Shown here piece after piece: positions 1-64,000 of a DNA stretch of 64,000 bases. The translations under genes were made by a program, and so were the position numbers. Under the pieces are notes generated by a model, which did no database searches, was not told the origin of the DNA, and was given only the letters and a program-made list of their open reading frames with translations. How positions within the stretch are numbered: the first letter of the stretch is position 1; the number at the start of each line of letters is the position of its first letter. This stretch comes from Teretinema zuelzerae. Lineage in GTDB: Bacteria > Spirochaetota > Spirochaetia > Treponematales > Treponemataceae. Location: positions 744,001 to 808,000 of the forward strand of contig NZ_JAINWA010000003.1 of NCBI RefSeq assembly GCF_021021555.1. The letters are read 5' to 3'.

Positions 1-989
1 TATTCGCGGATCAGCGGAATCCGCGTTCCGCGGTCGCCACCCGCGAAGCCCGGCGGCGTGCAGGAGACCAGACGCTCGGAAACGGAGTGCGGGCTTTCCA
101 CGCGCGAAAGCCGCTCGAACACCTGGCAGTTTGAAAGGTCTCCCCTCGTTCGTTCGCGAATCGCGTGGGGCCTCACTCCGGCGAAAAAATCTCCGTCGGG
201 AACGGGACTAGAAGTCTCTAAAAGCAAACCCCAGTCGGGAACCGCTATCCTTTTTTCGCCCGCGCGAACGGCCCGGCTGATATTGGAACAACCGGTGAGC
301 CGCGCGCACTGGGCGGTCGCGCATCCGCCGAACAACGCGTCCCTGCCGCCCTGCTCCGCCACCGTGCCCGCGTGGACAACGATCATCGCATCGCAAAAGC
401 GGTAGGCTTCGTCCTTGTCGTGGGTTACCAGAACGACGGTGCCGGGAAACGCCGAAAGCGATTCCCGGAGCTCTTCTTCCACCCGTTCCTTAACCACCCT
501 GTCCAAAGCCGAGAACGGCTCGTCGAGAAACAGAACCCGGGGAGACGGAGCGAGCATGCGGGCGAGCGCGAGCCGCTGCTGCTGGCCGCCGGACATGAAG
601 GAAGGCTTGCGGTCGCGCACATCCCAGAGGCCGAACCTGCGCAAAAGATCGTCGGAGATGTTCCGCATTTCTGCCGGAGAACAGGAAAGAGCGAGCTCGA
701 TGTTCTTGCGCGCCGACAAACGGGGAAACAGGGCGTAGCTTTGAAAGAGATATCCGCAGCCGCGGAGGCGCGGCGGAAGATTAATTTTCCGGCTCGAATC
801 GAACACCGTCTCGCCGTCGATTTCAATAATGCCTTCGTCGGGCGTTTCGATGCCGGCGATGCATTTGAGCGTCATGCTTTTGCCGGAACCGGATTCTCCG
901 ATCAGCGCGATTTTTCCGCCGCCGGCTTCGAAGGAAATGTCCAGCGTCATATTCGATAATTTCTTGGTAAACCGCGCCGTTACGCTCAT
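1..989 (-). CDS. modC: Molybdate ABC transporter ATP-binding protein ModC (3' end beyond window)
   Basis: This is the ATPase that powers molybdate uptake through ModB at the inner face of the membrane. Translating from 989 gives a typical nucleotide-binding domain: Walker A GESGSGKS near residue 30, the ABC signature MSGGQQQR near residue 125, Walker B VLFLDEP and the switch histidine in VTHDKDEA. The reading frame is open to base 1, so about 329 residues are visible and only the last part of the C-terminal TOBE/MOP-type domain is missing. The start codon overlaps the modB stop codon (ATGA at 986-989), which implies translational coupling. Molybdenum supply fits the nitrogenase-related genes that follow. 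Confidence 0.93.
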   Translation of the reverse strand, partial: MSVTARFTKKLSNMTLDISFEAGGGKIALIGESGSGKSMTLKCIAGIETPDEGIIEIDGETVFDSSRKINLPPRLRGCGYLFQSYALFPRLSARKNIELALSCSPAEMRNISDDLLRRFGLWDVRDRKPSFMSGGQQQRLALARMLAPSPRVLFLDEPFSALDRVVKERVEEELRESLSAFPGTVVLVTHDKDEAYRFCDAMIVVHAGTVAEQGGRDALFGGCATAQCARLTGCSNISRAVRAGEKRIAVPDWGLLLETSSPVPDGDFFAGVRPHAIRERTRGDLSNCQVFERLSRVESPHSVSERLVSCTPPGFAGGDRGTRIPLIRE

Positions 990-1639
990 TTCATTCTCCT
1001 CTCGCACGCGTTGAGAGCGGCGACCGAGGCCAGCGATATGCACGCGACTACGGCGACCCACCGCAGGGCCAGATTGTTCCGGCCCGATTCCGCGGCAAAA
1101 TATATCGCGACGGGAATAGTTTGCGTTTTTCCGGGAATATTTCCCGCGAGCATGAGCGTCGCGCCGAATTCTCCCAGGGCGCGCGCGAAGGCGAGCGCAG
1201 TTCCCGCGAGCAGGCCCGGAAGCGCGGAGGGAATCAATACGCGAAGGAAAATCGAGCGTTCGGTCATTCCCAGCGTGCGCGCGGCGGGAACGAGGGAGGG
1301 ATCGATCTGCATGAAGGCGGCTCGCGCAGTTCTATACACCAGCGGCAGGGCGACTACAACCGCCGCGAGCACGGTCGCTCCCCAGGAAAAAACGACGCGC
1401 ACGCCGAGCGCTAAAAAGAGCTTGCCCAGCGGACCGTTTTTTCCGAACGCGAGAAGCAGCGCATAGCCGAGAACCGTCGGAGGGAGCACCATCGGAAGCG
1501 TGCACGATGCATCGATCGCCGCCCTGGCGAACCCTTTAGCCCTCAGGCTGACTCCCGCTAAAAGGACTCCGAAAACGAAGGCGATCGCCGTCGCCGTCGT
1601 TGACGTCTGCAGGGATACGAACAGCGGTGACCAATCCAT
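986..1639 (-). CDS. modB: Molybdate ABC transporter permease ModB
   Basis: This is the membrane channel subunit for molybdate, 217 residues, the usual ModB length. The start at 1639 (MDWSPLFVSLQTS) is preferred over the upstream in-frame start because its ATG overlaps the modA stop (TGATG) and the family begins this way. Several hydrophobic segments are visible. The EAA-type loop is in the run ARTLGMTERSIFLRVLIPSA, followed by LARALGEFGA-like sequence typical of ModB. It lies between modA and modC with overlapping ends, so the three genes form one operon. Confidence 0.93.
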   Translation of the reverse strand: MDWSPLFVSLQTSTTATAIAFVFGVLLAGVSLRAKGFARAAIDASCTLPMVLPPTVLGYALLLAFGKNGPLGKLFLALGVRVVFSWGATVLAAVVVALPLVYRTARAAFMQIDPSLVPAARTLGMTERSIFLRVLIPSALPGLLAGTALAFARALGEFGATLMLAGNIPGKTQTIPVAIYFAAESGRNNLALRWVAVVACISLASVAALNACERRMK

Positions 1640-2406
1640 CAGGGCTCCTTGAATCCGAACGAGGCGAAGACCGCTTGCGCCTCCGGCGACGATAACCAAT
1701 CAAGGAAGGCTCTCGCTTCCTTCTCGCGGGGTCCTCCCTGCATGGCGGCCGCAGGAAACAGAACAGGAGCATGCGAAACGGGAGGAGCGGCGGCGGCCAC
1801 CCGTACCTTGACGCTTGAGAGAGCATCCGTCAAATACACGATGCCGGCTGCCGCATCCCCGTTTTCGACATAGGACAAAACCTGACGCACATCCTTGCCG
1901 TAGACGGCCTTTTTTTTCGCGTCCTCCAAAATACCGTAAAACCGCAGAACTTCTTCCGCGTACTGGCCGACCGGCACGCTCGAAGGCTCCCCGAGCGCGA
2001 TGAACGCATGGTTAAGGGCCGGCACATCTTCGAAAGAATCGATGCCTTTTGAATCCTTCGGGACGACGAGCACGATGGAGTTCGCGAGGAGATTCCTCCT
2101 GGTTCCCGGCGACAGGAGACCCTGTTTTTCGAGCGCGTCCATAAACCGGGGAGAAGCCGAAATAAACACATCGATAGGCGCTCCCTGGGAAATCTGCGCC
2201 TGAAGAGAGCCGGAAGCGCCGAACACAGGCGTAATCCGTACTGAAGGCTCGACATCGGCATAGAGAGCCGCGCACGCGTTCAAGGCGTCCGTAAGGCCTG
2301 CTCCTGCCGCGACCGTCAAGGACGTTTCGGTCTTGCCTCCAGCAAAAAGTGGAATACTACACGACAAGGCTGAAAACAATGCTAAGGCGGCTATCCTTTT
2401 TTTCAC
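1639..2406 (-). CDS. modA: Molybdate-binding periplasmic protein ModA
   Basis: This is the solute-binding component that captures molybdate outside the inner membrane; it has 255 residues, the family length. An N-terminal signal sequence (MKKRIAALALFSALSCSIP) precedes a ModA-like mature domain beginning LTVAAGAGLTDALNA. The SGSLQAQISQGAPIDVFISAS region is the ligand-binding signature of the family. The cysteine at residue 16 is not in a clean lipobox, so lipidation is uncertain. A ribosome-binding site GAAGGAG lies just upstream of 2406. It is the first gene of modABC and is preceded by a leader with a terminator-like hairpin. Confidence 0.93.
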   Translation of the reverse strand: MKKRIAALALFSALSCSIPLFAGGKTETSLTVAAGAGLTDALNACAALYADVEPSVRITPVFGASGSLQAQISQGAPIDVFISASPRFMDALEKQGLLSPGTRRNLLANSIVLVVPKDSKGIDSFEDVPALNHAFIALGEPSSVPVGQYAEEVLRFYGILEDAKKKAVYGKDVRQVLSYVENGDAAAGIVYLTDALSSVKVRVAAAAPPVSHAPVLFPAAAMQGGPREKEARAFLDWLSSPEAQAVFASFGFKEP

Positions 2407-2429
2407 GGTTGCTCCTTCGAGAGAGGTTT

Positions 2430-2476
2430 AAAAAACTGAAGGCCGCGGAGAATCTCTATCGAAACTCCGCGGCCTT
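2430..2476 (-). terminator. Terminator-like hairpin in the modA leader (possible attenuator)
   Basis: A perfect 12-bp stem (2439-2450 with 2465-2476, AAGGCCGCGGAG) is followed on the minus strand by CAGTTTTTT. No minus-strand gene lies upstream, so it sits inside the modA leader rather than ending another gene. Upstream GAGAATCT (plus-strand 2485-2492) is complementary to AGATTCTC in the loop and 3' arm (plus-strand 2448-2455), which would allow a competing fold. The hairpin is seen in the sequence; attenuation is inferred. Confidence 0.6.
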
Positions 2477-2505
2477 GCCGGATCAGATTCTCATCTGACA
2501 GCAGT

Positions 2506-2535
2506 ATACTACTGAAGAAATGGCTCTTTGATCAA
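2506..2535 (-). promoter_or_regulatory. Candidate promoter of modABC
   Basis: On the minus strand TTGATC (2530-2535) and TAGTAT (2506-2511) are separated by 18 bp. Transcription would begin about 90 bases before modA and include the hairpin leader. Confidence 0.4.
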
Positions 2536-2573
2536 GGCGTTTTTGCAATAATATGCAATAAACACGTTTTTTT

Positions 2574-2613
2574 CTGCATAAATATTGACTTTTACAGAAT
2601 TCGCTCATACTAT
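2574..2613 (+). promoter_or_regulatory. Sigma-70-type promoter of the HEPN-like/acyl synthase operon
   Basis: TTGACT (2585-2590) and TACTAT (2608-2613) are 17 bp apart. The predicted start of transcription is at or next to the ATG at 2620 and no ribosome-binding site is visible, so the message may be leaderless. The 11-mer CTGCATAAATA (2574-2584) abuts the -35 element and recurs at the promoter of the NifA-like gene (6962-6972). Confidence 0.5.
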
Positions 2614-2619
2614 ACCGGT

Positions 2620-3018
2620 ATGGCTAGTGAACTTGCAGACTGGAGAGCCTTTCTTGAGGAAGGCCGTAGGTATCACCGGACAGCGCAAGGAGGCGTTCGC
2701 CGGCCGGATGTATTCACCCCCGCGATTATCCAAAATATCGCGGCGATGGGTATCGAAAAGTATTTCATGTCTATCTTTATGAAGCGAGGAACCCTGCCCC
2801 GCAACCACACCATGACCGATCTGCTTGAAGAAGCGGCCTCCTTCATGATTATCCCCGGCGATGTGGAGGCGACGCTGCGGTACATGGATTCGCTTCAGCG
2901 AATCTGCTCCATGGACGATTTCCAAATTACGAGTCCGCGAACGGAAGACGTGCCACGCTTCATAGAAGCCCTCGATTCGCTCGCCGCGATGGCGGGCGTG
3001 CAACCAGAAGACGCATGA
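2620..3018 (+). CDS. HEPN-like small protein, function unknown
   Basis: A 132-residue, mostly helical soluble protein of unknown function. The stretch FTPAIIQNIAAMGIEKYFMS followed by KRGTLPRNHTMTDLL resembles HEPN-fold proteins, and R-x6-H in RGTLPRNH matches the family's Rx4-6H motif. HEPN proteins are often RNases or nucleotide-binding partners, but some only scaffold, so no activity is claimed. The stop overlaps the start of the acyl synthase (ATGA at 3015-3018), which couples the two genes. The context of molybdenum uptake, a LeuA/NifV enzyme and a NifA-like regulator suggests a role in nitrogen fixation. Confidence 0.6.
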   Translation: MASELADWRAFLEEGRRYHRTAQGGVRRPDVFTPAIIQNIAAMGIEKYFMSIFMKRGTLPRNHTMTDLLEEAASFMIIPGDVEATLRYMDSLQRICSMDDFQITSPRTEDVPRFIEALDSLAAMAGVQPEDA

Positions 3019-4526
3019 ACGGCCGCCGGATCGCCGTTCTTGACACCACGCTCAGGGACGGCGCCCAGGCTGCGGGAGCGGGTTTTACCCTCGCGGAAAA
3101 ACTCGCCCTCGTGCAGGCTCTCTCCCTCCTCCGCGTAGACATCATCGAAGCAGGCTTTCCCGCCGCATCCCGCCGCGAATTTGAGGCGTGCTCGCAAGCC
3201 GTTTCGCATCTGGACAGCCGGTCCGGCGCGAAACCTGCCGTAGCGGTCATGTGCCGCTCGCTTCCGGAGGACATCGTCCGGTGCGGCAGGGCCCTCGGCG
3301 GAGCCGAAAACGGAATCATCCACCTCTCGCTTCCGGTCAGCGATCTGCATATGCAGGCCAAGTTCAAAGCCTCCCGGCGGGACATGCTGAAAAAGGCGGA
3401 GGACGCGATAGCTTTCGCGCTCGGCCATGCGAACGCGATAGAAATGGGAGCCGAGGACGCGACGAGGGCAGACCCCGAATTTCTCGCCGACTACTGCAGC
3501 TGCGCGATACGGGCAGGAGCGGGAATCGTAAACATCGCAGATACGGTCGGAATATCTACGCCCCGAAAAATGCAAAAGCTGATCGCTCGTCTGCTCGAAC
3601 GGGTTCCGGGGTTCGCACGAGGGGAAGCTGTTCTTTCCGTACACTGCCATAACGATCTGGGACTCGCGACGGCCAATACTCTTTCGGCGATAGAGGCGGG
3701 ATGCGGGCAAATCGAAACGAGCCTGCGGGGAATCGGAGAGCGGGCGGGCAACGCCGCTTTGGAGGAAATCGCCGCCGTCATCTGCGCGAACGCCTCCGCC
3801 TTTCCCATCGAGACGAACCTGAATCTCTCGATGCTCGCGGAGGCCAGCGCCCTGGCGGGAAAAATCTCGGGCCTCGGCATACCGCCGTTCAGGGCTGTCT
3901 GGGGATCGACCGCTTCAGCCCACGCTTCGGGAATACATCAAAGCGGAATCCAAAAAGACGCTAACACCTACCGGGCCTTCCAAAGCGAGCTGCTCGGATT
4001 TTCCGGCAGCCGCACGGCAATCTCTCAGTACTCCGGAAAAGCGGGACTCGCCGCGTTTCTAAAAGAATATGCCGCGATCGATCTTTCTCAAGATCCCGAC
4101 GGCTCTTCTGACGCGGCGACTCAGATTCTCCGCCGGATAAAAAAAGAAGGGGCCGAATGCGGACTCGCCGAAATCCTCGGCGAACTGCGGCATGCCGGCC
4201 TCTACGATCTGCCGGTTCTTGCCGCGGAAGTCGCGGAAGACGCCCGTACCTGCGCACAGAAACCGATTCCCGCTCTGAAACAAACAATCGATGCTATGCG
4301 GCGCGATATCGAAAACTCGGGAGCGGATCTGCCGGAGCTCTCTGATTATTCGATCATCCAGGGGCCGCTCAAGGCGAGGGTATTTCTTGAATTCAGGCAT
4401 CCCTGCCGGCCGGAAGAAACGCTCGCCTTCGAGAGAACGGGCGAGGACGCCATGGACACTGTTCGACGCTGTTTCCTCGACGCGGCTAATTCGACCAGGG
4501 CCCTGCGTTCAGCGCAAGGCTCATGA
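3015..4526 (+). CDS. LeuA/NifV-type acyl-CoA:2-oxoacid synthase (homocitrate or 2-isopropylmalate synthase)
   Basis: This enzyme condenses acetyl-CoA with a 2-oxo acid. The family core is clear: LDTTLRDGAQ at residues 8-17, AGFPAASRREFEA near 47, the metal-binding HCHNDLGLA near 210, and GIGERAGNAALEE near 240. After the barrel there is a C-terminal domain of about 120 residues of the LeuA dimer type, which makes the protein 503 residues and longer than a classic NifV (~380). Sequence alone leans to LeuA, while the neighbours (modABC, NifA-like, Nif11-like) favour homocitrate synthesis for the nitrogenase cofactor. The 3' end overlaps the convergent acetyltransferase gene by 41 bp. Confidence 0.8.
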   Translation: MNGRRIAVLDTTLRDGAQAAGAGFTLAEKLALVQALSLLRVDIIEAGFPAASRREFEACSQAVSHLDSRSGAKPAVAVMCRSLPEDIVRCGRALGGAENGIIHLSLPVSDLHMQAKFKASRRDMLKKAEDAIAFALGHANAIEMGAEDATRADPEFLADYCSCAIRAGAGIVNIADTVGISTPRKMQKLIARLLERVPGFARGEAVLSVHCHNDLGLATANTLSAIEAGCGQIETSLRGIGERAGNAALEEIAAVICANASAFPIETNLNLSMLAEASALAGKISGLGIPPFRAVWGSTASAHASGIHQSGIQKDANTYRAFQSELLGFSGSRTAISQYSGKAGLAAFLKEYAAIDLSQDPDGSSDAATQILRRIKKEGAECGLAEILGELRHAGLYDLPVLAAEVAEDARTCAQKPIPALKQTIDAMRRDIENSGADLPELSDYSIIQGPLKARVFLEFRHPCRPEETLAFERTGEDAMDTVRRCFLDAANSTRALRSAQGS

Positions 4527-4998
4527 CGGAAGCGGGGTCGGCAGACCAGAGGCTCCAATCACGGACGGGAGAGCCGCCGAGAGAACGATAAAAAGCTTGA
4601 GCCGGAATGTTCTCGTCTAACACCGCCCACTCAACGCTTGCGCAATCTTCTTCAGCGGCGATTTTCGCGAGCGTCCCCAGGAGAAAACGGCCGACGCCCT
4701 TCGACCGATGCGCATGATGGACAAAAAGATCCTCCACGAAAAGCTTTCGCCTCCCCGCGAACGTCGAATACCCGAAATACCAGAGAACAAAGCCCATCGT
4801 TGCTCCGTCGCCGGATGCGTCCGCGTTTTCCAAGTCGTCTGCAAAGGCCGCATGGACGACGCCGTTCGGATGCAGGGCGGAAAAAAGATCCGCCTCGGTT
4901 GAAACGCAGAGAGCGCCGAGCCTTTCGTATTTCGCGAGGCGGCGCACCCACGCGAGAACCTCGCCAGAGTCTTCCGGCGTCGCCGTTCTGAATACCAC
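4486..4998 (-). CDS. GNAT-family N-acetyltransferase (diamine acetyltransferase-like)
   Basis: A predicted acetyl-CoA-dependent N-acetyltransferase of about 170 residues. The acetyl-CoA-binding region is visible as LFVEDLFVHHAHRSKGVGRF (the R-x-x-G-x-G-type motif), followed by the helix LLGTLAKIAAEEDC and the late motif NIPAQAFYRSLGG. The whole most resembles SSAT-like diamine acetyltransferases. The start is uncertain: a GTG at 4998, five bases after the preceding gene's stop, gives the best family-like N-terminus (VVFRTATPEDS), while an ATG at 5106 would add 36 basic residues. It is the third gene after the NifA-like and Nif11-like genes. Its substrate is unknown. Confidence 0.7.
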   Translation of the reverse strand: MVFRTATPEDSGEVLAWVRRLAKYERLGALCVSTEADLFSALHPNGVVHAAFADDLENADASGDGATMGFVLWYFGYSTFAGRRKLFVEDLFVHHAHRSKGVGRFLLGTLAKIAAEEDCASVEWAVLDENIPAQAFYRSLGGSPVRDWSLWSADPASVMSLALNAGPWSN

Positions 4999-5003
4999 TG
5001 CCG

Positions 5004-5324
5004 CTACGCCCGGGCAGAACAGGAAGGCCCGCAGGACGCGGAGCAGGCGGCGCATGAGCTTGCGCTCGCCGCCCGGCCGCATGAGCCGTCCATCGCCTGG
5101 AACCATCCCTTCAATTCGTCGAGTTCCTCGGCCTCTTCGGCGTCGACGGCGCGGAGCTTCAAGCTGGAAAACGCGTCTGCGAGCTCATGATCCAGAAACC
5201 GATAGCCCGAGACGGCAAGCCAGAAACGGAATCCGTCGGCTCCGTCCGCGTTATACGCCTCGCCGCGGAAAGCCGCGTCGGAACGGCACCTCGCAATGCA
5301 TCTAAAAGCGTCAATCATCGACAT
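5004..5324 (-). CDS. Nif11-like protein with cysteine-rich tail
   Basis: A 106-residue protein in two parts. Residues 1 to about 80 resemble the Nif11 domain: a short helix after MSMIDAF, then [14 protein letters not shown], which matches the family's GY-F-x-x-x-E-L signature, then the acidic helix [13 protein letters not shown]. The last 26 residues after AMDG are small residues with five cysteines ([21 protein letters not shown]). Nif11 proteins occur in nif clusters with unknown function, and related domains serve as leaders of modified peptides. The start overlaps the end of the NifA-like gene, by 14 bp from ATG 5324 or 8 bp from ATG 5318, so the two are coupled. The family call is by eye. 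Confidence 0.6.
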
Positions 5325-6876
5325 CTTCCGCCCCCTTGTCTTTCAATCCGTATTTGACGACGCGCAATCCCATCATGCGCTCGGTGATTCCCAGATTAGC
5401 CGCCGCGCGAGACACGTTTCCGCCCGTTCGCTTCAATTCCTCGCGAAGTATTTCCCGCTCGACCGATTCCATCGTTTCCTGAAGTCCGCCGGTTCGGGTA
5501 TTCGGATCGCGGCGAGTCTTTTGCAATCCGGCCGGCAGATGGTAGCTGTGAAGATTTCCGTCGGTGGATAGGATGACGGCGCGCTCGATGCAGTTCTCCA
5601 GCTCGCGCACATTGCCCGGCCAATCGTACGACATCAACAGATGCGTGGCCGGAGCGGAAATGGAACGTATCTTCTTTCCATGCTCTTTGGAGAACCGTTC
5701 GATAAAATGATTCGCGAGCAGCAAGATATCCGTCTTCCGTTCGCGCAACGGCGGAATAACCAGCGGAAACACGTTTATTCTATAGAAGAGATCTTCGCGG
5801 AAGCGTCCTTCGGCGATAAGCTTCTCAAGGTTCCGGTTGGTAGCGGCGATGATCCGAACATTCACCCGAATGGTGCGGCATCCGCCGACGCGTTCGAATT
5901 CGCGCTCCTGCAGGACGCGCAGAAAGGTCGCCTGTACGGCCATCGGCATCTCGCCGATCTCGTCCAGAAAAATAGTGCCCCCGTCCGCAAGTTCGAACCG
6001 GCCTTTGCGCGCGTTCACTGCGTTCGTAAATGCTCCTTTTTCATGGCCGAAAAGCTCGCTCTCGATCAAGCTTTCGGGAATCGCCGCGCAATTGAGCTTT
6101 ATAAAAGGGGCCTCCGCACGGGGAGAATTATAATGAATCGCGTGGGCAATGCGCTCCTTCCCTACCCCGCTTTCTCCCAGGAGCAAAACGGTCGCCCCGG
6201 TCGAACTGACCTGGTCGATCTGTTGATACAAGAGGCGCATAATCTTTGAATTCCCGATCACGCTGGAAGGCCTGTACTGCGTCTGGAGCGCCGCCTGAAG
6301 CCGCTCGTTCTCTTCGCGCAGCTTGACCATCTCCTCCTCGCGCGCCTGCCTGAGCCTGACGGCCTGGCTAATCGACGCCGCGATGATCATCATGAGCTTC
6401 ATGATTCCGTCGAGGGTATTGTCCGGATTATAGGGAATGTCTATGCCGATGGCTCCGATTGCCTCGGTTCCGGCCTTGATCGGCACGCACACGAAGGAAA
6501 TGCTTCTGGTATCCTGATTTCTCCGCGCGCCCGTCCTGTCCAGAAAGTCCGGCTCGTCCGCTATCCGCGGAATGGCCACCGGGTTCCCCGTCTCGATGAC
6601 CCGCCCGATGATTCCTTCCCCCGGCTGATAATGGCCTTTCTCGATCTCTCCCATGCCGTAGCCCCAGGCTTCTCCGATCGTGATGTCTCCGCGGCTCCGG
6701 TTCAAAATGGTGATGATGCCCCGCTGGATGCCGACATGCCGGCCCATCGTCTCCATTACCGAATTGAGAACGGTTTCTATATCCAGGGACTGGGAAAGGA
6801 TTGCGCTGATTTCATAGAGGAGGCTGAGTTCGCACGAACAATGCTCAAGGCGGGACATACACTGCAAACCGGTCAT
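5311..6876 (-). CDS. NifA-like sigma-54-dependent transcriptional activator
   Basis: A 521-residue enhancer-binding protein that would open sigma-54 promoters, here probably for nitrogen fixation. Domains in order: a GAF sensor (about 20-170), a coiled linker ([17 protein letters not shown]), a AAA+ domain (about 205-435) and a Fis-type helix-turn-helix at the C-terminus ([16 protein letters not shown]). Walker A GESGVGKE, Walker [12 protein letters not shown] and the arginine-containing [13 protein letters not shown] are intact. The sigma-54 contact loop reads GAFTNA instead of GAFTGA. No cysteine cluster typical of oxygen-sensitive NifA lies between the AAA+ domain and the helix-turn-helix. 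AGGAGAG precedes the ATG at 6876. It is first in an operon with the Nif11-like and GNAT genes. Confidence 0.88.
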
Positions 6877-6944
6877 CGACTCTCCTCTGGAGATTCGGCC
6901 CTACCGGCTCGCGCAGGACAATCCGGTATACCAGATCATCCTGA

Positions 6945-6985
6945 ATATTTATTCATAAATACTGCATAAATACGCTCTTTGTCAA
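6945..6985 (-). promoter_or_regulatory. Candidate promoter and operator of the NifA-like gene
   Basis: On the minus strand TTGACA (6980-6985) is followed 18 bp later by TATTTA. The spacer contains TATTTATGCAG, the complement of CTGCATAAATA seen at the divergent operon promoter at 2574. Next to it lies a 7-bp inverted repeat with a 2-bp centre, TATTTAT-TC-ATAAATA (6946-6961). This looks like an operator, but no regulator is identified. Confidence 0.4.
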
Positions 6986-6998
6986 GGGCAGGAAGGGA

Positions 6999-8250
6999 TA
7001 CGCGCACTACCTTTCACTCGCCGCAAGCGCGCCACGCTCACCCGCGCACCCTACCTTTCACTCGCCGGAAAGCGCGCCACGCTCACCCGCGCGCGCACTA
7101 CCTTTCACTCACCGTAAGCGTGCCACGCTCACCCGCGCGCACCACCTTTCACTCGCCGGTAAGCGCATCACGCTCAATCGCGCGCACTACCTTTCACTCG
7201 CCGCAAGCGCGCCACGCTTTCCGCGCGCGCACTACCTTTCACTCGAGTGTAAGCGCACCACGCTTTCCGCGCGCGCACTACCTTTCACTCGCCGGTAAGC
7301 GCATCACGCTTAATCGCGCGCACTACCTTTCACTCGAGTGTAAGCGCGCCACGCTTTCCGCGCACCATACCTTTCACTCACTACAAGCGTACCACGCTCA
7401 ATCGCGCGCACTACCTTTCACTCGCCGCAAGCGCATCACGCTCAATCACGCGCACTACCCTTCACCCCCGAGTAAGCGCTCCACGCTCAATCGCGCGCAC
7501 TACCTTTCACTCACCGCAAGCGTGCCACGCTCACGCGCGCGCACTACCTTTCACTCAGCGCATGCGTACCACGCTCACCCGCGCGCACTACCTTTCACTC
7601 GCCGGTAAGCGCATCACGCTCACCCGCGCGCGCTACCTTTCACTCGCCGGTAAGCGCATCACGCTCACCCGCGCGCACTACCTTTCACCCGCCGCAAGCG
7701 CATCCCGCTCGATCGCGCGCACTACCTTTCACTCATCGATAAGCGCATCACGCTCTATCGCGCGCACGACCTTTCACTCGAGTGTAAGCGCATCACGCTC
7801 AATCGCGCGCGCTACCTTTCACTCATCGCAAGCGTGCCACGCTCACCCGCGCGCACTACCTTTCACTCGCCGCAAGCGCGCCACGCTCACCCGCGCACCC
7901 TACCTTTCACTAATCGATAAGCGCGCCACGCTCAATCGCGCGCACTACCTTTCACCCGCCGCAAACGTGCCCCGCTCACCTGCGCGCACTACCTTTCACT
8001 CGCCGGTAAGCGTATCACGCTCAATCGCGCGCACTACCTTTCACCCGCCGCAAGCGCGCCACGCTCACCCGCGCGCGCTACCTTTCACTCGCCGTAAACG
8101 TGCCACGCTCACCCGCGCGCACGACCTTTCACTCGCGGGTAAGCGCATCACGCTCACCCGCGCGCGCACTACCTTTCACTCGCCGGTAAGCGCATCCCGC
8201 TCACCCGCGCGCACTACCTTTCACTCACCGGTAAGCGCGCCACGATCGAT
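6999..8250. repeat. 28-copy, 44-47-bp GC-rich tandem repeat array
   Basis: I count 28 consecutive imperfect units between the NifA-like promoter and the end of glnK. Conserved blocks are CGCGCACTACCTTTCACTC and a dyad AGCG-N5-CGCT (for example AAGCGCATCACGCT). Between them lie two short variable segments, GCCGGT, GCCGCA, GAGTGT, ATCGAT or ACCGCA before AAGCG and AAT, CCC or TTCC after CGCT. Unit lengths of 44, 45, 46 and 47 do not keep a reading frame, so the long open frames here (6979-7608 and 7562-8266) are composition artefacts. The spacers are far too short for CRISPR. Function unknown. Confidence 0.9.
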
Positions 8251-8262
8251 CGCGAAATACGC

Positions 8263-8604
8263 TTAGCCGATCGCTTCGCTGCCGCGTTCGCCGGTGCGGA
8301 TGCGTATGCATTGCTCAAGGGGCATCACCCAGATCTTGCCGTCTCCGATGCGGCCGCTGCGGGCGCCCTTGATTATGGCGTCCACGGTCACGTCGACGAA
8401 CTCGTCGTTCACGGCGATATCAAGCCTGATCTTCTTAAGCAAGTTTATCTCGGTTATGGCTCCGCGGTACTCTTCGGTGAACCCCGCCTGCTTGCCGCAG
8501 CCCTGGGCCGGAGTAACGGTCATCTTGGTGACTTTCGCTTCCACGAGCGCCTTCTTCACATCGTCCAGCTTCTGCGGCTGGATAAGGGCAACTATCAGTT
8601 TCAT
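8263..8604 (-). CDS. glnK: PII nitrogen regulatory protein GlnK
   Basis: A 113-residue PII signal protein that binds ATP, ADP and 2-oxoglutarate and gates the ammonium channel encoded immediately upstream. The start [17 protein letters not shown] at 8604 is chosen because GGGAGGAG precedes it; the frame extends 14 codons further but that part is not PII-like. Visible family features are the T-loop start ([15 protein letters not shown]), the B-loop ([17 protein letters not shown]) and the C-terminal IRTGE. The T-loop keeps Tyr in EEYRG but the usual uridylylated Tyr51 is replaced (RGAITEI rather than RGAEYVV). This argues against GlnD-type control. It lies 16 bp after amtB, in the same operon. 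Confidence 0.93.
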
Positions 8605-8620
8605 CGCTGTCTCCTCCCTG

Positions 8621-9919
8621 TCAATCGATAATCTGGAAGCCGGCATAGGCTTCGGATGCGTGTTCCGAACGGTCGAGTCCGGTCAACTCTTCTTCGCGCG
8701 TAACGCGGATGCCGACGGTGTATTTCAGGACGAGCCACACGGCCAACGCGACCGCGAAAGAGAAACCGGCGACTGAAACGACGCCGATCGACTGTTTCGC
8801 CAGCAAGCCGAATCCGCCTCCGTTCAAGAGGCCGTTCCCCGTGGCGGTTCCGGTAATCCCGTCAATCGCAAACAGACCGACTGCAAGGGTGCCCCACATG
8901 CCGTTCATCAAATGCACGGAAAGCGCTCCGACCGGATCGTCGAGCTTGCGCTTATCGAAAAAGAGAACGCTGAACACGACGAGCACGCCGGAAACGAGGC
9001 CGATCATCGCCGCTCCGCCGACATCGACGAAGGCGCAGCCGGCCGTGATTCCCACGAGGCCGGCGAGAGCTCCGTTGATGATCATCGAAAGGTCGGGGCG
9101 TCCCAGCAGGAACCAGGAAGCGATCGTGGAGGAAAGAATCGCGACAGCAGCGGAAGTGTTGGTCGTCACCGCGATGTGCGCGATGGCGGAACCGTCGCCC
9201 ACAGCCATAGTCGATCCGGGGTTGAAGCCGAACCAGCCGAACCACAGCACAAGACCGCCGAGCGTCACCATAGACATATTGTGTCCGAGTATCGGAACCG
9301 TCGAACCGTCGGCCCGGTACTTGCCGTGGCGGGGTCCGAGAACCATTACGCCCGCGAGCGCCGCCCAACCGCCGACCGAATGCACTACCGTCGAACCGGC
9401 GAAATCGAAAAAGCCGAGGTTCTGCAGCCATCCGCCGCCCCATATCCAATGCCCGGTCACCGGGTACATGACCGCGACCAGAATAAACGCGAACACGATG
9501 AAGGAAGTGAATTTGATCCGTTCGGCGACGGCCCCGGACACGATGGTCGCCGCGGTTCCCGCGAACACGAGCTGGAAAAAGAATTTCGCCCAAAAGGGAA
9601 CCCGGGCCCACGAAATCGCGCCGAAACCCTCGTCCACGCCGCCGTTGGCGAAGAACAGATTCGTCAAACCGACGAAGGCGTTGCCGTCGCCGAACATCAA
9701 TCCCCACCCGATGAACCAGAAGGAGAGGGAGGCGATCGCGAACACGATAAAGTTTTTGGAAAGAATGTTGACCGCGTTTTTGCTGCGGCACAGGCCGGTC
9801 TCGACCATGGCGAAGCCGAGATTCATAAAGAAAACGAGGAATGCCGACAACAGCACCCACAGAGTATCCAGTCCCATGATCAGGGTTTCGACTTGCGACA
9901 AGCCGCCGACTGCGTCCAT
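8621..9919 (-). CDS. amtB: Ammonium transporter AmtB
   Basis: A membrane channel of 432 residues that conducts ammonium. The start [11 protein letters not shown] at 9919 is preceded by TTTGGAGG; the longer open frame upstream is not family-like. About eleven membrane segments are visible. Recognisable Amt signatures include [20 protein letters not shown] near the start, [19 protein letters not shown] in the centre, and [18 protein letters not shown]. The pore histidines are present in VVHSVGG and in [10 protein letters not shown]. There is no separate cleaved signal peptide before the first helix. Pairing with glnK is the classical arrangement for ammonium sensing, and it sits next to the nif-related genes. 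Confidence 0.95.
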
Positions 9920-9999
9920 AGGAACCTCCAAAGAAAGTGATCCTACGTCATTGTAGTCGGCGCCGCACCGCTCTCGAAACGGCAACCTGAATTGCGCAA

Positions 10000-10029
10000 A
10001 ACATAGCCTGTTCGCCCGCCGTGAGTCAA
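10000..10029 (-). promoter_or_regulatory. Candidate sigma-70 promoter of amtB-glnK
   Basis: On the minus strand TTGACT (10024-10029) and TATGTT (10000-10005) are 18 bp apart, about 80 bp upstream of amtB. No convincing sigma-54 -24/-12 element was found in this interval. Confidence 0.4.
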
Positions 10030-10081
10030 GATCTCTAAAACATGAAAAAAAAGAGGCAGGACGGGCACCGGCGGGAGAGAG

Positions 10082-10125
10082 CAAAAAGTTCGGAGCCCCC
10101 TCAACCGAAAGATCAAAGGAGGCTC
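10082..10125 (-). terminator. Possible terminator after tag
   Basis: An imperfect inverted repeat (GAGCC at 10093-10097 with GGCTC at 10121-10125, extended by C-G pairs) is followed on the minus strand by a short T-run (10083-10087). Confidence 0.4.
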
Positions 10126-10132
10126 GCGATCG

Positions 10133-10705
10133 TCACGGGGAAGAAAGAGGGCGGTACCGGAAACAGTCTGTCGTGTGCGCGTTTATCAGGCCGACGGCCT
10201 GGGCGTAGGCCTGCATGATCGTCGACCCGACGAACTTCATGCCGCGTTTTTTCAAGTCCGCGGATATCGCGTCGGAAAGTTCGGAGGTCGTCGGTATCTC
10301 CTGGATAGTCCGATAGGCGGGCTGAAGCGGCGCGCAATCCGCAAAGCGCCAGAGATACGCGTCGAAGGAGCCGAACTCTTCGCGGATCTTCAGCACCGCG
10401 AGCGCGTTGGTTTTCACCGAACCGATTTTGAGCCGGTTTCTCACTATCCCCGGATTCGCAAGAAGCGCCTCCTCGTCGGAAGCGTCGATCTTCGAGCACC
10501 GTTCAATGTCGAAATCAAAAAACGCGCGGCGGTAATTATCCCGCTTTTTCAAAATCGTATCCCAGGAAAGCCCGGCCTGCGCGCCCTCGAGAATCAGCAT
10601 CTCGAAGAGCAGCCGGTCGTCGTGTACGGGCACTCCCCAGTCCCTGTCGTGGTACAGCACGTAGGCTTCATTGTTCGGGGGAACCCAGGCGCATCGCGTT
10701 TCCAT
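10133..10705 (-). CDS. tag: DNA-3-methyladenine glycosylase I
   Basis: A base-excision repair enzyme that removes 3-methyladenine, 190 residues, the usual Tag length. Zinc-binding residues of the family are visible: Cys5 in METRCAW, the His of YHDRDWG, and the C-terminal H-x3-C in NAHTTDC. The N-terminal CAWVPPNNEAYVLYHDRDWG and the AQAGLSWDTILKKR stretch are typical Tag signatures. Its start codon overlaps by one base the stop of the lipoprotein gene upstream, so the two are probably cotranscribed, although no functional link is evident. Confidence 0.93.
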   Translation of the reverse strand: METRCAWVPPNNEAYVLYHDRDWGVPVHDDRLLFEMLILEGAQAGLSWDTILKKRDNYRRAFFDFDIERCSKIDASDEEALLANPGIVRNRLKIGSVKTNALAVLKIREEFGSFDAYLWRFADCAPLQPAYRTIQEIPTTSELSDAISADLKKRGMKFVGSTIMQAYAQAVGLINAHTTDCFRYRPLSSP

Positions 10706-11319
10706 CAGGGCTTCTGCAGGCTGGAAAGAAGAATTTTGATTTCGTTATACGTCAGACGGTTCGGCCGTTTGCCGCCCCCGAGGTAATAATTGACTACCTC
10801 GCCGTCCGCTTCGACACCCTCGTTGTACACGTACTGGAAGCGCATCTGGATGTACTCTTCGGGAACCGCGGGAACGCCGTCTTTCGAGGACGAGGAGGAA
10901 ACCTCGCCGTTCGCGAGAACGCGGAAATCCATGTACTGGCTTTCTTTCTTGTTCTTGTTGTCGTAGGCGGCAATCGCCTTTTCGAGCCAGGCGGCGAGGC
11001 GCTTCGCCGATTCGGGAGTGATTATCGTCCCGGCGGCGGCCTCGTCCAGCGGAACAACCTTCGCGCCCGGACTCGTTTTGCCCTCGCCGATGGAAACCAT
11101 CGTTCCGTTCACGCGGTATACATAGAGCCTGTCGCCGGGAGTGCTCATCCTGCGCGCGACCGTATCTTCCGTCGCGACTCTGGATTGAACGGGAGCCATG
11201 CCGTAGAAGCCGACGGTTCCCGGCTCCGGCCCCCTCGATACGGAAGGAACGCTGAGGCAGCCGGCGGCTCCGACTGCGAGCAGAAGGGCGGGAATACAGT
11301 TCAACACACTTTTTATCAT
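10705..11319 (-). CDS. Predicted lipoprotein, function unknown
   Basis: A 204-residue exported protein. The N-terminus MIKSVLNCIPALLLAVGAAG followed by Cys is a signal peptide with a lipobox (VGAAGC), so the mature protein is probably lipidated at Cys21. The rest is soluble, with a serine run (EVSSSSSKDG) and a C-terminal part rich in tyrosine (MRFQYVYNEGVEADGEVVNYYLGGG). I recognise no family domain. The gene ends on the first base of tag. Confidence 0.75.
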   Translation of the reverse strand: MIKSVLNCIPALLLAVGAAGCLSVPSVSRGPEPGTVGFYGMAPVQSRVATEDTVARRMSTPGDRLYVYRVNGTMVSIGEGKTSPGAKVVPLDEAAAGTIITPESAKRLAAWLEKAIAAYDNKNKKESQYMDFRVLANGEVSSSSSKDGVPAVPEEYIQMRFQYVYNEGVEADGEVVNYYLGGGKRPNRLTYNEIKILLSSLQKP

Positions 11320-11381
11320 ACATCCTCCAAGACTTTGCTCTATTTTGCCTTGGGAGGACCGATTCTGTCAAACACAGTTTT

Positions 11382-13661
11382 TCAGCTCGTCTTGAATCTG
11401 CCGATTTCGCCCGTTACGGACTGTATTGCCGAACGGTTTTCTGACGCGAGCGTTACCACCTGGGCGATCGCCTTGTTGATCTCGCCGGTGCCGAGGCTCA
11501 TCTCGTCCATGCTTTCGCGGATGCGCTGAGTAATTTCGACCAGCTGGTTCATTTCCTGCAGAATAGCGCGGCTTCCTTCGAGTATCTGGCTCGCCCGGTC
11601 GTTTACAATGCCGCTTTCGTCCCGCATGCGGCTGAGGCTCTCAAGCACGCGCGAATTGCCCTGGCTTTGCTCTTCCATCGATGCGTGGATATGCCTCTGC
11701 TGTTCGGAAACCGTGGACACCGATTCGCGCACGCCGTTGAAGGCCTTTCCCGCGTCCTCGGAGGATACGACCACCTTGTCTATGGAAACCTTGAGGCTCT
11801 TCAATTCGCGGGAAATCGTCTTTGACTGCGCGGCCGCGTTCTCCGCGAGAACCCGGATTTCGTCCGCCACGACCGCGAAGCCGGCGCCGGCCTCCCCCGC
11901 GTGAGCCGCTTCGATGGCGGCGTTCATCGCCAAAAGATTCGTTCGCGCTGCGATCGAAGTAACGATCGTATTCGCCTCGGCGAGGCTCGCCGACTGGCCT
12001 TCTATCGCCTTAACCAAACCGATTACATCCGAAATGCGGGAATACCCTGTCTCAGAAACATCCTTGAGCTCAAAGAAGCGCTCGTTGTTTTTTTCCAGAT
12101 TCCGCCGAACCGACTCGACGTTCGCGATCATCTGCTCGACGCTCGCGGAACTGTCGGTGATGCTTTCTGTCTGCGCGTCGAGGCCGCTCGAAAGAGCGTC
12201 GATATTTTTCGTGATTTCCTGAACCGTCGCGGAGGTTTCGTTCACACCTGCGGCCTGGCTCAGTACCTGTTGTTTCACGCTCTCGATATTCGCGTTGATC
12301 TGAAAAACCGCCGCGGACGTTTCTTCCATGTTCGCCGAAAGCTCTCCTCCCAGCTCTCCCAGCCGCATGCCGGACGTCCGTATCGAGGCTATTATCTCCT
12401 GAAGCATCGATATAAAGGTATTAAAATCCCTGGAGAGCTTGCCTATTTCGTCCTCGCCCGCGACCGGAAGCCGCTGGGTAAGATCGGCCTCGCCGCTGGA
12501 AATATCCTCGAGAGCCGCGGCGGTTCGCTTGATCGGCGCGACAAAGGCGCTCGAAAGATAGCTCACGAGGGCGACCAACAGCGCAGCGCCGATGATAAAA
12601 GCGACCACGAGCCGCCGGGTGAGGGACCGGGAGCCATCAAGAACTTCAGAACGGGGAATGGAGGCGGCGATTATCCAGGGTTCCTGGGCCGTACCCATGC
12701 GCAGGGGAACGAAGGTTTTCATGAAGGGTTGCGCGTCGTCGGAGGCGGGATACGGTCCGCTAACGGTATCGCCCATATTGAACGCTTCGATCAAGCTCGA
12801 AGAATACTCGGCCTCGAATTCCCGGGCTACCTTCCCCACCTTCTCAGGATCGGGATCGTACACAACGGTTCCCGTCGCGGAGAGAAGACGCAAATAGCCG
12901 GTTTTATACAGAATTTCATTGGAAAAAACGCTGATGAACTTGGACACCGGAATATCAACCCCGGCGGCGCCGAGAACCCTGCCGTAGCGGTTCTTTATCG
13001 GTACGACGAAGGACGTCATCACGGCCGGCTCTCCGCCGATTGTTCCGACGAAGGGTTCAAGTATCTGTTCAAGCCCGGTTTTCTTCGCGGTCTGGTAATA
13101 CCCGCCTGAATACCCGGAATCGTAGCCGGTCAGAATTTCCCTGGTCGGAATAATCTCGAGATCCACGACCTTGTCGGCGCCGGTGTCCTTGAACTGGGCG
13201 AGATTGCTGTTCGTGTCGACAGAATTCGAGGGATCCATCGTCCAGCGGAGATTGAAGCGCCCGCTGGGGTCCTGTCCGCTCTGTCCCGCGTACTTCGCGT
13301 CGAGGCCGTCGAAAAGGCCCGGCTCCCAGAGAGTCCAGACAGCGTAAAAACGGGGATTGGACTTGAGCTTAACGAGGGCATAGCTTTCCGCGTACGCTCT
13401 CCTGTCCTCCGGAGCGATGGTTTCAAGATTCGCAAGAGTCGATGAAAGATCGCGCGCCGTCGAAATAACCAGATTCATCTCAGCCGCGAAGTTTGCGGCC
13501 TTTCCCGAGGCAAGCGCCCGCATATAGAGCTCCGCCGCGGCGGAACTGTTCTTTTCCGTGTAGTAATTGATATACAGAGCCGTAGTCGTATACATAGCAA
13601 TAACCGCGGCCGCTATGCGCACCGCGATCTTAACCGCGAGCCGCGTCCTGAATCCACTCAT
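11382..13661 (-). CDS. Methyl-accepting chemotaxis protein
   Basis: A membrane chemoreceptor of about 759 residues. A first membrane helix lies near residues 10-32, then a large extracytoplasmic sensor of about 280 residues resembling a double Cache domain, with VGTIGGEPAVMTSFVVPIKN and GRVLGAAGVDIPVSKFI as Cache-like strands. A second membrane helix (RRLVVAFIIGAALLVALVSY), a HAMP domain (APIKRTAAALEDISSGEADL) and the signalling domain follow. The hairpin tip AIEAAHAGEAGAGFAVVADE is intact. The start at 13661 is chosen for the GAGAG upstream; ATGs at 13676 and 13739 are also in frame. The ligand is unknown; Cache receptors often bind amino acids or small acids. Confidence 0.9.
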   Translation of the reverse strand: MSGFRTRLAVKIAVRIAAAVIAMYTTTALYINYYTEKNSSAAAELYMRALASGKAANFAAEMNLVISTARDLSSTLANLETIAPEDRRAYAESYALVKLKSNPRFYAVWTLWEPGLFDGLDAKYAGQSGQDPSGRFNLRWTMDPSNSVDTNSNLAQFKDTGADKVVDLEIIPTREILTGYDSGYSGGYYQTAKKTGLEQILEPFVGTIGGEPAVMTSFVVPIKNRYGRVLGAAGVDIPVSKFISVFSNEILYKTGYLRLLSATGTVVYDPDPEKVGKVAREFEAEYSSSLIEAFNMGDTVSGPYPASDDAQPFMKTFVPLRMGTAQEPWIIAASIPRSEVLDGSRSLTRRLVVAFIIGAALLVALVSYLSSAFVAPIKRTAAALEDISSGEADLTQRLPVAGEDEIGKLSRDFNTFISMLQEIIASIRTSGMRLGELGGELSANMEETSAAVFQINANIESVKQQVLSQAAGVNETSATVQEITKNIDALSSGLDAQTESITDSSASVEQMIANVESVRRNLEKNNERFFELKDVSETGYSRISDVIGLVKAIEGQSASLAEANTIVTSIAARTNLLAMNAAIEAAHAGEAGAGFAVVADEIRVLAENAAAQSKTISRELKSLKVSIDKVVVSSEDAGKAFNGVRESVSTVSEQQRHIHASMEEQSQGNSRVLESLSRMRDESGIVNDRASQILEGSRAILQEMNQLVEITQRIRESMDEMSLGTGEINKAIAQVVTLASENRSAIQSVTGEIGRFKTS

Positions 13662-13739
13662 ATGGGCATCTCTCATAGTAAAAAGTATATAGGCCTCATC
13701 CCCGCTTGTCAAAGCTGGTTTACAGGTCAGTACATACAA

Positions 13740-13999
13740 TGTACCAGATAATGGAGATTATGGATATAACGTAAATTCAGTACAAAGAGAGTATGATATT
13801 CCCCGACCCGGCAAGGTCGTTCATACGCGCCGGCTGCGCGGTTTTTTTTCGCCCCTGCTGCGACCTTCTGCCTCGATCTGACTCCGGAATACCTTGATCA
13901 CAGGATCCGATACAGTAGAAAAAAAACGGCTGACAAGCGCGCGTTCCGGTAATAAACTAAAGTTCATGGTTTTTCGATCAAAAAAAAAGGAGAACGGAT
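13740..13999. other. Intergenic region between the divergent chemoreceptor and hydrolase genes
   Basis: No gene is seen here. A short stem CGCGC-CGGCT-GCGCG followed by GTTTTTTTT (around 13827-13850, plus strand) resembles a terminator without an assigned upstream gene, so a small plus-strand transcript is possible but unsupported otherwise. AAAGGAG near 13990 serves the next gene. Confidence 0.35.
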
Positions 14000-15118
14000 A
14001 TGGCGCAATGGATGGAAGGAAAAATAGACGTATCGGCGGAGAAGGCCGGGTATGACGAAAAGAGGATCGCCGTCCTCGCTGACTATTACGGAAATCTGAT
14101 CGACGCGGGGAAGATCCGGGCCGCAGGCTTCCTGATGGCCAGAAACGGAGGCGTATTCTGCCACCGCGCGGCCGGAGCCCATGAGTACTCGGATCCTTCG
14201 CCGGCGGTTAAGCCCGACGCGATCAAACGGATGGCGTCCATCACGAAGGTGTTCACGGCGGCGGCGGCGATGAAGCTGGTCGAGGACGGCAAGCTCTGGC
14301 TCGAGCAGCCGGTAAAAACCCTTATCAAGGAATTCGACACGCCCCTTCACGGGAATATCACGCTCTGGCATCTTCTTACGCACACTTCGGGGCTGCCGGC
14401 AGACGGCGGGTATTTCCTCGAGCCGTATCCGATCGACCATTACGAGTTCATAAACAAAAAAGACTGGATAAAGAGGCTGCTCGCCGGCCCCATGCAGGCG
14501 AAGCCGGGCTCGCAGTGGAATTACAGCACGCTCGGCTATTCGATACTGGGCGAGGTCGTCGCGCGGGCGGCTGGCATGAGCGTGGGCGATTATATCGAAC
14601 AGGAAATATTCAAACCGCTCGGCATGACGAGAAGCTTCTTCACGCCTCCGGCCGAACTCATCGGCGAGATCACGACCACCGAAAAATGGGAGAAGGACGA
14701 CCTTTCCGGCGCGCCGGGAAAGCGATATTACTCGCTCGGCGGTTTCGGCGCCTTTTCGACCCTGTCCGACCTTATGCGCTTCGCCCAGTGTTTCCTCAAC
14801 GGGGGAACCTTGGACGGAAACCGCATTCTCGGCCGGAAAACCGTGGAAACCATGACGCGAAACCAGCTCGACGGAGTGCCGTCCTTCCACTGGGGAAAGA
14901 ACTGCGTCAACTTCAGGCAGGGCTTGGGTTGGGCGTTTTATTGCGACGGCCCGACCGTTTCGCCTGAATGCTTCAATCACGAGGGATGGGGATGGTGCTC
15001 GCTCTTCGTCGATCCGGCAGAAAAGTTCATCTTCGCGGCTTTCACCAATACTCACGAAGACTGGAATCCGGCCGTCATGGTGAATCCGAGGACGATCGCG
15101 TTCTCGGGAATCCTGTAA
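14000..15118 (+). CDS. Serine beta-lactamase-like hydrolase (class C / PBP4*-like)
   Basis: A 372-residue member of the beta-lactamase-related serine hydrolases, which include esterases and D-aminopeptidases; it is probably not a true beta-lactamase. The nucleophile motif S-x-x-K is SITK in IKRMASITKVFTAAA near residue 80. The second motif is a tyrosine element in WNYSTLGYSILGE near 175 (Y-S-T rather than the usual Y-x-N), and the late motif is HEGWGW instead of KTG. LWHLLTHTSGLPADGG is a strong family signature. No signal peptide is visible, so it is probably cytoplasmic. It is followed after 8 bp by ABC-2 exporter genes and probably shares their transcript. Confidence 0.87.
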   Translation: MAQWMEGKIDVSAEKAGYDEKRIAVLADYYGNLIDAGKIRAAGFLMARNGGVFCHRAAGAHEYSDPSPAVKPDAIKRMASITKVFTAAAAMKLVEDGKLWLEQPVKTLIKEFDTPLHGNITLWHLLTHTSGLPADGGYFLEPYPIDHYEFINKKDWIKRLLAGPMQAKPGSQWNYSTLGYSILGEVVARAAGMSVGDYIEQEIFKPLGMTRSFFTPPAELIGEITTTEKWEKDDLSGAPGKRYYSLGGFGAFSTLSDLMRFAQCFLNGGTLDGNRILGRKTVETMTRNQLDGVPSFHWGKNCVNFRQGLGWAFYCDGPTVSPECFNHEGWGWCSLFVDPAEKFIFAAFTNTHEDWNPAVMVNPRTIAFSGIL

Positions 15119-15126
15119 GCAAGGCG

Positions 15127-15945
15127 ATGCCGTCCATAGTCTCCGGTTTTAAAACCCTACGGGCGGTCGCCTTCGTAACCTGGAAGGAATGGGCCGCCTA
15201 CCGTTCGCACATGCTCCTCTCGCTCGCGATCGGGCCGGCGTACTTTCTCGCCCAGGTCTTTATCTGGAAATCCGTGTTCGCGGGGAAGGAAACGCTCGGC
15301 GGCTTAACGCTCGAGGGAATGCTCCTTTACTACGGAGCGTCCTCGGTAATCTACTACCTCACGATGGACTTCGCAGACTGGAACCTGCAAATGCTTGTAC
15401 GCACCGGCCGCTTCCTCACCTATATTCTCAGGCCGATGTCGCACCGGTTTTTCGCCTTCTCGCAAAAAGCCGGACACCGGATGCTCGGCTTCGTCTTCGA
15501 GTTCATTCCGGTATGGCTCATCTTTTTTTTCGTATTCAGGATTCCTCTCGTTCCCGCCCGTCCGTTCTGGGCGGCGCTGTCGATCGCTCTCGCGTTTGTA
15601 ATCATGTTTCTCATCAACTATTCCGCCGGCCTCCTCGCCTTCTGGCTCACGCGCACGGACGGCATACGCGCCCTTATCAGGCTCCTGCGCGATCTCCTCG
15701 CCGGTGTGTTCATCCCGCTTTCCTTCTTTCCCGAGGCGGCACAAAAAATTCTCTTCTTCCTGCCGTTCCAGTTCACCAGCTATGTTCCGGTACGCGTATT
15801 CCTGGGCTCGTACGATCTCGCCGGCATACGCCTGGAAATTCATGAAATCGTCGGCCTGCAGGCGATCATGGCTCTGGCGATGTTCGGAGTCACGGAGGCG
15901 TTATGGAGGCTGGGGATCAAACGCTTTACCGGAGCCGGAGCATGA
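15127..15945 (+). CDS. ABC-2 type exporter permease (DUF990-like), subunit 1
   Basis: A 272-residue membrane protein with about six hydrophobic segments. The start MPSIVSGFKTLRAVAF at 15127 is chosen because the longer frame upstream lies inside the hydrolase gene. The pattern FVTWKEWAAYRSHMLLSLAI, with later FIPLSFFPEAAQKILFFLPF, matches the ABC2_membrane_6/DUF990 family, where two permeases and one ATPase form an exporter of unknown substrate. It overlaps the second permease gene by four bases (ATGA). Confidence 0.85.
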   Translation: MPSIVSGFKTLRAVAFVTWKEWAAYRSHMLLSLAIGPAYFLAQVFIWKSVFAGKETLGGLTLEGMLLYYGASSVIYYLTMDFADWNLQMLVRTGRFLTYILRPMSHRFFAFSQKAGHRMLGFVFEFIPVWLIFFFVFRIPLVPARPFWAALSIALAFVIMFLINYSAGLLAFWLTRTDGIRALIRLLRDLLAGVFIPLSFFPEAAQKILFFLPFQFTSYVPVRVFLGSYDLAGIRLEIHEIVGLQAIMALAMFGVTEALWRLGIKRFTGAGA

Positions 15946-16727
15946 AAAACTGGACGCTCATGCTCTTTATCCGTTCGATCAGAACCTCCTTCGCCGAACG
16001 GGCGGCGTACCGGGGCGACTTTTTTCTGAGCTTCGCCGTTTCGTTTCTCCTGGAACTGGTGACGCCGCTGGTAACCCTGCTCGTGTACCGCTCGGGAACC
16101 TCGTTTCCCGGCTGGACGATGGAAGAAGCGATGCTCATCCAGGCGATATTCCTGCTCTCGAGAGGCATCGCGTTTCCGCTGTTCTTCGGCATGGTGTGGG
16201 TGGTCTTCGATCAGGCGGTACAGGGAAGCTTCGAGATAACCCTGCTCAAGCCCCGATCTCCGCTGCTGCTGACCATGCTCAGGGGAATCGATATCGAAGG
16301 ACTCAGCCGTTTGCTCGGCGGCTTGCTGCTCGTAGCGCTCACTATCGGAAATCTGCCCAAGCCGTCCGCCGCGGGCTGGCTCGCCTTCGTCTTTTTCATG
16401 CCGCTTTCGGTACTCGTCCTTTTTTCGTTCGCGTTATTCATGGCAGGGAGTTTATTCGTCTGGATAGGCAACAGCCGGGTGTTTGAGCTTCTTGAGGCGG
16501 TGCTGGTTTTTTCCCGCTACCCCGGCTCGATCTATTCGAAACCCCTGGAGTGGGCGCTCGCGGCGGGCCTTCCCCTCTCGGCTATCGCGCTGTTTCCCGC
16601 GGAAGCTCTCCTCGGCAGATTCAGCGCGCAGATGTTTTTCGCCGTTCCCTCGTCTCTCGCTTTTTTCGCATTGGGACTGTTTTTCTGGAAATCAATGATC
16701 CGCCGTTACGCGGGCGGAGGAGGCTGA
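15942..16727 (+). CDS. ABC-2 type exporter permease (DUF990-like), subunit 2
   Basis: A 261-residue membrane protein, paralogous in layout to the previous permease. The N-terminus MKNWTLMLFIRSIRTSFAER and later FSRYPGSIYSKPLEWALAAG are typical of DUF990 exporters. About six membrane segments are visible. The start at 15942 overlaps the preceding stop; an earlier in-frame ATG at 15903 lies within that gene. The ATPase gene begins 6 bp downstream. Confidence 0.85.
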   Translation: MKNWTLMLFIRSIRTSFAERAAYRGDFFLSFAVSFLLELVTPLVTLLVYRSGTSFPGWTMEEAMLIQAIFLLSRGIAFPLFFGMVWVVFDQAVQGSFEITLLKPRSPLLLTMLRGIDIEGLSRLLGGLLLVALTIGNLPKPSAAGWLAFVFFMPLSVLVLFSFALFMAGSLFVWIGNSRVFELLEAVLVFSRYPGSIYSKPLEWALAAGLPLSAIALFPAEALLGRFSAQMFFAVPSSLAFFALGLFFWKSMIRRYAGGGG

Positions 16728-16733
16728 ACTCTC

Positions 16734-17729
16734 ATGCAGATCGATATTCAGGGTCTTACAAAGACATATACGACATGGAACCGGGGAAGCACGTTTTCCG
16801 AGGTGCTAAAAAGCCTCGTACGGAGGGAGAAAACCGATGTTCATGCCCTCAAGGGAATCGACCTCTCGATCGATTCGGGCGAGCTGGTCGGATTTTTAGG
16901 ACCGAACGGAGCCGGAAAATCCACGATGCTCAAAATACTCACCGGAGTCCTCTATCCGACTGCCGGCAGCGTCTCGGTCATGGGCGTATGCCCGTGGAAG
17001 GACAGAAAAAAATACGTCGCGGGAATCGGCGCGGTTTTCGGCCAGAAATCCCAGCTGGTCTGGGATATACCGCCGGCGGATTCCTTCATGATGAACCAGG
17101 CGATCTACCGCATACCCGACGCCAGGTTCAGGCGGACGATGGACAGGCTCGTCGATATGCTTTCCGTGCGCGATCAAATGAAGCAGCCGACGAGGAATCT
17201 CTCCCTGGGAGAGCGCATGAAATGCGAGTTCATCATGGCAATGCTTCACGAACCCCGCATTGTGTTCCTCGACGAGCCGACCATCGGCCTCGATGTGATC
17301 GCCAAGGATAAAATCCGCGCCTTCATCCAGGAGATGAATCGGGACGGAGTCACCTTCATTCTCACCACCCACGATCTCGACGACGTCGAGCGTCTCGCGC
17401 AGAGAGTTATCGTGATCAATCACGGAAGCATCGTCTTCGACGACGGCATATCCGCTCTCCGGCAGCACTTCGGCGCGAAGAAAATCATTACGGCATCCTG
17501 CGCCGCCCCGTGCTTCGTTTCAACCGAGGATGGCGTTTCCGCGCTACCATCCGGAGTCTCGCTTCTCTCCCGCCTCTCCGAATCCGACGTAGTACTCGAG
17601 TGCGACACCTCGGTCATGGATCTCCCCTCCCTCATCCGCCTCGTTTCCGAAACCTTCGGGCTTCGCGATCTCGTCGTAGAGGATATTCCCATAGAGACGG
17701 TGATCAAGGAACTGTACGCGAAGGAATAA
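16734..17729 (+). CDS. ABC exporter ATP-binding protein (ABC-2/DrrA-like)
   Basis: A 331-residue ATPase that would energise the two preceding permeases. Walker A is GPNGAGKS near residue 60, the signature is LSLGERMK near 160, Walker B is RIVFLDEP near 180 and the switch histidine is TTHDLDD. The signature lacks the second glycine (LSLGE rather than LSGGQ), which is common in this subgroup. The C-terminal ~90 residues form a DrrA-like extension. The gene ends directly in a terminator whose stem begins in the stop codon region. Confidence 0.9.
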   Translation: MQIDIQGLTKTYTTWNRGSTFSEVLKSLVRREKTDVHALKGIDLSIDSGELVGFLGPNGAGKSTMLKILTGVLYPTAGSVSVMGVCPWKDRKKYVAGIGAVFGQKSQLVWDIPPADSFMMNQAIYRIPDARFRRTMDRLVDMLSVRDQMKQPTRNLSLGERMKCEFIMAMLHEPRIVFLDEPTIGLDVIAKDKIRAFIQEMNRDGVTFILTTHDLDDVERLAQRVIVINHGSIVFDDGISALRQHFGAKKIITASCAAPCFVSTEDGVSALPSGVSLLSRLSESDVVLECDTSVMDLPSLIRLVSETFGLRDLVVEDIPIETVIKELYAKE

Positions 17730-18164
17730 AAAAAGACCGACCGGCGATGCCGATCGGTCTTTTGTAAGTCGGGCAAGGGGGAATTGCCTTCCGTTCGCCG
17801 ACTTCCTGTCGCCTCTCTCCAGGCCGCCCTCGCCGCCTTCCGCCGCCGTCCCTGGCGGCTCTTCCTCGCCTTCGCTCGGCGGCGGCTCACGATCAATTCC
17901 CCCTGGCCCTGGGAATAAAAAAAGACCGACCGGCGATGCCGATCGGTCTTTTGTAAGTCGGGCAAGGGGGAATTGCCTTCCGTTCGCCGACTTCCTGTCG
18001 CCTCTCTCCAGGCCGCCCTCGCCGCCTTCCGCCGCCGTCCCTGGCGGCTCTTCCTCGCCTTCGCTCGGCGGCGGCTCGCGATCAATTCCCCCTGGCCCGG
18101 GGAATAAAAAAAGACCGACCGGCGATGCCGATCGGTCTTTTTTAAGTCGGGCAAGGGGGAATTG
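17725..18164. repeat. 189-bp tandem unit made of a terminator and a tRNA-Pro 3' fragment
   Basis: The 189-bp unit starts at 17725 and 17914, and a partial third copy starts at 18103. Each full unit contains the bidirectional terminator, then AAGTCGGGCAAGGGGGAATT (the 3' end of tRNA-Pro in reverse), about 110 bp of GC-rich DNA, and an inverted copy CAATTCCCCCTGGCCC. Each unit can therefore fold into a long hairpin closed by tRNA acceptor and T-arm sequence. Copies 1 and 2 differ at only a few bases. Minus-strand open frames here (17420-18209) simply read through the repeats. Nothing else is seen between 17765 and 18138. Confidence 0.85.
17730..17764. terminator. Terminator after the ABC exporter operon
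   Basis: The stem AGACCGA...TCGGTCT (17734-17760) with a GAT loop is flanked by A- and T-runs, so it can act in both directions. The same hairpin recurs at about 17923 and 18112 as part of the 189-bp tandem unit; the last copy lies directly behind the tRNA-Pro end and is probably its original terminator. Confidence 0.8.
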
Positions 18165-18194
18165 AACCCCCGACCTCTTGGTCCCGAACCAAGC
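18139..18194. other. attL of the genomic island (56-bp tRNA-Pro segment)
   Basis: These 56 bases are identical to 60256-60311, the 3' half of tRNA-Pro(CGG) from the anticodon stem to the trailer. To the right the tRNA sequence stops and AT-rich island DNA begins. To the left follows the tRNA's own terminator, as expected for the chromosomal side of an insertion. Confidence 0.9.
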
Positions 18195-18327
18195 ATTCCA
18201 AGTTGTCACCCTTTAGCATCGCTTAGCTTGTCGCTCGCTGCCTTCGCTAAATTATTACGGTGTAAAGACTTATTCTTCCACCGCTTAGTATACTTTAGTG
18301 CCCTTTAGTTTTTCAGTCAAGTTTTTC

Positions 18328-18389
18328 AGGTGCAAAATTAGGTGCAAAGAGGTGATTTTCGAAAATTAGGTGCAAGAAGAGGTGTAAAA
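18328..18389 (+). promoter_or_regulatory. Arm-type integrase sites at the left island end
   Basis: Four copies of AGGTGCAAA or one-base variants start at 18328, 18340, 18368 and 18380, forming two pairs with 12-bp spacing. A matching 12-bp-spaced pair is at 60174 and 60186 near attR. The rest of 18195-18410 holds no gene that I can see. Confidence 0.65.
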
Positions 18390-18410
18390 TGAAGGTAACC
18401 AAGTGTTCAG

Positions 18411-18692
18411 TCAGAAGTATCTTGAAATGATCGACAGGACAGTTTTCTTTGCTTCTTCCCGTTCTTCTATTGGATCATCAAAGAGCACAGCAGGACTGAT
18501 ATTAAGAGCAACGGAAAGCTTCAATATCGTGTGTAGATTTGGTTTTCGTTTACCAGTTTCGATAAAATTGACCATATTCTGAGATAACTTTGCCTTCATG
18601 GCTAGATCGAGTTGGGAGATCTTTGCTCGCTCCCTTTCCTCACGAAGTCGTTTAGCAAATCTCACTTCTTGATCCTCAATCGTGGAACTCAT
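18411..18692 (-). CDS. XRE-family helix-turn-helix regulator
   Basis: A DNA-binding protein of about 93 residues. The helix-turn-helix is clear: LREERERAKISQLDLAMKAK followed by LSQNMVNFIETGKRKPNLHT, with a C-terminal part LFDDPIEEREEAKK. The start MSSTIEDQE at 18692 is preferred, although the frame extends to 18734. It is the first island gene inside attL and diverges from a membrane protein gene, so it may control the island or the neighbouring defence genes. Its operator is unknown. Confidence 0.85.
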   Translation of the reverse strand: MSSTIEDQEVRFAKRLREERERAKISQLDLAMKAKLSQNMVNFIETGKRKPNLHTILKLSVALNISPAVLFDDPIEEREEAKKTVLSIISRYF

Positions 18693-18779
18693 GTATGTAT
18701 CTTTACTTTCTTTTTGTGTTGACACAACACACAAGACTAACTGATAATTACATACTATAAAATTTCCAAGGAGCTAATA

Positions 18780-19190
18780 ATGGAACCGACAAACGATGCA
18801 AAAGATGAAATCAGCAACAATGAAACAGAAACCACCACTGCAATGCTCACCGATATGCTAAAAAACAACATCGGAGCGGTAGCTTTTTCTTCGATTTTTT
18901 CAATACTCACGATCATTAGTGCTTTTAGTGGAACAGCCGAGATTTCTGGCGGACAAGCAATAATTTTTGTTATTCTGTCACTCATGCTATGTCCCATACT
19001 TGGTTTTATTGGATTTTTAATCGGTGAGAAACTTCGAGATGCATTACATCCCGACTTTGTCATAACCTCAGGATTCATGAGTCTACTCAAAGAAAAGGTG
19101 TTTTGGGCAATTGGGCCTCAAGTTATAGGCGGATTCCTGGGTATCTTGATTGCATCAGGAATCATTCAGCTACTCGTCGGAATTGAGTAA
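18780..19190 (+). CDS. Membrane protein, function unknown
   Basis: A 136-residue protein with an acidic, threonine-rich N-terminus (about 30 residues) and three or four membrane segments: VAFSSIFSILTIISAFSG, AIIFVILSLMLCPILGFIGF and a C-terminal VIGGFLGILIASGIIQLL. CAAGGAG precedes the ATG. No family is recognised. It is followed closely by a lipoprotein gene, and both have the low GC of the left island. Confidence 0.65.
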   Translation: MEPTNDAKDEISNNETETTTAMLTDMLKNNIGAVAFSSIFSILTIISAFSGTAEISGGQAIIFVILSLMLCPILGFIGFLIGEKLRDALHPDFVITSGFMSLLKEKVFWAIGPQVIGGFLGILIASGIIQLLVGIE

Positions 19191-19200
19191 CTTATTGAGT

Positions 19201-19647
19201 ATGAACATGATGATTAATAAACGGATCAATCACCCCGTTCTTCAAGGATTTCTCCTTGTACTTATGTCTATGCTCGTAATCTCCTGTGGTTCATCAAAGA
19301 TCAAAGAGAAAATCATTGCTACCGGAACCTATACATATCAAGATGATAGAATAACTAGTATTTATGCTGATTCATATGATTCTGGTGATGGTCTAAAAAA
19401 GTTAAACCCACCTCAAGATATGACAACAAGAGAAAGATATAGAATTAGCAATAACACACTAGAACACTATAATCCTTCAGGAAAGAAGGATCATACTTTT
19501 CATCGCGAGGCTAATAGCAATGATCCCAATCCGTTCTTAGGTACATGGATGACCTTAAAAGATGAACTTGAGTACCAAGGGTATGGTTTCAAAATTATAT
19601 TTACTGATAAAAATTACACCCTTTCATTAATCAGTATCGAAGAATAA
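19201..19647 (+). CDS. Predicted lipoprotein, function unknown
   Basis: A protein of about 148 residues with a signal peptide ending in a lipobox (LVLMSMLVISC followed by GSS), so it is probably a lipoprotein. The mature part is polar and charged, with repeated Tyr and Thr, and no recognised domain. The start is uncertain because ATG codons at 19201, 19207 and 19210 all give a signal peptide and none has a strong ribosome-binding site. It lies 10 bp after the membrane protein gene. Confidence 0.6.
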   Translation: MNMMINKRINHPVLQGFLLVLMSMLVISCGSSKIKEKIIATGTYTYQDDRITSIYADSYDSGDGLKKLNPPQDMTTRERYRISNNTLEHYNPSGKKDHTFHREANSNDPNPFLGTWMTLKDELEYQGYGFKIIFTDKNYTLSLISIEE

Positions 19648-19680
19648 ACACCAGAACCTGAAATCTCAAGAAGCCTTAGT

Positions 19681-19707
19681 TACCCCATGGCATAATGCCA
19701 TGGGGTA
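19681..19707. terminator. Palindromic hairpin between convergent genes
   Basis: A perfect 12-bp stem TACCCCATGGCA with a 3-base loop lies between the convergent lipoprotein and res genes. It lacks a strong T-run on either strand, so terminator function is only likely. Confidence 0.5.
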
Positions 19708-19734
19708 TATCAATACTTCATTTCCAGTAAAAAA

Positions 19735-22329
19735 CTACAGCTCTTTAATAACACCCATAAAATCATCCATCTTGAGAGCACCATCTATAAGTTTTTGATC
19801 AAAAACCATAAAATATTTATAGTTTCGACCGGCTGCCGCTTGCCATGCTTTGCCTAGTTTAAGCTTTTGTTCGGAATCTGAGTTGTCTCGATCATCGCCT
19901 TTGGTTTCCATGAGAATAATATTCCCCCGAGTAGTGACGATGATAAAATCGGGAAAATGATTAATCCATCCATTCAGCCAAAATCCCTTCCGCTCGATGT
20001 TGCGATGCCAGAAAAGGATGTTGTCAAGATTTGCGACTTCATTGATAACACGAAGTTCGAAATTATTCGGCTTATCCTCTTCGAGATACAGGCTCTTCGG
20101 GAGACCTGCTTTGGTATCAAGCGGTCCGATAGTCTTTGGGAACGTCCAGCTTTCATAAGCGTAAATACGATTTGCGGAAATCGCGCGGTCAAATTGCGTT
20201 TGCCCGTAAGCGGCGGAAAGTTGATCGATCTGAAGTTTCAGCTTTGATGCGAAGATGTATGGATTCTGTTTGACGGTTTCGAGCTGATCGGGGTTGAGAG
20301 CCGAGAATACCTTGAGTACGTATTCTTTGAGTTCTGCGTCCGAGACATGATCGAAACGCGATAATTGTGGATAGATTTTTGCAAAAAGTTCGCGCTGTTG
20401 ATCCTTGGGGGAAAGCGTGTTCAGGAACTTTGCGAACGCCTCAAGTTCCTTTGTTGCTAAGCGCGTATACTCAGGCGTAGATTCTCCGAGTTCGTAGGAT
20501 GCGAGATCGACGCTATAGGCTTCCGCCGAAGTGCCGTCCATCGACAGGTTTACCGCCTGGCGGGAAAGCTTGAAGTCCTTGAGAAAGGACGATTTGGTGA
20601 TGATTTTTCTGCTTTCGTCCCCATCGTTGAAAAGGCCTGCGTCTATGTCTTCAAAGAATTGCGGGATACTGATAGATGCAGCTTTTTCGCGATATTGCGG
20701 TTTTATTTCGTACATATCATATGCTCCCTGTAGATCAAAGGGAACCGCGAGCGAGGGATTCTCTTTTGACTGTTCTATTACTTCATTCATCGCGGCTTCG
20801 GATTCTAGAGCGATATTCTCTATATCCGCCACAACCTGTGCGGCGTTTTGTTCTGCGGTATTTGGAGTAGGTGGAGTAATCGAATCGATCACGTCTGCCA
20901 TTGCCAGTTCGCGAGTAGCTTTCGCAGGAGGAGGCGTTTCCTGTGTCTGCTCAATGGTTTGGCCATCCTTGATACGGTAATCGTTCTTGGAAAAACCGGC
21001 ATGATTGAGGCCGGAAACGATGTTGTCGAGGGTATCAAGAAAGGCTGAAGACGATGTGAGTACATAGGACATGTTGAGCATCGCTTTCTTGTGCGAGCGG
21101 ACATACGGCTGCCGGAGAATGCGGCCGAGAATCTGCTCGACATCGACCGGGCTTGTCCGATTTGCGACCGTCGCGAGGATGTAGGCGAAGGGACAGTCCC
21201 AGCCTTCTTTGAGGGCGTTGACCGTAATAATATACTTGATCGGGCAGGCGCGATCTTCAAGTGTGATATTCTTGAGCTCGTTCACGTCCGCTGTTTTGAT
21301 GGCAATCGATTCCTTCGGAATACCGAAGTCAACGAGCTTGTCCTTGAGTTTCGAGAAGGTGAGAGTATCGTCTTTTGATTTTGGTTCCGCCTGGAACAGA
21401 ACGATCGGCCTGATATACGAGCCGCCGCTCGCTTCTTCCTCATCGGCGAGCCGCTGAAGGTTTTCGCGCAGGGCGATAGCGTTTGCGATGACTTCCGTCG
21501 AGTCATGATTGTTATAGACGACGACGGGGAGTTTGACCATCTGCTCTTTCTTTAGAGCGAGCGCGTCAACGTAGCTTATGATATTGCTCGTGTCGCGCGG
21601 GGTCGCGGTGAGTTCGAGGATAAAGCCCGGATTGAGATTTTCCAGCATATCGATGCTCAGTGCCGAGCCTGCATTGTGGCTCTCGTCGACGACGATCATT
21701 GGCGTCAGCGTGTTCAGAACTTGAGCGAGAGATGTTGGATCGGCGTTGGCGATAGCCTTGTTGATCGTATACAGATTGGCAAAGGTACTCAGGTTTCCGT
21801 TTTCCTGATATACCTTTCTACCTTCTTTGTTCTGTGCGCGGAAAGAGTCGAAACTCAACACGATTACCGAAAGCAGCGAGCGGACGGCCTCAGGCGAAAA
21901 GCCCGTTCCTGAAAGCGCCTCGTCCTTTGAAAGGATTTGCACTCGCCCCTGAAAAAGCGCGTCGAGCTTCATCCGGTAGGGATGTTCGGGATTACGGAAG
22001 TTCTTGATTGTCTGGTCAAGGATGGTTAGCGACGGAACGAGCCACACTACGACTTTTGGCGACGCTGGACGCGCCTGAAAATATCGATGGATCCCGTGAA
22101 CGCCCAGAAGGGTTTTCCCTCCTGCGGTCGGGACTTTGAGGCAGACTGACGGAACGCCTTTGATGATCTCGCGGAAGGCCTTCAGAGATCGGGTTCCCGT
22201 TCCGACGCGGATTTGTCGGTCTCGCCAGTAGTCATTAAATGCGTTCGTCATTGAAGGCGACTTATTCAGGTGGACGAGGAAATCGTCAAGATCGGCAAGG
22301 ACTGTTTTCTGATATTTTTTAAGTTCCAT
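19735..22329 (-). CDS. Type III restriction enzyme, Res subunit
   Basis: The helicase/endonuclease subunit of a type III restriction-modification system, 864 residues. It has an SF2 helicase core with Walker A KVPTAGGKTLLG near residue 65, DESH (VVDESHNAG) near 215 and the C-terminal helicase motif QILGRILRQP. A PD-(D/E)XK nuclease follows near residue 800 (FPDFIIVTTRG, then METKGDD). With Mod it would cut DNA carrying unmethylated sites in head-to-head orientation after ATP-driven sliding. The start lies 3 bp after the mod stop. It appears complete. Confidence 0.93.
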   Translation of the reverse strand: MELKKYQKTVLADLDDFLVHLNKSPSMTNAFNDYWRDRQIRVGTGTRSLKAFREIIKGVPSVCLKVPTAGGKTLLGVHGIHRYFQARPASPKVVVWLVPSLTILDQTIKNFRNPEHPYRMKLDALFQGRVQILSKDEALSGTGFSPEAVRSLLSVIVLSFDSFRAQNKEGRKVYQENGNLSTFANLYTINKAIANADPTSLAQVLNTLTPMIVVDESHNAGSALSIDMLENLNPGFILELTATPRDTSNIISYVDALALKKEQMVKLPVVVYNNHDSTEVIANAIALRENLQRLADEEEASGGSYIRPIVLFQAEPKSKDDTLTFSKLKDKLVDFGIPKESIAIKTADVNELKNITLEDRACPIKYIITVNALKEGWDCPFAYILATVANRTSPVDVEQILGRILRQPYVRSHKKAMLNMSYVLTSSSAFLDTLDNIVSGLNHAGFSKNDYRIKDGQTIEQTQETPPPAKATRELAMADVIDSITPPTPNTAEQNAAQVVADIENIALESEAAMNEVIEQSKENPSLAVPFDLQGAYDMYEIKPQYREKAASISIPQFFEDIDAGLFNDGDESRKIITKSSFLKDFKLSRQAVNLSMDGTSAEAYSVDLASYELGESTPEYTRLATKELEAFAKFLNTLSPKDQQRELFAKIYPQLSRFDHVSDAELKEYVLKVFSALNPDQLETVKQNPYIFASKLKLQIDQLSAAYGQTQFDRAISANRIYAYESWTFPKTIGPLDTKAGLPKSLYLEEDKPNNFELRVINEVANLDNILFWHRNIERKGFWLNGWINHFPDFIIVTTRGNIILMETKGDDRDNSDSEQKLKLGKAWQAAAGRNYKYFMVFDQKLIDGALKMDDFMGVIKEL

Positions 22330-22332
22330 TTT

Positions 22333-23907
22333 TTAATACCTCGATATGTCACGCGGGATTTTCTTGAACGTAATATTCCGCGATTTCAGATATTCGGAAT
22401 CTATGGTGCATGAGTCGGCATAGATGACATACTGCTCATCCTTATCCCTGACGGTTTTCAGAAAGTCGAAGTCAAGAACGGTTTCTTGACCCTTGATGTA
22501 GTAGAAATAATACGAAACGCCAAAAGCAGATCCGAGATGGAATTTATTCTTGAGCTTTTTCGCGGGCAATGCAGACTTCGTTTCGGCATACCAGATATAT
22601 TGCCTGAGTGCTTCGTCTTCTACTTCAGGATTGAGTGCGCCTTCTGCGGTGAATACTGCAGGGCCAAGCGTGAGATACGAGAACCCACCACCGGTCCCGG
22701 GAACTTCCTTGCCTTCTGCTCCATACCCATTGATAACGCGGCGAACACGCTCCGCCGTGATAGTTTCGGCATAATCTTCCATCTCGATCATGATGAACTT
22801 ACGATGCCCGCCGTCTTCCTGATTGAGCTTGAGCACGGCATGGGCCGTAGTGCCAGAACCGGAGAAGGAATCAAGGATGATGGAGTCGGGATCATCAAGT
22901 AATTGAATTATTCTTGTTGCGAGTTGAATTGGCTTAGGTGTTTCGAAAGCTTTATTACCTCCAAAAAGTAACTTTAATTCTGCACTTGCATTTCGCGTAC
23001 TACCACCAAAGTTGTAGGGCCACCACGTTTGGTTAACAACACCTTGTTTCACTTCTGATAGAAACTTCTTTTCCATCGGAAATTTTGCATCTCCACTTTT
23101 ACCCCACCATATTCTGTTTTCATTCTCAAGTCGTTTCATTTCGTCAGGAGGTCGCCGCCAACTACTTCCTTGCGGCGGATAGACAGAATCACCAACTTTG
23201 TTTTTTATTGTATAGAAGTCTCGTTCACGATACTCAACTCGTGTTAATGGGGTTGGTAGCCAATTCCCTCTTGGGTCATTATCCGGATTGATATATGTGC
23301 TTAGTTGTTTTTCATCTCGTGTCAAAAGAGTAAGTTCACATAACTCGCTTTTTCTGTATAAAAGAATATGATTATGGGTTTCTGCAATACCGGAGGAATT
23401 ATTGCCTGGAGTATCCTTTGATTGCCAGACAATATTTGCCAAGAAATTATTGATTCCAAAGATTTCATCACAGATCAATTTCAAATGTGCATGTTCCACG
23501 TCATCTATACTTATACTTATTGCTCCATCTTCTCGAAGCAATTTTTGCAACAGTTTGAGTCTCGGGTACATCATGCAAAGCCACTTGTCATGACGGGAAA
23601 GGTCTTCACCTTCTTTACCGACGACTTCGCCGAGCCATTTCTTGATCTTGGGATCGTTGACGTTGTCATTATAAACCCAGCCTTCGTTGCCGGTGTTGTA
23701 GGGAGGATCGATATAGATGAGCTTTACCTTGCCTTCGTACTGTGGAAGAAGGGCTTTCAATGCTTCGAGGTTGTCCCCGTGGATTATAAGATTATCTTTC
23801 GTGGCTTCCGCGTCGCCGAAGGAATATGAAGGCACAAGCGTGCGAAACGGCACGTCCAGATGGTGATTTATGACTTTATCTTTACCGATCCAGTTCAAAG
23901 TGGGCAT
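22333..23907 (-). CDS. Type III DNA methyltransferase, Mod subunit
   Basis: An adenine-N6 methyltransferase that also sets specificity for the Res partner, 524 residues. The catalytic motif DPPYNTG lies near residue 65 and precedes the SAM-binding FSGSGTT near 346, the order of the beta class used by type III enzymes. The variable part between them would read the target sequence, which cannot be predicted. GGAG precedes the ATG at 23907. No simple-sequence repeat that would suggest phase variation was noticed in the 5' part. Confidence 0.93.
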   Translation of the reverse strand: MPTLNWIGKDKVINHHLDVPFRTLVPSYSFGDAEATKDNLIIHGDNLEALKALLPQYEGKVKLIYIDPPYNTGNEGWVYNDNVNDPKIKKWLGEVVGKEGEDLSRHDKWLCMMYPRLKLLQKLLREDGAISISIDDVEHAHLKLICDEIFGINNFLANIVWQSKDTPGNNSSGIAETHNHILLYRKSELCELTLLTRDEKQLSTYINPDNDPRGNWLPTPLTRVEYRERDFYTIKNKVGDSVYPPQGSSWRRPPDEMKRLENENRIWWGKSGDAKFPMEKKFLSEVKQGVVNQTWWPYNFGGSTRNASAELKLLFGGNKAFETPKPIQLATRIIQLLDDPDSIILDSFSGSGTTAHAVLKLNQEDGGHRKFIMIEMEDYAETITAERVRRVINGYGAEGKEVPGTGGGFSYLTLGPAVFTAEGALNPEVEDEALRQYIWYAETKSALPAKKLKNKFHLGSAFGVSYYFYYIKGQETVLDFDFLKTVRDKDEQYVIYADSCTIDSEYLKSRNITFKKIPRDISRY

Positions 23908-24094
23908 GAAAAGGGCTCCATGGGTGATTTTGCTACGATTTAGTCTATTGTATCTTGAAAAAGGGGTGTTTACAAGAAATTTGAAGAAAATGGCTAAAGC
24001 AAACCCTAGTTTTAAGACGAAAATCAGGTTGTAATGAAGGATTTTGTAATAAAAAACGCATAAAAATCTTCCATAATTGAGACCGAATCTGTAG

Positions 24095-24100
24095 TATAAT
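24095..24100 (+). promoter_or_regulatory. Possible -10 element of the sce7726/sce7725 operon
   Basis: A consensus TATAAT lies 21 bp before the start codon, in the 213-bp gap between divergent mod and sce7726-like genes. No convincing -35 element is at standard spacing, so activation or an extended promoter is possible. Nothing else is seen in 23908-24120. Confidence 0.35.
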
Positions 24101-24120
24101 GCTCTTTAAGAGGGGTTTAT

Positions 24121-24972
24121 ATGGGAAATAACAACACATCTGTATTAAATCGTGTTTTTTCCCGAAACACTTTATCCGCAATTTTAGCGGGCAAAGAAGA
24201 AAATCCTTACGCTATAGCAGTTCGTCGATATGTCGATGACCCACAGGGGAAAAAAAACAGGCAAATAATCAGTGAAATATATCGCGTCCTGAATGAAGAC
24301 CATCGCAATGAATATTTCTATAAAAACTCGTTACTGAATAACCTATTATTGCATGATCCGCATCATAATCTTAGGAACACCATCGCTTTGACTGAAATAC
24401 CTGTTGGCCGATCTAAAGTCGATCTAGTTCTAATTAATGGGCTGGCTCATGTATACGAGATCAAAACAGAATTGGATAATTTTGATCGACTGGATTCGCA
24501 AATCAGCAATTACTACAAGGCCTTTGACCATGTCAGTGTCGTGACTTGCCAAGAAAACGTTGAAAAGCTTTTATCAATATTATCTGGAACTCATACAGGC
24601 ATCGTTGTTCTTCAATCAGACTCGACCCTGGTTACCGTGAAGCCATCTGTAGAAGAACAATCTCAACTTGACCACGTCACAATGTTCAAGATTCTGCGCA
24701 AACAAGAATACTCGAATATTATTATGCAAGAATTCAAATCGCTTCCGGATGTCTCACAATTTGAATATTTTACTGCCTACAAACAACTTTTCTGTCAGAT
24801 AGACATTAACAAAGCGTATCGTTTATTTCTCAGTGAGCTAAAGAAACGTAGCACAATTACTGAAGAGAAGTATTTTATGATACCTGACGAATTGAAGTCT
24901 TTGGTTTATTTTTCGAAATTAAAAGTAACCGATTTCGAAAAAATTGAGAGGTTCCTTCATTCCTATTTCTAA
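24121..24972 (+). CDS. sce7726-family protein, predicted PD-(D/E)XK nuclease
   Basis: A 283-residue soluble protein. I place it in the sce7726 family from memory of NAIAVRRYVDD-like and ILAGKEENPYAIAVRRY sequences near the N-terminus. A nuclease-like core is visible near residues 95-118: EIPVGRSKVDLVLINGLAHV then YEIKTELD, giving D-x(n)-E-x-K. The helix and strand pattern fits the PD-(D/E)XK fold, though cleavage has not been shown. AGAGGGG precedes the ATG. It is paired with the sce7725-like gene 11 bp downstream. The two lie between restriction-modification and Gabija-like genes, which suggests phage or plasmid defence. Confidence 0.7.
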   Translation: MGNNNTSVLNRVFSRNTLSAILAGKEENPYAIAVRRYVDDPQGKKNRQIISEIYRVLNEDHRNEYFYKNSLLNNLLLHDPHHNLRNTIALTEIPVGRSKVDLVLINGLAHVYEIKTELDNFDRLDSQISNYYKAFDHVSVVTCQENVEKLLSILSGTHTGIVVLQSDSTLVTVKPSVEEQSQLDHVTMFKILRKQEYSNIIMQEFKSLPDVSQFEYFTAYKQLFCQIDINKAYRLFLSELKKRSTITEEKYFMIPDELKSLVYFSKLKVTDFEKIERFLHSYF

Positions 24973-24983
24973 AGGAGAAGACT

Positions 24984-25907
24984 ATGTATTATCCGTATCT
25001 CCGTGGGCGACAATATGAGTTAATTGCACTTAGAGAGATGTTGGAACATGATTTACTCGGTACAAATATCATACCGATCATCGAACCCGTTAAAGCCTCA
25101 TCGACGCTAATTTCTACACTAGAAAGCTTTGTTGAAAAAAAGAAAGAGGTCATAGTTATTCAGAATCCAATGGCAGGGTCGTTTTCATCAGAAATTAGTC
25201 GAAAAGCGCCGTATAAAGAAAAATATGAGAAACAATCAAACGATGCGAATATTATTCCGGCGTTTCTTGTTGAACCTAAATCTGCCAACTTGCTTGGGCC
25301 TTTTGTCGAAAAAGAAACTAAGGACACACTATTAATTAGTAATGATATAGACACGTTGCCTTTCTTAAAATCACTTCAGAATAGCCCCCGAATAACCGCA
25401 TTCGTAATCCCAGATGAGAGTACCTTCCGCAAAAATATCAGCGCAAACAAAATATCACTTGGAGATCATTTTAAAAAGCGAGTAAAAAATAGTTTGTATT
25501 CTGAGATAACAGATGAGTTCTTTACTCACGATCATCTTTCTTTTAGAGAAGATGGATATTCTGGTTACTCGGATTTTTCCATTATTGGCGATGATTATAC
25601 CGAGAATGGATTTGCACCGTATGCTGTTGCGATTCACATGGTCTATTTTGACATGGAGAAGAACTTACGCGTTCATCACTTCGTTTCAGATACGAATGGT
25701 GATATTTACGACACCGCTGGAAAGTTTGCAGAGGCTTTGTTCAAGCTAGTCGAGTTTGATGAACTCGAAACCTGTAATACTTATGCTATTCGCATTTTCC
25801 GTGAATTATACGAGGGGCAGGAATATCCAGGCTTGGGAACAGTAAAGAAACTTGCGATAATGCATCATCTTGAATTGATAAAACAGTATTTTGATAATGT
25901 AAACTAA
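24984..25907 (+). CDS. sce7725-family (Beta-protein-like) partner
   Basis: A 307-residue soluble protein. The N-terminus MYYPYLRGRQYELIALREML and NIIPIIEPVKASSTLIST match the sce7725 family, which I associate with phage Beta-like proteins; this is from memory and not from a search. An internal acidic stretch LLISNDIDTLPFLKSL and a C-terminal helical region (FAEALFKLVEFDELETCNTY) are visible, but no catalytic motif is recognised. AAGGAG precedes the ATG. The strict pairing with the nuclease-like gene suggests a two-component system in which this protein senses or regulates. Confidence 0.65.
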   Translation: MYYPYLRGRQYELIALREMLEHDLLGTNIIPIIEPVKASSTLISTLESFVEKKKEVIVIQNPMAGSFSSEISRKAPYKEKYEKQSNDANIIPAFLVEPKSANLLGPFVEKETKDTLLISNDIDTLPFLKSLQNSPRITAFVIPDESTFRKNISANKISLGDHFKKRVKNSLYSEITDEFFTHDHLSFREDGYSGYSDFSIIGDDYTENGFAPYAVAIHMVYFDMEKNLRVHHFVSDTNGDIYDTAGKFAEALFKLVEFDELETCNTYAIRIFRELYEGQEYPGLGTVKKLAIMHHLELIKQYFDNVN

Positions 25908-25966
25908 ATTATTGTTTGCTGTTTGTCTGGCTACCAGCATAAGTTTTTTTTGGATATGATCGAAAA

Positions 25967-27394
25967 TTACGGTATAGCAGTTTTTGTTGTTATTATAGTC
26001 AACGACTTAGAAGCTCTTGTTAGAGCAACATATAAGTTTTTTTCATCTGCAATTCCTGTGTCGATATAAATTGCATGATCATATTCGAGCCCTTTTACTA
26101 GTAGTGTGGTTCCGATTAATCGTGGAAATTTTAAAGGACGCCCAGATCGACGAAAGATTGCTTGATATGATTCATTAGCTTCTACGAATGTCCTTATTGA
26201 TTTTGCTGACATAAGATCTAAAACACACATGAAGCGATTGAATAAATCACGTCGGTATACTTTGCAATCTGGTGTGTTTTTAAGTAATTTAAAAAAATCC
26301 CGCAGTGTGGTACTACAGGAGGAATTTATAAAGTTGTTTACATATTGTGTAAGTTCTGGAGATTTACTTTTTTTTGTGATCGTGGCGATCTCTCCTCGGA
26401 TGGTTCCGGCCGCAAGAACCTTATCAATACCTGTAAAGCATTTCTTTGAAAAATCAATAATTTGCAAGACTTTAGCTTGATTTGAGATAGTTGTATCAAG
26501 TTTTTGAAATATTTTCTTTAGTTCATTGCACTCGACTTCCTCTATTGACGAGAATACACCGCCTAATGATCTAGCAAGATTGTGCCCGGAATTCTTTGAT
26601 CGTTGATCACCAGAATAAATAACAATATAAGAACCCGTTTTCTGTAACGCTCCATAAAACAGCCGATTTTTTTGGGGATCTGAATATGATGACATCGAAA
26701 TAGGCATCACTTTAACTTGCGGTGGTAATCCCCGAGAGAGATCAATTTTTCTATGAGCTTCAAGATTTTTCCTAGCTGTTATTAACCATTCAGCAAATTC
26801 AGTCGAATGTGCATTCTCCCATCGCCATGGTTTATCCAGTTTTCCTAAACAACGAAAGTTTGGGTATATATCACTTTCCCAGTCAACCGATTCGTCTGCA
26901 AAACTAAAGATTCCTTGCAATGGATCACCAAGAACCCTACACGGTAGAAGATTTGCGAGAAATAATAAAACAGAATGCTGTTGTTTTGAGCAGTCCTGAT
27001 ATTCATCAACATACACACCATTATAAGATTCTTGAATTATCTGTTGAATGAATATTTTGCGAAGCAAATATTCAGTAGAATCATAAAGTTTGTTCCACTC
27101 TGTTGAAGACGAAGGATTGAGGATATCCCATTGACTGGATTTGGGGTATGCAAGGCAAAATCGTAATGACCAACTCGCAATCGTATCTATTTCATATAAG
27201 GAATGATCAACGTTAAGCATTGCCATTTTATTACGCAAGGAATATACTCCTGCATAGGTATGCGTCAAAACAAGTTGCCGTTCTTTTGCTAGTTTAACCG
27301 CCATTGCAATTAGGTGAGTCTTGCCATAGCCAGCAGGCGCGATAACGTATCCATTTGTTCGACAGTCTGCAAGCGTTTTCGCCAATTCACTCAT
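25967..27394 (-). CDS. UvrD-like SF1 helicase, GajB-like
   Basis: A 475-residue superfamily 1 helicase. Walker A is APAGYGKTHLI near residue 22, motif II is VDEYQD near 129, motif V-like sequence is LLVKGLEYDHAIYID and motif VI is NLYVALTRASKSL at the C-terminus. It is shorter than housekeeping UvrD (~720) and has reduced accessory domains, as in GajB of Gabija. The start overlaps the OLD-like gene by 8 bp, so they form one operon in the gajA-gajB order. In Gabija, GajB is thought to sense DNA ends or nucleotides and activate GajA nicking. Confidence 0.8.
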   Translation of the reverse strand: MSELAKTLADCRTNGYVIAPAGYGKTHLIAMAVKLAKERQLVLTHTYAGVYSLRNKMAMLNVDHSLYEIDTIASWSLRFCLAYPKSSQWDILNPSSSTEWNKLYDSTEYLLRKIFIQQIIQESYNGVYVDEYQDCSKQQHSVLLFLANLLPCRVLGDPLQGIFSFADESVDWESDIYPNFRCLGKLDKPWRWENAHSTEFAEWLITARKNLEAHRKIDLSRGLPPQVKVMPISMSSYSDPQKNRLFYGALQKTGSYIVIYSGDQRSKNSGHNLARSLGGVFSSIEEVECNELKKIFQKLDTTISNQAKVLQIIDFSKKCFTGIDKVLAAGTIRGEIATITKKSKSPELTQYVNNFINSSCSTTLRDFFKLLKNTPDCKVYRRDLFNRFMCVLDLMSAKSIRTFVEANESYQAIFRRSGRPLKFPRLIGTTLLVKGLEYDHAIYIDTGIADEKNLYVALTRASKSLTIITTKTAIP

Positions 27395-29093
27395 CGTTTA
27401 GAATCCATGTTTTGAGTTGTTTCATTTTGTCATACAAATCGCATGAAGAATAATCCTGAGAATCAAATAATTCTGATATTGTTAAAAATAATATCGATGC
27501 ATTAGTAATATTCTTGAACCACTTTTTTTTATTTGCCACTTCCCCAATTAGTTTTCGCAAGTCCTGTGATTCTGGCCACTCTGAGTGCTGCTTGTCCAGG
27601 GTTCCGGGAAACACAGATAAAAGCTGTTCGCGTGCAGGTATACCAAGACCATTAATAGCAAAATCAAGGCAGGAAAGGACATAATTCCATGGTATGTCTA
27701 ACATTATACGTTCCTCAATGGAGACATTCCCAGCCCAAACAAAAGTTGAAATTGATAAAGCTTTTAGTTCTGCACAGTCATAATCGGATAACTGGTCTTG
27801 AGCATCCGAATCCGCAAACACCGCGACTTCATATCCTAATTGTTTGAACACTTGTGCCGTTTTTTTTACTTTCCCTCCACCATTAGCATCTACCAATGCT
27901 ACACCGAAATAAGCAAATGGATCAAAAGCTTTAGTTACCAAATAATCATCAAAGCCTCGCAGAAAACCAACTTCCGTGGCGCCTTCGCACACAATTACTT
28001 TTTTACTTAGAAAAGCTTCTGCATTTGCTCGAATCTTTCCTTGAATTTCAAGTTCGCGTAGTTGGTTATCGTTAGCAGATTGTATCGTAACTTCGCCATT
28101 ATAATTGTGGACAATATATAGTTCATCAATTGTTAACTCGCGGAGTACAATTGGAGAATGAGTTGTTATGAAGTACTGCCCTGATTTATCATTTCGGATA
28201 CACTTAATCAGACGAGATATTCTATTTGGTTCTAACCCATATTCAATTTCATCAATAAGAGTTATATGCCCGTTTTCGAGATTTTGTTGTTGAATACCAC
28301 ATAGCACTAGTCTGCGAGAACCCAATCCCAGCAATCGCAAAGGGATGTCCTTGTCATGTAACGCAATTCCTCCGACTTTCAGATTAATTGAGCTTATATC
28401 TAATTGTGCCTTATATGTTTCTGATACATGTACACCAAAATGTCGTGCAGCGACTTCTGCTTTTTTTGCAGCATGGTCAAAACCAGTAAGAACAGATCGA
28501 TTCATATCAAAGGTTTGTTTCGCTTCACGTGCAGCCGAAACGAGAGATTCATCAATATTATCTGCTTCCGTTATTCGAGCAATTGCTGAACCTGATGACC
28601 ATGACAATTGCCTCTCCGAAAAAGCTCCAATAATTCCAACGCAAGCCTTAATACGATCACTCGTCTTAAATTCAATACCATCTGGATTACGAGAATTAAC
28701 TACAATCCATTTAGGTTCCAAGGCATTACTTACAGATAGCCTGATGGTGAGAACAATTTCAAGGGAATCATCTGGTTCATCGAATACCTTTTTTTCTTTT
28801 TTATTCCAACCACGAAGCATAAGTCCGTACTTCAAATCTGAAATGAACTCCGGAATGATTTCACCAATTGTTAATTCAATACAAAGTTCTTTAGTTACAT
28901 CATTATTGAAGAAGTCTGAATCAAAAATAGAAAGATTCCAATTAGGATACAAACAGTATCGTATAGCCTCTAATATTGTCGATTTTGATGAATCCCCTTT
29001 ACCGACCAAACAAAATACTGAATCAGCTGGTAACCCCCATTCAAAATGATTGACCCCTCGAAAGTTACTAATACTTATATATCGGATTTTCAT
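27387..29093 (-). CDS. OLD-family ATPase with TOPRIM nuclease, GajA-like
   Basis: A 568-residue protein with an N-terminal ABC-type ATPase (IRYISISNFRGVNHFEWG, then the P-loop region) and a C-terminal TOPRIM nuclease. TOPRIM residues are visible as VIVCEGATEVGFL near residue 368 and the D-x-D in VFADSDAQD near 426. The P-loop reads GKGDSSKS where most OLD proteins have G-x4-GKS, so ATP handling may differ. Paired with a UvrD-like helicase this matches class 2 OLD and the Gabija antiphage system. GajA is a nicking endonuclease held off by nucleotides. It is probably intact; 79 bp upstream lies an IS4 element that may separate it from its native promoter. Confidence 0.8.
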   Translation of the reverse strand: MKIRYISISNFRGVNHFEWGLPADSVFCLVGKGDSSKSTILEAIRYCLYPNWNLSIFDSDFFNNDVTKELCIELTIGEIIPEFISDLKYGLMLRGWNKKEKKVFDEPDDSLEIVLTIRLSVSNALEPKWIVVNSRNPDGIEFKTSDRIKACVGIIGAFSERQLSWSSGSAIARITEADNIDESLVSAAREAKQTFDMNRSVLTGFDHAAKKAEVAARHFGVHVSETYKAQLDISSINLKVGGIALHDKDIPLRLLGLGSRRLVLCGIQQQNLENGHITLIDEIEYGLEPNRISRLIKCIRNDKSGQYFITTHSPIVLRELTIDELYIVHNYNGEVTIQSANDNQLRELEIQGKIRANAEAFLSKKVIVCEGATEVGFLRGFDDYLVTKAFDPFAYFGVALVDANGGGKVKKTAQVFKQLGYEVAVFADSDAQDQLSDYDCAELKALSISTFVWAGNVSIEERIMLDIPWNYVLSCLDFAINGLGIPAREQLLSVFPGTLDKQHSEWPESQDLRKLIGEVANKKKWFKNITNASILFLTISELFDSQDYSSCDLYDKMKQLKTWILNDE

Positions 29094-29172
29094 TTTTTAC
29101 CCTCGGTTGCTACAATTTTACACCCGGTTAATAAAAAGCAAAGGAATATATGCTCAATCTTAGACAATTTTC

Positions 29173-30450
29173 CACTGCTGTCCAAGATAAATAGAACTAT
29201 TTTAAAAACCCGATTTCCGTGATACAGTTTTGTTACCACACAAACCTTTACCACAAAAGGAAATCGGGTATGAATAACTATAACACACTTTTTGGACAGC
29301 TTCTATCACAAGTTAAGAGACCTGAATTTGATAAACTGTGCAAAACGATGGAATCAGACAAATTCCGAAAAGATTTCAATACATGGGATCAATTCGTTGT
29401 CATGGCCTTTGCGCAAATAACTAGACAAAACGGCCTGCGTAGTATTCAAAATGCAATGAATTGCCAAAAAAAATCTTTTTACCATCTCGGCCTGAACAAA
29501 GAAATAAAACGATCAACGATTTCATACGCAAATAAAAATCACGGCTCCGAGTTTTTCGAGTCCTTGTATTATCAATTATTTTCAACGCTTGAGCGCGGCG
29601 CACGTAAGTTGACGGAAAAGAAACTGTATGCCGTAGATGCAACCACAATCGGATTTTCTCTGAATGATTTCCCATGGGCGAAATTCAGATCGACAAAAAG
29701 CGGTGTTAAGATCCATGTGAAATATGACGTTGGCGAATCAGTTCCGGAATATTTGTTCATTACTAATGCAGAAGAGCATGAGAACAATACGCTTGGAAAA
29801 ATGAATCTTAAGAAAGGCGATATTGTTACCTTTGATAAGGGATACAATAACTACGCTCAGTTTTCTGATTTTTGTGATAACGGTGTCTATTTCGTTACCA
29901 GACTTAAAGATAATGCCTCTTACAAAGTAATTAAACGAAGAAAAACGCATACCACAAAGATATCGAGCAACCATATCATTCAGTTTACCGGCCAGGTTGC
30001 AAAAAGCAAATGCCCAAATGAACTCAGGCGTATTCGGACCGTTGATAATGAGACTGGAAGCGCAATTATTTTACTTACGAACATGATAAGCTGCAGCGCG
30101 GAAAAGGTTGCTGAAATATACCGAAAGCGTTGGCACATAGAACTCTTTTTCAAAACTATTAAGCAAAACCTGAAAATAAAACGTTTTTATGGAACCTCTG
30201 AGAATGCGGTAAAAACGCAGATTTGGATTGCTATGATCGTTTACCTTTTGTATATAATGCTCAAAAAATCGACAGGCAGTATAACGAAATGCTTCACACA
30301 TTTTATTTCGGAAATCTCTGTTTCATTATTCCAACGTATTGATTTGAACCTTTGGTTTGCCGGGTCGTCGCCGCCAGTTTCTGTTCACGCTCCAGATGTC
30401 AGTTGTATGCAATTTGAGTTTTGTCTATGAAATTATCTTGGACAGCAGTG
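29173..30450 (+). mobile_element. IS4-family insertion sequence, 1278 bp
   Basis: The perfect 18-bp terminal inverted repeats CACTGCTGTCCAAGATAA (29173-29190 and 30433-30450) bound a single transposase gene. I could not find a convincing target duplication in the flanks, which suggests recombination after insertion. The GC is low like the left island. Confidence 0.92.
29270..30430 (+). CDS. IS4-family transposase
   Basis: A DDE transposase of 386 residues. Catalytic elements are the first Asp in LYAVDATTIG near residue 127, the second in VTFDKGYNNYA near 195 and the Glu in the YREK-type signature YRKRWHIELFFKTIKQNLK near 290. The N-terminal region (MNNYNTLFGQLLSQVKRPEF) resembles the DUF4372 domain of IS4-family members. 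The start at 29270 follows AAAAGGAAAT. It appears intact and fills the element. Confidence 0.93.
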   Translation: MNNYNTLFGQLLSQVKRPEFDKLCKTMESDKFRKDFNTWDQFVVMAFAQITRQNGLRSIQNAMNCQKKSFYHLGLNKEIKRSTISYANKNHGSEFFESLYYQLFSTLERGARKLTEKKLYAVDATTIGFSLNDFPWAKFRSTKSGVKIHVKYDVGESVPEYLFITNAEEHENNTLGKMNLKKGDIVTFDKGYNNYAQFSDFCDNGVYFVTRLKDNASYKVIKRRKTHTTKISSNHIIQFTGQVAKSKCPNELRRIRTVDNETGSAIILLTNMISCSAEKVAEIYRKRWHIELFFKTIKQNLKIKRFYGTSENAVKTQIWIAMIVYLLYIMLKKSTGSITKCFTHFISEISVSLFQRIDLNLWFAGSSPPVSVHAPDVSCMQFEFCL

Positions 30451-30711
30451 AAATGGCATTTCTAATTTAATGGAACCCGATCGCTCAAAATAGATGGCGA
30501 ACTGATTTAAAGCCAATCACAAATCGGCATCGCCCATTTTACCTCAAACCAATCAGCGGTAGATTTCTTGGATAATCCATTCGCGGTCATATACAGCTCA
30601 GCGTGCCGATCTGAACCGGGTCGGTTGACATGCTCGGGGTGATGGATACAAGCAATCGACATATCCATCCCCTTATTTCAATTTGGAAGAATCTTACGGT
30701 TGATGAGCCTA
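30451..30711. other. Intergenic remnant right of the IS4 element
   Basis: No gene is recognised. From about 30639 the sequence matches 53543 onwards, the start of a ~415-bp duplication that includes the 3' part of the Met-rich protein gene. Confidence 0.5.
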
Positions 30712-31446
30712 TTATTTCTTTCCTCCGCCCATCATGCCGCCGCGATTTCCATTCATCATGCCGCCTTGATAACCGCCCATCATACCACGGTCGAATCCCG
30801 AGAACTCATACGTTTTTCCCTTAATCGTTGCCTTGGTCACCGAGAAGTATGGCTGACCGTTGGCGTTCGTTGATGAAAACTCATAGCCTTCAAGTTTAAG
30901 GGTCGAACCGGCTCTAATATCATTATTATAGGCGTAGTAATAAAAATTCGGAAAATCTAGTATATATACGGTGGTTCCGGATTTAATAGCGGGTTCATCA
31001 TTCACAAACGAGAGTTTCCCTTCCAGCGTCTTTTTTGTTGCCGCAGTCTGTAATCCGGGTGCACCCCACATCATGCCAAATCGACCCATACCCCACATAC
31101 CGCCCATCGTAACGCCGTTGAGTCCACCTTTCAGGAGGTATTGCTGTCCCAGATCGGTATGGAATGCATTGAGCTGCGCCGAACCATCGCCACCGAGCAT
31201 CTTGTCCATCCTGTCATGCATATCGCTATTGCCGATTATTTCTCCCATCACGGCATCGCCCAGTTCTTCCAATACGCCCGGATCAACCTTATCAACGGTG
31301 ACTTGGTCTAAAGTCGTTACATTTTGTTGCTTTTCGATATCACCAACGATCGTGTCCAGAGAGCGAGGTTCAGCCATTCCCATTTGAGCGAATATGCCTA
31401 TCCCGAGGCCCAATGAAAGGAATATAACCAGAATTCCCTTTTTCAT
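30712..31446 (-). CDS. Exported methionine-rich protein, probably copper-related
   Basis: A 244-residue protein with a signal peptide (MKKGILVIFLSLGLGIGIF) and a C-terminal Gly-Met-Asn tail (DRGMMGGYQGGMMNGNRGGM). A second Met-rich patch MGGMWGMGRFGMMWG lies mid-protein. Methionine clusters like these bind Cu(I) in known periplasmic copper proteins; the role here is inferred from that and from the neighbouring CopA operon. The segment GKLSFVNDEPAIKSGTTVYI with LEGYEFSS resembles a small beta-barrel, but no family is recognised. The start at 31446 has GGAG upstream. A nearly identical 3' fragment of the gene lies at 53614-53955. Confidence 0.65.
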   Translation of the reverse strand: MKKGILVIFLSLGLGIGIFAQMGMAEPRSLDTIVGDIEKQQNVTTLDQVTVDKVDPGVLEELGDAVMGEIIGNSDMHDRMDKMLGGDGSAQLNAFHTDLGQQYLLKGGLNGVTMGGMWGMGRFGMMWGAPGLQTAATKKTLEGKLSFVNDEPAIKSGTTVYILDFPNFYYYAYNNDIRAGSTLKLEGYEFSSTNANGQPYFSVTKATIKGKTYEFSGFDRGMMGGYQGGMMNGNRGGMMGGGKK

Positions 31447-31597
31447 ACAAACTCCTTCTCCGTAGAACGGATATACCTCAAGTATATGATTTAAGGATGA
31501 ATAGCAAAACATTCATGAAAGGTTTGGAATGAATTTGTCACGCCCCGAGACGACGATTGTCGTACCAAAAGCGTGACACGTATAGATGTTTCGAACT

Positions 31598-32311
31598 TTA
31601 CTTCAAGTTGAAGGGTTTCAGGAGTTTGTCCACCTGAATGGTCTTTCCTGCATCATCTTTGGTCTCGACCTTTGCGAAAACCCAGCCTTCGATTTTTGAG
31701 GGATCAAGGCCGGCGGCAATAAAGGGCTCCGGATTCAGGACAAACACGATATCCTTATCATTTGTTGACAGATCCTTAGCCCACTCGAACATGTTTCCGT
31801 TTCCGAGTTTAACTCCATAGTGATCGAGCTTTTCATGATAGCCGACCCGGGTCCGCTGGAATTTCACGATTTCCGCGAAAGTGGCGCCGAGAGACTTCTT
31901 CGCGTCAGGAGCAGCCTTGTCCGAGCCAAGTTCGAAATGAATCATGAACTCGCCGTCCTCAATCTCATATTTAATTCCGTCAACGGCGGGCAGCTTGGCG
32001 ATATCAAGGCCCGCGGCGATAAACGGCGCGGCGTCAAAGACAAACTCAGCGTCGGGTTTGTCAAGATCCGCACCCGAGGCGTTGTTCCGCGAAAAATCCG
32101 ACGAGAACAGAACCTGATCGCCGTTCGGGGAAGCGAGACTCCAGGCATAATCCTCCTCAGACCATGCGACGCGCTGGTCAGAGGCCGCAATGACGGCTGC
32201 GAAGGATGTGTTCGCGACCTTGGCGACAACATCGGTTGAATTACAACCGGCGAGAGCGACGGCGGCAAATAATGCCGAGCCGATCAACATAATGACTTTG
32301 GCAATTTTCAT
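31598..32311 (-). CDS. Lipoprotein with an internal duplication
   Basis: A 237-residue predicted lipoprotein; the signal peptide ends in VALAGC. Two similar halves are visible. The first has YAWSLASPNGDQVLF and FVFDAAPFIAAGLDIAKL; the second has YGVKLGNGNMFEW and FVLNPEPFIAAGLDPSKI. Each ends in a PFIAAGLD motif followed by an acidic strand. No named family is recognised. It lies between the Met-rich protein and copA on the same strand, suggesting a periplasmic role in metal handling. The gap 32312-32487 holds no gene. Confidence 0.65.
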   Translation of the reverse strand: MKIAKVIMLIGSALFAAVALAGCNSTDVVAKVANTSFAAVIAASDQRVAWSEEDYAWSLASPNGDQVLFSSDFSRNNASGADLDKPDAEFVFDAAPFIAAGLDIAKLPAVDGIKYEIEDGEFMIHFELGSDKAAPDAKKSLGATFAEIVKFQRTRVGYHEKLDHYGVKLGNGNMFEWAKDLSTNDKDIVFVLNPEPFIAAGLDPSKIEGWVFAKVETKDDAGKTIQVDKLLKPFNLK

Positions 32312-32487
32312 ATTGAACTCCTTTCGGTCTCAAAGGACCATTAAATAAAACGAAATTATTAACCTTCCTCTGTCGGCACGCGCACAACAGAATAATCCAA
32401 TATACCTGCTCCTGCTCTACGGTTTTATCATACCTCCTCTATAGAAAAAACCTGAAGATCGGCTAGCGTCACAATACAACACAGCAA

Positions 32488-35196
32488 TCAGCCAATAATC
32501 CGGGAAACCCGATATCCAGCCGTTGTCACCACATGAGTAAGCACGACATCATTGAGATTCGAACCCTGAACCAAAGCGCTTTGTCTCGAAAGATTGACGT
32601 CGACGCTTTCAACTCCAGGGACATCACTGAGGGCAGACTCAACTTTCATAGTGCAATGACCGCAGCTCATTCCCTCGATCATCAGCATTTTTTTGGCAGA
32701 TGCCGGTTTTGTTTCATCCTTTTTTTGCGCGCTTGCCGGAACAACAGCAAACGCGGGCTTGAATCTCTTAAGCCGTAGCGCATTCGTCAGTACGGAAACG
32801 GAGCTGAGCGACATCGCGATCGCGGCAAAAATTGGATTGAGAAGCGGTCCACCGAATATGTGGAGAAGACCAGCCGCTATCGGAATGCCAAGCACGTTGT
32901 ACGCGAATGCCCAGAAAAGATTCTGCTTGATATTCCGGATGACGCTCTTCGAAAGCTTGATAGCCGTCGGAACGTCCATGAGGTCGCTCCTCATGAGGAC
33001 GATGGACGCGCTTTCCATGGCGACGTCTGTTCCGGAACCAATCGCGATGCCGACGTCTGCCTGCGCGAGCGCGGGAGCGTCGTTGATGCCGTCGCCGACC
33101 ATCGCGACCCGCTTTCCCTCTTTCTGTATCTTGGCGACTTCGGCAGCCTTGTCCTGCGGCAATACCTCGGCGAGGACGCGGTCGATGCCGACCTGCCTTG
33201 CGATTGCCTCAGCTGTCTTTCGGGAATCGCCGGTAATCATGATGGTTTCGATGCCCATATCGCGCAGTGCCTTGATAGCCCTTGCGCTTGATTCTTTGAC
33301 GACATCGGCAACGGCGATAATTCCGGCGTAAGAACCGTTGATCGCGATATGCATCGGCGTCTTGCCCTCCTCGGCGTAGGCGTCTGCCATGGAGGCATTA
33401 ACCGTGATCCGGTTTACATCCATATGCTTGACGTTGCCGAGCAGGATTTCCTTTCCTTCCACCGTCGCCTTTATTCCATGACCGGGAATCGCCTCGAATG
33501 CCGCCGCCTGATATCTTTTATCAGTCCGCGCATCGGCTGCCTTCACGATCGACTCTCCGAGCGGATGCTCGGAGCCGCGTTCAGCAGCAGCCGCCAGGGC
33601 GAGAATCTCCGTCTCCTCAAAACCGTTCTCGGTATGGATATCCGTCATTTCTGGCTGGCCCTTGGTGATCGTTCCGGTCTTGTCGAATACGATCGTTTTT
33701 ATAGTGTGCGCGGTCTCCAGGGCCTCGCCCGACTTGATGAGCACTCCATACTCAGCCCCCTTACCGGTGCCGACCATGATGGCGGTTGGGGTGGCAAGTC
33801 CGAGCGCGCAGGGACACGCAATGGTAAGAATCGCGACGAACACGGTCAGGGCGAACACTACGCTGGCCCCGAAGAACAGCCACAGTCCCGCCGACGCAAT
33901 CGCGATTACGAAAACGATCGGGACGAAATAGCCTGAGACGATGTCGGCCATCGCGGCAATCGGCGCCTTCGATCCCTGGGCATCCTCCACCAGCTTGATG
34001 ATGCGCGAGAGAACCGTATCGGCTCCCACTTTTGACACGCGGAACGTGATTGAGCCGTTCTTGTTGATCGAGGCGCCTATCACCCTGTCTCCCGGTCCTT
34101 TTTCAACGGGCATGCTTTCGCCGGTAATCATTGACTCGTCAATCGAGGTGCGCCCGGAAACGATATCGCCGTCAACGGGTATCTTTTCCCCGGGGCGAAC
34201 CATCACCGCATCGCCGACCTCGACTTCCTCAATCGGAATTTCTATTTCAGCGCCGTTCTGAATGACAGTCGCGGTTTTAGGCTGAAGCCCCATGAGCTTT
34301 TTGATGGATTCCGACGTCTTTCCCTTGGAAATGGCCTCGAGCGTCTTCCCCAGCAGTATGAGGGTTATGATAATGCCGGCTGTCTCGAAATAGAGGCTCT
34401 CGACCATTTTGAAGTTTCCGTTGGCTATACTGACCGCTCCGTAAAGGCTATAGATCACCGCGGCAGAGGTTCCCATCGCGATGAGCGAATCCATGTTCGG
34501 CGCGCGGTGGATAATAGCCCGGAATCCGACGAGATAGAACCGATAGCCGGCGGCCAATACGGGTATCACGAGGGCGATTTCGATCAATGCGTAGCGCAGC
34601 GGATAGTTCATCGCGTTCATGAAGGAGGGAAGCGGCCAGCCGAGCATCGCGCCCATGGCGACGTAGAATAGCGGGACGGCAAAGGCTGCGGAAACCGCAA
34701 ACTTCGCCTTGAGCGTCTTTATTTCGCGCTCCTTCTCTTCCTTGTGCGCGTCTACGGAAGCGCCCGATTCGATCGCCAGCGGCCGGTAACCGGCATTCGT
34801 GATCGCCTGCTTAATCTCGGATAGCCGTACCGCATCGGGATCATAGGTAATTGAAGCCCTTTCGGTCGCGAGATTGACGCTGACGTTTTTCACTCCCGAA
34901 ACTTTCTTGAGCGCACGCTCTATCGCGGCGGAACAGGAAGCGCAGGTCATGCCGCCGACCGGTATGACGACCTGTTTGTCGACAACGTCATCGACTGCCT
35001 CGTAACCCGCTTTTGAGACAGCAGCCTTTATGGCATTCACGTCTACGGCCCCCTCATCGTAGGTCACCGAGAGTTTCTCGGTCGAGAAATTCACCGAGGC
35101 ATCGGCTATGCCGGGCAGTTTCTTGACGGCCCGCTCGGAAGCCTGCGCGCACGCGGCGCAAGTCATTCCGTTTATCCGTAATTTTGTCGTTTGCAT
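32488..35196 (-). CDS. copA: Copper-exporting P1B-type ATPase CopA
   Basis: A Cu(I) export pump of 902 residues. Two N-terminal metal-binding domains carry MTCAAC and MTCASC, and a third, unusual, lies at the extreme C-terminus with MSCGHC. Eight membrane segments carry the CPC motif (ACPCALGL, near residue 460). The phosphorylation site is DKTGT near 503, followed by the HP motif (SEHPLGESI) and [16 protein letters not shown]. It is the second gene after the HMA-TauE fusion, 35 bp downstream, so both are probably expressed together and removed copper is handled at both membranes. Confidence 0.95.
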
Positions 35197-35231
35197 CTTG
35201 ATGTATCTCCCTTTCTTCTTTTTCGTTTAGC

Positions 35232-36683
35232 TTACTGCGGCAGCGCGCAGCAGCCGCTTCCCCCCGGCAACGCCAGGGGTTCTTCCGGAAGGGTTGCGGA
35301 CGGCTCGTTGCCGAGCGCGTCGGTCACCGTGATGGAGCTTCGAATCATGCCCATCCAGCAGCTGTACGCGACCCTTCCCGCCTTTGTCGGCGTAAACTCG
35401 ATGACGTTATCCCCCGGAACGAGCTTTTTTCTCACATCGTACGCCGGAATCACGATTTCATTATTGCATCCATTAAGGTCCTCGGCTGAAATCCGAATCG
35501 TCCAGGTAAGCGGCAAGCCGGATTGAGCGGCAAACGGGACGTACTGACCGTTCCTGAACTCGGTAAGCACCGTCTGTTTCCCATCGGATACATCCGCCTT
35601 GATAAGCCTTGCCCTCGCGACATTACCCGTCGGTTCAAGGACAGCGGGCGAGGAAACCGTGATGGCCGGCAATGAAATTCCCGCCAGCGTTGCGGCCCGG
35701 GCGAAGGTTACGGCGCCAAGGAACATGACGAGGACGGCGCTCGCCTTTACCATAATCGGCACGAACTTTCGAGGCAGAAGCGTCGCGGTCAGGCCGAAGA
35801 GGAGCATCAGGGGAACCGTGCCCAGCGAGAAAACAAACATCGAAATCGCGCCGGCGAGAACGCTGCCCGTTCCTAGCGCATAGAGCTGCATAGTCTGGAG
35901 CGGCCCGCACGGCATGAGGCCATTCAGTATTCCGACGGCAAACGGTCCGCCTCGCCGCAGGCGGCGCGAGATCGCGCCCGCCGCCTTGCGAAGCGGGGCA
36001 GGTACGACTTTCCCGATTTGGGGGAATCCGCGGACAACCCCGAGCATTTTCAGGCCGAGGAGTATCATAAATGCGCCCGCGAGAGCCGCGATAATTCCCT
36101 TTGACGCGGATGAAAAATTAAATGTGGCTCCCAAAGCGCCAACGACAGCGCCTATGGAAGTGTATGACACGATGCGCCCGAGATTATAGAAGAGACCGGG
36201 GCGCAATCGGCGAAAACGCTCGCCCATCGATACGGAATTGGCCGCCGCTTCCGGACCTTGCATTCCGACGCTCTGCGAGAGCGCGATTCCGCCGCACATT
36301 GCGACGCAGTGGATGGACGTGAGCAATCCGATGACGAAAAGCATCGCGTATCCGACATTTGCGGTTATTTGCGGTATCGTGGAAAAAACGCCGCTTACGC
36401 TCGCAATCAAATACGCGGCAACGAGCAAAAGCCCGATTCCTAGGGCAATAGCCGTTGCTGCCTTGTTTTTCCGGCGAATCGGATATCCTATATTCTCGAT
36501 GGCGTTTTCAATTCTCGATAAATCGATTTGATCCTCGTCATACTCGACGATTACCTGTCCGCTCTGAACGCGAGCCTCGGCGGAAAGGACACCGGATAAC
36601 GCACGTAGCGTCTTTGTGATCCGTGACTCGCAGGCTCCGCACGTCATTCCATCGACATGCAGCATTATGCGTTTACTCTTCAT
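35232..36683 (-). CDS. HMA-TauE/SafE(DsbD-like)-cupredoxin fusion membrane protein
   Basis: A 483-residue three-part protein. Residues 1-70 form a heavy-metal-associated domain with MTCGAC. Residues ~85-340 form six or more membrane segments of the TauE/SafE-DsbD_2 type with the motifs HCVAMCGG and NGLMPCGPLQ. Residues ~365-470 look like a cupredoxin domain with FRNGQYVPFAAQSGLPLTW and a metal site around YSCWMGM. The C-terminus adds GSGCCALP. Related HMA-SafE fusions are linked to copper handling, while the cupredoxin addition would put a copper site on the outer face. It heads the operon with copA and has a response-regulator-like box upstream (36739-36755). Confidence 0.82.
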   Translation of the reverse strand: MKSKRIMLHVDGMTCGACESRITKTLRALSGVLSAEARVQSGQVIVEYDEDQIDLSRIENAIENIGYPIRRKNKAATAIALGIGLLLVAAYLIASVSGVFSTIPQITANVGYAMLFVIGLLTSIHCVAMCGGIALSQSVGMQGPEAAANSVSMGERFRRLRPGLFYNLGRIVSYTSIGAVVGALGATFNFSSASKGIIAALAGAFMILLGLKMLGVVRGFPQIGKVVPAPLRKAAGAISRRLRRGGPFAVGILNGLMPCGPLQTMQLYALGTGSVLAGAISMFVFSLGTVPLMLLFGLTATLLPRKFVPIMVKASAVLVMFLGAVTFARAATLAGISLPAITVSSPAVLEPTGNVARARLIKADVSDGKQTVLTEFRNGQYVPFAAQSGLPLTWTIRISAEDLNGCNNEIVIPAYDVRKKLVPGDNVIEFTPTKAGRVAYSCWMGMIRSSITVTDALGNEPSATLPEEPLALPGGSGCCALPQ

Positions 36684-36738
36684 CGCATGACCTCCAGCGC
36701 ATTCCGCGCTTCATATGTCTCAGAGTATACGGCCCCTG

Positions 36739-36755
36739 TGTGAATCCATTGTGAA
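36739..36755 (-). promoter_or_regulatory. Putative response-regulator box, fusion/copA operon
   Basis: On the minus strand TTCACA-N5-TTCACA forms a direct repeat with 11-bp period, 56 bp upstream of the fusion gene. An 11-bp period is typical of OmpR-family binding, and matching boxes precede the DUF2318 gene and the small membrane protein genes. Confidence 0.55.
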
Positions 36756-36832
36756 CGCCATACGCTCATTGTGTGCGTTCGAGCACCAGTTTCTTGCGGC
36801 ATTTCCCTGCTACACGTAAAAAGCATGAAGCG

Positions 36833-36849
36833 TTCACGGTGCGTTCATA
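36833..36849 (+). promoter_or_regulatory. Putative response-regulator box, DUF2318 gene
   Basis: GCGTTCACGGTGCGTTCATA contains TTCACG-N5-TTCATA with an 11-bp period (36833 and 36844). A -10-like GATAAA follows about 7 bp downstream. Confidence 0.55.
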
Positions 36850-36882
36850 GTCGTGTGATAAACATAGTGACAGGAGTCATAT

Positions 36883-37356
36883 ATGTCAAACAAGAATAAT
36901 GCACGATGTATCGGCGTGTTGTTCAGCGCTTTTGCGCTGGCGTTTTCGGTGCAAACTGCGTTTGCGGAAACAAGCACGAAGAAAGCAGCCGATTGGGGTG
37001 TCGTAATCGACAAGAAAAAGGTTACGAATGTGGCCGCGTTCATTCCGTATACCGCTAACGGCACAAAGATGGAGCTTATTGCGATCAGGGCATCTGACGG
37101 AACGATCCGAACAGCCCTTAATACCTGTCAGGTCTGCTATAACTCGGGTCGAGGTTTTTACAAGCAGGAGGGCGACGTGTTCGTGTGCCAGAATTGCGGA
37201 AACAGATTCAAGGCCGATCAAATCGAGAAGATCAAGGGCGGCTGCAATCCTGTTCCGATCCTGAGTTCCGACAAGACAGACCTTGGTGATACCATAGGAA
37301 TTTCAAAGTCATATCTTGAAAGCGTAACCCCCTACTTCGCACGATGGAAGAAATAA
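36883..37356 (+). CDS. DUF2318 Fe-S/metal-binding exported protein
   Basis: A 157-residue protein with a signal peptide (CIGVLFSAFALAFSVQTAFA). The mature part has the DUF2318 cysteine pattern: NTCQVCYNSGRGFY, then FVCQNCGNRF and GGCNPVPI, plus the family's conserved RASDGTIRTALNTC. DUF2318 proteins occur beside iron or copper uptake and export genes and probably bind a metal or cluster. AGGAG lies upstream of the ATG, and a response-regulator-like box lies 34 bp before it, so it is likely part of the same metal regulon. Confidence 0.8.
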   Translation: MSNKNNARCIGVLFSAFALAFSVQTAFAETSTKKAADWGVVIDKKKVTNVAAFIPYTANGTKMELIAIRASDGTIRTALNTCQVCYNSGRGFYKQEGDVFVCQNCGNRFKADQIEKIKGGCNPVPILSSDKTDLGDTIGISKSYLESVTPYFARWKK

Positions 37357-37368
37357 GCCGCTGGTCAT

Positions 37369-38793
37369 TCATAGTCGCGGAAGCGACACGGTAAAAAGGG
37401 CGCCTCCTAAATCGGAGGCGTCAATTTCTATTGATCCTCCATGCGCTTTGACGATCTCGGACGCTATCGCGAGCCCTAACCCTCGCCCTCCTGATTCCGT
37501 CGATCGCGATTTATCGATCCGGTAAAAACGCTCGAATACGCGGGACCGCTCGCTGACGGCGATACCTGGACCGGAATCTCCCACGCTGAAACCGACGTTT
37601 TTATCGTCTTCATTCAATTCCTCAATGCGTATGGTTCCGCCCGCTGGCGTATATTTCATGGCGTTCGAAATAATATTATAGAGAACCTCGTCCAGCCGGA
37701 ATTGATCGCCCCAAACTTCGTACGCTCTCGTGTCGCACTTCTTCAGAACGAGAGAGATTGATTTTTGCGCCGCGCTCGGTGCGAATAGCGTCATGGCTTT
37801 CGACGTCATCTCGTGAAGATTGACGGTGTCCCTTTCGAGCTTCAATTCGCCCGACTCGATGACTTCAAGCTCCCGCAAGGTATCGATGAGACGCGAAAGC
37901 CTGATCGTTTCTTCATGAACGGATTTCAGAGTCGAGACATCGAGCGGGTACACGCCATCAATCATACCCTCTATCATTCCGCGAATGAGCGTGACAGGGG
38001 TCCGTAGTTCATGCGCGGAATCGGCAATAACCTGCTTTTTTGCCGCATCGAGTCGCCTGATTTCGGCGGTCATTTCGTTGAATGAACGGGAGAGCTCCGC
38101 TATCTCGCTATCGCCATTTTCCGCAAGGGGGATATATACCTTTCCGTTCATGACGATCCGCGTGGCCTGCGCGAGGTTTGCAAGCGGTTTCGTGATCCGG
38201 GCGGCAAAAAGAATTCCGAGCAGTAGCGCGAGAAATGCGGCGATACTCGTAGAGAACGCGAGCGAGCGGGTAATATCTGAAAGAAACCGCTCGGAGACGC
38301 CGGTCAAAGAGGAATCGATCATTGATCCGACGAGCACGGTTCCTTCGCTTTTCGTATCGACGACAATCGGGATACCATGCGAGATATGCGTCCAGGGATG
38401 TACCGTGCCGATCAATTGTTTCGCCGTGTCGGCGACTATAACGCCGCGCGCGTCGACAATAACGATCCTGTCGGATAGGAGATCCATGAACGGCGTCGAC
38501 GTATACGCGAGGATTCCGCCCTGATCGCGTGAACCATGCATTTTCGTATTGGCTATGTCGGAAAAAAGTCGGGGGAAATCCTCGAGGAATAGCTGCGCCT
38601 CGGTCCATGTGCCTTCAGCCTGATAATATTCCCCAAGCAGCCTGGCGTATACTTTCGCCTTCGCGGAATCGCCCGAGAAGACAAACGAGCGGAATAAAGT
38701 CTCGCTCGAATTCCGCACGAGATAAAAAGACAAGAGAGCGCCCAAGGCCGCAACCGCAAGGAAAGACAAGGTTAAGCGAAATTTGAGTTTCAT
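37369..38793 (-). CDS. Sensor histidine kinase, probable metal sensor
   Basis: A 474-residue membrane kinase. A signal-anchor helix (FRLTLSFLAVAALGALLSFY), a periplasmic sensor of about 150 residues and a second helix (STSIAAFLALLLGILFAARI) are followed by HAMP, the phosphoacceptor helix (ADSAHELRTPVTLIRGM, near residue 255) and the ATPase with NAMKYTP, GDSGPGI and GGRGLGLAIA. It starts inside the response regulator's stop codon (ATGA at 38790-38793). The neighbours and shared promoter boxes suggest a copper-responsive CopS/CusS-like role; the sensor has no clear metal motif. Confidence 0.88.
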   Translation of the reverse strand: MKLKFRLTLSFLAVAALGALLSFYLVRNSSETLFRSFVFSGDSAKAKVYARLLGEYYQAEGTWTEAQLFLEDFPRLFSDIANTKMHGSRDQGGILAYTSTPFMDLLSDRIVIVDARGVIVADTAKQLIGTVHPWTHISHGIPIVVDTKSEGTVLVGSMIDSSLTGVSERFLSDITRSLAFSTSIAAFLALLLGILFAARITKPLANLAQATRIVMNGKVYIPLAENGDSEIAELSRSFNEMTAEIRRLDAAKKQVIADSAHELRTPVTLIRGMIEGMIDGVYPLDVSTLKSVHEETIRLSRLIDTLRELEVIESGELKLERDTVNLHEMTSKAMTLFAPSAAQKSISLVLKKCDTRAYEVWGDQFRLDEVLYNIISNAMKYTPAGGTIRIEELNEDDKNVGFSVGDSGPGIAVSERSRVFERFYRIDKSRSTESGGRGLGLAIASEIVKAHGGSIEIDASDLGGALFTVSLPRL

Positions 38794-39482
38794 TCGGTTT
38801 TTTCCATGAATCGGTATCCAGCCCCGCGCACGGTTTCGATGAACCGGGGATTGTCGCTGTTATCGTCCAGCGCTTTCCGGATATTCTTGATGTGCGCATC
38901 GATCGTGCGCTCGTAACCCTCAAAGGTCGCGCCCGACGATGCCTGCAAGAGTTCTAGTCGGTTCCAGACCCTACCGGGAGAGCGCATCATGAATACAAGT
39001 ATATCCAATTGCGCCGTGGTCATTTCGATTGGCTTTCCGGCGACGGAGCAGATTCGTTTCTCGAGGTCGACCGATATGGCGCCGTAGACGACAGTCTTTA
39101 TCGCCGATTCCGTTTTGCCTTCGCGTCGTCTCAGCACTGCTTTAACCCGCGCGACCAATTCCCGGGGACTGAACGGCTTCGAGACATAATCGTCTGCGCC
39201 GATTTCGAACCCGACTATGCGATCGATCTCGTCGGTTCGGGCGGTAAGGAAAATGATTGGAACGTCGGATGTTTTCCTGACTTCCTTCGCGACCGAAAGA
39301 CCGTCGAGTTCCGGCATGTTGATATCGAGCAGCACGCAATCCGGCTTTTTCGTAATGATGTCCTCAAGCGCGTCCTTTCCGTTCAGTGCGCTGATTACGG
39401 TAAAACCGTCTGCCTTGAGATAATTTGCAATAAGATCGACGATTTTGGTCTCATCATCGGCTACGAGAACGGTCTTTTTCAT
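38790..39482 (-). CDS. OmpR-family response regulator
   Basis: A 230-residue regulator with a receiver domain (phosphoacceptor Asp in CVLLDINMPELDG near 53; FLTARTDE; Lys in YVSKPFSPREL) and a C-terminal winged helix (MTTAQLDILVFMMRSPGRVW, then YERTIDAHIKNIRKAL). AGGAAAT, a weak ribosome-binding site, precedes the ATG. It partners the kinase that overlaps it. The direct repeats TTCAYA-N5-TTCAYA at three nearby promoters are of the type bound by this family. Confidence 0.92.
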   Translation of the reverse strand: MKKTVLVADDETKIVDLIANYLKADGFTVISALNGKDALEDIITKKPDCVLLDINMPELDGLSVAKEVRKTSDVPIIFLTARTDEIDRIVGFEIGADDYVSKPFSPRELVARVKAVLRRREGKTESAIKTVVYGAISVDLEKRICSVAGKPIEMTTAQLDILVFMMRSPGRVWNRLELLQASSGATFEGYERTIDAHIKNIRKALDDNSDNPRFIETVRGAGYRFMEKTE

Positions 39483-39678
39483 ATTTCCTCCGTGATTTTA
39501 GCCTATACTAAGTATATGAATGCCCGATGAATGGCATGCGCTTTTTATGCGTGGATTCGTATTTATACACTTATTCGTATTGTCGTATAAAATAATCCGC
39601 AGTACAATTTTCAATGAAATTATACTGTAGTAGTAGGAAATGACAAGGGATCACCCAACCCAGTTTCAAGGAGCATTT

Positions 39679-41862
39679 ATGAGAGGAAAGAAATTAGGTG
39701 TAAAAATTGCGCTTCTCGTTGCCGGAATCGTCTTGATTTCGTACGCGGTCACGATATCCATAATCGCTTCTATGATAAAATCGTCGTCAGAAGAGGCCGC
39801 GTACAGTGAAGCAAAAGGATTAGCCCTGACGCAAGCGGCCGTTGCGTCCACTGAATTAACGTTCGTCCAGTCATCGGTAACCGAGTTATCGCGAATTCTC
39901 GCGATGTATGATATGTTTCCAGCTTCCTCCTCCATGTCGCTCATTGATGAAATGCTGAAAACCACTTTAATTTACGAACCACGGATCATAAATACCTGGG
40001 CCTTTTTTCTTTCCGGAAGCCTTTCCCGTACCGAATCAACCAGCTTCAGTTGGCATAATATGAAAGGTTCCATCATTAAAAAGACGGATATGTCGGAAGA
40101 ACTTCCGAAAGACGCAAAATATGTTTTGGAATCGGGAAAACCCATTATTGCCGAACCCTATGCCATCGAAAAAGCTACAAATGATATGGAAGGTATGTCT
40201 GGTGACACGGAAATGAAGCAACTTGCCAGTAGCATCATCGTGCCCATAACCGATCAAAACGGGAAAATACTGGGCGTGGTAGGCGCGGATTTCAGCCTTT
40301 CATTCCTGCACGAACGGATGGGAAAGACCAAGGTGTTTGTGAATGGATATGGTGAGCTTTTGACAAACGATGCACGGGTCGTCATGGGAACGAAAAAGGT
40401 TCCCATCGGAGAGATTGCGCAGGAACTGGAGGATGACACCGGGGATCAAGTCAAAAAGACGATAGCGGATGGAGCTCCTTTTTCCCTTATAGCAAAAGGC
40501 GATGAGCATGGCGTCAAGGCATTTAAATATTTCGCCCCCGTCAATACCGGCATCACGGAATTTCCGTGGAGCTATCTCATTGTCGTCCCGTACAGCGAAA
40601 TCATGGCAAAGGTATATCGACTTATATCATTGACGATAGTGATTGGACTTGCCTCGCTTGGAATCGTGATAGCGATTATTATGTTCGTCATCACTCAAAT
40701 GATGCGGCCGCTCAATTTTACCATGGTCGCGCTCAAAGACATATCTTCGGGAGGTGGCGATCTCACGAAAAAAATAACGGTCGATCGAACCGACGAAATA
40801 GGAATGCTCGCTTCTCATTTTAATGTTTTTTGCTCATCACTGGCGTCGATGATAGGGAGCGTCATAACCGCGACAGAGCGGCTCGCAAGAACCGGTGAGG
40901 CGCTCGACCAAAACATGTCGTCAGTTTCATCGGCCATTACGGAAATTACTTCAAACGTACAGGAAATGCAGCAAGGAGCCACGCGGCAAACGCAGAGTGT
41001 TATTGCGTCGTCGGAAGCGACGACGCTTATCCTGGGAAAAATCGAGCGTCTGAAGGAACTCGTCAAACGGCAAGCATTGTGCGTTTCGCAATCATCCGCC
41101 GCAGTCGAGCAGATGATTGCCAATATCGGGATGATGGCCACGAATGCCGTTGACGCGGGAAAGCAATATGCCAGTCTTGTGCAGGCATCGGAAAGCGGCA
41201 CCTCTGTCATTACCGATGTAAACCAGATCGCCCAACAAATTGCGGTTCAGTCCGCGTCTTTGAGCGAAGCAAACGAGGTAATCGCTTCCATTGCGTCGAA
41301 AACTAATCTATTGGCAATGAATGCAGCAATAGAAGCCGCGCATGCGGGTGACTTCGGAAAAGGATTTGCCGTCGTTGCTGATGAAATCAGGAGCCTCGCC
41401 GAAAGTTCAGCGGAACAGTCAAAAGGCATCGAGAACAATTTGAAGGCCATACAGGATTCTATCACGAGTGTCGTATCGGCATCGGAAAAGGCCGAAGTGA
41501 CCTTTAATGATGTTCGAGAACGAATCACTATTCTCTATACATTGCAAGAAGAGCTTCAGAGAGCGATGGTGGAGCAGAAAGAAGGATCTACCTCGACATT
41601 GGAATCTCTCGCTGATATCAAAGGCGCAACCGCTGAAGTTGATTCAGCGTCGGAAGAAATGCGGACCGCTTCTGCTAAAGTAGTGAGCGAAATGGACTCA
41701 TTGGTTTCCGCCAGCGAGGAGTTCAAGCGAGGAATGGAAGAAATTTCCATTGGTGCCTCGGAAATAAATAATTCGGTGTTGGCTGCCGCAGAGCTGACGA
41801 GAGAAAACCATGAGAATATTCTTGAGGTCTCGAATGTTACCAGCGGGTTCAAAATATCATGA
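39679..41862 (+). CDS. Methyl-accepting chemotaxis protein within the island
   Basis: A chemoreceptor of 727 residues. The start MRGKKLGVK at 39679 has AAGGAG six bases upstream. A first membrane helix (IALLVAGIVLISYAVTIS), an extracytoplasmic Cache-like sensor (MSLIDEMLKTTLIYE; KILGVVGADFSLSFL), a second helix, HAMP (TMVALKDISSGGGDLTKKI) and the signalling domain with AIEAAHAGDFGKGFAVVADE are visible. Its stop overlaps the HD-GYP gene start by four bases. A receptor joined to a c-di-GMP phosphodiesterase gene suggests that a chemical cue, possibly metal, feeds both chemotaxis and c-di-GMP. Confidence 0.9.
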   Translation: MRGKKLGVKIALLVAGIVLISYAVTISIIASMIKSSSEEAAYSEAKGLALTQAAVASTELTFVQSSVTELSRILAMYDMFPASSSMSLIDEMLKTTLIYEPRIINTWAFFLSGSLSRTESTSFSWHNMKGSIIKKTDMSEELPKDAKYVLESGKPIIAEPYAIEKATNDMEGMSGDTEMKQLASSIIVPITDQNGKILGVVGADFSLSFLHERMGKTKVFVNGYGELLTNDARVVMGTKKVPIGEIAQELEDDTGDQVKKTIADGAPFSLIAKGDEHGVKAFKYFAPVNTGITEFPWSYLIVVPYSEIMAKVYRLISLTIVIGLASLGIVIAIIMFVITQMMRPLNFTMVALKDISSGGGDLTKKITVDRTDEIGMLASHFNVFCSSLASMIGSVITATERLARTGEALDQNMSSVSSAITEITSNVQEMQQGATRQTQSVIASSEATTLILGKIERLKELVKRQALCVSQSSAAVEQMIANIGMMATNAVDAGKQYASLVQASESGTSVITDVNQIAQQIAVQSASLSEANEVIASIASKTNLLAMNAAIEAAHAGDFGKGFAVVADEIRSLAESSAEQSKGIENNLKAIQDSITSVVSASEKAEVTFNDVRERITILYTLQEELQRAMVEQKEGSTSTLESLADIKGATAEVDSASEEMRTASAKVVSEMDSLVSASEEFKRGMEEISIGASEINNSVLAAAELTRENHENILEVSNVTSGFKIS

Positions 41863-43124
41863 CAGGAATGCGAAGACGCTTTATTGGCAGGGTAAATATT
41901 CTTTTACAGTATTCTGTCTTCATGCTTTTCGTGATAATCGTTACCTCGATGATTCTTGGCTCGATTCTGACGAATTTTGTTCGCGGTCACATTATTCGCA
42001 TGCATGGCGATTTCTATTCCCGAACGCTGTCTTTCGACGTTAATAAACTAATCGAGCAGGGATCGCAAAAAGATTTTACCGAGCTCATATCGAGGCTGGA
42101 AGCAAGTGGGCAATTGGTACATGCTCGCCATATCGCGATCTGGAACAGTAAAGGAACGCTCCTTTTTGGAGATGGTGAGTTTTTGCTTTCGTCAGCGACA
42201 AGGAGTGGATTCAGACGGGCGTTGTCGGGCGAATCTGATTTCCAGTATTTGAAAATCTCTGATAAGGAACCTCATAATTCCGAGATCGCCATCTTCTTGC
42301 CGGTCATGGATACCCATGGCGTTGTCAGCGGTGTTATCGCTTTCCATGAATCAGACACGGATTTATCCGTTGATCTGAAAGTCGCCGAGAGAAAAATCAT
42401 TCTCTATATTTTCATCACGGGTTTGACTATTTACGCGCTTCTTTTCATGTTTTATTTCCGGTCGTACCGTCAACTCCGAAAAGCGACACAGCGGGTTGAA
42501 CAAAGCCAGGACAGCATCATTTTCGCAATGTCCAGCCTATCGAGCCTGCGTGACCAGGAAACCGGAGGGCATCTGGAGAGGTGCAGCAAATATGTGGCTA
42601 TTTTGGCGGAAAATCTTCGCAAAACGAAACAATTCAAACCATACATAACAAAAGAATACATACTGACCCTCGCCAGCGTAGCTCCATTGCACGATATTGG
42701 AAAGGTCGGGGTCGCGGATGCTATCTTGCGAAAACCCGGAAAATTAACAGAGCTTGAATTTGAAGAAATGAAACGGCACAGTGCGATGGGATCAGAAATA
42801 CTCAAGATGGCACGAAACAGATTGTTGTTTCAATCGAATCTTGACCTTGCAATCGAATTGACTCGGCACCACCATGAGCGCTGGGACGGAAAAGGATACC
42901 CGGACTCATTGTCAGGCGGCTCGATTCCCTTGTCAGCGCGAATCATGGCTATCGCCGACGTCTATGACGCACTCAGATCGGAACGCTACTATAAGACCGG
43001 ACTTTCCCATGACGAAAGCGTAAAAATAATCCTGGATGGGTCGGGAACGCAATTTGATCCCGAGTTAATAAGGGTTTTTCAATCCTGCCATCGTGACTTC
43101 GAGTCTGTTTTTTCTTTTCGCTGA
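41859..43124 (+). CDS. HD-GYP domain c-di-GMP phosphodiesterase with sensor region
   Basis: A 421-residue membrane protein. The N-terminal helix (ILLQYSVFMLFVIIVTSMIL), an extracytoplasmic region of about 135 residues and a second helix (IILYIFITGLTIYALLF) precede the HD-GYP domain. Its motifs are intact: HDIGKVGVAD, HHHERWDGKGYPD and MAIADVYDALRSERYY. HD-GYP enzymes hydrolyse c-di-GMP to pGpG or GMP. It lacks a GGDEF domain. The overlap with the chemoreceptor gene implies coupled synthesis. Confidence 0.9.
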   Translation: MTGMRRRFIGRVNILLQYSVFMLFVIIVTSMILGSILTNFVRGHIIRMHGDFYSRTLSFDVNKLIEQGSQKDFTELISRLEASGQLVHARHIAIWNSKGTLLFGDGEFLLSSATRSGFRRALSGESDFQYLKISDKEPHNSEIAIFLPVMDTHGVVSGVIAFHESDTDLSVDLKVAERKIILYIFITGLTIYALLFMFYFRSYRQLRKATQRVEQSQDSIIFAMSSLSSLRDQETGGHLERCSKYVAILAENLRKTKQFKPYITKEYILTLASVAPLHDIGKVGVADAILRKPGKLTELEFEEMKRHSAMGSEILKMARNRLLFQSNLDLAIELTRHHHERWDGKGYPDSLSGGSIPLSARIMAIADVYDALRSERYYKTGLSHDESVKIILDGSGTQFDPELIRVFQSCHRDFESVFSFR

Positions 43125-43146
43125 TTCACCAACTCCCTACGTTCAA

Positions 43147-43163
43147 TTCATATGAGGTTCACA
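43147..43163 (+). promoter_or_regulatory. Putative response-regulator box, small membrane protein genes
   Basis: TTCATA-N5-TTCACA (43147 and 43158, 11-bp period) lies 59 bp before the small gene, with a possible -10 TAGATT about 10 bp downstream. It matches the boxes at 36739 and 36833. Confidence 0.5.
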
Positions 43164-43221
43164 CTGCTGTAGTAGATTTATATCGAACAACGGAAGGCCA
43201 AACGGCCTAAAGGAGATGAAT

Positions 43222-43533
43222 ATGAACTGCTGCGGTGGAAATCACGATCATGGAAATCATGACGATGGAAAGCATGTTGAGAAGAAATCATCGGGAATCA
43301 ATCATGTTTTGATGACGGTACTTTGCTGTGGGTTGCCGATTTTGCTTCTGGCGCTCGTTCCTTTTATTGGCGGCCTGAACGGCAGCATCGGCGGATTCAT
43401 TCAGCGGTATGCTTTTTTTCTCTGCCCCTTGATGATGGTTGGCATGATGCTGATGATGCACAGAGATCATCAATCACATGGTGAACACGAAGATCATTCT
43501 CGTAACGAGAAAAGGATAGAAGATGTTCGGTAA
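43222..43533 (+). CDS. Small His/Cys-rich membrane protein
   Basis: A 103-residue protein. The start at 43222 is favoured because AGGAG lies six bases upstream; an ATG at 43216 abuts it. The N-terminus MNCCGGNHDHGNHDDGKHVE and the C-terminus HRDHQSHGEHEDHSRNEKR are rich in His, with two membrane segments between (VLMTVLCCGLPILLLALVPF; FFLCPLMMVGMMLMM). Such proteins, similar to DUF2933-type proteins, often accompany copper resistance genes and may bind metal on both sides. It overlaps the next gene by 11 bp. Confidence 0.75.
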   Translation: MNCCGGNHDHGNHDDGKHVEKKSSGINHVLMTVLCCGLPILLLALVPFIGGLNGSIGGFIQRYAFFLCPLMMVGMMLMMHRDHQSHGEHEDHSRNEKRIEDVR

Positions 43534-43747
43534 TATTTGTTCCGGCTTTATGGGTTTGCATGGAATCGGAGGCTTCATTGTCATGGCGATTTTCATCGCA
43601 ATCGTGGTTATCGCGTTGGTCGTTCTTTTCAAGGGCCGCGGGTCTGATAAAATGACTAACGACAGCGCCATGACAGAGTTGCGTTTGAGATTCGCCAAAG
43701 GTGAAATCACGCAAGAGGAGTATGAGAGAACCAGAACTTCTCTCTGA
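43523..43747 (+). CDS. SHOCT-domain small membrane protein
   Basis: A 74-residue protein with one membrane helix (GGFIVMAIFIAIVVIALVVL) and a C-terminal SHOCT domain (MTELRLRFAKGEITQEEYER). SHOCT tails are short oligomerisation modules common in small membrane proteins of metal or envelope stress loci. It is the second gene of the small operon and ends before a terminator. Confidence 0.85.
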   Translation: MFGNICSGFMGLHGIGGFIVMAIFIAIVVIALVVLFKGRGSDKMTNDSAMTELRLRFAKGEITQEEYERTRTSL

Positions 43748-43771
43748 GCGTTCTGATTGCCTCATCGTCCC

Positions 43772-43798
43772 GGCTGCCATGTTTTGGCAGCCTTTTTT
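43772..43798 (+). terminator. Intrinsic terminator after the small membrane protein operon
   Basis: The stem GGCTGCCA/TGGCAGCC is followed by TTTTTT on the plus strand. Confidence 0.85.
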
Positions 43799-43883
43799 GT
43801 TTCCGGCGATCTTAATAACTCGTAGCTCCAGCATAATCCGAAGCACCGCGCTTTATAGAGCATGTGATAATCAGTTTGGGATA

Positions 43884-43913
43884 GTCAAACACTCATATTA
43901 TCGAGTGTTTGAC
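43884..43913. repeat. Perfect 11-bp inverted repeat outside the IS91 copy
   Basis: GTCAAACACTC and GAGTGTTTGAC are separated by 8 bp and lie 17 bp outside the ori-side end of IS91-like copy 1. There is no T-run. Function is unknown; possibly the end of another element or an operator. Confidence 0.6.
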
Positions 43914-43930
43914 AAATATAGCAGATAATA

Positions 43931-45575
43931 ACTGGTAGGAACTATCATTTCGGGATTTTTGCGGTTTTGAGTCAAAATTCGGTTTTTTCCCCCGAACTAC
44001 AACTATTTTCCAGCCCGAACAACTGAACCAATCAAAAATTTTCGGCAACGCCGACACTGCGAAGTATAATTCCAGTCTATTTCTGCCGTCAAGCCCTGAT
44101 TCACGCCAATGTGACAAAGCTCAAAGATATAACTCCCCCGTGAAGCCGTATGAACTCCGTTTTTGAGGTGTTATCCTGTTCTGCATAAACTTCGTTTGGG
44201 TATTATACCGAAACCAATTCCAGATGCGGGGGAGAACGAGCACAGACAGTCACTGGCTGATCTCGTTCTTGCTGACTTACCCATTCAATAATCTTGGTAA
44301 GCTCCTTGGGATCCTCGATTATTGCCACAACCGACATTGACCCGTGGCATCTTGGGCAAACAAACGGGTCAACTTCGTAGACTTTTTGTAACAACCTTGC
44401 CCAACTTTGTTTGCGTAGTTTAGACCATGCATCAGGGACTTGTACCGCTTCCTCATTCTCTGGCGGTTTTGCTTGAACAATTTGGGACTGGCTTGGGTGG
44501 TCTTTTTGCCAACCCTCTGGTGCCAATTGGTAAATATTGGGTCGCTGTTGCCACTGCTTACGGACTTTTCCAGCATATACTCCATAACGACGGACTAATT
44601 GAACCCGCCTCGGCGGTAAATGGGCTACCAGCTGGTCAACAAACTCAAAACCTTTGAAGGTTTCTGACTTTCCTTTGTAGAAGCCCTTTAGGCTGGCTGT
44701 CCAAATTACAGTGTCAGAAACTGGATCATACTGGATTTTTTCTGCACAGGTAGCGCCGCGAACGACATACTGCCCGAGGGCTTCACGATCAGCTTTGCTG
44801 AATAGTCTGGTTTCGCTCTCAATACTAAACCCAGAATGTTTCCAGTCTTTTAGCATGTTCACACGAGCCTGATTTATCAGTTCCTTTCGTAGAAACAAAG
44901 CCAAAATTGCTGCTTGCCAGACCTTGAGCATCCCTTCGTCGGCTCCGATTGGCAAATATATAAAGCGGTCGTACTTGGTAAACCCACCTTCCAGTACTAA
45001 AACATGCCAGTGCGGGTGGAATCGAGCGAATTCCCCAAAGGACTGGTAGCTGACGACAGATGCACATAGCAGTGGTCGCCCTGCAGCAAGGGAGAAAAAT
45101 TCAGACAATAGCGAGAATATTAGCTTGGACACCTCTCCAAACAATCGTTTATCGGATTTAAAGTATGGTCTGAGAATCTTGGGAATCGTAAAAACAAATT
45201 GTCGATGCGGTAGATCAAGAAGCAAATCCTCGGATAGGTATTCAGCATAGAGTAAGGTTCGTTTTTGGTCGCACGAGGGACAAAGGTGGAAAACCTTGCA
45301 CGAAAAAGGTCTGAAGTACGAATGGCCACAATCCTCGCAGCGAATTCGTGCAACACCTTTGGACCAGTCCGCACAATCAGTAAAATGCTCTAGGCGGTCA
45401 AGGATAGTTTGCGATGGACTGGCGTAGGCTTGGTAACGGGTTAGAGAATTGCGGACTATGGTCTGGATTATCCCTTCCCGATGGGGAATGTAGGTTCCCA
45501 TATATATACATACGCAGAAAAACGATCATTTACTGGCAATTTGGAAGAAAAAAGCGGAAAATGTGGACTGACGCC
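43931..45575 (-). mobile_element. IS91-like element, copy 1 (with intact transposase)
   Basis: The ori-side end begins ACTGGTAGGAACTATC and is shared exactly with copies 3 and 4, followed by about 270 bp of conserved non-coding DNA before the transposase stop. The 5' side runs up to a position just before an attC-like site; its exact end could not be fixed because no other full copy exists here. No terminal inverted repeats are seen, as expected for a rolling-circle element. Confidence 0.8.
44203..45501 (-). CDS. IS91-family rolling-circle transposase, intact
   Basis: A 432-residue HUH-type transposase. The N-terminal zinc finger is seen as CEDCGHSYFRPFSCKVFH then CPSCDQKR. The HUH metal motif is FARFHPHWHVL near residue 162. 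A nucleophile tyrosine is probably in the YGVYAGKVRK region. A C-terminal CPRCHGSMS element could be another metal knuckle. The family moves by single-ended rolling-circle replication from the oriIS beyond the gene's 3' end to a terIS beyond the 5' end, and can co-mobilise flanking DNA. It is the only complete copy of four in the window. Confidence 0.9.
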   Translation of the reverse strand: MGTYIPHREGIIQTIVRNSLTRYQAYASPSQTILDRLEHFTDCADWSKGVARIRCEDCGHSYFRPFSCKVFHLCPSCDQKRTLLYAEYLSEDLLLDLPHRQFVFTIPKILRPYFKSDKRLFGEVSKLIFSLLSEFFSLAAGRPLLCASVVSYQSFGEFARFHPHWHVLVLEGGFTKYDRFIYLPIGADEGMLKVWQAAILALFLRKELINQARVNMLKDWKHSGFSIESETRLFSKADREALGQYVVRGATCAEKIQYDPVSDTVIWTASLKGFYKGKSETFKGFEFVDQLVAHLPPRRVQLVRRYGVYAGKVRKQWQQRPNIYQLAPEGWQKDHPSQSQIVQAKPPENEEAVQVPDAWSKLRKQSWARLLQKVYEVDPFVCPRCHGSMSVVAIIEDPKELTKIIEWVSQQERDQPVTVCARSPPHLELVSV

Positions 45576-45640
45576 ACCTAACAAACGGTTTGAGCGGACT
45601 CGCGGGACAAGCCCGCTCGCAGCTCAACCGAATGTTAGCT
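45576..45640 (+). repeat. attC-like integron recombination site
   Basis: The 65-bp site starts ACCTAAC (fits R-Y-Y-Y-A-A-C) and ends GTTAGCT (one mismatch to G-T-T-R-R-R-Y). Inside, CGGTTTGAGC pairs with GCTCAACCG leaving one extra T, the extrahelical base typical of attC, and the inner AA/AA forms an unpaired spacer. No integrase gene is seen, so it is orphaned. Confidence 0.6.
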
Positions 45641-45670
45641 GGACGCTTCGCGCAAGGAGAAAAGAATCAT

Positions 45671-45718
45671 TTGAAATTATATTTTGCAGGTCCACTATTC
45701 AGCATTGCTGAAAAAACG
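45671..45718 (+). pseudogene. Integron cassette gene fragment (nucleoside deoxyribosyltransferase-like start)
   Basis: Thirty bases after the attC-like site, with AAGGAG upstream, a TTG start opens a frame reading KLYFAGPLFSIAE after the start codon. This resembles the N-terminus of nucleoside 2-deoxyribosyltransferases, where AGPLF is conserved. After about 16 codons the sequence changes into the ISL3-like fragment, so only a stub remains. The position right after attC is where a cassette gene would begin. Confidence 0.45.
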
Positions 45719-46109
45719 GGGCTTCCGGGTTTTGTGTGGGTCATGCTTGAATTGCCCCATTGGGCAGCATAGAAAGGCCCCCTCTATGGAATAATATGGC
45801 CAAGCGAAAACGTGCTCGTGAACGAAAACCGCAGGCTCTGGATTTTATCTTTTGAATGGTTGCATTTGTCGATTCGGCTATGGCATTAGTTGCTTGCATT
45901 GTTATCGCATTGAGAATACCCCATAGATGACGACGGACCATTCTTCCAACTTTGATCATTGGAGACAAGCGTGATCGCGACATCCAACCAAGCAATTGCT
46001 TCCAGTTTTTCTCTGCAACGCCTCGGTATTTGAAATGCCAAAGCCCATTCGCCGTTTCCTTTAGAAATGTTGTAAACCATTTGGTTTCAAATAACAATTG
46101 AATGTTTAC
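45719..46109 (-). pseudogene. ISL3-family transposase, C-terminal fragment
   Basis: The minus-strand frame encodes the last ~118 residues of an ISL3-type transposase: LLFETKW, then [15 protein letters not shown], and [20 protein letters not shown] followed by [17 protein letters not shown]. The beginning of the gene is missing and is replaced by the copB segment at 46110. GGGCTTCCGGGTTTTGTGTG at its left side resembles an ISL3 terminal repeat. It cannot produce a working enzyme. Confidence 0.75.
46075..46109 (+). repeat. 35-bp direct repeat, left copy
   Basis: Bases 46075-46109 are identical to 48617-48651. The left copy is inside the ISL3 transposase fragment (encoding part of LLFETKW). The two copies bracket the ~2.5-kb copB segment. 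Confidence 0.85.
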
Positions 46110-46118
46110 AAATTGAAA

Positions 46119-46148
46119 ACCCGCAACTCAATAAAAAGAGCTGCGGGT
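46119..46148 (-). terminator. Terminator after copB
   Basis: The stem ACCCGCA-CTC/GAG-TGCGGGT (46119-46129 with 46138-46148, one mismatch) is followed on the minus strand by TTTTCAATTT. The region 46150-46297 before the copB stop shows no gene. Confidence 0.6.
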
Positions 46149-46297
46149 AAAATTGTGTTAAGAATTACTATCCGATATTGTCCTTGAAATCAGGTCCAGA
46201 TTAAAATGATGGAGTCCTGTTTTTTCTCGGAAATCCGTGGGTGTACGTATATCCTTGTACAGCACACCAGCCAGTGTTTTTTTGTTCCTGCTTCGTT

Positions 46298-48535
46298 TTA
46301 TTTCGGGTCTAATCTCAAAAGCATTGCATTGATCGCAACAATAACGGTCGATAAGGACATGAGGACGGCGCCGAAGGCCGGACCCAAGGTAATGCCGATA
46401 GGAGCAAGGAGGCCAGCAGCAATTGGAATCGCGATAAAATTGTAGCCTGCTCCCCATACCAAGTTTTGTTTCATTTTACGTGTCGTCTTGTTTGCTAACT
46501 CGATAAAGGATTCAATATCCCCTGGATCAGACTGAGTAAGGATAATATCCGCAGAATCCAAAGCTACTTGCGTTCCAGCTCCGATTGCAATACCTACGTC
46601 TGCCAAGGCAAGGGAAGGTGCGTCATTGACCCCGTCTCCCACCATGATAACCGTCTTGTTTTGGTTTTTCATGGACTCGACCAGCTTGTACTTATCTTCC
46701 GGAGATTGATTGGCTTGGTATTGAATACCTAGAACTTCTGCAACTCCTTGTGCAGCTTCCTCGTTATCACCAGTAGCCATGAGTGGTTCAATTCCGTATT
46801 TTTTCAGCACCTCGATCAAGTTTCTGCTGGTTTCTTTCAGTTCATCTCCCAATGCGACAGCGCCGATTGCTTCATTATTTTCTACAAGGATACTTAAAGT
46901 AGCGCCTTTCGGAATATCCATACGCAATGCTTTTCCGTATGCCTTTTGGCTGATTAATTGATAGTGGTGGCCGTTCGCCTCCCCTTCTATTCCTGCTCCC
47001 GAAACGATTTCAATGGAGTCAAAGGAAACTGACTTAATGCCTTTTGCTTCAGCGTGGTTCACAATCGATTGGGCAATCGGGTGACTGGAGCCCGCCTCTA
47101 TACCCGCCAACAAGCCTGTGATTTCTTCTTCAGAATATTTATCACTCAAAACAGTGACGTCCAACACTTTAAATTCACCAGTTGTTAAAGTACCTGTTTT
47201 ATCCAATACCATAACATCCGCTTTAGTAGTTAATTCCAAAGCTTCTCTATTTTTAACCAGTAATCCTCGGCTTGCACCCAAACTAGTACTACGTGATACT
47301 ACCAAGGGAATAGCAAGACCCAAAGCATGTGGGCAGGCAATAACTAACGTAGTCACAGTAAAGATAACGGCTGTAGGTAAATCTGCAATGATCATCCAGG
47401 CTACTAGAGCGATTAAAGCTACTACAACGGCAATGTAGAACAACCAGCTAGCTACTTTGTGAGCCACATTCTCTGCTCGAGATGGTTGGCTTTGTGCTTG
47501 GCTAATTAATGTTTGTACTTGTGAGATAAAGGACTTATCCCCTGTTTCTGTTACTTCTACATATAGGACACCACTACCATTTGTTGATCCACCAATGACT
47601 TGATCTTTAACATTCTTTTCGATTGGCTTAGATTCACCTGTTAAGAGGGCCTCGTTTACACGGGATTCTCCGCGAATAATGATACCATCAGCTGGAACAT
47701 TTTCTCCTGCTTGAACACGGATAACATCTCCAACCTGAAGTTCAGACACAGGACGAGTTTCAATCGAATCATCTTCTAAAACAACATGAGCGTCTTTTGG
47801 CAATAATTCTGCTAGAGCTTTTTGCGCATCCCCTGCTTCACCCAATGCCTTCATTTCAATCCAGTGTCCTAATAACATGATTAAAAGTAACGTTGCAAAC
47901 TCAAAGAAGAAGTCCATGACATGTTCTCCGGTCACATATCGAGCGGCCACTGCGTAAACACTATAGGCATAAGAAACCGTTATTCCCAAAGTAATCAAGG
48001 ACATCATGCCTGGAGCTTTTGAATTAAACTCATCTTTCGCACCCATGTAGAATGGTTTTCCGCCATAAATGTATAGAATTGTTGCCAATACAGCTGCTAC
48101 AACGTCTGCATAAGGAAAGATGATTTGGAAAGGCAACTGAATATCCATCAAAGGAGTAATGAGCAAGATTGCAATTCCTAATGGGAGTGACTTCAAGAAA
48201 ATCTCCTTAAAGCTACCGTGATGGTGGTGGGCATGCCCTCCCATTGCGCCATGATCCATTTCACTGTGATCCATCGCACTATGGTCCATCTTGCCTTGAT
48301 CCATATTGCTGTGATCCATATTGCTGTGATCCATATTGCTGTGATCCATCTTACTGTGGTCCATCTTGCCGTGATCCATATTGCTGTGATCCATATTGCT
48401 GTGATCCATATTGCTGTGATCCATATTGCTGTGATCCATCTTACTGTGATCCATCTTACTGTGATCCATCTTACTGTGATCCATCTTACTGTGGTCCATA
48501 TTTCCATCTTTAAGATTGTTATCTTTTTTATTCAT
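46298..48535 (-). CDS. copB: CopB-type copper/silver P1B-3 ATPase, Firmicutes-like
   Basis: A heavy-metal pump of 745 residues. The N-terminus has 17 pentapeptide repeats of the MDHSK/MDHSN type, then HAHHHHGS, as a metal-binding tail. Membrane motif is CPH (ACPHALGLAI near residue 400), characteristic of CopB rather than CopA; DKTGT lies near 447 and GDGVNDAPSLALADVG near the end. The start at 48535 follows AAGGAGG. Codon use is AT-rich, unlike the spirochaete-like neighbours, and the sequence resembles enterococcal or lactobacillar CopB. It lies between 35-bp repeats among IS fragments, consistent with horizontal gain. Confidence 0.9.
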   Translation of the reverse strand: MNKKDNNLKDGNMDHSKMDHSKMDHSKMDHSKMDHSNMDHSNMDHSNMDHSNMDHGKMDHSKMDHSNMDHSNMDHSNMDQGKMDHSAMDHSEMDHGAMGGHAHHHHGSFKEIFLKSLPLGIAILLITPLMDIQLPFQIIFPYADVVAAVLATILYIYGGKPFYMGAKDEFNSKAPGMMSLITLGITVSYAYSVYAVAARYVTGEHVMDFFFEFATLLLIMLLGHWIEMKALGEAGDAQKALAELLPKDAHVVLEDDSIETRPVSELQVGDVIRVQAGENVPADGIIIRGESRVNEALLTGESKPIEKNVKDQVIGGSTNGSGVLYVEVTETGDKSFISQVQTLISQAQSQPSRAENVAHKVASWLFYIAVVVALIALVAWMIIADLPTAVIFTVTTLVIACPHALGLAIPLVVSRSTSLGASRGLLVKNREALELTTKADVMVLDKTGTLTTGEFKVLDVTVLSDKYSEEEITGLLAGIEAGSSHPIAQSIVNHAEAKGIKSVSFDSIEIVSGAGIEGEANGHHYQLISQKAYGKALRMDIPKGATLSILVENNEAIGAVALGDELKETSRNLIEVLKKYGIEPLMATGDNEEAAQGVAEVLGIQYQANQSPEDKYKLVESMKNQNKTVIMVGDGVNDAPSLALADVGIAIGAGTQVALDSADIILTQSDPGDIESFIELANKTTRKMKQNLVWGAGYNFIAIPIAAGLLAPIGITLGPAFGAVLMSLSTVIVAINAMLLRLDPK

Positions 48536-48616
48536 TATTGGCCTCCTTGTAAAATCATACATTCCGTGAACTTGAAAGACTGTTGAGCGCCTCTATACTT
48601 CAATGAGATAATTATT

Positions 48617-48651
48617 AACCATTTGGTTTCAAATAACAATTGAATGTTTAC
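48617..48651 (+). repeat. 35-bp direct repeat, right copy
   Basis: Identical to 46075-46109. Here it is an isolated remnant of the same ISL3-like sequence upstream of copB. Confidence 0.85.
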
Positions 48652-48773
48652 GGGTATTCGGATTTTATGTGTAGAGTTACAATTGATGTGAGACTTTCAA
48701 ACTAAAAAATAGAATAGCGAATGGAATCCTGTAAAATAGAGTTACCACACTTTATAGAAAGGACACCACTCGC

Positions 48774-48893
48774 ATGTCTATTATAACTTACACTCAACGG
48801 TTTTTGCCTCATGAACTTCACACTCGTTTCTATGCCTGTAAACTTTATTCTCAAAACAACGTTTCTGTCGCTTTCGTCACTCGACGTTATAAG
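48774..48893 (+). pseudogene. Transposase N-terminal fragment (helix-turn-helix)
   Basis: About 40 codons starting MSIITYTQRFLPHELHTRFY and continuing CKLYSQNNVSVAFVTRRYK look like the helix-turn-helix start of an IS481- or IS3-like integrase. AGAAAGGACACC upstream could be the ribosome-binding site. The frame is broken at 48894 by IS91-like copy 2. The family assignment is tentative. Confidence 0.5.
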
Positions 48894-50000
48894 AAAATTT
48901 TCGGCAACGCCGACACTGCGAAGTATAATTCCAGTCTATTTCTGCCGTCAAGCCCTGATTCACGCCAATGTGACAAAGCTCAAAGATATAACTCCCCCGT
49001 GAAGCCGTATGAACTCCGTTTTTGAGGTGTTATCCTGTTCTGCATAAACTTCGTTTGGGTATTATACCGAAACCAATTCCAGATGCGGGGGAGAACGAGC
49101 ACAGACAGTCACTGGCTGATCTCGTTCTTGCTGACTTACCCATTCAATAATCTTGGTAAGCTCCTTGGGATCCTCGATTATTGCCACAACCGACATTGAC
49201 CCGTGGCATCTTGGGCAAACAAACGGGTCAACTTCGTAGACTTTTTGTAACAACCTTGCCCAACTTTGTTTGCGTAGTTTAGACCATGCATCAGGGACTT
49301 GTACCGCTTCCTCATTCTCTGGCGGTTTTGCTTGAACAATTTGGGACTGGCTTGGGTGGTCTTTTTGCCAACCCTCTGGTGCCAATTGGTAAATATTGGG
49401 TCGCTGTTGCCACTGCTTACGGACTTTTCCAGCATATACTCCATAACGACGGACTAATTGAACCCGCCTCGGCGGTAAATGGGCTACCAGCTGGTCAACA
49501 AACTCAAAACCTTTGAAGGTTTCTGACTTTCCTTTGTAGAAGCCCTTTAGGCTGGCTGTCCAAATTACAGTGTCAGAAACTGGATCATACTGGATTTTTT
49601 CTGCACAGGTAGCGCCGCGAACGACATACTGCCCGAGGGCTTCACGATCAGCTTTGCTGAATAGTCTGGTTTCGCTCTCAATACTAAACCCAGAATGTTT
49701 CCAGTCTTTTAGCATGTTCACACGAGCCTGATTTATCAGTTCCTTTCGTAGAAACAAAGCCAAAATTGCTGCTTGCCAGACCTTGAGCATCCCTTCGTCG
49801 GCTCCGATTGGCAAATATATAAAGCGGTCGTACTTGGTAAACCCACCTTCCAGTACTAAAACATGCCAGTGCGGGTGGAATCGAGCGAATTCCCCAAAGG
49901 ACTGGTAGCTGACGACAGATGCACATAGCAGTGGTCGCCCTGCAGCAAGGGAGAAAAATTCAGACAATAGCGAGAATATTAGCTTGGACACCTCTCCAAA
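48894..50000 (-). mobile_element. IS91-like element, copy 2 (truncated at both ends)
   Basis: Homologous to 44034-45141 of copy 1. The ori-side ~104 bp are missing (it starts at AAAATTTTCGGC), and the 5' part of the transposase is lost after CCTCTCCAAA at 50000. Confidence 0.9.
49062..50000 (-). pseudogene. IS91-like transposase, 5'-truncated (copy 2)
   Basis: The last ~310 codons of the same transposase as 44203-45501, identical as far as I compared, including HPHWH. The N-terminal ~120 codons with the zinc finger are missing. The adjoining DNA on the 5' side encodes an unrelated oxidoreductase fragment. Confidence 0.88.
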
Positions 50001-50241
50001 GGACTTCGTGCCTGATGCGAACGTCGACGCGGTATTTTGTCATGAAAAAAGCGCTGTCTCGCGGGGTGAGGTCTTCGATACGGGCGACTTCTCCACCAAG
50101 GAAATATGGCATACCGCAACCCGAGTACGAGATGAACCGGTCTCATTCGTACACGATAATTTCCGCTTCTTCGCTGTTTCTCTTTGCCTTTGCGGCAGCA
50201 GAGGTTCCCGCCGCGACCGCGCCGATTATCAGTATTCGCAT
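50001..50241 (-). pseudogene. FAD-dependent NADH oxidase/CoA-disulfide reductase-like gene, N-terminal fragment
   Basis: From the ATG at 50241, with AAGGAG upstream, the frame reads MRILIIGAVAAGTSAAAKAK (dinucleotide-binding fold), then IIVYE, a TGA stop where relatives usually have a lysine, and continues DRFISYSGCGMPYFLGGEVA and RIEDLTPRDSAFF. SYSGCGMPY holds the redox cysteine of the CoA-disulfide reductase/NADH oxidase family. The 3' end is cut by IS91-like copy 2. Broken by both a stop codon and a truncation. Confidence 0.7.
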
Positions 50242-50548
50242 TGTCGACTCCTTCATATTGACGATTGTCTATATAATTGAAGATACGGCCCCAAGAAATG
50301 AGCGTCAATGTGCGAATGATGAGAAATTGGTTAAAAAAAACCGTATTTTCTCGACGCAAAATAGAACCAAACGGAATTATCCCTCCAGCACAAATATGGA
50401 TTGATGAGCCACAATGCTTCACCGCTATCATTATATCTGTAGTGAGGAAAAATGATTACAAATACTGTTCCCACATGACGGTTCTGAGACTGGACAAACC
50501 TTTTGAGGCAGTTGATTAGTCATTGACTAATTACCTTCTAAAGATTAA
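50242..50548. other. Gene-free region between the oxidoreductase fragment and cadC
   Basis: I see no coding sequence. The stretch is AT-rich near 50500-50548, where the cadC promoter is expected. Confidence 0.4.
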
Positions 50549-50570
50549 CATATTCTTGTATACGAATATG
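50549..50570. promoter_or_regulatory. ArsR/CadC-type operator
   Basis: CATATTC-N8-GAATATG is a perfect 7-bp inverted repeat, and GAGAATATG follows nearby. Its position 26 bp before the cadC start and its resemblance to known CadC operators support repression that metal would relieve. Confidence 0.65.
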
Positions 50571-50596
50571 AGAATATGACAAAGAGGAGAGAAACA

Positions 50597-50965
50597 ATGG
50601 ATTTTGAAACCGAGGACGAATGTAAAATCCTCATAATCCATGAAGATCGCGTTATCAAGGCGCGTCGAGACATGCCAGACGAGAAGTTGCTTCAAAAAGC
50701 AGGGGACTTTTTTAAGGCGTTGAGTGATCCTGCACGTATCAAGATCGTAAACGCACTTTCGAGTACCGAAATGTGCGTCTGCGACCTGACGGCCGTATTG
50801 AACATGAACCAGCCGGCCGTATCCCAACACCTCAGGACTCTGAAGCAGGCGGGCATTGTAACGTTCCGGAAGGACGGGAAGGTGGTCTACTACTCGCTCC
50901 ATGACGAAGAGACCAAGTCAATACATGAGAAGGTGATGCGGCATATTAATGCTGAAAAGGAGTAA
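50597..50965 (+). CDS. cadC: ArsR/SmtB-family metal-responsive repressor (CadC-like)
   Basis: A repressor of about 122 residues. The winged helix has the metal-sensing helix with STEMCVCDLTAVLNM, matching the E-L-C-V-C-D metal site, and the recognition helix NQPAVSQHLRTLKQAG. An N-terminal Cys (DECKILIIHED) may join the metal site as in CadC. The start MDFETEDE at 50597 has GAGGAG six bases upstream; a longer start at 50576 lacks one. The gene precedes cadA by 4 bp. Cd, Pb or Zn binding would release the operator. Confidence 0.9.
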   Translation: MDFETEDECKILIIHEDRVIKARRDMPDEKLLQKAGDFFKALSDPARIKIVNALSSTEMCVCDLTAVLNMNQPAVSQHLRTLKQAGIVTFRKDGKVVYYSLHDEETKSIHEKVMRHINAEKE

Positions 50966-50969
50966 TCAC

Positions 50970-53336
50970 ATGAGAAGCGGAGATGAAGTTATTCGGGAGG
51001 ACAGACAGGAATCAAGACGGAAGGTCTTCCATGTTGAAGGCATTACCTGCCTTGATTGCGCGCAGAAATTCGAGAAATCAGTAGCCGGCCTACCGGGAGT
51101 GAAAGCGGCGATGCTTAATACCATGGCGGGGAAGCTTACCGTGGAAGGTTCGTGCGACCTGGAGGCGATTCGCAAGCTGGGACGTGAAGAGGACTACAAG
51201 ATCACTCCAATCACTGAGGCGCCGCCAGAGACTGAAACCCTTCTGCAGGTTGACGGCATCTCCTGCCTCGACTGCGCGGGGAAATTCGAGAAGGCGGTGA
51301 ATGAGCTTCCGGGGGTGGCGTCGGCAAACCTCAATACTATGACCGGCAGGCTGACGGTTTCCGGCAGCGTCGATCTTGCGGCTATTCGCAGGCTAGGCAG
51401 CGAGGAGAACTATACCATCAAATCCGTCACGCAGGGAACGAAATCTAAGCCGCAAGTCAAGGAAATAGACTGGGACAAGCGCCGGGCAATCCTTTCCGGC
51501 ATAGCCTTGATCGGCGGTTATGCGGCAGAGAAGCTCGGCGGCCCAATCTTTGCGTTTCTTCCACTCTACCTCATCGCCATCTTGCTTGGCGGCTGGTCCA
51601 ATTTTAAGAAAGCGTCGCGCGCCCTTCCCCGCCTCAACTTCAATATGAGCGTTTTGATGAGCACCGCCGTCATCGGCGCCGTCGCCATAGGCCAGTACGA
51701 GGAAGGTGCCGTAGTTGCCTTCCTTTATGCGATCTCCGAGATGCTCGAGGAATGGACAATGGACAAAGCACGGCGTTCTATCCGCCAGCTCATGGACATC
51801 GCTCCCAAGATGGCGATAGTTCGGAGAAGCGACGGTGAGGCATCTATCCCGGTCGAGGAGATACTTGTTGGGGACGTGATGATTGTGAGTCCAGGCGAGA
51901 AGATCGCCATGGACGGAATCATCCTCAAGGGCGAATCCTCGATCAATCAAGCCGCGATCACCGGAGAATCCATTCCTGTAGAGAAGGGCCCTGGTGCCGA
52001 TGTCTACGCGGGTTCACTCAATGCCCAAGGTTCGCTCGAGGTCAGGGTAACCAAGCTGGTTCAGGACACGACCATCGCGAAGATAATCCACATGGTCGAG
52101 GAGGCCCAGGGAAAGCGCGCACCGACACAAGCGTTCGTCGACAAGTTTGCCGCGATTTACACACCCATCGTAATGGCACTCGCCGTCGGAATCGTCTTCA
52201 TCCCTCCTCTCTTTATGGGAGTGGCTTGGGCGCCGTGGATCTATCGCGGGCTCGCGCTCCTGGTTGTCGCGTGTCCCTGCGCCTTGGTGGTATCCACGCC
52301 GGTTGCTATCGTAAGCGCCATTTCCAATGCCGCAAAACACGGAGTTCTCATCAAAGGCGGAATCCACCTCGAGGAAGCCGGCTCTCTCAGCGCCATCGCG
52401 TTTGACAAGACCGGAACGCTGACTAAAGGCGAGCCGGCGGTAACGGACGTGGTACCTTTGGCGGGACAGTCCGACTATGAACTTCTGCAGATGGCCTCCA
52501 ATCTTGAGGCCCGCTCTGAACACCCCTTGGCTGCTGCCATCGTCAAGTTTGCCGTGGCGCATGGACACAAGATCGATCCCGTCACCGATTTCACCGCCAT
52601 AGCTGGCCGCGGTGCGAAAGGCACAATTTCAGGCGAGGCTGTCTTTATCGGAAACCCGCGCCTCTTCGCCGATCTCGGGATAACATTGTCCGCGAGGGTC
52701 GCGCAAGAAGTGGATCGTCTGCAGGGCGAGGGAAAGACGGTCATGGTCATCGGAAACGAGTCGAGGTATTACGGGCTTATCGCTATGGCTGATGAAGTCC
52801 GCGCTTCCAGTGCCACGGCCATAGAAGACCTCAAGCGGGCCGGTGTCCGGCACACGATTATGCTGACGGGCGACAACGGCGCCACCGCCAAGGCGATGGC
52901 CGCCCAGGTCGGCGTCCATGAGTATCGGGCCGAGCTCTTGCCTCAGGACAAGGTCACTGCGATGCAGGAGCTGATCGGGAAATATGGCAAAGTTGCCATG
53001 ATCGGGGATGGAATCAACGACGCGCCGGCCCTCGCCTTATCCACGGTGGGTATTGCTATGGGAGGAACAGGTACCGATGCTGCAATGGAGACCGCCGACA
53101 TCGTGCTGATGTCGGATGACTTGGTCAAGCTGCCGTTTACCATCAAGTTGAGCAGGAAGTCACTCGCCATCATTCGCCAGAACATTTCCTTCTCTTTGGT
53201 AATTAAGCTTCTGGCTGTGGTCGCCGTCCTCCCTGGATGGCTGACCCTTTGGCTGGCAATTCTTGCAGATATGGGTGCATCGATAGTCGTAACATTGAAT
53301 AGCTTGCGACTGTTGCGCGTCAAGGATCGGGAATAA
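50970..53336 (+). CDS. cadA: CadA/ZntA-type Cd/Zn/Pb-exporting P1B-2 ATPase
   Basis: A metal export pump of 788 residues. Two N-terminal metal-binding domains carry GITCLDCAQKFE and GISCLDCAGKFE; a CLDC with the following Lys-Phe-Glu is typical of Zn/Cd pumps. The CPC motif is ACPCALVVSTP near residue 434, DKTGT near 478 and [16 protein letters not shown] near the end. The start at 50970 follows AAAGGAG. It follows cadC immediately. GC is close to the host's, unlike copB and cadD. Confidence 0.93.
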   Translation: MRSGDEVIREDRQESRRKVFHVEGITCLDCAQKFEKSVAGLPGVKAAMLNTMAGKLTVEGSCDLEAIRKLGREEDYKITPITEAPPETETLLQVDGISCLDCAGKFEKAVNELPGVASANLNTMTGRLTVSGSVDLAAIRRLGSEENYTIKSVTQGTKSKPQVKEIDWDKRRAILSGIALIGGYAAEKLGGPIFAFLPLYLIAILLGGWSNFKKASRALPRLNFNMSVLMSTAVIGAVAIGQYEEGAVVAFLYAISEMLEEWTMDKARRSIRQLMDIAPKMAIVRRSDGEASIPVEEILVGDVMIVSPGEKIAMDGIILKGESSINQAAITGESIPVEKGPGADVYAGSLNAQGSLEVRVTKLVQDTTIAKIIHMVEEAQGKRAPTQAFVDKFAAIYTPIVMALAVGIVFIPPLFMGVAWAPWIYRGLALLVVACPCALVVSTPVAIVSAISNAAKHGVLIKGGIHLEEAGSLSAIAFDKTGTLTKGEPAVTDVVPLAGQSDYELLQMASNLEARSEHPLAAAIVKFAVAHGHKIDPVTDFTAIAGRGAKGTISGEAVFIGNPRLFADLGITLSARVAQEVDRLQGEGKTVMVIGNESRYYGLIAMADEVRASSATAIEDLKRAGVRHTIMLTGDNGATAKAMAAQVGVHEYRAELLPQDKVTAMQELIGKYGKVAMIGDGINDAPALALSTVGIAMGGTGTDAAMETADIVLMSDDLVKLPFTIKLSRKSLAIIRQNISFSLVIKLLAVVAVLPGWLTLWLAILADMGASIVVTLNSLRLLRVKDRE

Positions 53337-53384
53337 AGCGGAATGATGTAGGGGCATGAAACACTAGAATAATTGCATTTATAA

Positions 53385-53404
53385 GGGAGGCAGAAATGCC
53401 TCCC
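53385..53404. terminator. Hairpin after cadA
   Basis: GGGAGGCA-GAAA-TGCCTCCC is a perfect 8-bp stem with a tetraloop, but it has no T-run. The rest of 53337-53542 shows no gene. Confidence 0.5.
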
Positions 53405-53542
53405 AAGAAGAGGAACGAACGATGAACTGCCCAAGGGTTCCCGGAGTTTGATCTACATAGGAGGAGTATCAATTCATTACACTGGTTGTGTCTGCCGAAT
53501 CTCTACAATAGTTTGCCGTTATCTTGGCTTCTAATCAATGAG

Positions 53543-53955
53543 TGTGATGGATACAAGCAATCGACATATCCATCCCCTTATTTCAATTTGGAAGAATCTT
53601 GCGGTTCATGAGCCTATCGGTTCTTTCCTCCGCCCATCATGCCGCCGCGATTTCCATTCATCATGCCGCCTTGATAACCGCCCATCATACCACGGTCGAA
53701 TCCCGAGAACTCATACGTTTTTCCCTTAATCGTTGCCTTGGTCACCGAGAAGTATGGCTGACCGTTGGCGTTCGTTGATGAAAACTCATAGCCTTCAAGT
53801 TTAAGGGTCGAACCGGCTCTAATATCATTATTATAGGCGTAGTAATAAAAATTCGGAAAATCTAGTATATATACGGTGGTTCCGGATTTAATAGCGGGTT
53901 CATCATTCACAAACGAGAGTTTCCCTTCCAGCGTCTTTTTTGTTGCCGCAGTCTG
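53543..53955. repeat. Duplicate of 30639-31054 (Met-rich gene 3' part)
   Basis: About 413 bp match the first copy with only a few differences near the gene's stop. The duplication stops where IS91-like copy 3 begins, so the rest of the gene was lost. Confidence 0.9.
53614..53955 (-). pseudogene. Met-rich exported protein, truncated copy
   Basis: Only the C-terminal ~114 codons remain, from GKLSFVNDEPAIKSG to the GMMGGG tail; the stop is shifted by small changes so the tail ends KNR. The signal peptide and first half are replaced by IS91-like DNA, so it cannot be exported. The intact paralogue is at 30712-31446. Confidence 0.85.
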
Positions 53956-55056
53956 ACTGGTAGGAACTATCATTTCGGGATTTTTGCGGTTTTGAGTCAA
54001 AATTCGGTTTTTTCCCCCGAACTACAACTATTTTCCAGCCCGAACAACTGAACCAATCAAAAATTTTCGGCAACGCCGACACTGCGAAGTATAATTCCAG
54101 TCTATTTCTGCCGTCAAGCCCTGATTCACGCCAATGTGACAAAGCTCAAAGATATAACTCCCCCGTGAAGCCGTATGAACTCCGTTTTTGAGGTGTTATC
54201 CTGTTCTGCATAAACTTCGTTTGGGTATTATACCGAAACCAATTCCAGATGCGGGGGAGAACGAGCACAGACAGTCACTGGCTGATCTCGTTCTTGCTGA
54301 CTTACCCATTCAATAATCTTGGTAAGCTCCTTGGGATCCTCGATTATTGCCACAACCGACATTGACCCGTGGCATCTTGGGCAAACAAACGGGTCAACTT
54401 CGTAGACTTTTTGTAACAACCTTGCCCAACTTTGTTTGCGTAGTTTAGACCATGCATCAGGGACTTGTACCGCTTCCTCATTCTCTGGCGGTTTTGCTTG
54501 AACAATTTGGGACTGGCTTGGGTGGTCTTTTTGCCAACCCTCTGGTGCCAATTGGTAAATATTGGGTCGCTGTTGCCACTGCTTACGGACTTTTCCAGCA
54601 TATACTCCATAACGACGGACTAATTGAACCCGCCTCGGCGGTAAATGGGCTACCAGCTGGTCAACAAACTCAAAACCTTTGAAGGTTTCTGACTTTCCTT
54701 TGTAGAAGCCCTTTAGGCTGGCTGTCCAAATTACAGTGTCAGAAACTGGATCATACTGGATTTTTTCTGCACAGGTAGCGCCGCGAACGACATACTGCCC
54801 GAGGGCTTCACGATCAGCTTTGCTGAATAGTCTGGTTTCGCTCTCAATACTAAACCCAGAATGTTTCCAGTCTTTTAGCATGTTCACACGAGCCTGATTT
54901 ATCAGTTCCTTTCGTAGAAACAAAGCCAAAATTGCTGCTTGCCAGACCTTGAGCATCCCTTCGTCGGCTCCGATTGGCAAATATATAAAGCGGTCGTACT
55001 TGGTAAACCCACCTTCCAGTACTAAAACATGCCAGTGCGGGTGGAATCGAGCGAAT
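53956..55056 (-). mobile_element. IS91-like element, copy 3 (5'-truncated)
   Basis: The ori-side end is intact (ACTGGTAGGAACTATC at 53956). The element stops inside the transposase after GAGCGAAT at 55056, where a lspA fragment begins. Confidence 0.9.
54228..55056 (-). pseudogene. IS91-like transposase, 5'-truncated (copy 3)
   Basis: The last ~276 codons of the same transposase as the intact copy; it begins within FARFHPHWH, so the HUH motif remains but the zinc finger and first ~155 residues are lost. The reading frame runs on from the lspA fragment out of phase with both genes. Confidence 0.88.
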
Positions 55057-55224
55057 AGGATTGGAAATTTCCCAAGCAGCACCTGCATTTCGATGAGATG
55101 TTAATTGGAAAAAACCATTGATAATGGGAATGGATTGCCCGTAGTCCATAAAATTTCTAACTAAATATTTAACAAACTGATCAATACTTAGTGTGAGAAT
55201 AATGATCCAATACAAAGTCGTCAC
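55057..55224 (-). pseudogene. Lipoprotein signal peptidase LspA, N-terminal fragment
   Basis: From 55224 the frame reads MTTLYWIIILTLSIDQFVKY and continues with GQSIPIINGFFQLTSHRNAG then AAWEIS, the N-terminal third of a signal peptidase II. The second catalytic Asp and C-terminal helices are missing because the gene is cut by IS91-like copy 3. AT-rich and Firmicutes-like, it probably came with the neighbouring cadD; plasmid-borne lspA genes next to cad genes are known in Firmicutes. Confidence 0.8.
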
Positions 55225-55313
55225 CTCAAAGTTTATTTTCTATAAAGATTTATACTCATTACTTTAAAAGGAAAGGGGATATAACAATAAAATTTTTGAA
55301 CTATTACGGTTAA

Positions 55314-55976
55314 TTAGGAATTTAAATTTACGAAGTCAGACCACAGGTTAGAAAATATATTATTTTCTGCCATGATATAAAATCCTAATCCTATAAACAC
55401 AATTGGAATAACCCATCGGCCGTATTTCTCAAGTGTTTCAGAAACATATCTAAATCTTGCTAGACGATAGCCGATTAAACACCAAACCGCAACCATTATA
55501 AAGAAAGTAACAACTGTAATGACCAGTTGGTTGTTATTTAAAGTAGAAAAGAATGGAACATAAATTCCAATATTGTCTCCACCATTGGCAAATGTGATAA
55601 ATGCTACACTTAAATAGAACTTATTAAATTTATTTAAACTAGAAAGAATAGCACCTTCATCTTCATCTTCACCCTTTATAAACAGTTTAACTCCTAAATA
55701 GATCGGGATTAGTCCTAATAAACCCACCCATTGATCAGGAATGAGTGTTACTCCAAATGTAGCTAAAAGACTGATTAAAACTAAAAGTGCAAAACCAAGA
55801 TATTGACCAATGACTATATCTTTAGGATAAATACGATTTCCCTTCACCGTTCGTCCATTACTTGCTTTAGCTTGTGAACTTGCCTGAGAGAACAGCAACA
55901 TCAAGACAAAAATGTCATCGATATTGGTTACTATAAAAGACCCTAAAGCAGAGAGAATGGTTAAAATTAAATTCAT
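55314..55976 (-). CDS. cadD: CadD-family cadmium resistance transporter
   Basis: A 220-residue membrane protein with about six hydrophobic segments. The N-terminal SFIVTNIDDIFVLMLLFSQA and mid-region LSVAFITFANGGDNIGIYVP are hallmark CadD sequences, with acidic residues likely to contact cadmium. Relatives in staphylococci and enterococci give cadmium resistance by export. AAGGAG lies before the ATG. The low GC and IS91-like copies on both sides point to recent transfer. The gap to the lspA fragment (55225-55313) holds no gene. Confidence 0.9.
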   Translation of the reverse strand: MNLILTILSALGSFIVTNIDDIFVLMLLFSQASSQAKASNGRTVKGNRIYPKDIVIGQYLGFALLVLISLLATFGVTLIPDQWVGLLGLIPIYLGVKLFIKGEDEDEGAILSSLNKFNKFYLSVAFITFANGGDNIGIYVPFFSTLNNNQLVITVVTFFIMVAVWCLIGYRLARFRYVSETLEKYGRWVIPIVFIGLGFYIMAENNIFSNLWSDFVNLNS

Positions 55977-56078
55977 AAAAAAACTCCTTTTTAAATTGCT
56001 CCATAAACGGAATAATAGATATTTAGTTATGTTAGTTTGTTACACATTCTGTTATTCTACCTTATTTGATAGTAGATT

Positions 56079-56888
56079 ACTGGTAGGAACTATCATTTCG
56101 GGATTTTTGCGGTTTTGAGTCAAAATTCGGTTTTTTCCCCCGAACTACAACTATTTTCCAGCCCGAACAACTGAACCAATCAAAAATTTTCGGCAACGCC
56201 GACACTGCGAAGTATAATTCCAGTCTATTTCTGCCGTCAAGCCCTGATTCACGCCAATGTGACAAAGCTCAAAGATATAACTCCCCCGTGAAGCCGTATG
56301 AACTCCGTTTTTGAGGTGTTATCCTGTTCTGCATAAACTTCGTTTGGGTATTATACCGAAACCAATTCCAGATGCGGGGGAGAACGAGCACAGACAGTCA
56401 CTGGCTGATCTCGTTCTTGCTGACTTACCCATTCAATAATCTTGGTAAGCTCCTTGGGATCCTCGATTATTGCCACAACCGACATTGACCCGTGGCATCT
56501 TGGGCAAACAAACGGGTCAACTTCGTAGACTTTTTGTAACAACCTTGCCCAACTTTGTTTGCGTAGTTTAGACCATGCATCAGGGACTTGTACCGCTTCC
56601 TCATTCTCTGGCGGTTTTGCTTGAACAATTTGGGACTGGCTTGGGTGGTCTTTTTGCCAACCCTCTGGTGCCAATTGGTAAATATTGGGTCGCTGTTGCC
56701 ACTGCTTACGGACTTTTCCAGCATATACTCCATAACGACGGACTAATTGAACCCGCCTCGGCGGTAAATGGGCTACCAGCTGGTCAACAAACTCAAAACC
56801 TTTGAAGGTTTCTGACTTTCCTTTGTAGAAGCCCTTTAGGCTGGCTGTCCAAATTACAGTGTCAGAAACTGGATCATACTGGATTTTT
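56079..56888 (-). mobile_element. IS91-like element, copy 4 (5'-truncated)
   Basis: The ori-side end is intact from 56079; the element ends within the transposase after GGATTTTT at 56888, where an IS256 end begins. Confidence 0.9.
56351..56888 (-). pseudogene. IS91-like transposase, 5'-truncated (copy 4)
   Basis: The last ~179 codons of the transposase, from KIQYDPVSDTVIW to the shared C-terminus. The HUH motif and all upstream parts are gone. The upstream frame is borrowed from the IS256 end. Confidence 0.88.
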
Positions 56889-57115
56889 GTTAGTGTACAA
56901 TTCTTTCTGTAAATTGGGTTGAAAAAAGCAGGCCGATCGGGCTCAAATGGTAAGTGACCAAACCAACCATAAGGAGAACCCGATGGCCTACGAATCAGAG
57001 TATACACTTTTGGAGCAAGTGATCCAGATGCTGGCAGCGAATGGGGACAATAAATTTTCTCGTGTTATCGAAGTGGTCGTCAATGAGGCCATGAAGATCG
57101 AGCGAGCAAAGGCTC
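56889..57115 (+). mobile_element. IS256-family left-end fragment
   Basis: These 227 bp are identical to 57116-57342, the left end and first ~45 codons of the complete IS256 element that follows. It looks like a second copy of the element whose remainder was lost or replaced. Confidence 0.9.
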
Positions 57116-58414
57116 GTTAGTGTACAATTCTTTCTGTAAATTGGGTTGAAAAAAGCAGGCCGATCGGGCTCAAATGGTAAGTGACCAAACCAACCATAAG
57201 GAGAACCCGATGGCCTACGAATCAGAGTATACACTTTTGGAGCAAGTGATCCAGATGCTGGCAGCGAATGGGGACAATAAATTTTCTCGTGTTATCGAAG
57301 TGGTCGTCAATGAGGCCATGAAGATCGAGCGAGCAAAGGCTCTCAACGCCGAACCATATGAACGCACGGAAGAGCGTACTGGGCATGCCAATGGATTTAA
57401 AGACAAGACGCTCAATCTTGCGACCGGGAAAGTCCTCTTGAAAGTACCACAAGTTCGCGGGATGGAGTTTTATCCCAGCTGCATCGAGAAAGGCATGCGC
57501 AGTGAGCGTGCTCTCAAGCTCGCCATCGCCGAAATGTATGTCAAAGGAGTAAGTACCCGCAGGGTCTCGGATATCGTCGAAGTTCTTTGTGGCACCGAAG
57601 TCAGCTCGTCCCAGGTCAGCAGGCTGGCAAAGGAACTCGATGAAGAGATTACGTCTTGGAAGGCGCAGCCTGTCGGACAGATTCAATACTTGGTACTTGA
57701 TGCGACCTATGAATCGGTTCGCGTCGGTTCCCAGGTGGTCAAGCAGGCGCTTCTAGTGGCTATTGGCGTTGATTACAGCGGGAATCGGTATATTCTTGAC
57801 GCCGAAGTCGCGAACAGTGAGGCAGAGGTAAACTGGCGTTCCTTTCTCGAGGGTCTCGTACGACGAGGGATGCACGGCCTGCGAATGATCACCAGTGATG
57901 ACCACTCAGGACTGCGCGCTGCAATCGATGCTGTCTTCCCTGGAATTCTGTGGCAACGCTGCCAGTTTCATCTGCAGCAGAATGCCCACTCCTACGTCAC
58001 GAAAAAAGATGACATCCCGCTGATAGCCGCTGATATTCGGAAGGTGTTCAATGCACCTGACCGCGAGAACGCGGAACGATATTTGCAACAGCTCGTTGAA
58101 AAATATCAAAAAACCCATCCGCATTTAGCGGCTTGGGCCGATGAGAATATACGGGAAGGATTGAGTGTATTCAACATCCCGGAGAATCACAGGAGGAAAA
58201 TGCGAACATCGAATCTGGCAGAGCGCCAGATGAAGGAGATCAACAGGCGAACGAAAGTAGTAGGCGTTTTCCCGAATGCGGCCAGTTTACTTCGTCTCGC
58301 GGCTGCCATGCTGATCGAGCAAAATGACCAATGGCAGAATGATAAACGGTACTTGCCGGAGTCAAACGATCGACCTGCTTTGAACGAAATTTACAGAAAA
58401 AAGGTTGCATAATC
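57116..58414 (+). mobile_element. IS256-family insertion sequence, 1299 bp
   Basis: Imperfect terminal inverted repeats of ~27 bp are visible: GTTAGTGTACAATTC with TTTCTGTAAATT on the left, and the complement of AATTTACAGAAAAAAGG... on the right. No target duplication is readable because the left flank is another IS256 fragment. The right end splits a small island gene. Confidence 0.85.
57210..58412 (+). CDS. IS256-family transposase
   Basis: A DDE transposase of 400 residues. The start MAYESEYTLLEQVIQML follows AAGGAG. Visible signatures are YLVLDATYESVRV for the first Asp region (near residue 160), MITSDDHSGLRAAIDAVFPG for the second and the conserved CQFHLQQNA region. The C-terminal helix with NLAERQMKEINRRTKVVGVF carries the catalytic Glu. 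The gene appears intact and its end overlaps the right terminal repeat. Confidence 0.95.
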   Translation: MAYESEYTLLEQVIQMLAANGDNKFSRVIEVVVNEAMKIERAKALNAEPYERTEERTGHANGFKDKTLNLATGKVLLKVPQVRGMEFYPSCIEKGMRSERALKLAIAEMYVKGVSTRRVSDIVEVLCGTEVSSSQVSRLAKELDEEITSWKAQPVGQIQYLVLDATYESVRVGSQVVKQALLVAIGVDYSGNRYILDAEVANSEAEVNWRSFLEGLVRRGMHGLRMITSDDHSGLRAAIDAVFPGILWQRCQFHLQQNAHSYVTKKDDIPLIAADIRKVFNAPDRENAERYLQQLVEKYQKTHPHLAAWADENIREGLSVFNIPENHRRKMRTSNLAERQMKEINRRTKVVGVFPNAASLLRLAAAMLIEQNDQWQNDKRYLPESNDRPALNEIYRKKVA

Positions 58415-58812
58415 GAAACTATCCGAACTTCTTTTTTCTTCTTCTTATATTCATTAACCTCAAAAGCATTCTGTATTATACGGGATAGCCTATCTTCGGT
58501 TAAACGCTTTTCTTGAATACCACCAAAGATATCGCTTGCGGGAATATCTAAATACCTAAGAATTATGTCCATCAATTCTAGACGATTAAATAATCCGTTA
58601 GAGTCCTTGGTTCGTTCGTATTGTTTTTTGAAAGTCGTAAAAGAGTCACCAATTCCACATACTTTGACCAAATGTTTATAGAGTTTTTCGACTCCACCTA
58701 GTTGTTCGACTCTCTTCTTTAAGAACACAATTCGATTATTGTGTGCAGTAATATACTCATGTTCATTCTGTCTATAAGTCGTAATATTCATGTTATTCCT
58801 CGTATAACTCAT
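58415..58812 (-). pseudogene. Small island gene truncated by IS256
   Basis: A charged helical protein of about 130 visible residues (MNITTYRQNEHEYITAHNNR; KRLTEDRLSRIIQNAFEVNE), with a lysine run at the break. Starts at 58812 or 58791 are both possible. The C-terminus is cut by IS256, where the frame runs into transposase DNA. No family is recognised. Its position inside attR beside the integrase suggests an excision or regulatory role. Confidence 0.55.
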
Positions 58813-58905
58813 TTAATAAGGCGACAAATCTGTCGTTTTCACGACAAATTTTTTCTACACTTGAGACCCTCAAAATGTCTCCGTGCAGAACCCAAACAGC
58901 TCGTT

Positions 58906-60045
58906 TTATGCCTCTTTCCCCTGGGAAACAGCCTTTTCCATCCGAGCCTTCGTATCGGCAAAATCTACATATCCTTCCGCGTTCGTATATCGTCGAACCA
59001 TATCCAGGGTCTTATGACCGCTTAGACGGGCTACGATAAAATCCGGTAATCCGGTACTCTGCGCGAGAGTCACAAAGGTATGACGGAGTCCGTGATAGAC
59101 AAGGTTCCGATTTTTCCGTTCATCTTCAGTTATGCCCAGAAACTTCAGAATTCGTGTAAAGGCACGATTTATTGTGACAACATCACAAGGCTTCTCAGAA
59201 TCCACAAGATTCGGTACGGCATAAATACCTGTTGGATAGAGAGAAACGACAGTTTTAAGAGTTTCGATTAGTATGGAGGGCACAGGAACCGAGCGAATGC
59301 TATCACATTTTGGTGCTTTCAAGCCTTCTTTTGTGTTTACGAAATTGTGTCGAACATGAATTATGCCCTTCTCAAAATCAATATCATCAACATGAAGACC
59401 TCTCACTTCGCCGCGCCGTAATCCGCCAAGCGCACCAAGCAGGAAAATCGCTTTCGCTCGATAGTCATCATTATAAGAGACTACACGAGAGAGCTCGTCA
59501 ACGGTAATGACTCCGCGTTCTTTGGGTGTTTCTTCGTGACTTTCAACGGATAGAAGGGGATCAGGGATTCCTTTTTTTTTGCAGAAAACAGCCATCGGCC
59601 GTTTAATAGCAGCTAATCCAAGATTGATACTTCGCCCTTTTAAACCGGTTTCGGCGAGCTTATCAGCGAAGGCATCAAGTTCGATAGGCGAGATTTCACT
59701 CATGCGTTTGTCACGGAGAAATTCTTCGAAATGCTTGAGACCGTACACACCCGTATACCGGTAAGATTCCGAAAGGGCCTTTCCTTTCAGCTTCCGGGAT
59801 TTAAAGTACGGTGAATTCTCAGACCAGAACTCGGAACAATATTGGAGTGCAAGTGGATCCGATGAAGACGGTATGATACCGTGATGTAAATCCGCTTCTG
59901 CAAGCCTCATAGCTTGCAGTTTAGTTTTGGCTTCGGGATAACTTTTCGATTTGATCGTGTTTCCCGATTCGTCTTTGAAGCGTACCTGATAGTACTGCTT
60001 CCCTTTCGTGTTCCGTCGCTTTAGGACGATAAAGGTTGAGGGCAT
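58906..60045 (-). CDS. int: Tyrosine recombinase, island integrase
   Basis: A 379-residue integrase. An N-terminal arm-binding region (KGKQYYQVRFKDESGNTIKS) and a core-binding SAM-like domain precede the catalytic domain. The active-site residues are visible: Arg in GGLRRGEVRGL, His-x-x-Arg in YHGLRHTFVTLA, His in ARLSGHKTLDMV and the nucleophile Tyr in RRYTNAEG. It is transcribed away from attR and lies 210 bp inside it, the usual place for tRNA-targeting islands. It would join attP to the tRNA-Pro end and excise the island with help from an accessory protein. Confidence 0.93.
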   Translation of the reverse strand: MPSTFIVLKRRNTKGKQYYQVRFKDESGNTIKSKSYPEAKTKLQAMRLAEADLHHGIIPSSSDPLALQYCSEFWSENSPYFKSRKLKGKALSESYRYTGVYGLKHFEEFLRDKRMSEISPIELDAFADKLAETGLKGRSINLGLAAIKRPMAVFCKKKGIPDPLLSVESHEETPKERGVITVDELSRVVSYNDDYRAKAIFLLGALGGLRRGEVRGLHVDDIDFEKGIIHVRHNFVNTKEGLKAPKCDSIRSVPVPSILIETLKTVVSLYPTGIYAVPNLVDSEKPCDVVTINRAFTRILKFLGITEDERKNRNLVYHGLRHTFVTLAQSTGLPDFIVARLSGHKTLDMVRRYTNAEGYVDFADTKARMEKAVSQGKEA

Positions 60046-60173
60046 AATTCTCCCCTGGCATCGCGTAACGACAAGTCACCGAAACGCAGGGTGAATTATC
60101 CGCTCACAAAGAGATAGTGAACCGGACTTTCCGACTTTAGAAGGGCCATGAAAAAAAGGTTTGCGATTTTTTT

Positions 60174-60195
60174 TGGTGCAAACCCAGGTGCAAAG
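60174..60195 (+). promoter_or_regulatory. Arm-type integrase sites at the right island end
   Basis: TGGTGCAAAC (60174) and AGGTGCAAAG (60186) lie 12 bp apart, matching the pairs at 18328/18340 and 18368/18380. The rest of 60046-60255 has no gene. Confidence 0.65.
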
Positions 60196-60255
60196 TCTTA
60201 AACTTTCCACTCCATAGCCAGAGAACTGACTTGCAAATCCTTACAACATAAGGAC

Positions 60256-60311
60256 TTTTTAAGTCGGGCAAGGGGGAATTGAACCCCCGACCTCTTGGTC
60301 CCGAACCAAGC
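60256..60311. other. attR of the genomic island (56-bp tRNA-Pro segment)
   Basis: Identical to 18139-18194. Here the identity block is continuous with the complete tRNA gene, as insertion preserves the tRNA at the integrase end. Confidence 0.9.
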
Positions 60312-60335
60312 GCGCTACCCCTGCGCTACTGCCCG
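60264..60335 (-). tRNA. tRNA-Pro (anticodon CGG)
   Basis: A full 72-base cloverleaf: the acceptor CGGGCAG pairs with TTGCCCG, the D-stem is GCGC/GCGC, the anticodon stem CTTGG/CCAAG has loop TTCGGGA (anticodon CGG), and the T-arm is GGGGG-TTCAATT-CCCCC. CCA is not encoded. It serves as the island's integration site. The hairpin CCGGTCC-TTCCC-GGACCGG lies directly upstream. Confidence 0.93.
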
Positions 60336-60419
60336 TAGAACCGGTCCGGGAAGGACCGGCGTATATGTAAACAGGATCCCATTAGTAAGCCGCTTTGACG
60401 GATCCTGCTGCGGCGTTAG

Positions 60420-60449
60420 AAAAAAAAAGCCCGTCAGAGACTGACAGGC
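60420..60449 (-). terminator. Terminator after tRNA-Asp
   Basis: On the minus strand GCCTGTCAG/CTGACGGGC (one mismatch) is followed by a run of nine T. Confidence 0.85.
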
Positions 60450-60454
60450 TTTAG

Positions 60455-60528
60455 CGGGAGCGACGGGGATTGAACCCGCGATCTCCGGCTTGACAGGCCG
60501 GCGCGATAACCAGCTTCGCTACGCCCCC
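60455..60528 (-). tRNA. tRNA-Asp (anticodon GTC)
   Basis: A 74-base cloverleaf: the acceptor GGGGGCG pairs with CGCTCCC (one G-T), the anticodon stem CCGGC/GCCGG has loop CTGTCAA (anticodon GTC), and the T-arm is GCGGG-TTCAATC-CCCGT. Confidence 0.92.
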
Positions 60529-60540
60529 GTGATGAGACTC

Positions 60541-60569
60541 ACTATATAAAAAGGCGGAAAAAGTGTCAA
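60541..60569 (-). promoter_or_regulatory. Promoter of tRNA-Asp
   Basis: On the minus strand TTGACA (60564-60569) and TATAGT (60541-60546) are exactly 17 bp apart, ending 12 bp before the tRNA. Confidence 0.75.
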
Positions 60570-60610
60570 TAGCTTTTAACAAAAAAACGCGCGCGTTAAA
60601 TTTCCTTTAA

Positions 60611-60639
60611 TTGACAGAGGGTACCAGCCGTGATAATCT
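60611..60639 (+). promoter_or_regulatory. Promoter of the peptidyl-prolyl isomerase operon
   Basis: TTGACA (60611-60616) and TAATCT (60634-60639) are 17 bp apart, about 40 bp upstream of the start codon. Confidence 0.65.
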
Positions 60640-60678
60640 AGTTGCTACCTATATATCAGACGTCAAGAAGGAAGTTCT

Positions 60679-62166
60679 ATGTCAGCCCTTAAAAAAAATT
60701 TGATCTCTATAGGAGCGGTGCTCATTCTCGCTCTTTCCGTAGTTGCATTTGTCTTCATACCGGCTCTTGGCGGCTCTTCCGCAGGAAAGACGATTTCTTT
60801 CGGCGAGTGGGACGGCAAACCCATTGAATACGCGCAGGACACCTACCTCGTGCGGCAAATTCAAGCCATTTCCGACCAGGTCGAAAGCCAGGGCCAGGAA
60901 ATCAATCAATTTACGTACTATCAGATCATGCAGTCCGCTTTCAGGTCTGCTGCTGTCCGCATGGCGGTGCTCGACAGTCTGGAGGAAGTTAACTATAGAC
61001 TTCCCCGCTCGATCGTCGACAAAAACCTTGTTTCCTATTATCTCGACGAAAGCGGCCGGTATTCAGCAAAGAAATTCAACGAAACTCCCGAAACAACGAG
61101 AGCCGGCTACCGTGCCGTCGTAACCGAGGAGCTCACCGCCCAGCGATATCTCCAGGACACGCTGGGAACCGCGGTTCCCTACGACGGGGAAAACACCCTC
61201 GTATACGGTTTGAAAACCTCGACTAAGGAAACAGATCTTATCAAGTCCATGGCCGGTCCTGAACGAAGCTTCGAATATGTAGCGTTCAACACCGCCGACT
61301 ATCCGGAAGCAGAAGCCGCAGCTTGGGGACGCGAGAACAGCGCCCTCTTCGTAAAGCACAGCTTTTCCGTTATCACTTCCGATCAGGAAGCCGTAGTCAA
61401 GAAAGCAGCAGCAGCGGTCGCATCAGGCGAATCGACGTTCGAAGACGCCGTCGCGACCTGGTCCACGAAGGCAGGCACCGACGCAACCGGCAAGCTCCTT
61501 AAATCCTATCGCGCAGACATTAATCAGCTTTTTACCGACGCGGCAGATCTTGAAAAAGTTCTCGCTCTCGCAGCCGGACAAACCAGCGAAGTGATAAAGG
61601 CCGGCTCCGATTTCGCTATCGTCCGCTGCGATGCCGATCCCGTCCAGCCAGACTTCTCCGACAAGGCGCTTCTTTCCGCAGTCAACTCATGGATGAAAAT
61701 CAATGAAAAAGGACGCATCGAAGACTACTTCGTCGCCCGGGCTTCCTCGTTCGCGGCGCAGGCCCGGACATCCGGTTTCGACGCGGCTGCCTCATCCTTC
61801 GGCATAGAGAAGAAAACAACGCCCTCTTTCACCATCAACATCGGAAATCTCGAAATCATGTCGGGCATTCCGTCGGATTCCAACCCCGAGCTTTCAGCCG
61901 CTGTAAGCGACGAACTTTTCTACAAGACGGCGTTCTCGCTGGCCTCAGGCGCGGTTTCAGAACCGGTCGCGCTGGGAAGCTACACCGTCGTCCTCAAGCT
62001 TCTTGAAGAAAAAGCGACCGATTCCCAGATGCTTGAAATGGTGCCCCTTTTCTACAACTACTATGCCACGAACTGGGCGCAGGAAACTCTTTCGAACATG
62101 GTCCTTGCCGACAAGCGCTTCAAGGACGATTTCATGACGACCTACCTCGAGTATTTCCTGAACTGA
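60679..62166 (+). CDS. PpiD/SurA-like membrane-anchored peptidyl-prolyl isomerase
   Basis: A 495-residue protein with an N-terminal membrane anchor (LISIGAVLILALSVVAFVFI) and a large periplasmic part. Early helices (QGQEINQFTYYQIMQSAFRS) and the segments around STFEDAVATWSTKAGTDATG resemble SurA_N chaperone and parvulin regions, in the layout usual for spirochaete PpiD/SurA relatives. It probably assists folding of exported proteins. GAAGGAAG precedes the ATG. A GTG-started gene follows 4 bp downstream. Confidence 0.75.
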   Translation: MSALKKNLISIGAVLILALSVVAFVFIPALGGSSAGKTISFGEWDGKPIEYAQDTYLVRQIQAISDQVESQGQEINQFTYYQIMQSAFRSAAVRMAVLDSLEEVNYRLPRSIVDKNLVSYYLDESGRYSAKKFNETPETTRAGYRAVVTEELTAQRYLQDTLGTAVPYDGENTLVYGLKTSTKETDLIKSMAGPERSFEYVAFNTADYPEAEAAAWGRENSALFVKHSFSVITSDQEAVVKKAAAAVASGESTFEDAVATWSTKAGTDATGKLLKSYRADINQLFTDAADLEKVLALAAGQTSEVIKAGSDFAIVRCDADPVQPDFSDKALLSAVNSWMKINEKGRIEDYFVARASSFAAQARTSGFDAAASSFGIEKKTTPSFTINIGNLEIMSGIPSDSNPELSAAVSDELFYKTAFSLASGAVSEPVALGSYTVVLKLLEEKATDSQMLEMVPLFYNYYATNWAQETLSNMVLADKRFKDDFMTTYLEYFLN

Positions 62167-62170
62167 TAGA

Positions 62171-63835
62171 GTGGCTGATTCTCACGAATCCCGCAACGAA
62201 GGGCCTCTCCTGGTTGATACCGGGAAAGGCCTTTCTGTTTCCTGGAAGGGAAGGTTTCTCTATTCTTCCCGAGATCCGGCGGCCCTTCCCGTCCGAACCG
62301 CCCTGCAAGCTACAATTCGCCCGGAAACGCTCGTATTGTGCCCCTCTCCCCTTTTAGGGTACGGCATGCGCGAACTCCTCGATGCCATGCCAGCCTCCTG
62401 CTCGATCCTCGCCCTCGAAGAATCGGAAGAACTCATGTCCGTAACTGCTTCGATGCTGCCCGCCTCGATAAAAGACAATCCCCGATTCCGCTGCTTTCGC
62501 CTCGATTCGCCCGCGCAGGCGCTGCATATAATAGAAGCCATTCAGGGATTTCCCTTCCGCCGCTGCCTTCGTCTCGATCTTTCGGGCGGAGCCGCTCTTA
62601 ATCCGAATTTTTACCGGGAAGCTCACGCCGCGATAGACGAGCATCTATCGCGCTGGTGGAAAAATCGTTTCACGCTGATGAGGCTCGGCCGCGGCTACGG
62701 ACGGAATATCTTCAGAAACATGCCAGCGCTCCTGAGAAGCAGATCTCTTCAGGATCTCTTTCCCGACGCAATGAAAAAACCGATATGCGTCTGCGGAGCG
62801 GGACCGTCTCTCGACCGGCTCCTGCCGGAACTCCTCGCGCATCGAGCGGATCTTTTCATTCTGGCAGTCGACGCCGCCGTACCATCCCTCATCTATTCGG
62901 GCTTGAAACCGGATCTTATACTGGTTCTGGAATCCCAATTCTGGATCGAAGAATCTCTGTACGCAGCCGCGCGTTCAGGAATCCCGGTTTTGGGGGATCT
63001 GACGGCCCGCCCGGGGGCCCTCTCGATACCGTCTGGACCGGCTGCTTTCTGCCTCACCGAATACGCCGACATGGCGTTTCTCAAGCGGTTGAAACAAGAG
63101 TTCCCGTTGCTTCCGCGGTTCATGCCTCTCGGCTCAGTCGGCTTGACCGCCCTGCAGGCGGCTCGCTCTCTAGCGCATCCGAACAAACCTGTATTATTCT
63201 GCGGCCTGGATTTTTCATGGAAAGCCGGGTATACGCACAGCCGGGAAGCCCCTGCTCCCGCGCGCGAACGGAGGGAACAGTCCCGCTTCAGACCCCTTCA
63301 AGGCGATCCTTCTGAACTGAAAACGGGAGTGCGCAGGGCGGCGGGAAAGCAGGGCGCGGCGTATACCGATCCCGCGCTTTCCGGATACGCGCAATCCGCA
63401 AGAGAAATGATGAAAACCGGTAGTTTCCTCGATCTGGGAGAAGAGGGGCTGCCGCTCGGAGTCCCGGGAATCCGGCTCGGCCGAGCGATAGCGGAATGGA
63501 TGGATCCGAGCGCAGAAAAGAAAGCAGGGCTAGCGACCCGCACGCAACAGACAGGAGCATCGTCATCCCGAGCAGATTCTTTTCTCCGCACGGAAAAAAA
63601 GACACTGGAAAACTTGCGCGGCATTTTGACGGGAGAGTCCGGCGAAACAAACGATTCGACGCCGGAAGAACAGAGTCTCAGAGTTCTGGAGATTCTCCGA
63701 AGCTGCGACTATTTGTGGACGCATTTTCCCGACGGACATCGGGGTCCTTCGCTTGAAAAAGCATTTTTAAACCGGGTCCGCGTGGAGATCGAATACTTTT
63801 TGAAGTCGATCGATACCGCCCTTTCGGAACTTTGA
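62171..63835 (+). CDS. DUF115 (MptE-like) protein
   Basis: A 554-residue cytoplasmic protein with a DUF115 / 6-hydroxymethylpterin pyrophosphokinase MptE-like core: CVCGAGPSLDRLLPELLAH near residue 207, then LFILAVDAAVPSLIYSGLKP and DLILVLESQF. In bacteria with flagellar glycosylation this family includes motility accessory factors that transfer sugars, which may apply in a spirochaete; the exact reaction is unknown. A GTG start at 62171 is used, 4 bp after the preceding stop; no ATG near it fits. Confidence 0.8.
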   Translation: MADSHESRNEGPLLVDTGKGLSVSWKGRFLYSSRDPAALPVRTALQATIRPETLVLCPSPLLGYGMRELLDAMPASCSILALEESEELMSVTASMLPASIKDNPRFRCFRLDSPAQALHIIEAIQGFPFRRCLRLDLSGGAALNPNFYREAHAAIDEHLSRWWKNRFTLMRLGRGYGRNIFRNMPALLRSRSLQDLFPDAMKKPICVCGAGPSLDRLLPELLAHRADLFILAVDAAVPSLIYSGLKPDLILVLESQFWIEESLYAAARSGIPVLGDLTARPGALSIPSGPAAFCLTEYADMAFLKRLKQEFPLLPRFMPLGSVGLTALQAARSLAHPNKPVLFCGLDFSWKAGYTHSREAPAPARERREQSRFRPLQGDPSELKTGVRRAAGKQGAAYTDPALSGYAQSAREMMKTGSFLDLGEEGLPLGVPGIRLGRAIAEWMDPSAEKKAGLATRTQQTGASSSRADSFLRTEKKTLENLRGILTGESGETNDSTPEEQSLRVLEILRSCDYLWTHFPDGHRGPSLEKAFLNRVRVEIEYFLKSIDTALSEL

Positions 63836-63864
63836 AAGGGCGTACCGCGGTAATCTTGATTCGG

Positions 63865-64000
63865 TCAGTTGTCTTTGGTTTTCAATACAGCGAGGAAGGC
63901 GGACTGAGGCAGCTCTACGTCGCCGACCATCTTCATCCGCTTCTTTCCTTCTTTCTGCTTCTCGAGCAGCTTTCTCTTTCGTGAGATATCGCCGCCGTAG
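63865..64000 (-). CDS. lepA: Elongation factor 4 LepA, C-terminal end
   Basis: The minus-strand frame to the window edge reads [20 protein letters not shown], then [18 protein letters not shown] and a stop at 63865. [16 protein letters not shown] is the highly conserved C-terminus of LepA, a GTPase that back-translocates or remodels stalled ribosomes. Only about 44 codons are visible, and the rest lies beyond the window. It is convergent with the DUF115 gene. Confidence 0.95.

Follow-up and report, generated by a model that had tools for sequence, protein, structure and literature searches.

A 28-unit tandem repeat array beside glnK in Teretinema zuelzerae probably belongs to a genome-specific non-coding satellite family

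The window analysed, a 64,000 nt stretch of the Teretinema zuelzerae genome (contig NZ_JAINWA010000003.1, positions 744,001 to 808,000), contains a tandem repeat array, A1, that probably belongs to a genome-specific family of non-coding satellites (minisatellites) and is REP-like in its position. The 3.62 Mb assembly (three contigs) of this spirochaete, which has three genes of the FlaA family (none in any of the 14 control genomes), carries at least nine related intergenic arrays (A1-A9) with periods of 19-45 bp, those other than A1 having 7-27 units each. The properties of a satellite were taken as a minimum of four tandem copies of a 10-200 nt repeat, several similar arrays in one genome, a non-coding nature and restriction to one or a few species. 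A1 consists of 28 units of 44-47 bp; a homology search with A1 recovered A2 and A3, and a model of A1 recovered A2, A3, A4, A6 and A8; the periods are variable, mostly not multiples of three, and the arrays often lie between two stop codons. A 32-position model (E ≤ 0.001) matched one of the 294 genomes of the order, this genome, in a search whose stricter filters can miss weak matches.

A1 occupies window positions 7009-8260 (unstranded), as located by a unit-start pattern, ACC(T/C)TTCAC, which occurs first at 7009 and last at 8216, confirming the original prediction of a 28-copy array between a NifA-like gene and glnK. Tandem Repeats Finder (TRF) gave a score of 1424 over 7001-8244. The predicted unit of 45 bp was close, although 44 bp is the commonest length among the 27 complete units (44 bp in 13, 45 bp in 11, 46 bp in one and 47 bp in two). 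Each unit contains the core CGCC(GGTA/GCA)AGCG-N5-CGCT-N4-CGCGCG, present in all 28 units with small changes only, and a constant outer block, CTACCTTTCAC. The dyad AGCG-N5-CGCT occurs once per unit, the first at 7026-7038 and the last at 8234-8246 (unstranded), and its constancy was correctly anticipated, with both arms exact in 24 of the 28 units and a single mismatch in the remaining four. The expected linkage between the variable segments was seen for GGT with xATC (7/8 versus 4/20 units, Fisher p = 0.002) but was not significant for GCA with R-CC (8/10 versus 8/18, p = 0.11). Two plus-strand open reading frames (ORFs) of 209 and 234 aa cross A1 through shifting frames only; as the unit length is mostly 44 bp and variable, no frame is kept and the array is non-coding, in agreement with the original prediction, and an Rfam search gave no match within A1. 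Its regular alternation of constant and variable segments resembles a CRISPR array (identical repeats with unique spacers of ~25-70 nt), an identity rejected here, as it had been in the original prediction, because the variable segments are a few bases long and recur between units, and unique spacers are absent.

All of the genes flanking A1 are on the minus strand. A glnK-like P-II gene (8263-8604), assigned by a P-II family match, has its stop codon ~20 bp from the array, and upstream of it is an amtB-like ammonium transporter gene (8621-10084, minus strand), identified from its translation and its position beside glnK and with an uncertain start codon. On the other side lies a NifA-like regulator (5311-6876) with GAF, sigma-54 activator and Fis helix-turn-helix domains, for which the best model was nifA at 518 bits, slightly below the 529-bit cut-off of that model; a search for this protein in named genomes returned distant homologues only. 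Its start codon is ~130 bp beyond A1, and the intervening array-free, AT-richer stretch (6877-7008, minus strand) is presumed to be its promoter region; a TTGACA-like hexamer was seen there by eye, and a sigma-70 scan of the stretch gave no full match.

Two of the related arrays were found by homology search with A1, namely A2 (C1:47.6-48.3 kb, units of 39-41 bp) and A3 (C3:906.9-907.6 kb, units of 38-42 bp); what they have in common with A1 is mainly the core, the outer blocks being different, and A3 carries a five-unit higher-order repeat (permutation p < 0.001), a mark of duplication in blocks of several units. The remaining arrays were found by sampling of 20-kb stretches and a core search, and have periods of 20/40 bp (A4), 19 bp (A5), 20 bp (A6), 19/36 bp (A7), 19 bp (A8) and 20/39 bp (A9). 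Most of the nine have a GC-rich core made of AGCG/CGCT half-sites. Membership of the family was tested using a weight matrix trained on A1 alone and scored against dinucleotide shuffles of each array; A2, A3, A4, A6 and A8 scored above the 99th percentile of the shuffles, A9 was borderline, A5 and A7 were weak, and neither unrelated coding arrays nor arrays of other species gave a signal. A1-A4, A6 and A8 are thus one family, and A5, A7 and A9 are probably members by resemblance. The search of the genome for single units, proposed in the original prediction, yielded no excess of dispersed copies by either model or patterns: the core is present in arrays only, with singles at control level.

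All nine arrays adjoin at least one gene 3′ end. A4-A9 lie in convergent gaps that they nearly fill from stop to stop, as for A9 (2592-3171, stops at 2586 and 3173) and A8 (2528-2855, stops at 2513 and 2864; coordinates within the sampled stretches), A1-A3 follow a 3′ end between codirectional genes without reaching the next start, and none of the nine is in a divergent gap. Mechanical ORF calls in the sampled stretches gave a background of 47 convergent, 41 divergent and 144 codirectional gene pairs (n = 232), against which six convergent arrays in nine has a probability of ~0.003, with the qualification that A1-A9 were not all found without bias. An unselected 760 kb contained four intergenic arrays, namely A4, A5 and two whose 22-bp units are unrelated, and each of them was convergent. 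The GC skew of the samples, examined for a replication-strand bias, was too noisy to place the origin or terminus. The neighbouring genes are varied and include those for an MCP chemoreceptor, EngB, HisF, a MATE transporter, an amidohydrolase, RimK-like and AAA proteins, and AraC, ROK and LacI regulators. Because related arrays adjoin such unrelated genes, A1 is not a glnK or nifA element, and the link to these genes implied by the original prediction does not hold.

Outside this genome, a DNA search of 58 relatives gave no match to the array, and neither the core nor a 17-bp consensus was enriched in 11 genomes of the same genus. An A1-type array was not found at the glnK loci of six same-genus genomes, the array side of one locus (L119, genome G001) being covered by the TRF scan only. 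At another of these loci (genome G006, a different species of the genus) an unrelated 19-bp palindromic array, CACCCCGCCGGGGTG, with a period of ~20 bp, lies downstream of glnK (L121 1868-2390); on either strand, ~97% of shuffles fold less well than its consensus. Apparent core matches in a further genome (G005) proved to be single matches with no array, and a viral origin was rejected after IMG/VR gave scattered single pattern matches only. Related genomes carry arrays of their own kinds, and the unit appears to be specific to this lineage. The original prediction had been made to depend on a conserved dyad in relatives; across species no such dyad was found, whereas across the arrays within the genome it is conserved.

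Non-coding satellite families are reported to be rare in prokaryotes, and in a survey of 261 species (Subirana and Messeguer 2019, PMC6749651) Leptospira interrogans and Methanocella conradii were the only two with families of long non-coding repeats. A1-A9 resemble these satellites (PMC6749651), which have units of 37-69 bp, in being several scattered, related, non-coding and species-specific arrays, and L. interrogans, like the host here, is a spirochaete. They differ in that the period varies between arrays (19-45 bp), with mainly the half-site core shared, and in the strong preference for convergent gaps seen here; the likeness to the Leptospira families is one of description. As a satellite family in a second spirochaete, the arrays would offer a tractable case for studying the origin, spread and tolerance of satellites in bacteria, and their notable traits are the placement almost exactly between convergent stops and the hypervariable spacers inside conserved half-sites. 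The case is also a warning against taking an array of this kind for a regulatory site of its neighbours. The BOX elements of Streptococcus pneumoniae are intergenic modules with a tandem unit of ~45 bp. The arrays here are far longer (28 units), and no terminal modules like boxA or boxC were seen. A 45-bp Streptococcus family is also listed in the satellite survey, as Fam_32_45_5 (PMC6749651).

For the satellite family we envisage that an ancestral unit of ~20 bp (CACGCTTACCGCCAGCGnn) arrived at several loci, where it was amplified by unequal recombination or replication slippage, with one or several units involved per event, and that each locus later homogenised its own outer block. Arrays would survive where their cost is lowest, between 3′ ends without promoters, and a putative factor may also recognise the unit, either in the DNA or in the form of a short hairpin, as the conserved half-sites and drifting spacer suggest. 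Adjacent units of A1 resemble each other no more than units far apart do (permutation p = 0.95), which argues against plain local slippage and means that either age or short conversion events between units must be assumed. For the arrays, no mechanism of transposition was found. Loss of the SbcCD hairpin nuclease was ruled out as a cause by the presence of SbcD, the match to which (G000:C3:539459-540352) is in two pieces of a single 819-aa frame, separated by an additional ~145 bp that is also in frame; SbcD of genome G005 is similarly split.

The alternatives that best survive are those that assign the half-sites a function. The dyad arms of A1 vary by 0.10 bits compared with 0.70 bits for the spacer, and across A1, A2 and A3 the arms vary by 0.08-0.12 bits against 0.70-0.90 bits for the 5-nt spacer (permutation p = 0.008, 0.007 and 0.003, respectively), nearly all positions of A2 being invariant save the spacer. 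In A6 the variable spot likewise lies between AGC and CGC, where 13 different spacers of 5-7 nt occur over 24 units. The conserved arms and hypervariable spacer of A1-A3 suggest that the half-sites are under constraint, for which the best argument is that the pattern recurs in separately homogenised arrays, and such a degree of order would not be expected of a wholly neutral satellite. The arrays could thus be binding platforms for a dimeric DNA-binding protein (nucleoid-associated, gyrase-like or an insulator) that reads AGCG/CGCT, acting as 3′-end barriers or supercoil sinks, a reading that also accommodates their placement between convergent genes. We nevertheless regard it as unlikely, as the gap between the arms is not constant (5 nt in A1-A3 and 2 to ~7 nt in A6-A8), periods of 19, 20, 40 and 45 bp lose helical phase, there is no candidate protein and the core is absent from relatives that have the same genes. 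Of the dimeric-protein array proposed in the original prediction, the constraint on the arms therefore stands, but the regular spacing does not extend across the arrays. A broader version, to which we attach a similarly small likelihood, is that the arrays form a 3′-end boundary system, in which a putative lineage-specific factor reads the half-sites whatever the spacer between them and a dedicated mechanism has spread the arrays between loci; if so, arrays amplified between convergent genes would absorb supercoiling or stop read-through.

The other function raised in the original prediction, a structured RNA from the minus strand, fared worse. If the minus strand were transcribed together with glnK, the array could form a predicted chain of hairpins that protects or processes the mRNA; both genes flanking each of A1-A3 are on the minus strand, and the minus-strand unit can pair GGUGAGCGU with GCGCUUACC, with G.U where the plus strand has A.C. 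However, mutations in the arms show no compensatory changes or covariation, pairing outside the 4-bp core is as frequent as the shuffles predict or is broken in A2, and the folding of consensus units is ordinary, with z-scores between -2.2 and +0.8 and mostly within 1.3 of the shuffles. The excess of minus-strand G.U pairs is at least partly a matter of composition, as it is expected from an A+C-rich plus strand and is also seen at a sterically unpairable position (offset 5). A hairpin-chain RNA is accordingly a distinctly improbable explanation.

REP/BIME elements (PMC3733652, PMC2817692) share with A1-A9 short GC-rich palindromic units located at the 3′ ends of genes, where neighbours are codirectional or convergent, and they too sometimes form tandem arrays. 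A family of this type, mobilised by a RAYT (Y1) transposase, would account for the short GC-rich dyad units and for their position, since the gaps occupied are those described for REPs (PMC3733652) and all nine arrays are at 3′ ends, and visual inspection showed a GGT(N)AG motif, similar to the GTAG tag, beside the A1-A3 units. However, the sole Y1_Tnp gene of the genome is in the his operon with no unit beside it, there is no excess of dispersed single units, the tag is not constant, in contrast to the GTAG/CGTC tag of REPs, and the palindrome is weaker, with arms of 4 bp. Mobilisation by a RAYT is thereby largely refuted, and we give it hardly any credence. Weakest of all is a role in nitrogen control, with A1 as a cis-regulatory array dedicated to glnK or to the NifA-like gene; this reading has only the position of A1 in its favour and is almost certainly wrong, given the related arrays at MCP, engB, hisF, MATE, amidohydrolase and LacI-type genes, and the six same-genus glnK loci that have no A1-type array, one of them with the unrelated 19-bp array instead.

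This genome has a general tendency to expand short GC-rich repeats, as indicated by in-frame 18-bp arrays inside genes and by one perfectly identical 22-bp array. The latter consists of 10.5 copies of CTAGGCGGAGCCTTGGCCGGGA with 100% identity (L302 8890-9121; G000:C3:1168890-1169121) and lies in a convergent gap, where it begins 3 bp past a stop codon; from its sequence it would either have expanded very recently or have been strongly homogenised. The in-frame arrays are at L234 10904-11182 and L228 17224-17548; (G/D)GSLHA repeats split an EarP-like rhamnosyltransferase, and a Gly/Gln/Ala-rich array (GGGLAQ-like, ~18 repeats) lies in a long fused Ecf-type ABC/transporter ORF of 655 aa. The window contains further repeats. 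At 17723-18164 a 189-bp block is present in 2.3 copies, each with a terminator-like hairpin (AAAAAAGACCGACCGGCGATGCCGATCGGTCTTTT), and the blocks run into a weak tRNA match (18147-18212), a tandem duplication of a tRNA 3′ region. At 48252-48502 there are 16.7 copies of a 15-bp unit (TGATCCATATTGCTG), which, being a multiple of three, probably encodes a five-residue repeat. A 24-bp repeat with the consensus CCGCCCATCATGCCGCCGCGATAA is present in 2.5 copies at each of 30725-30783 and 53630-53688, and TRF detected an exact 227-bp tandem duplication at 56889-57342.
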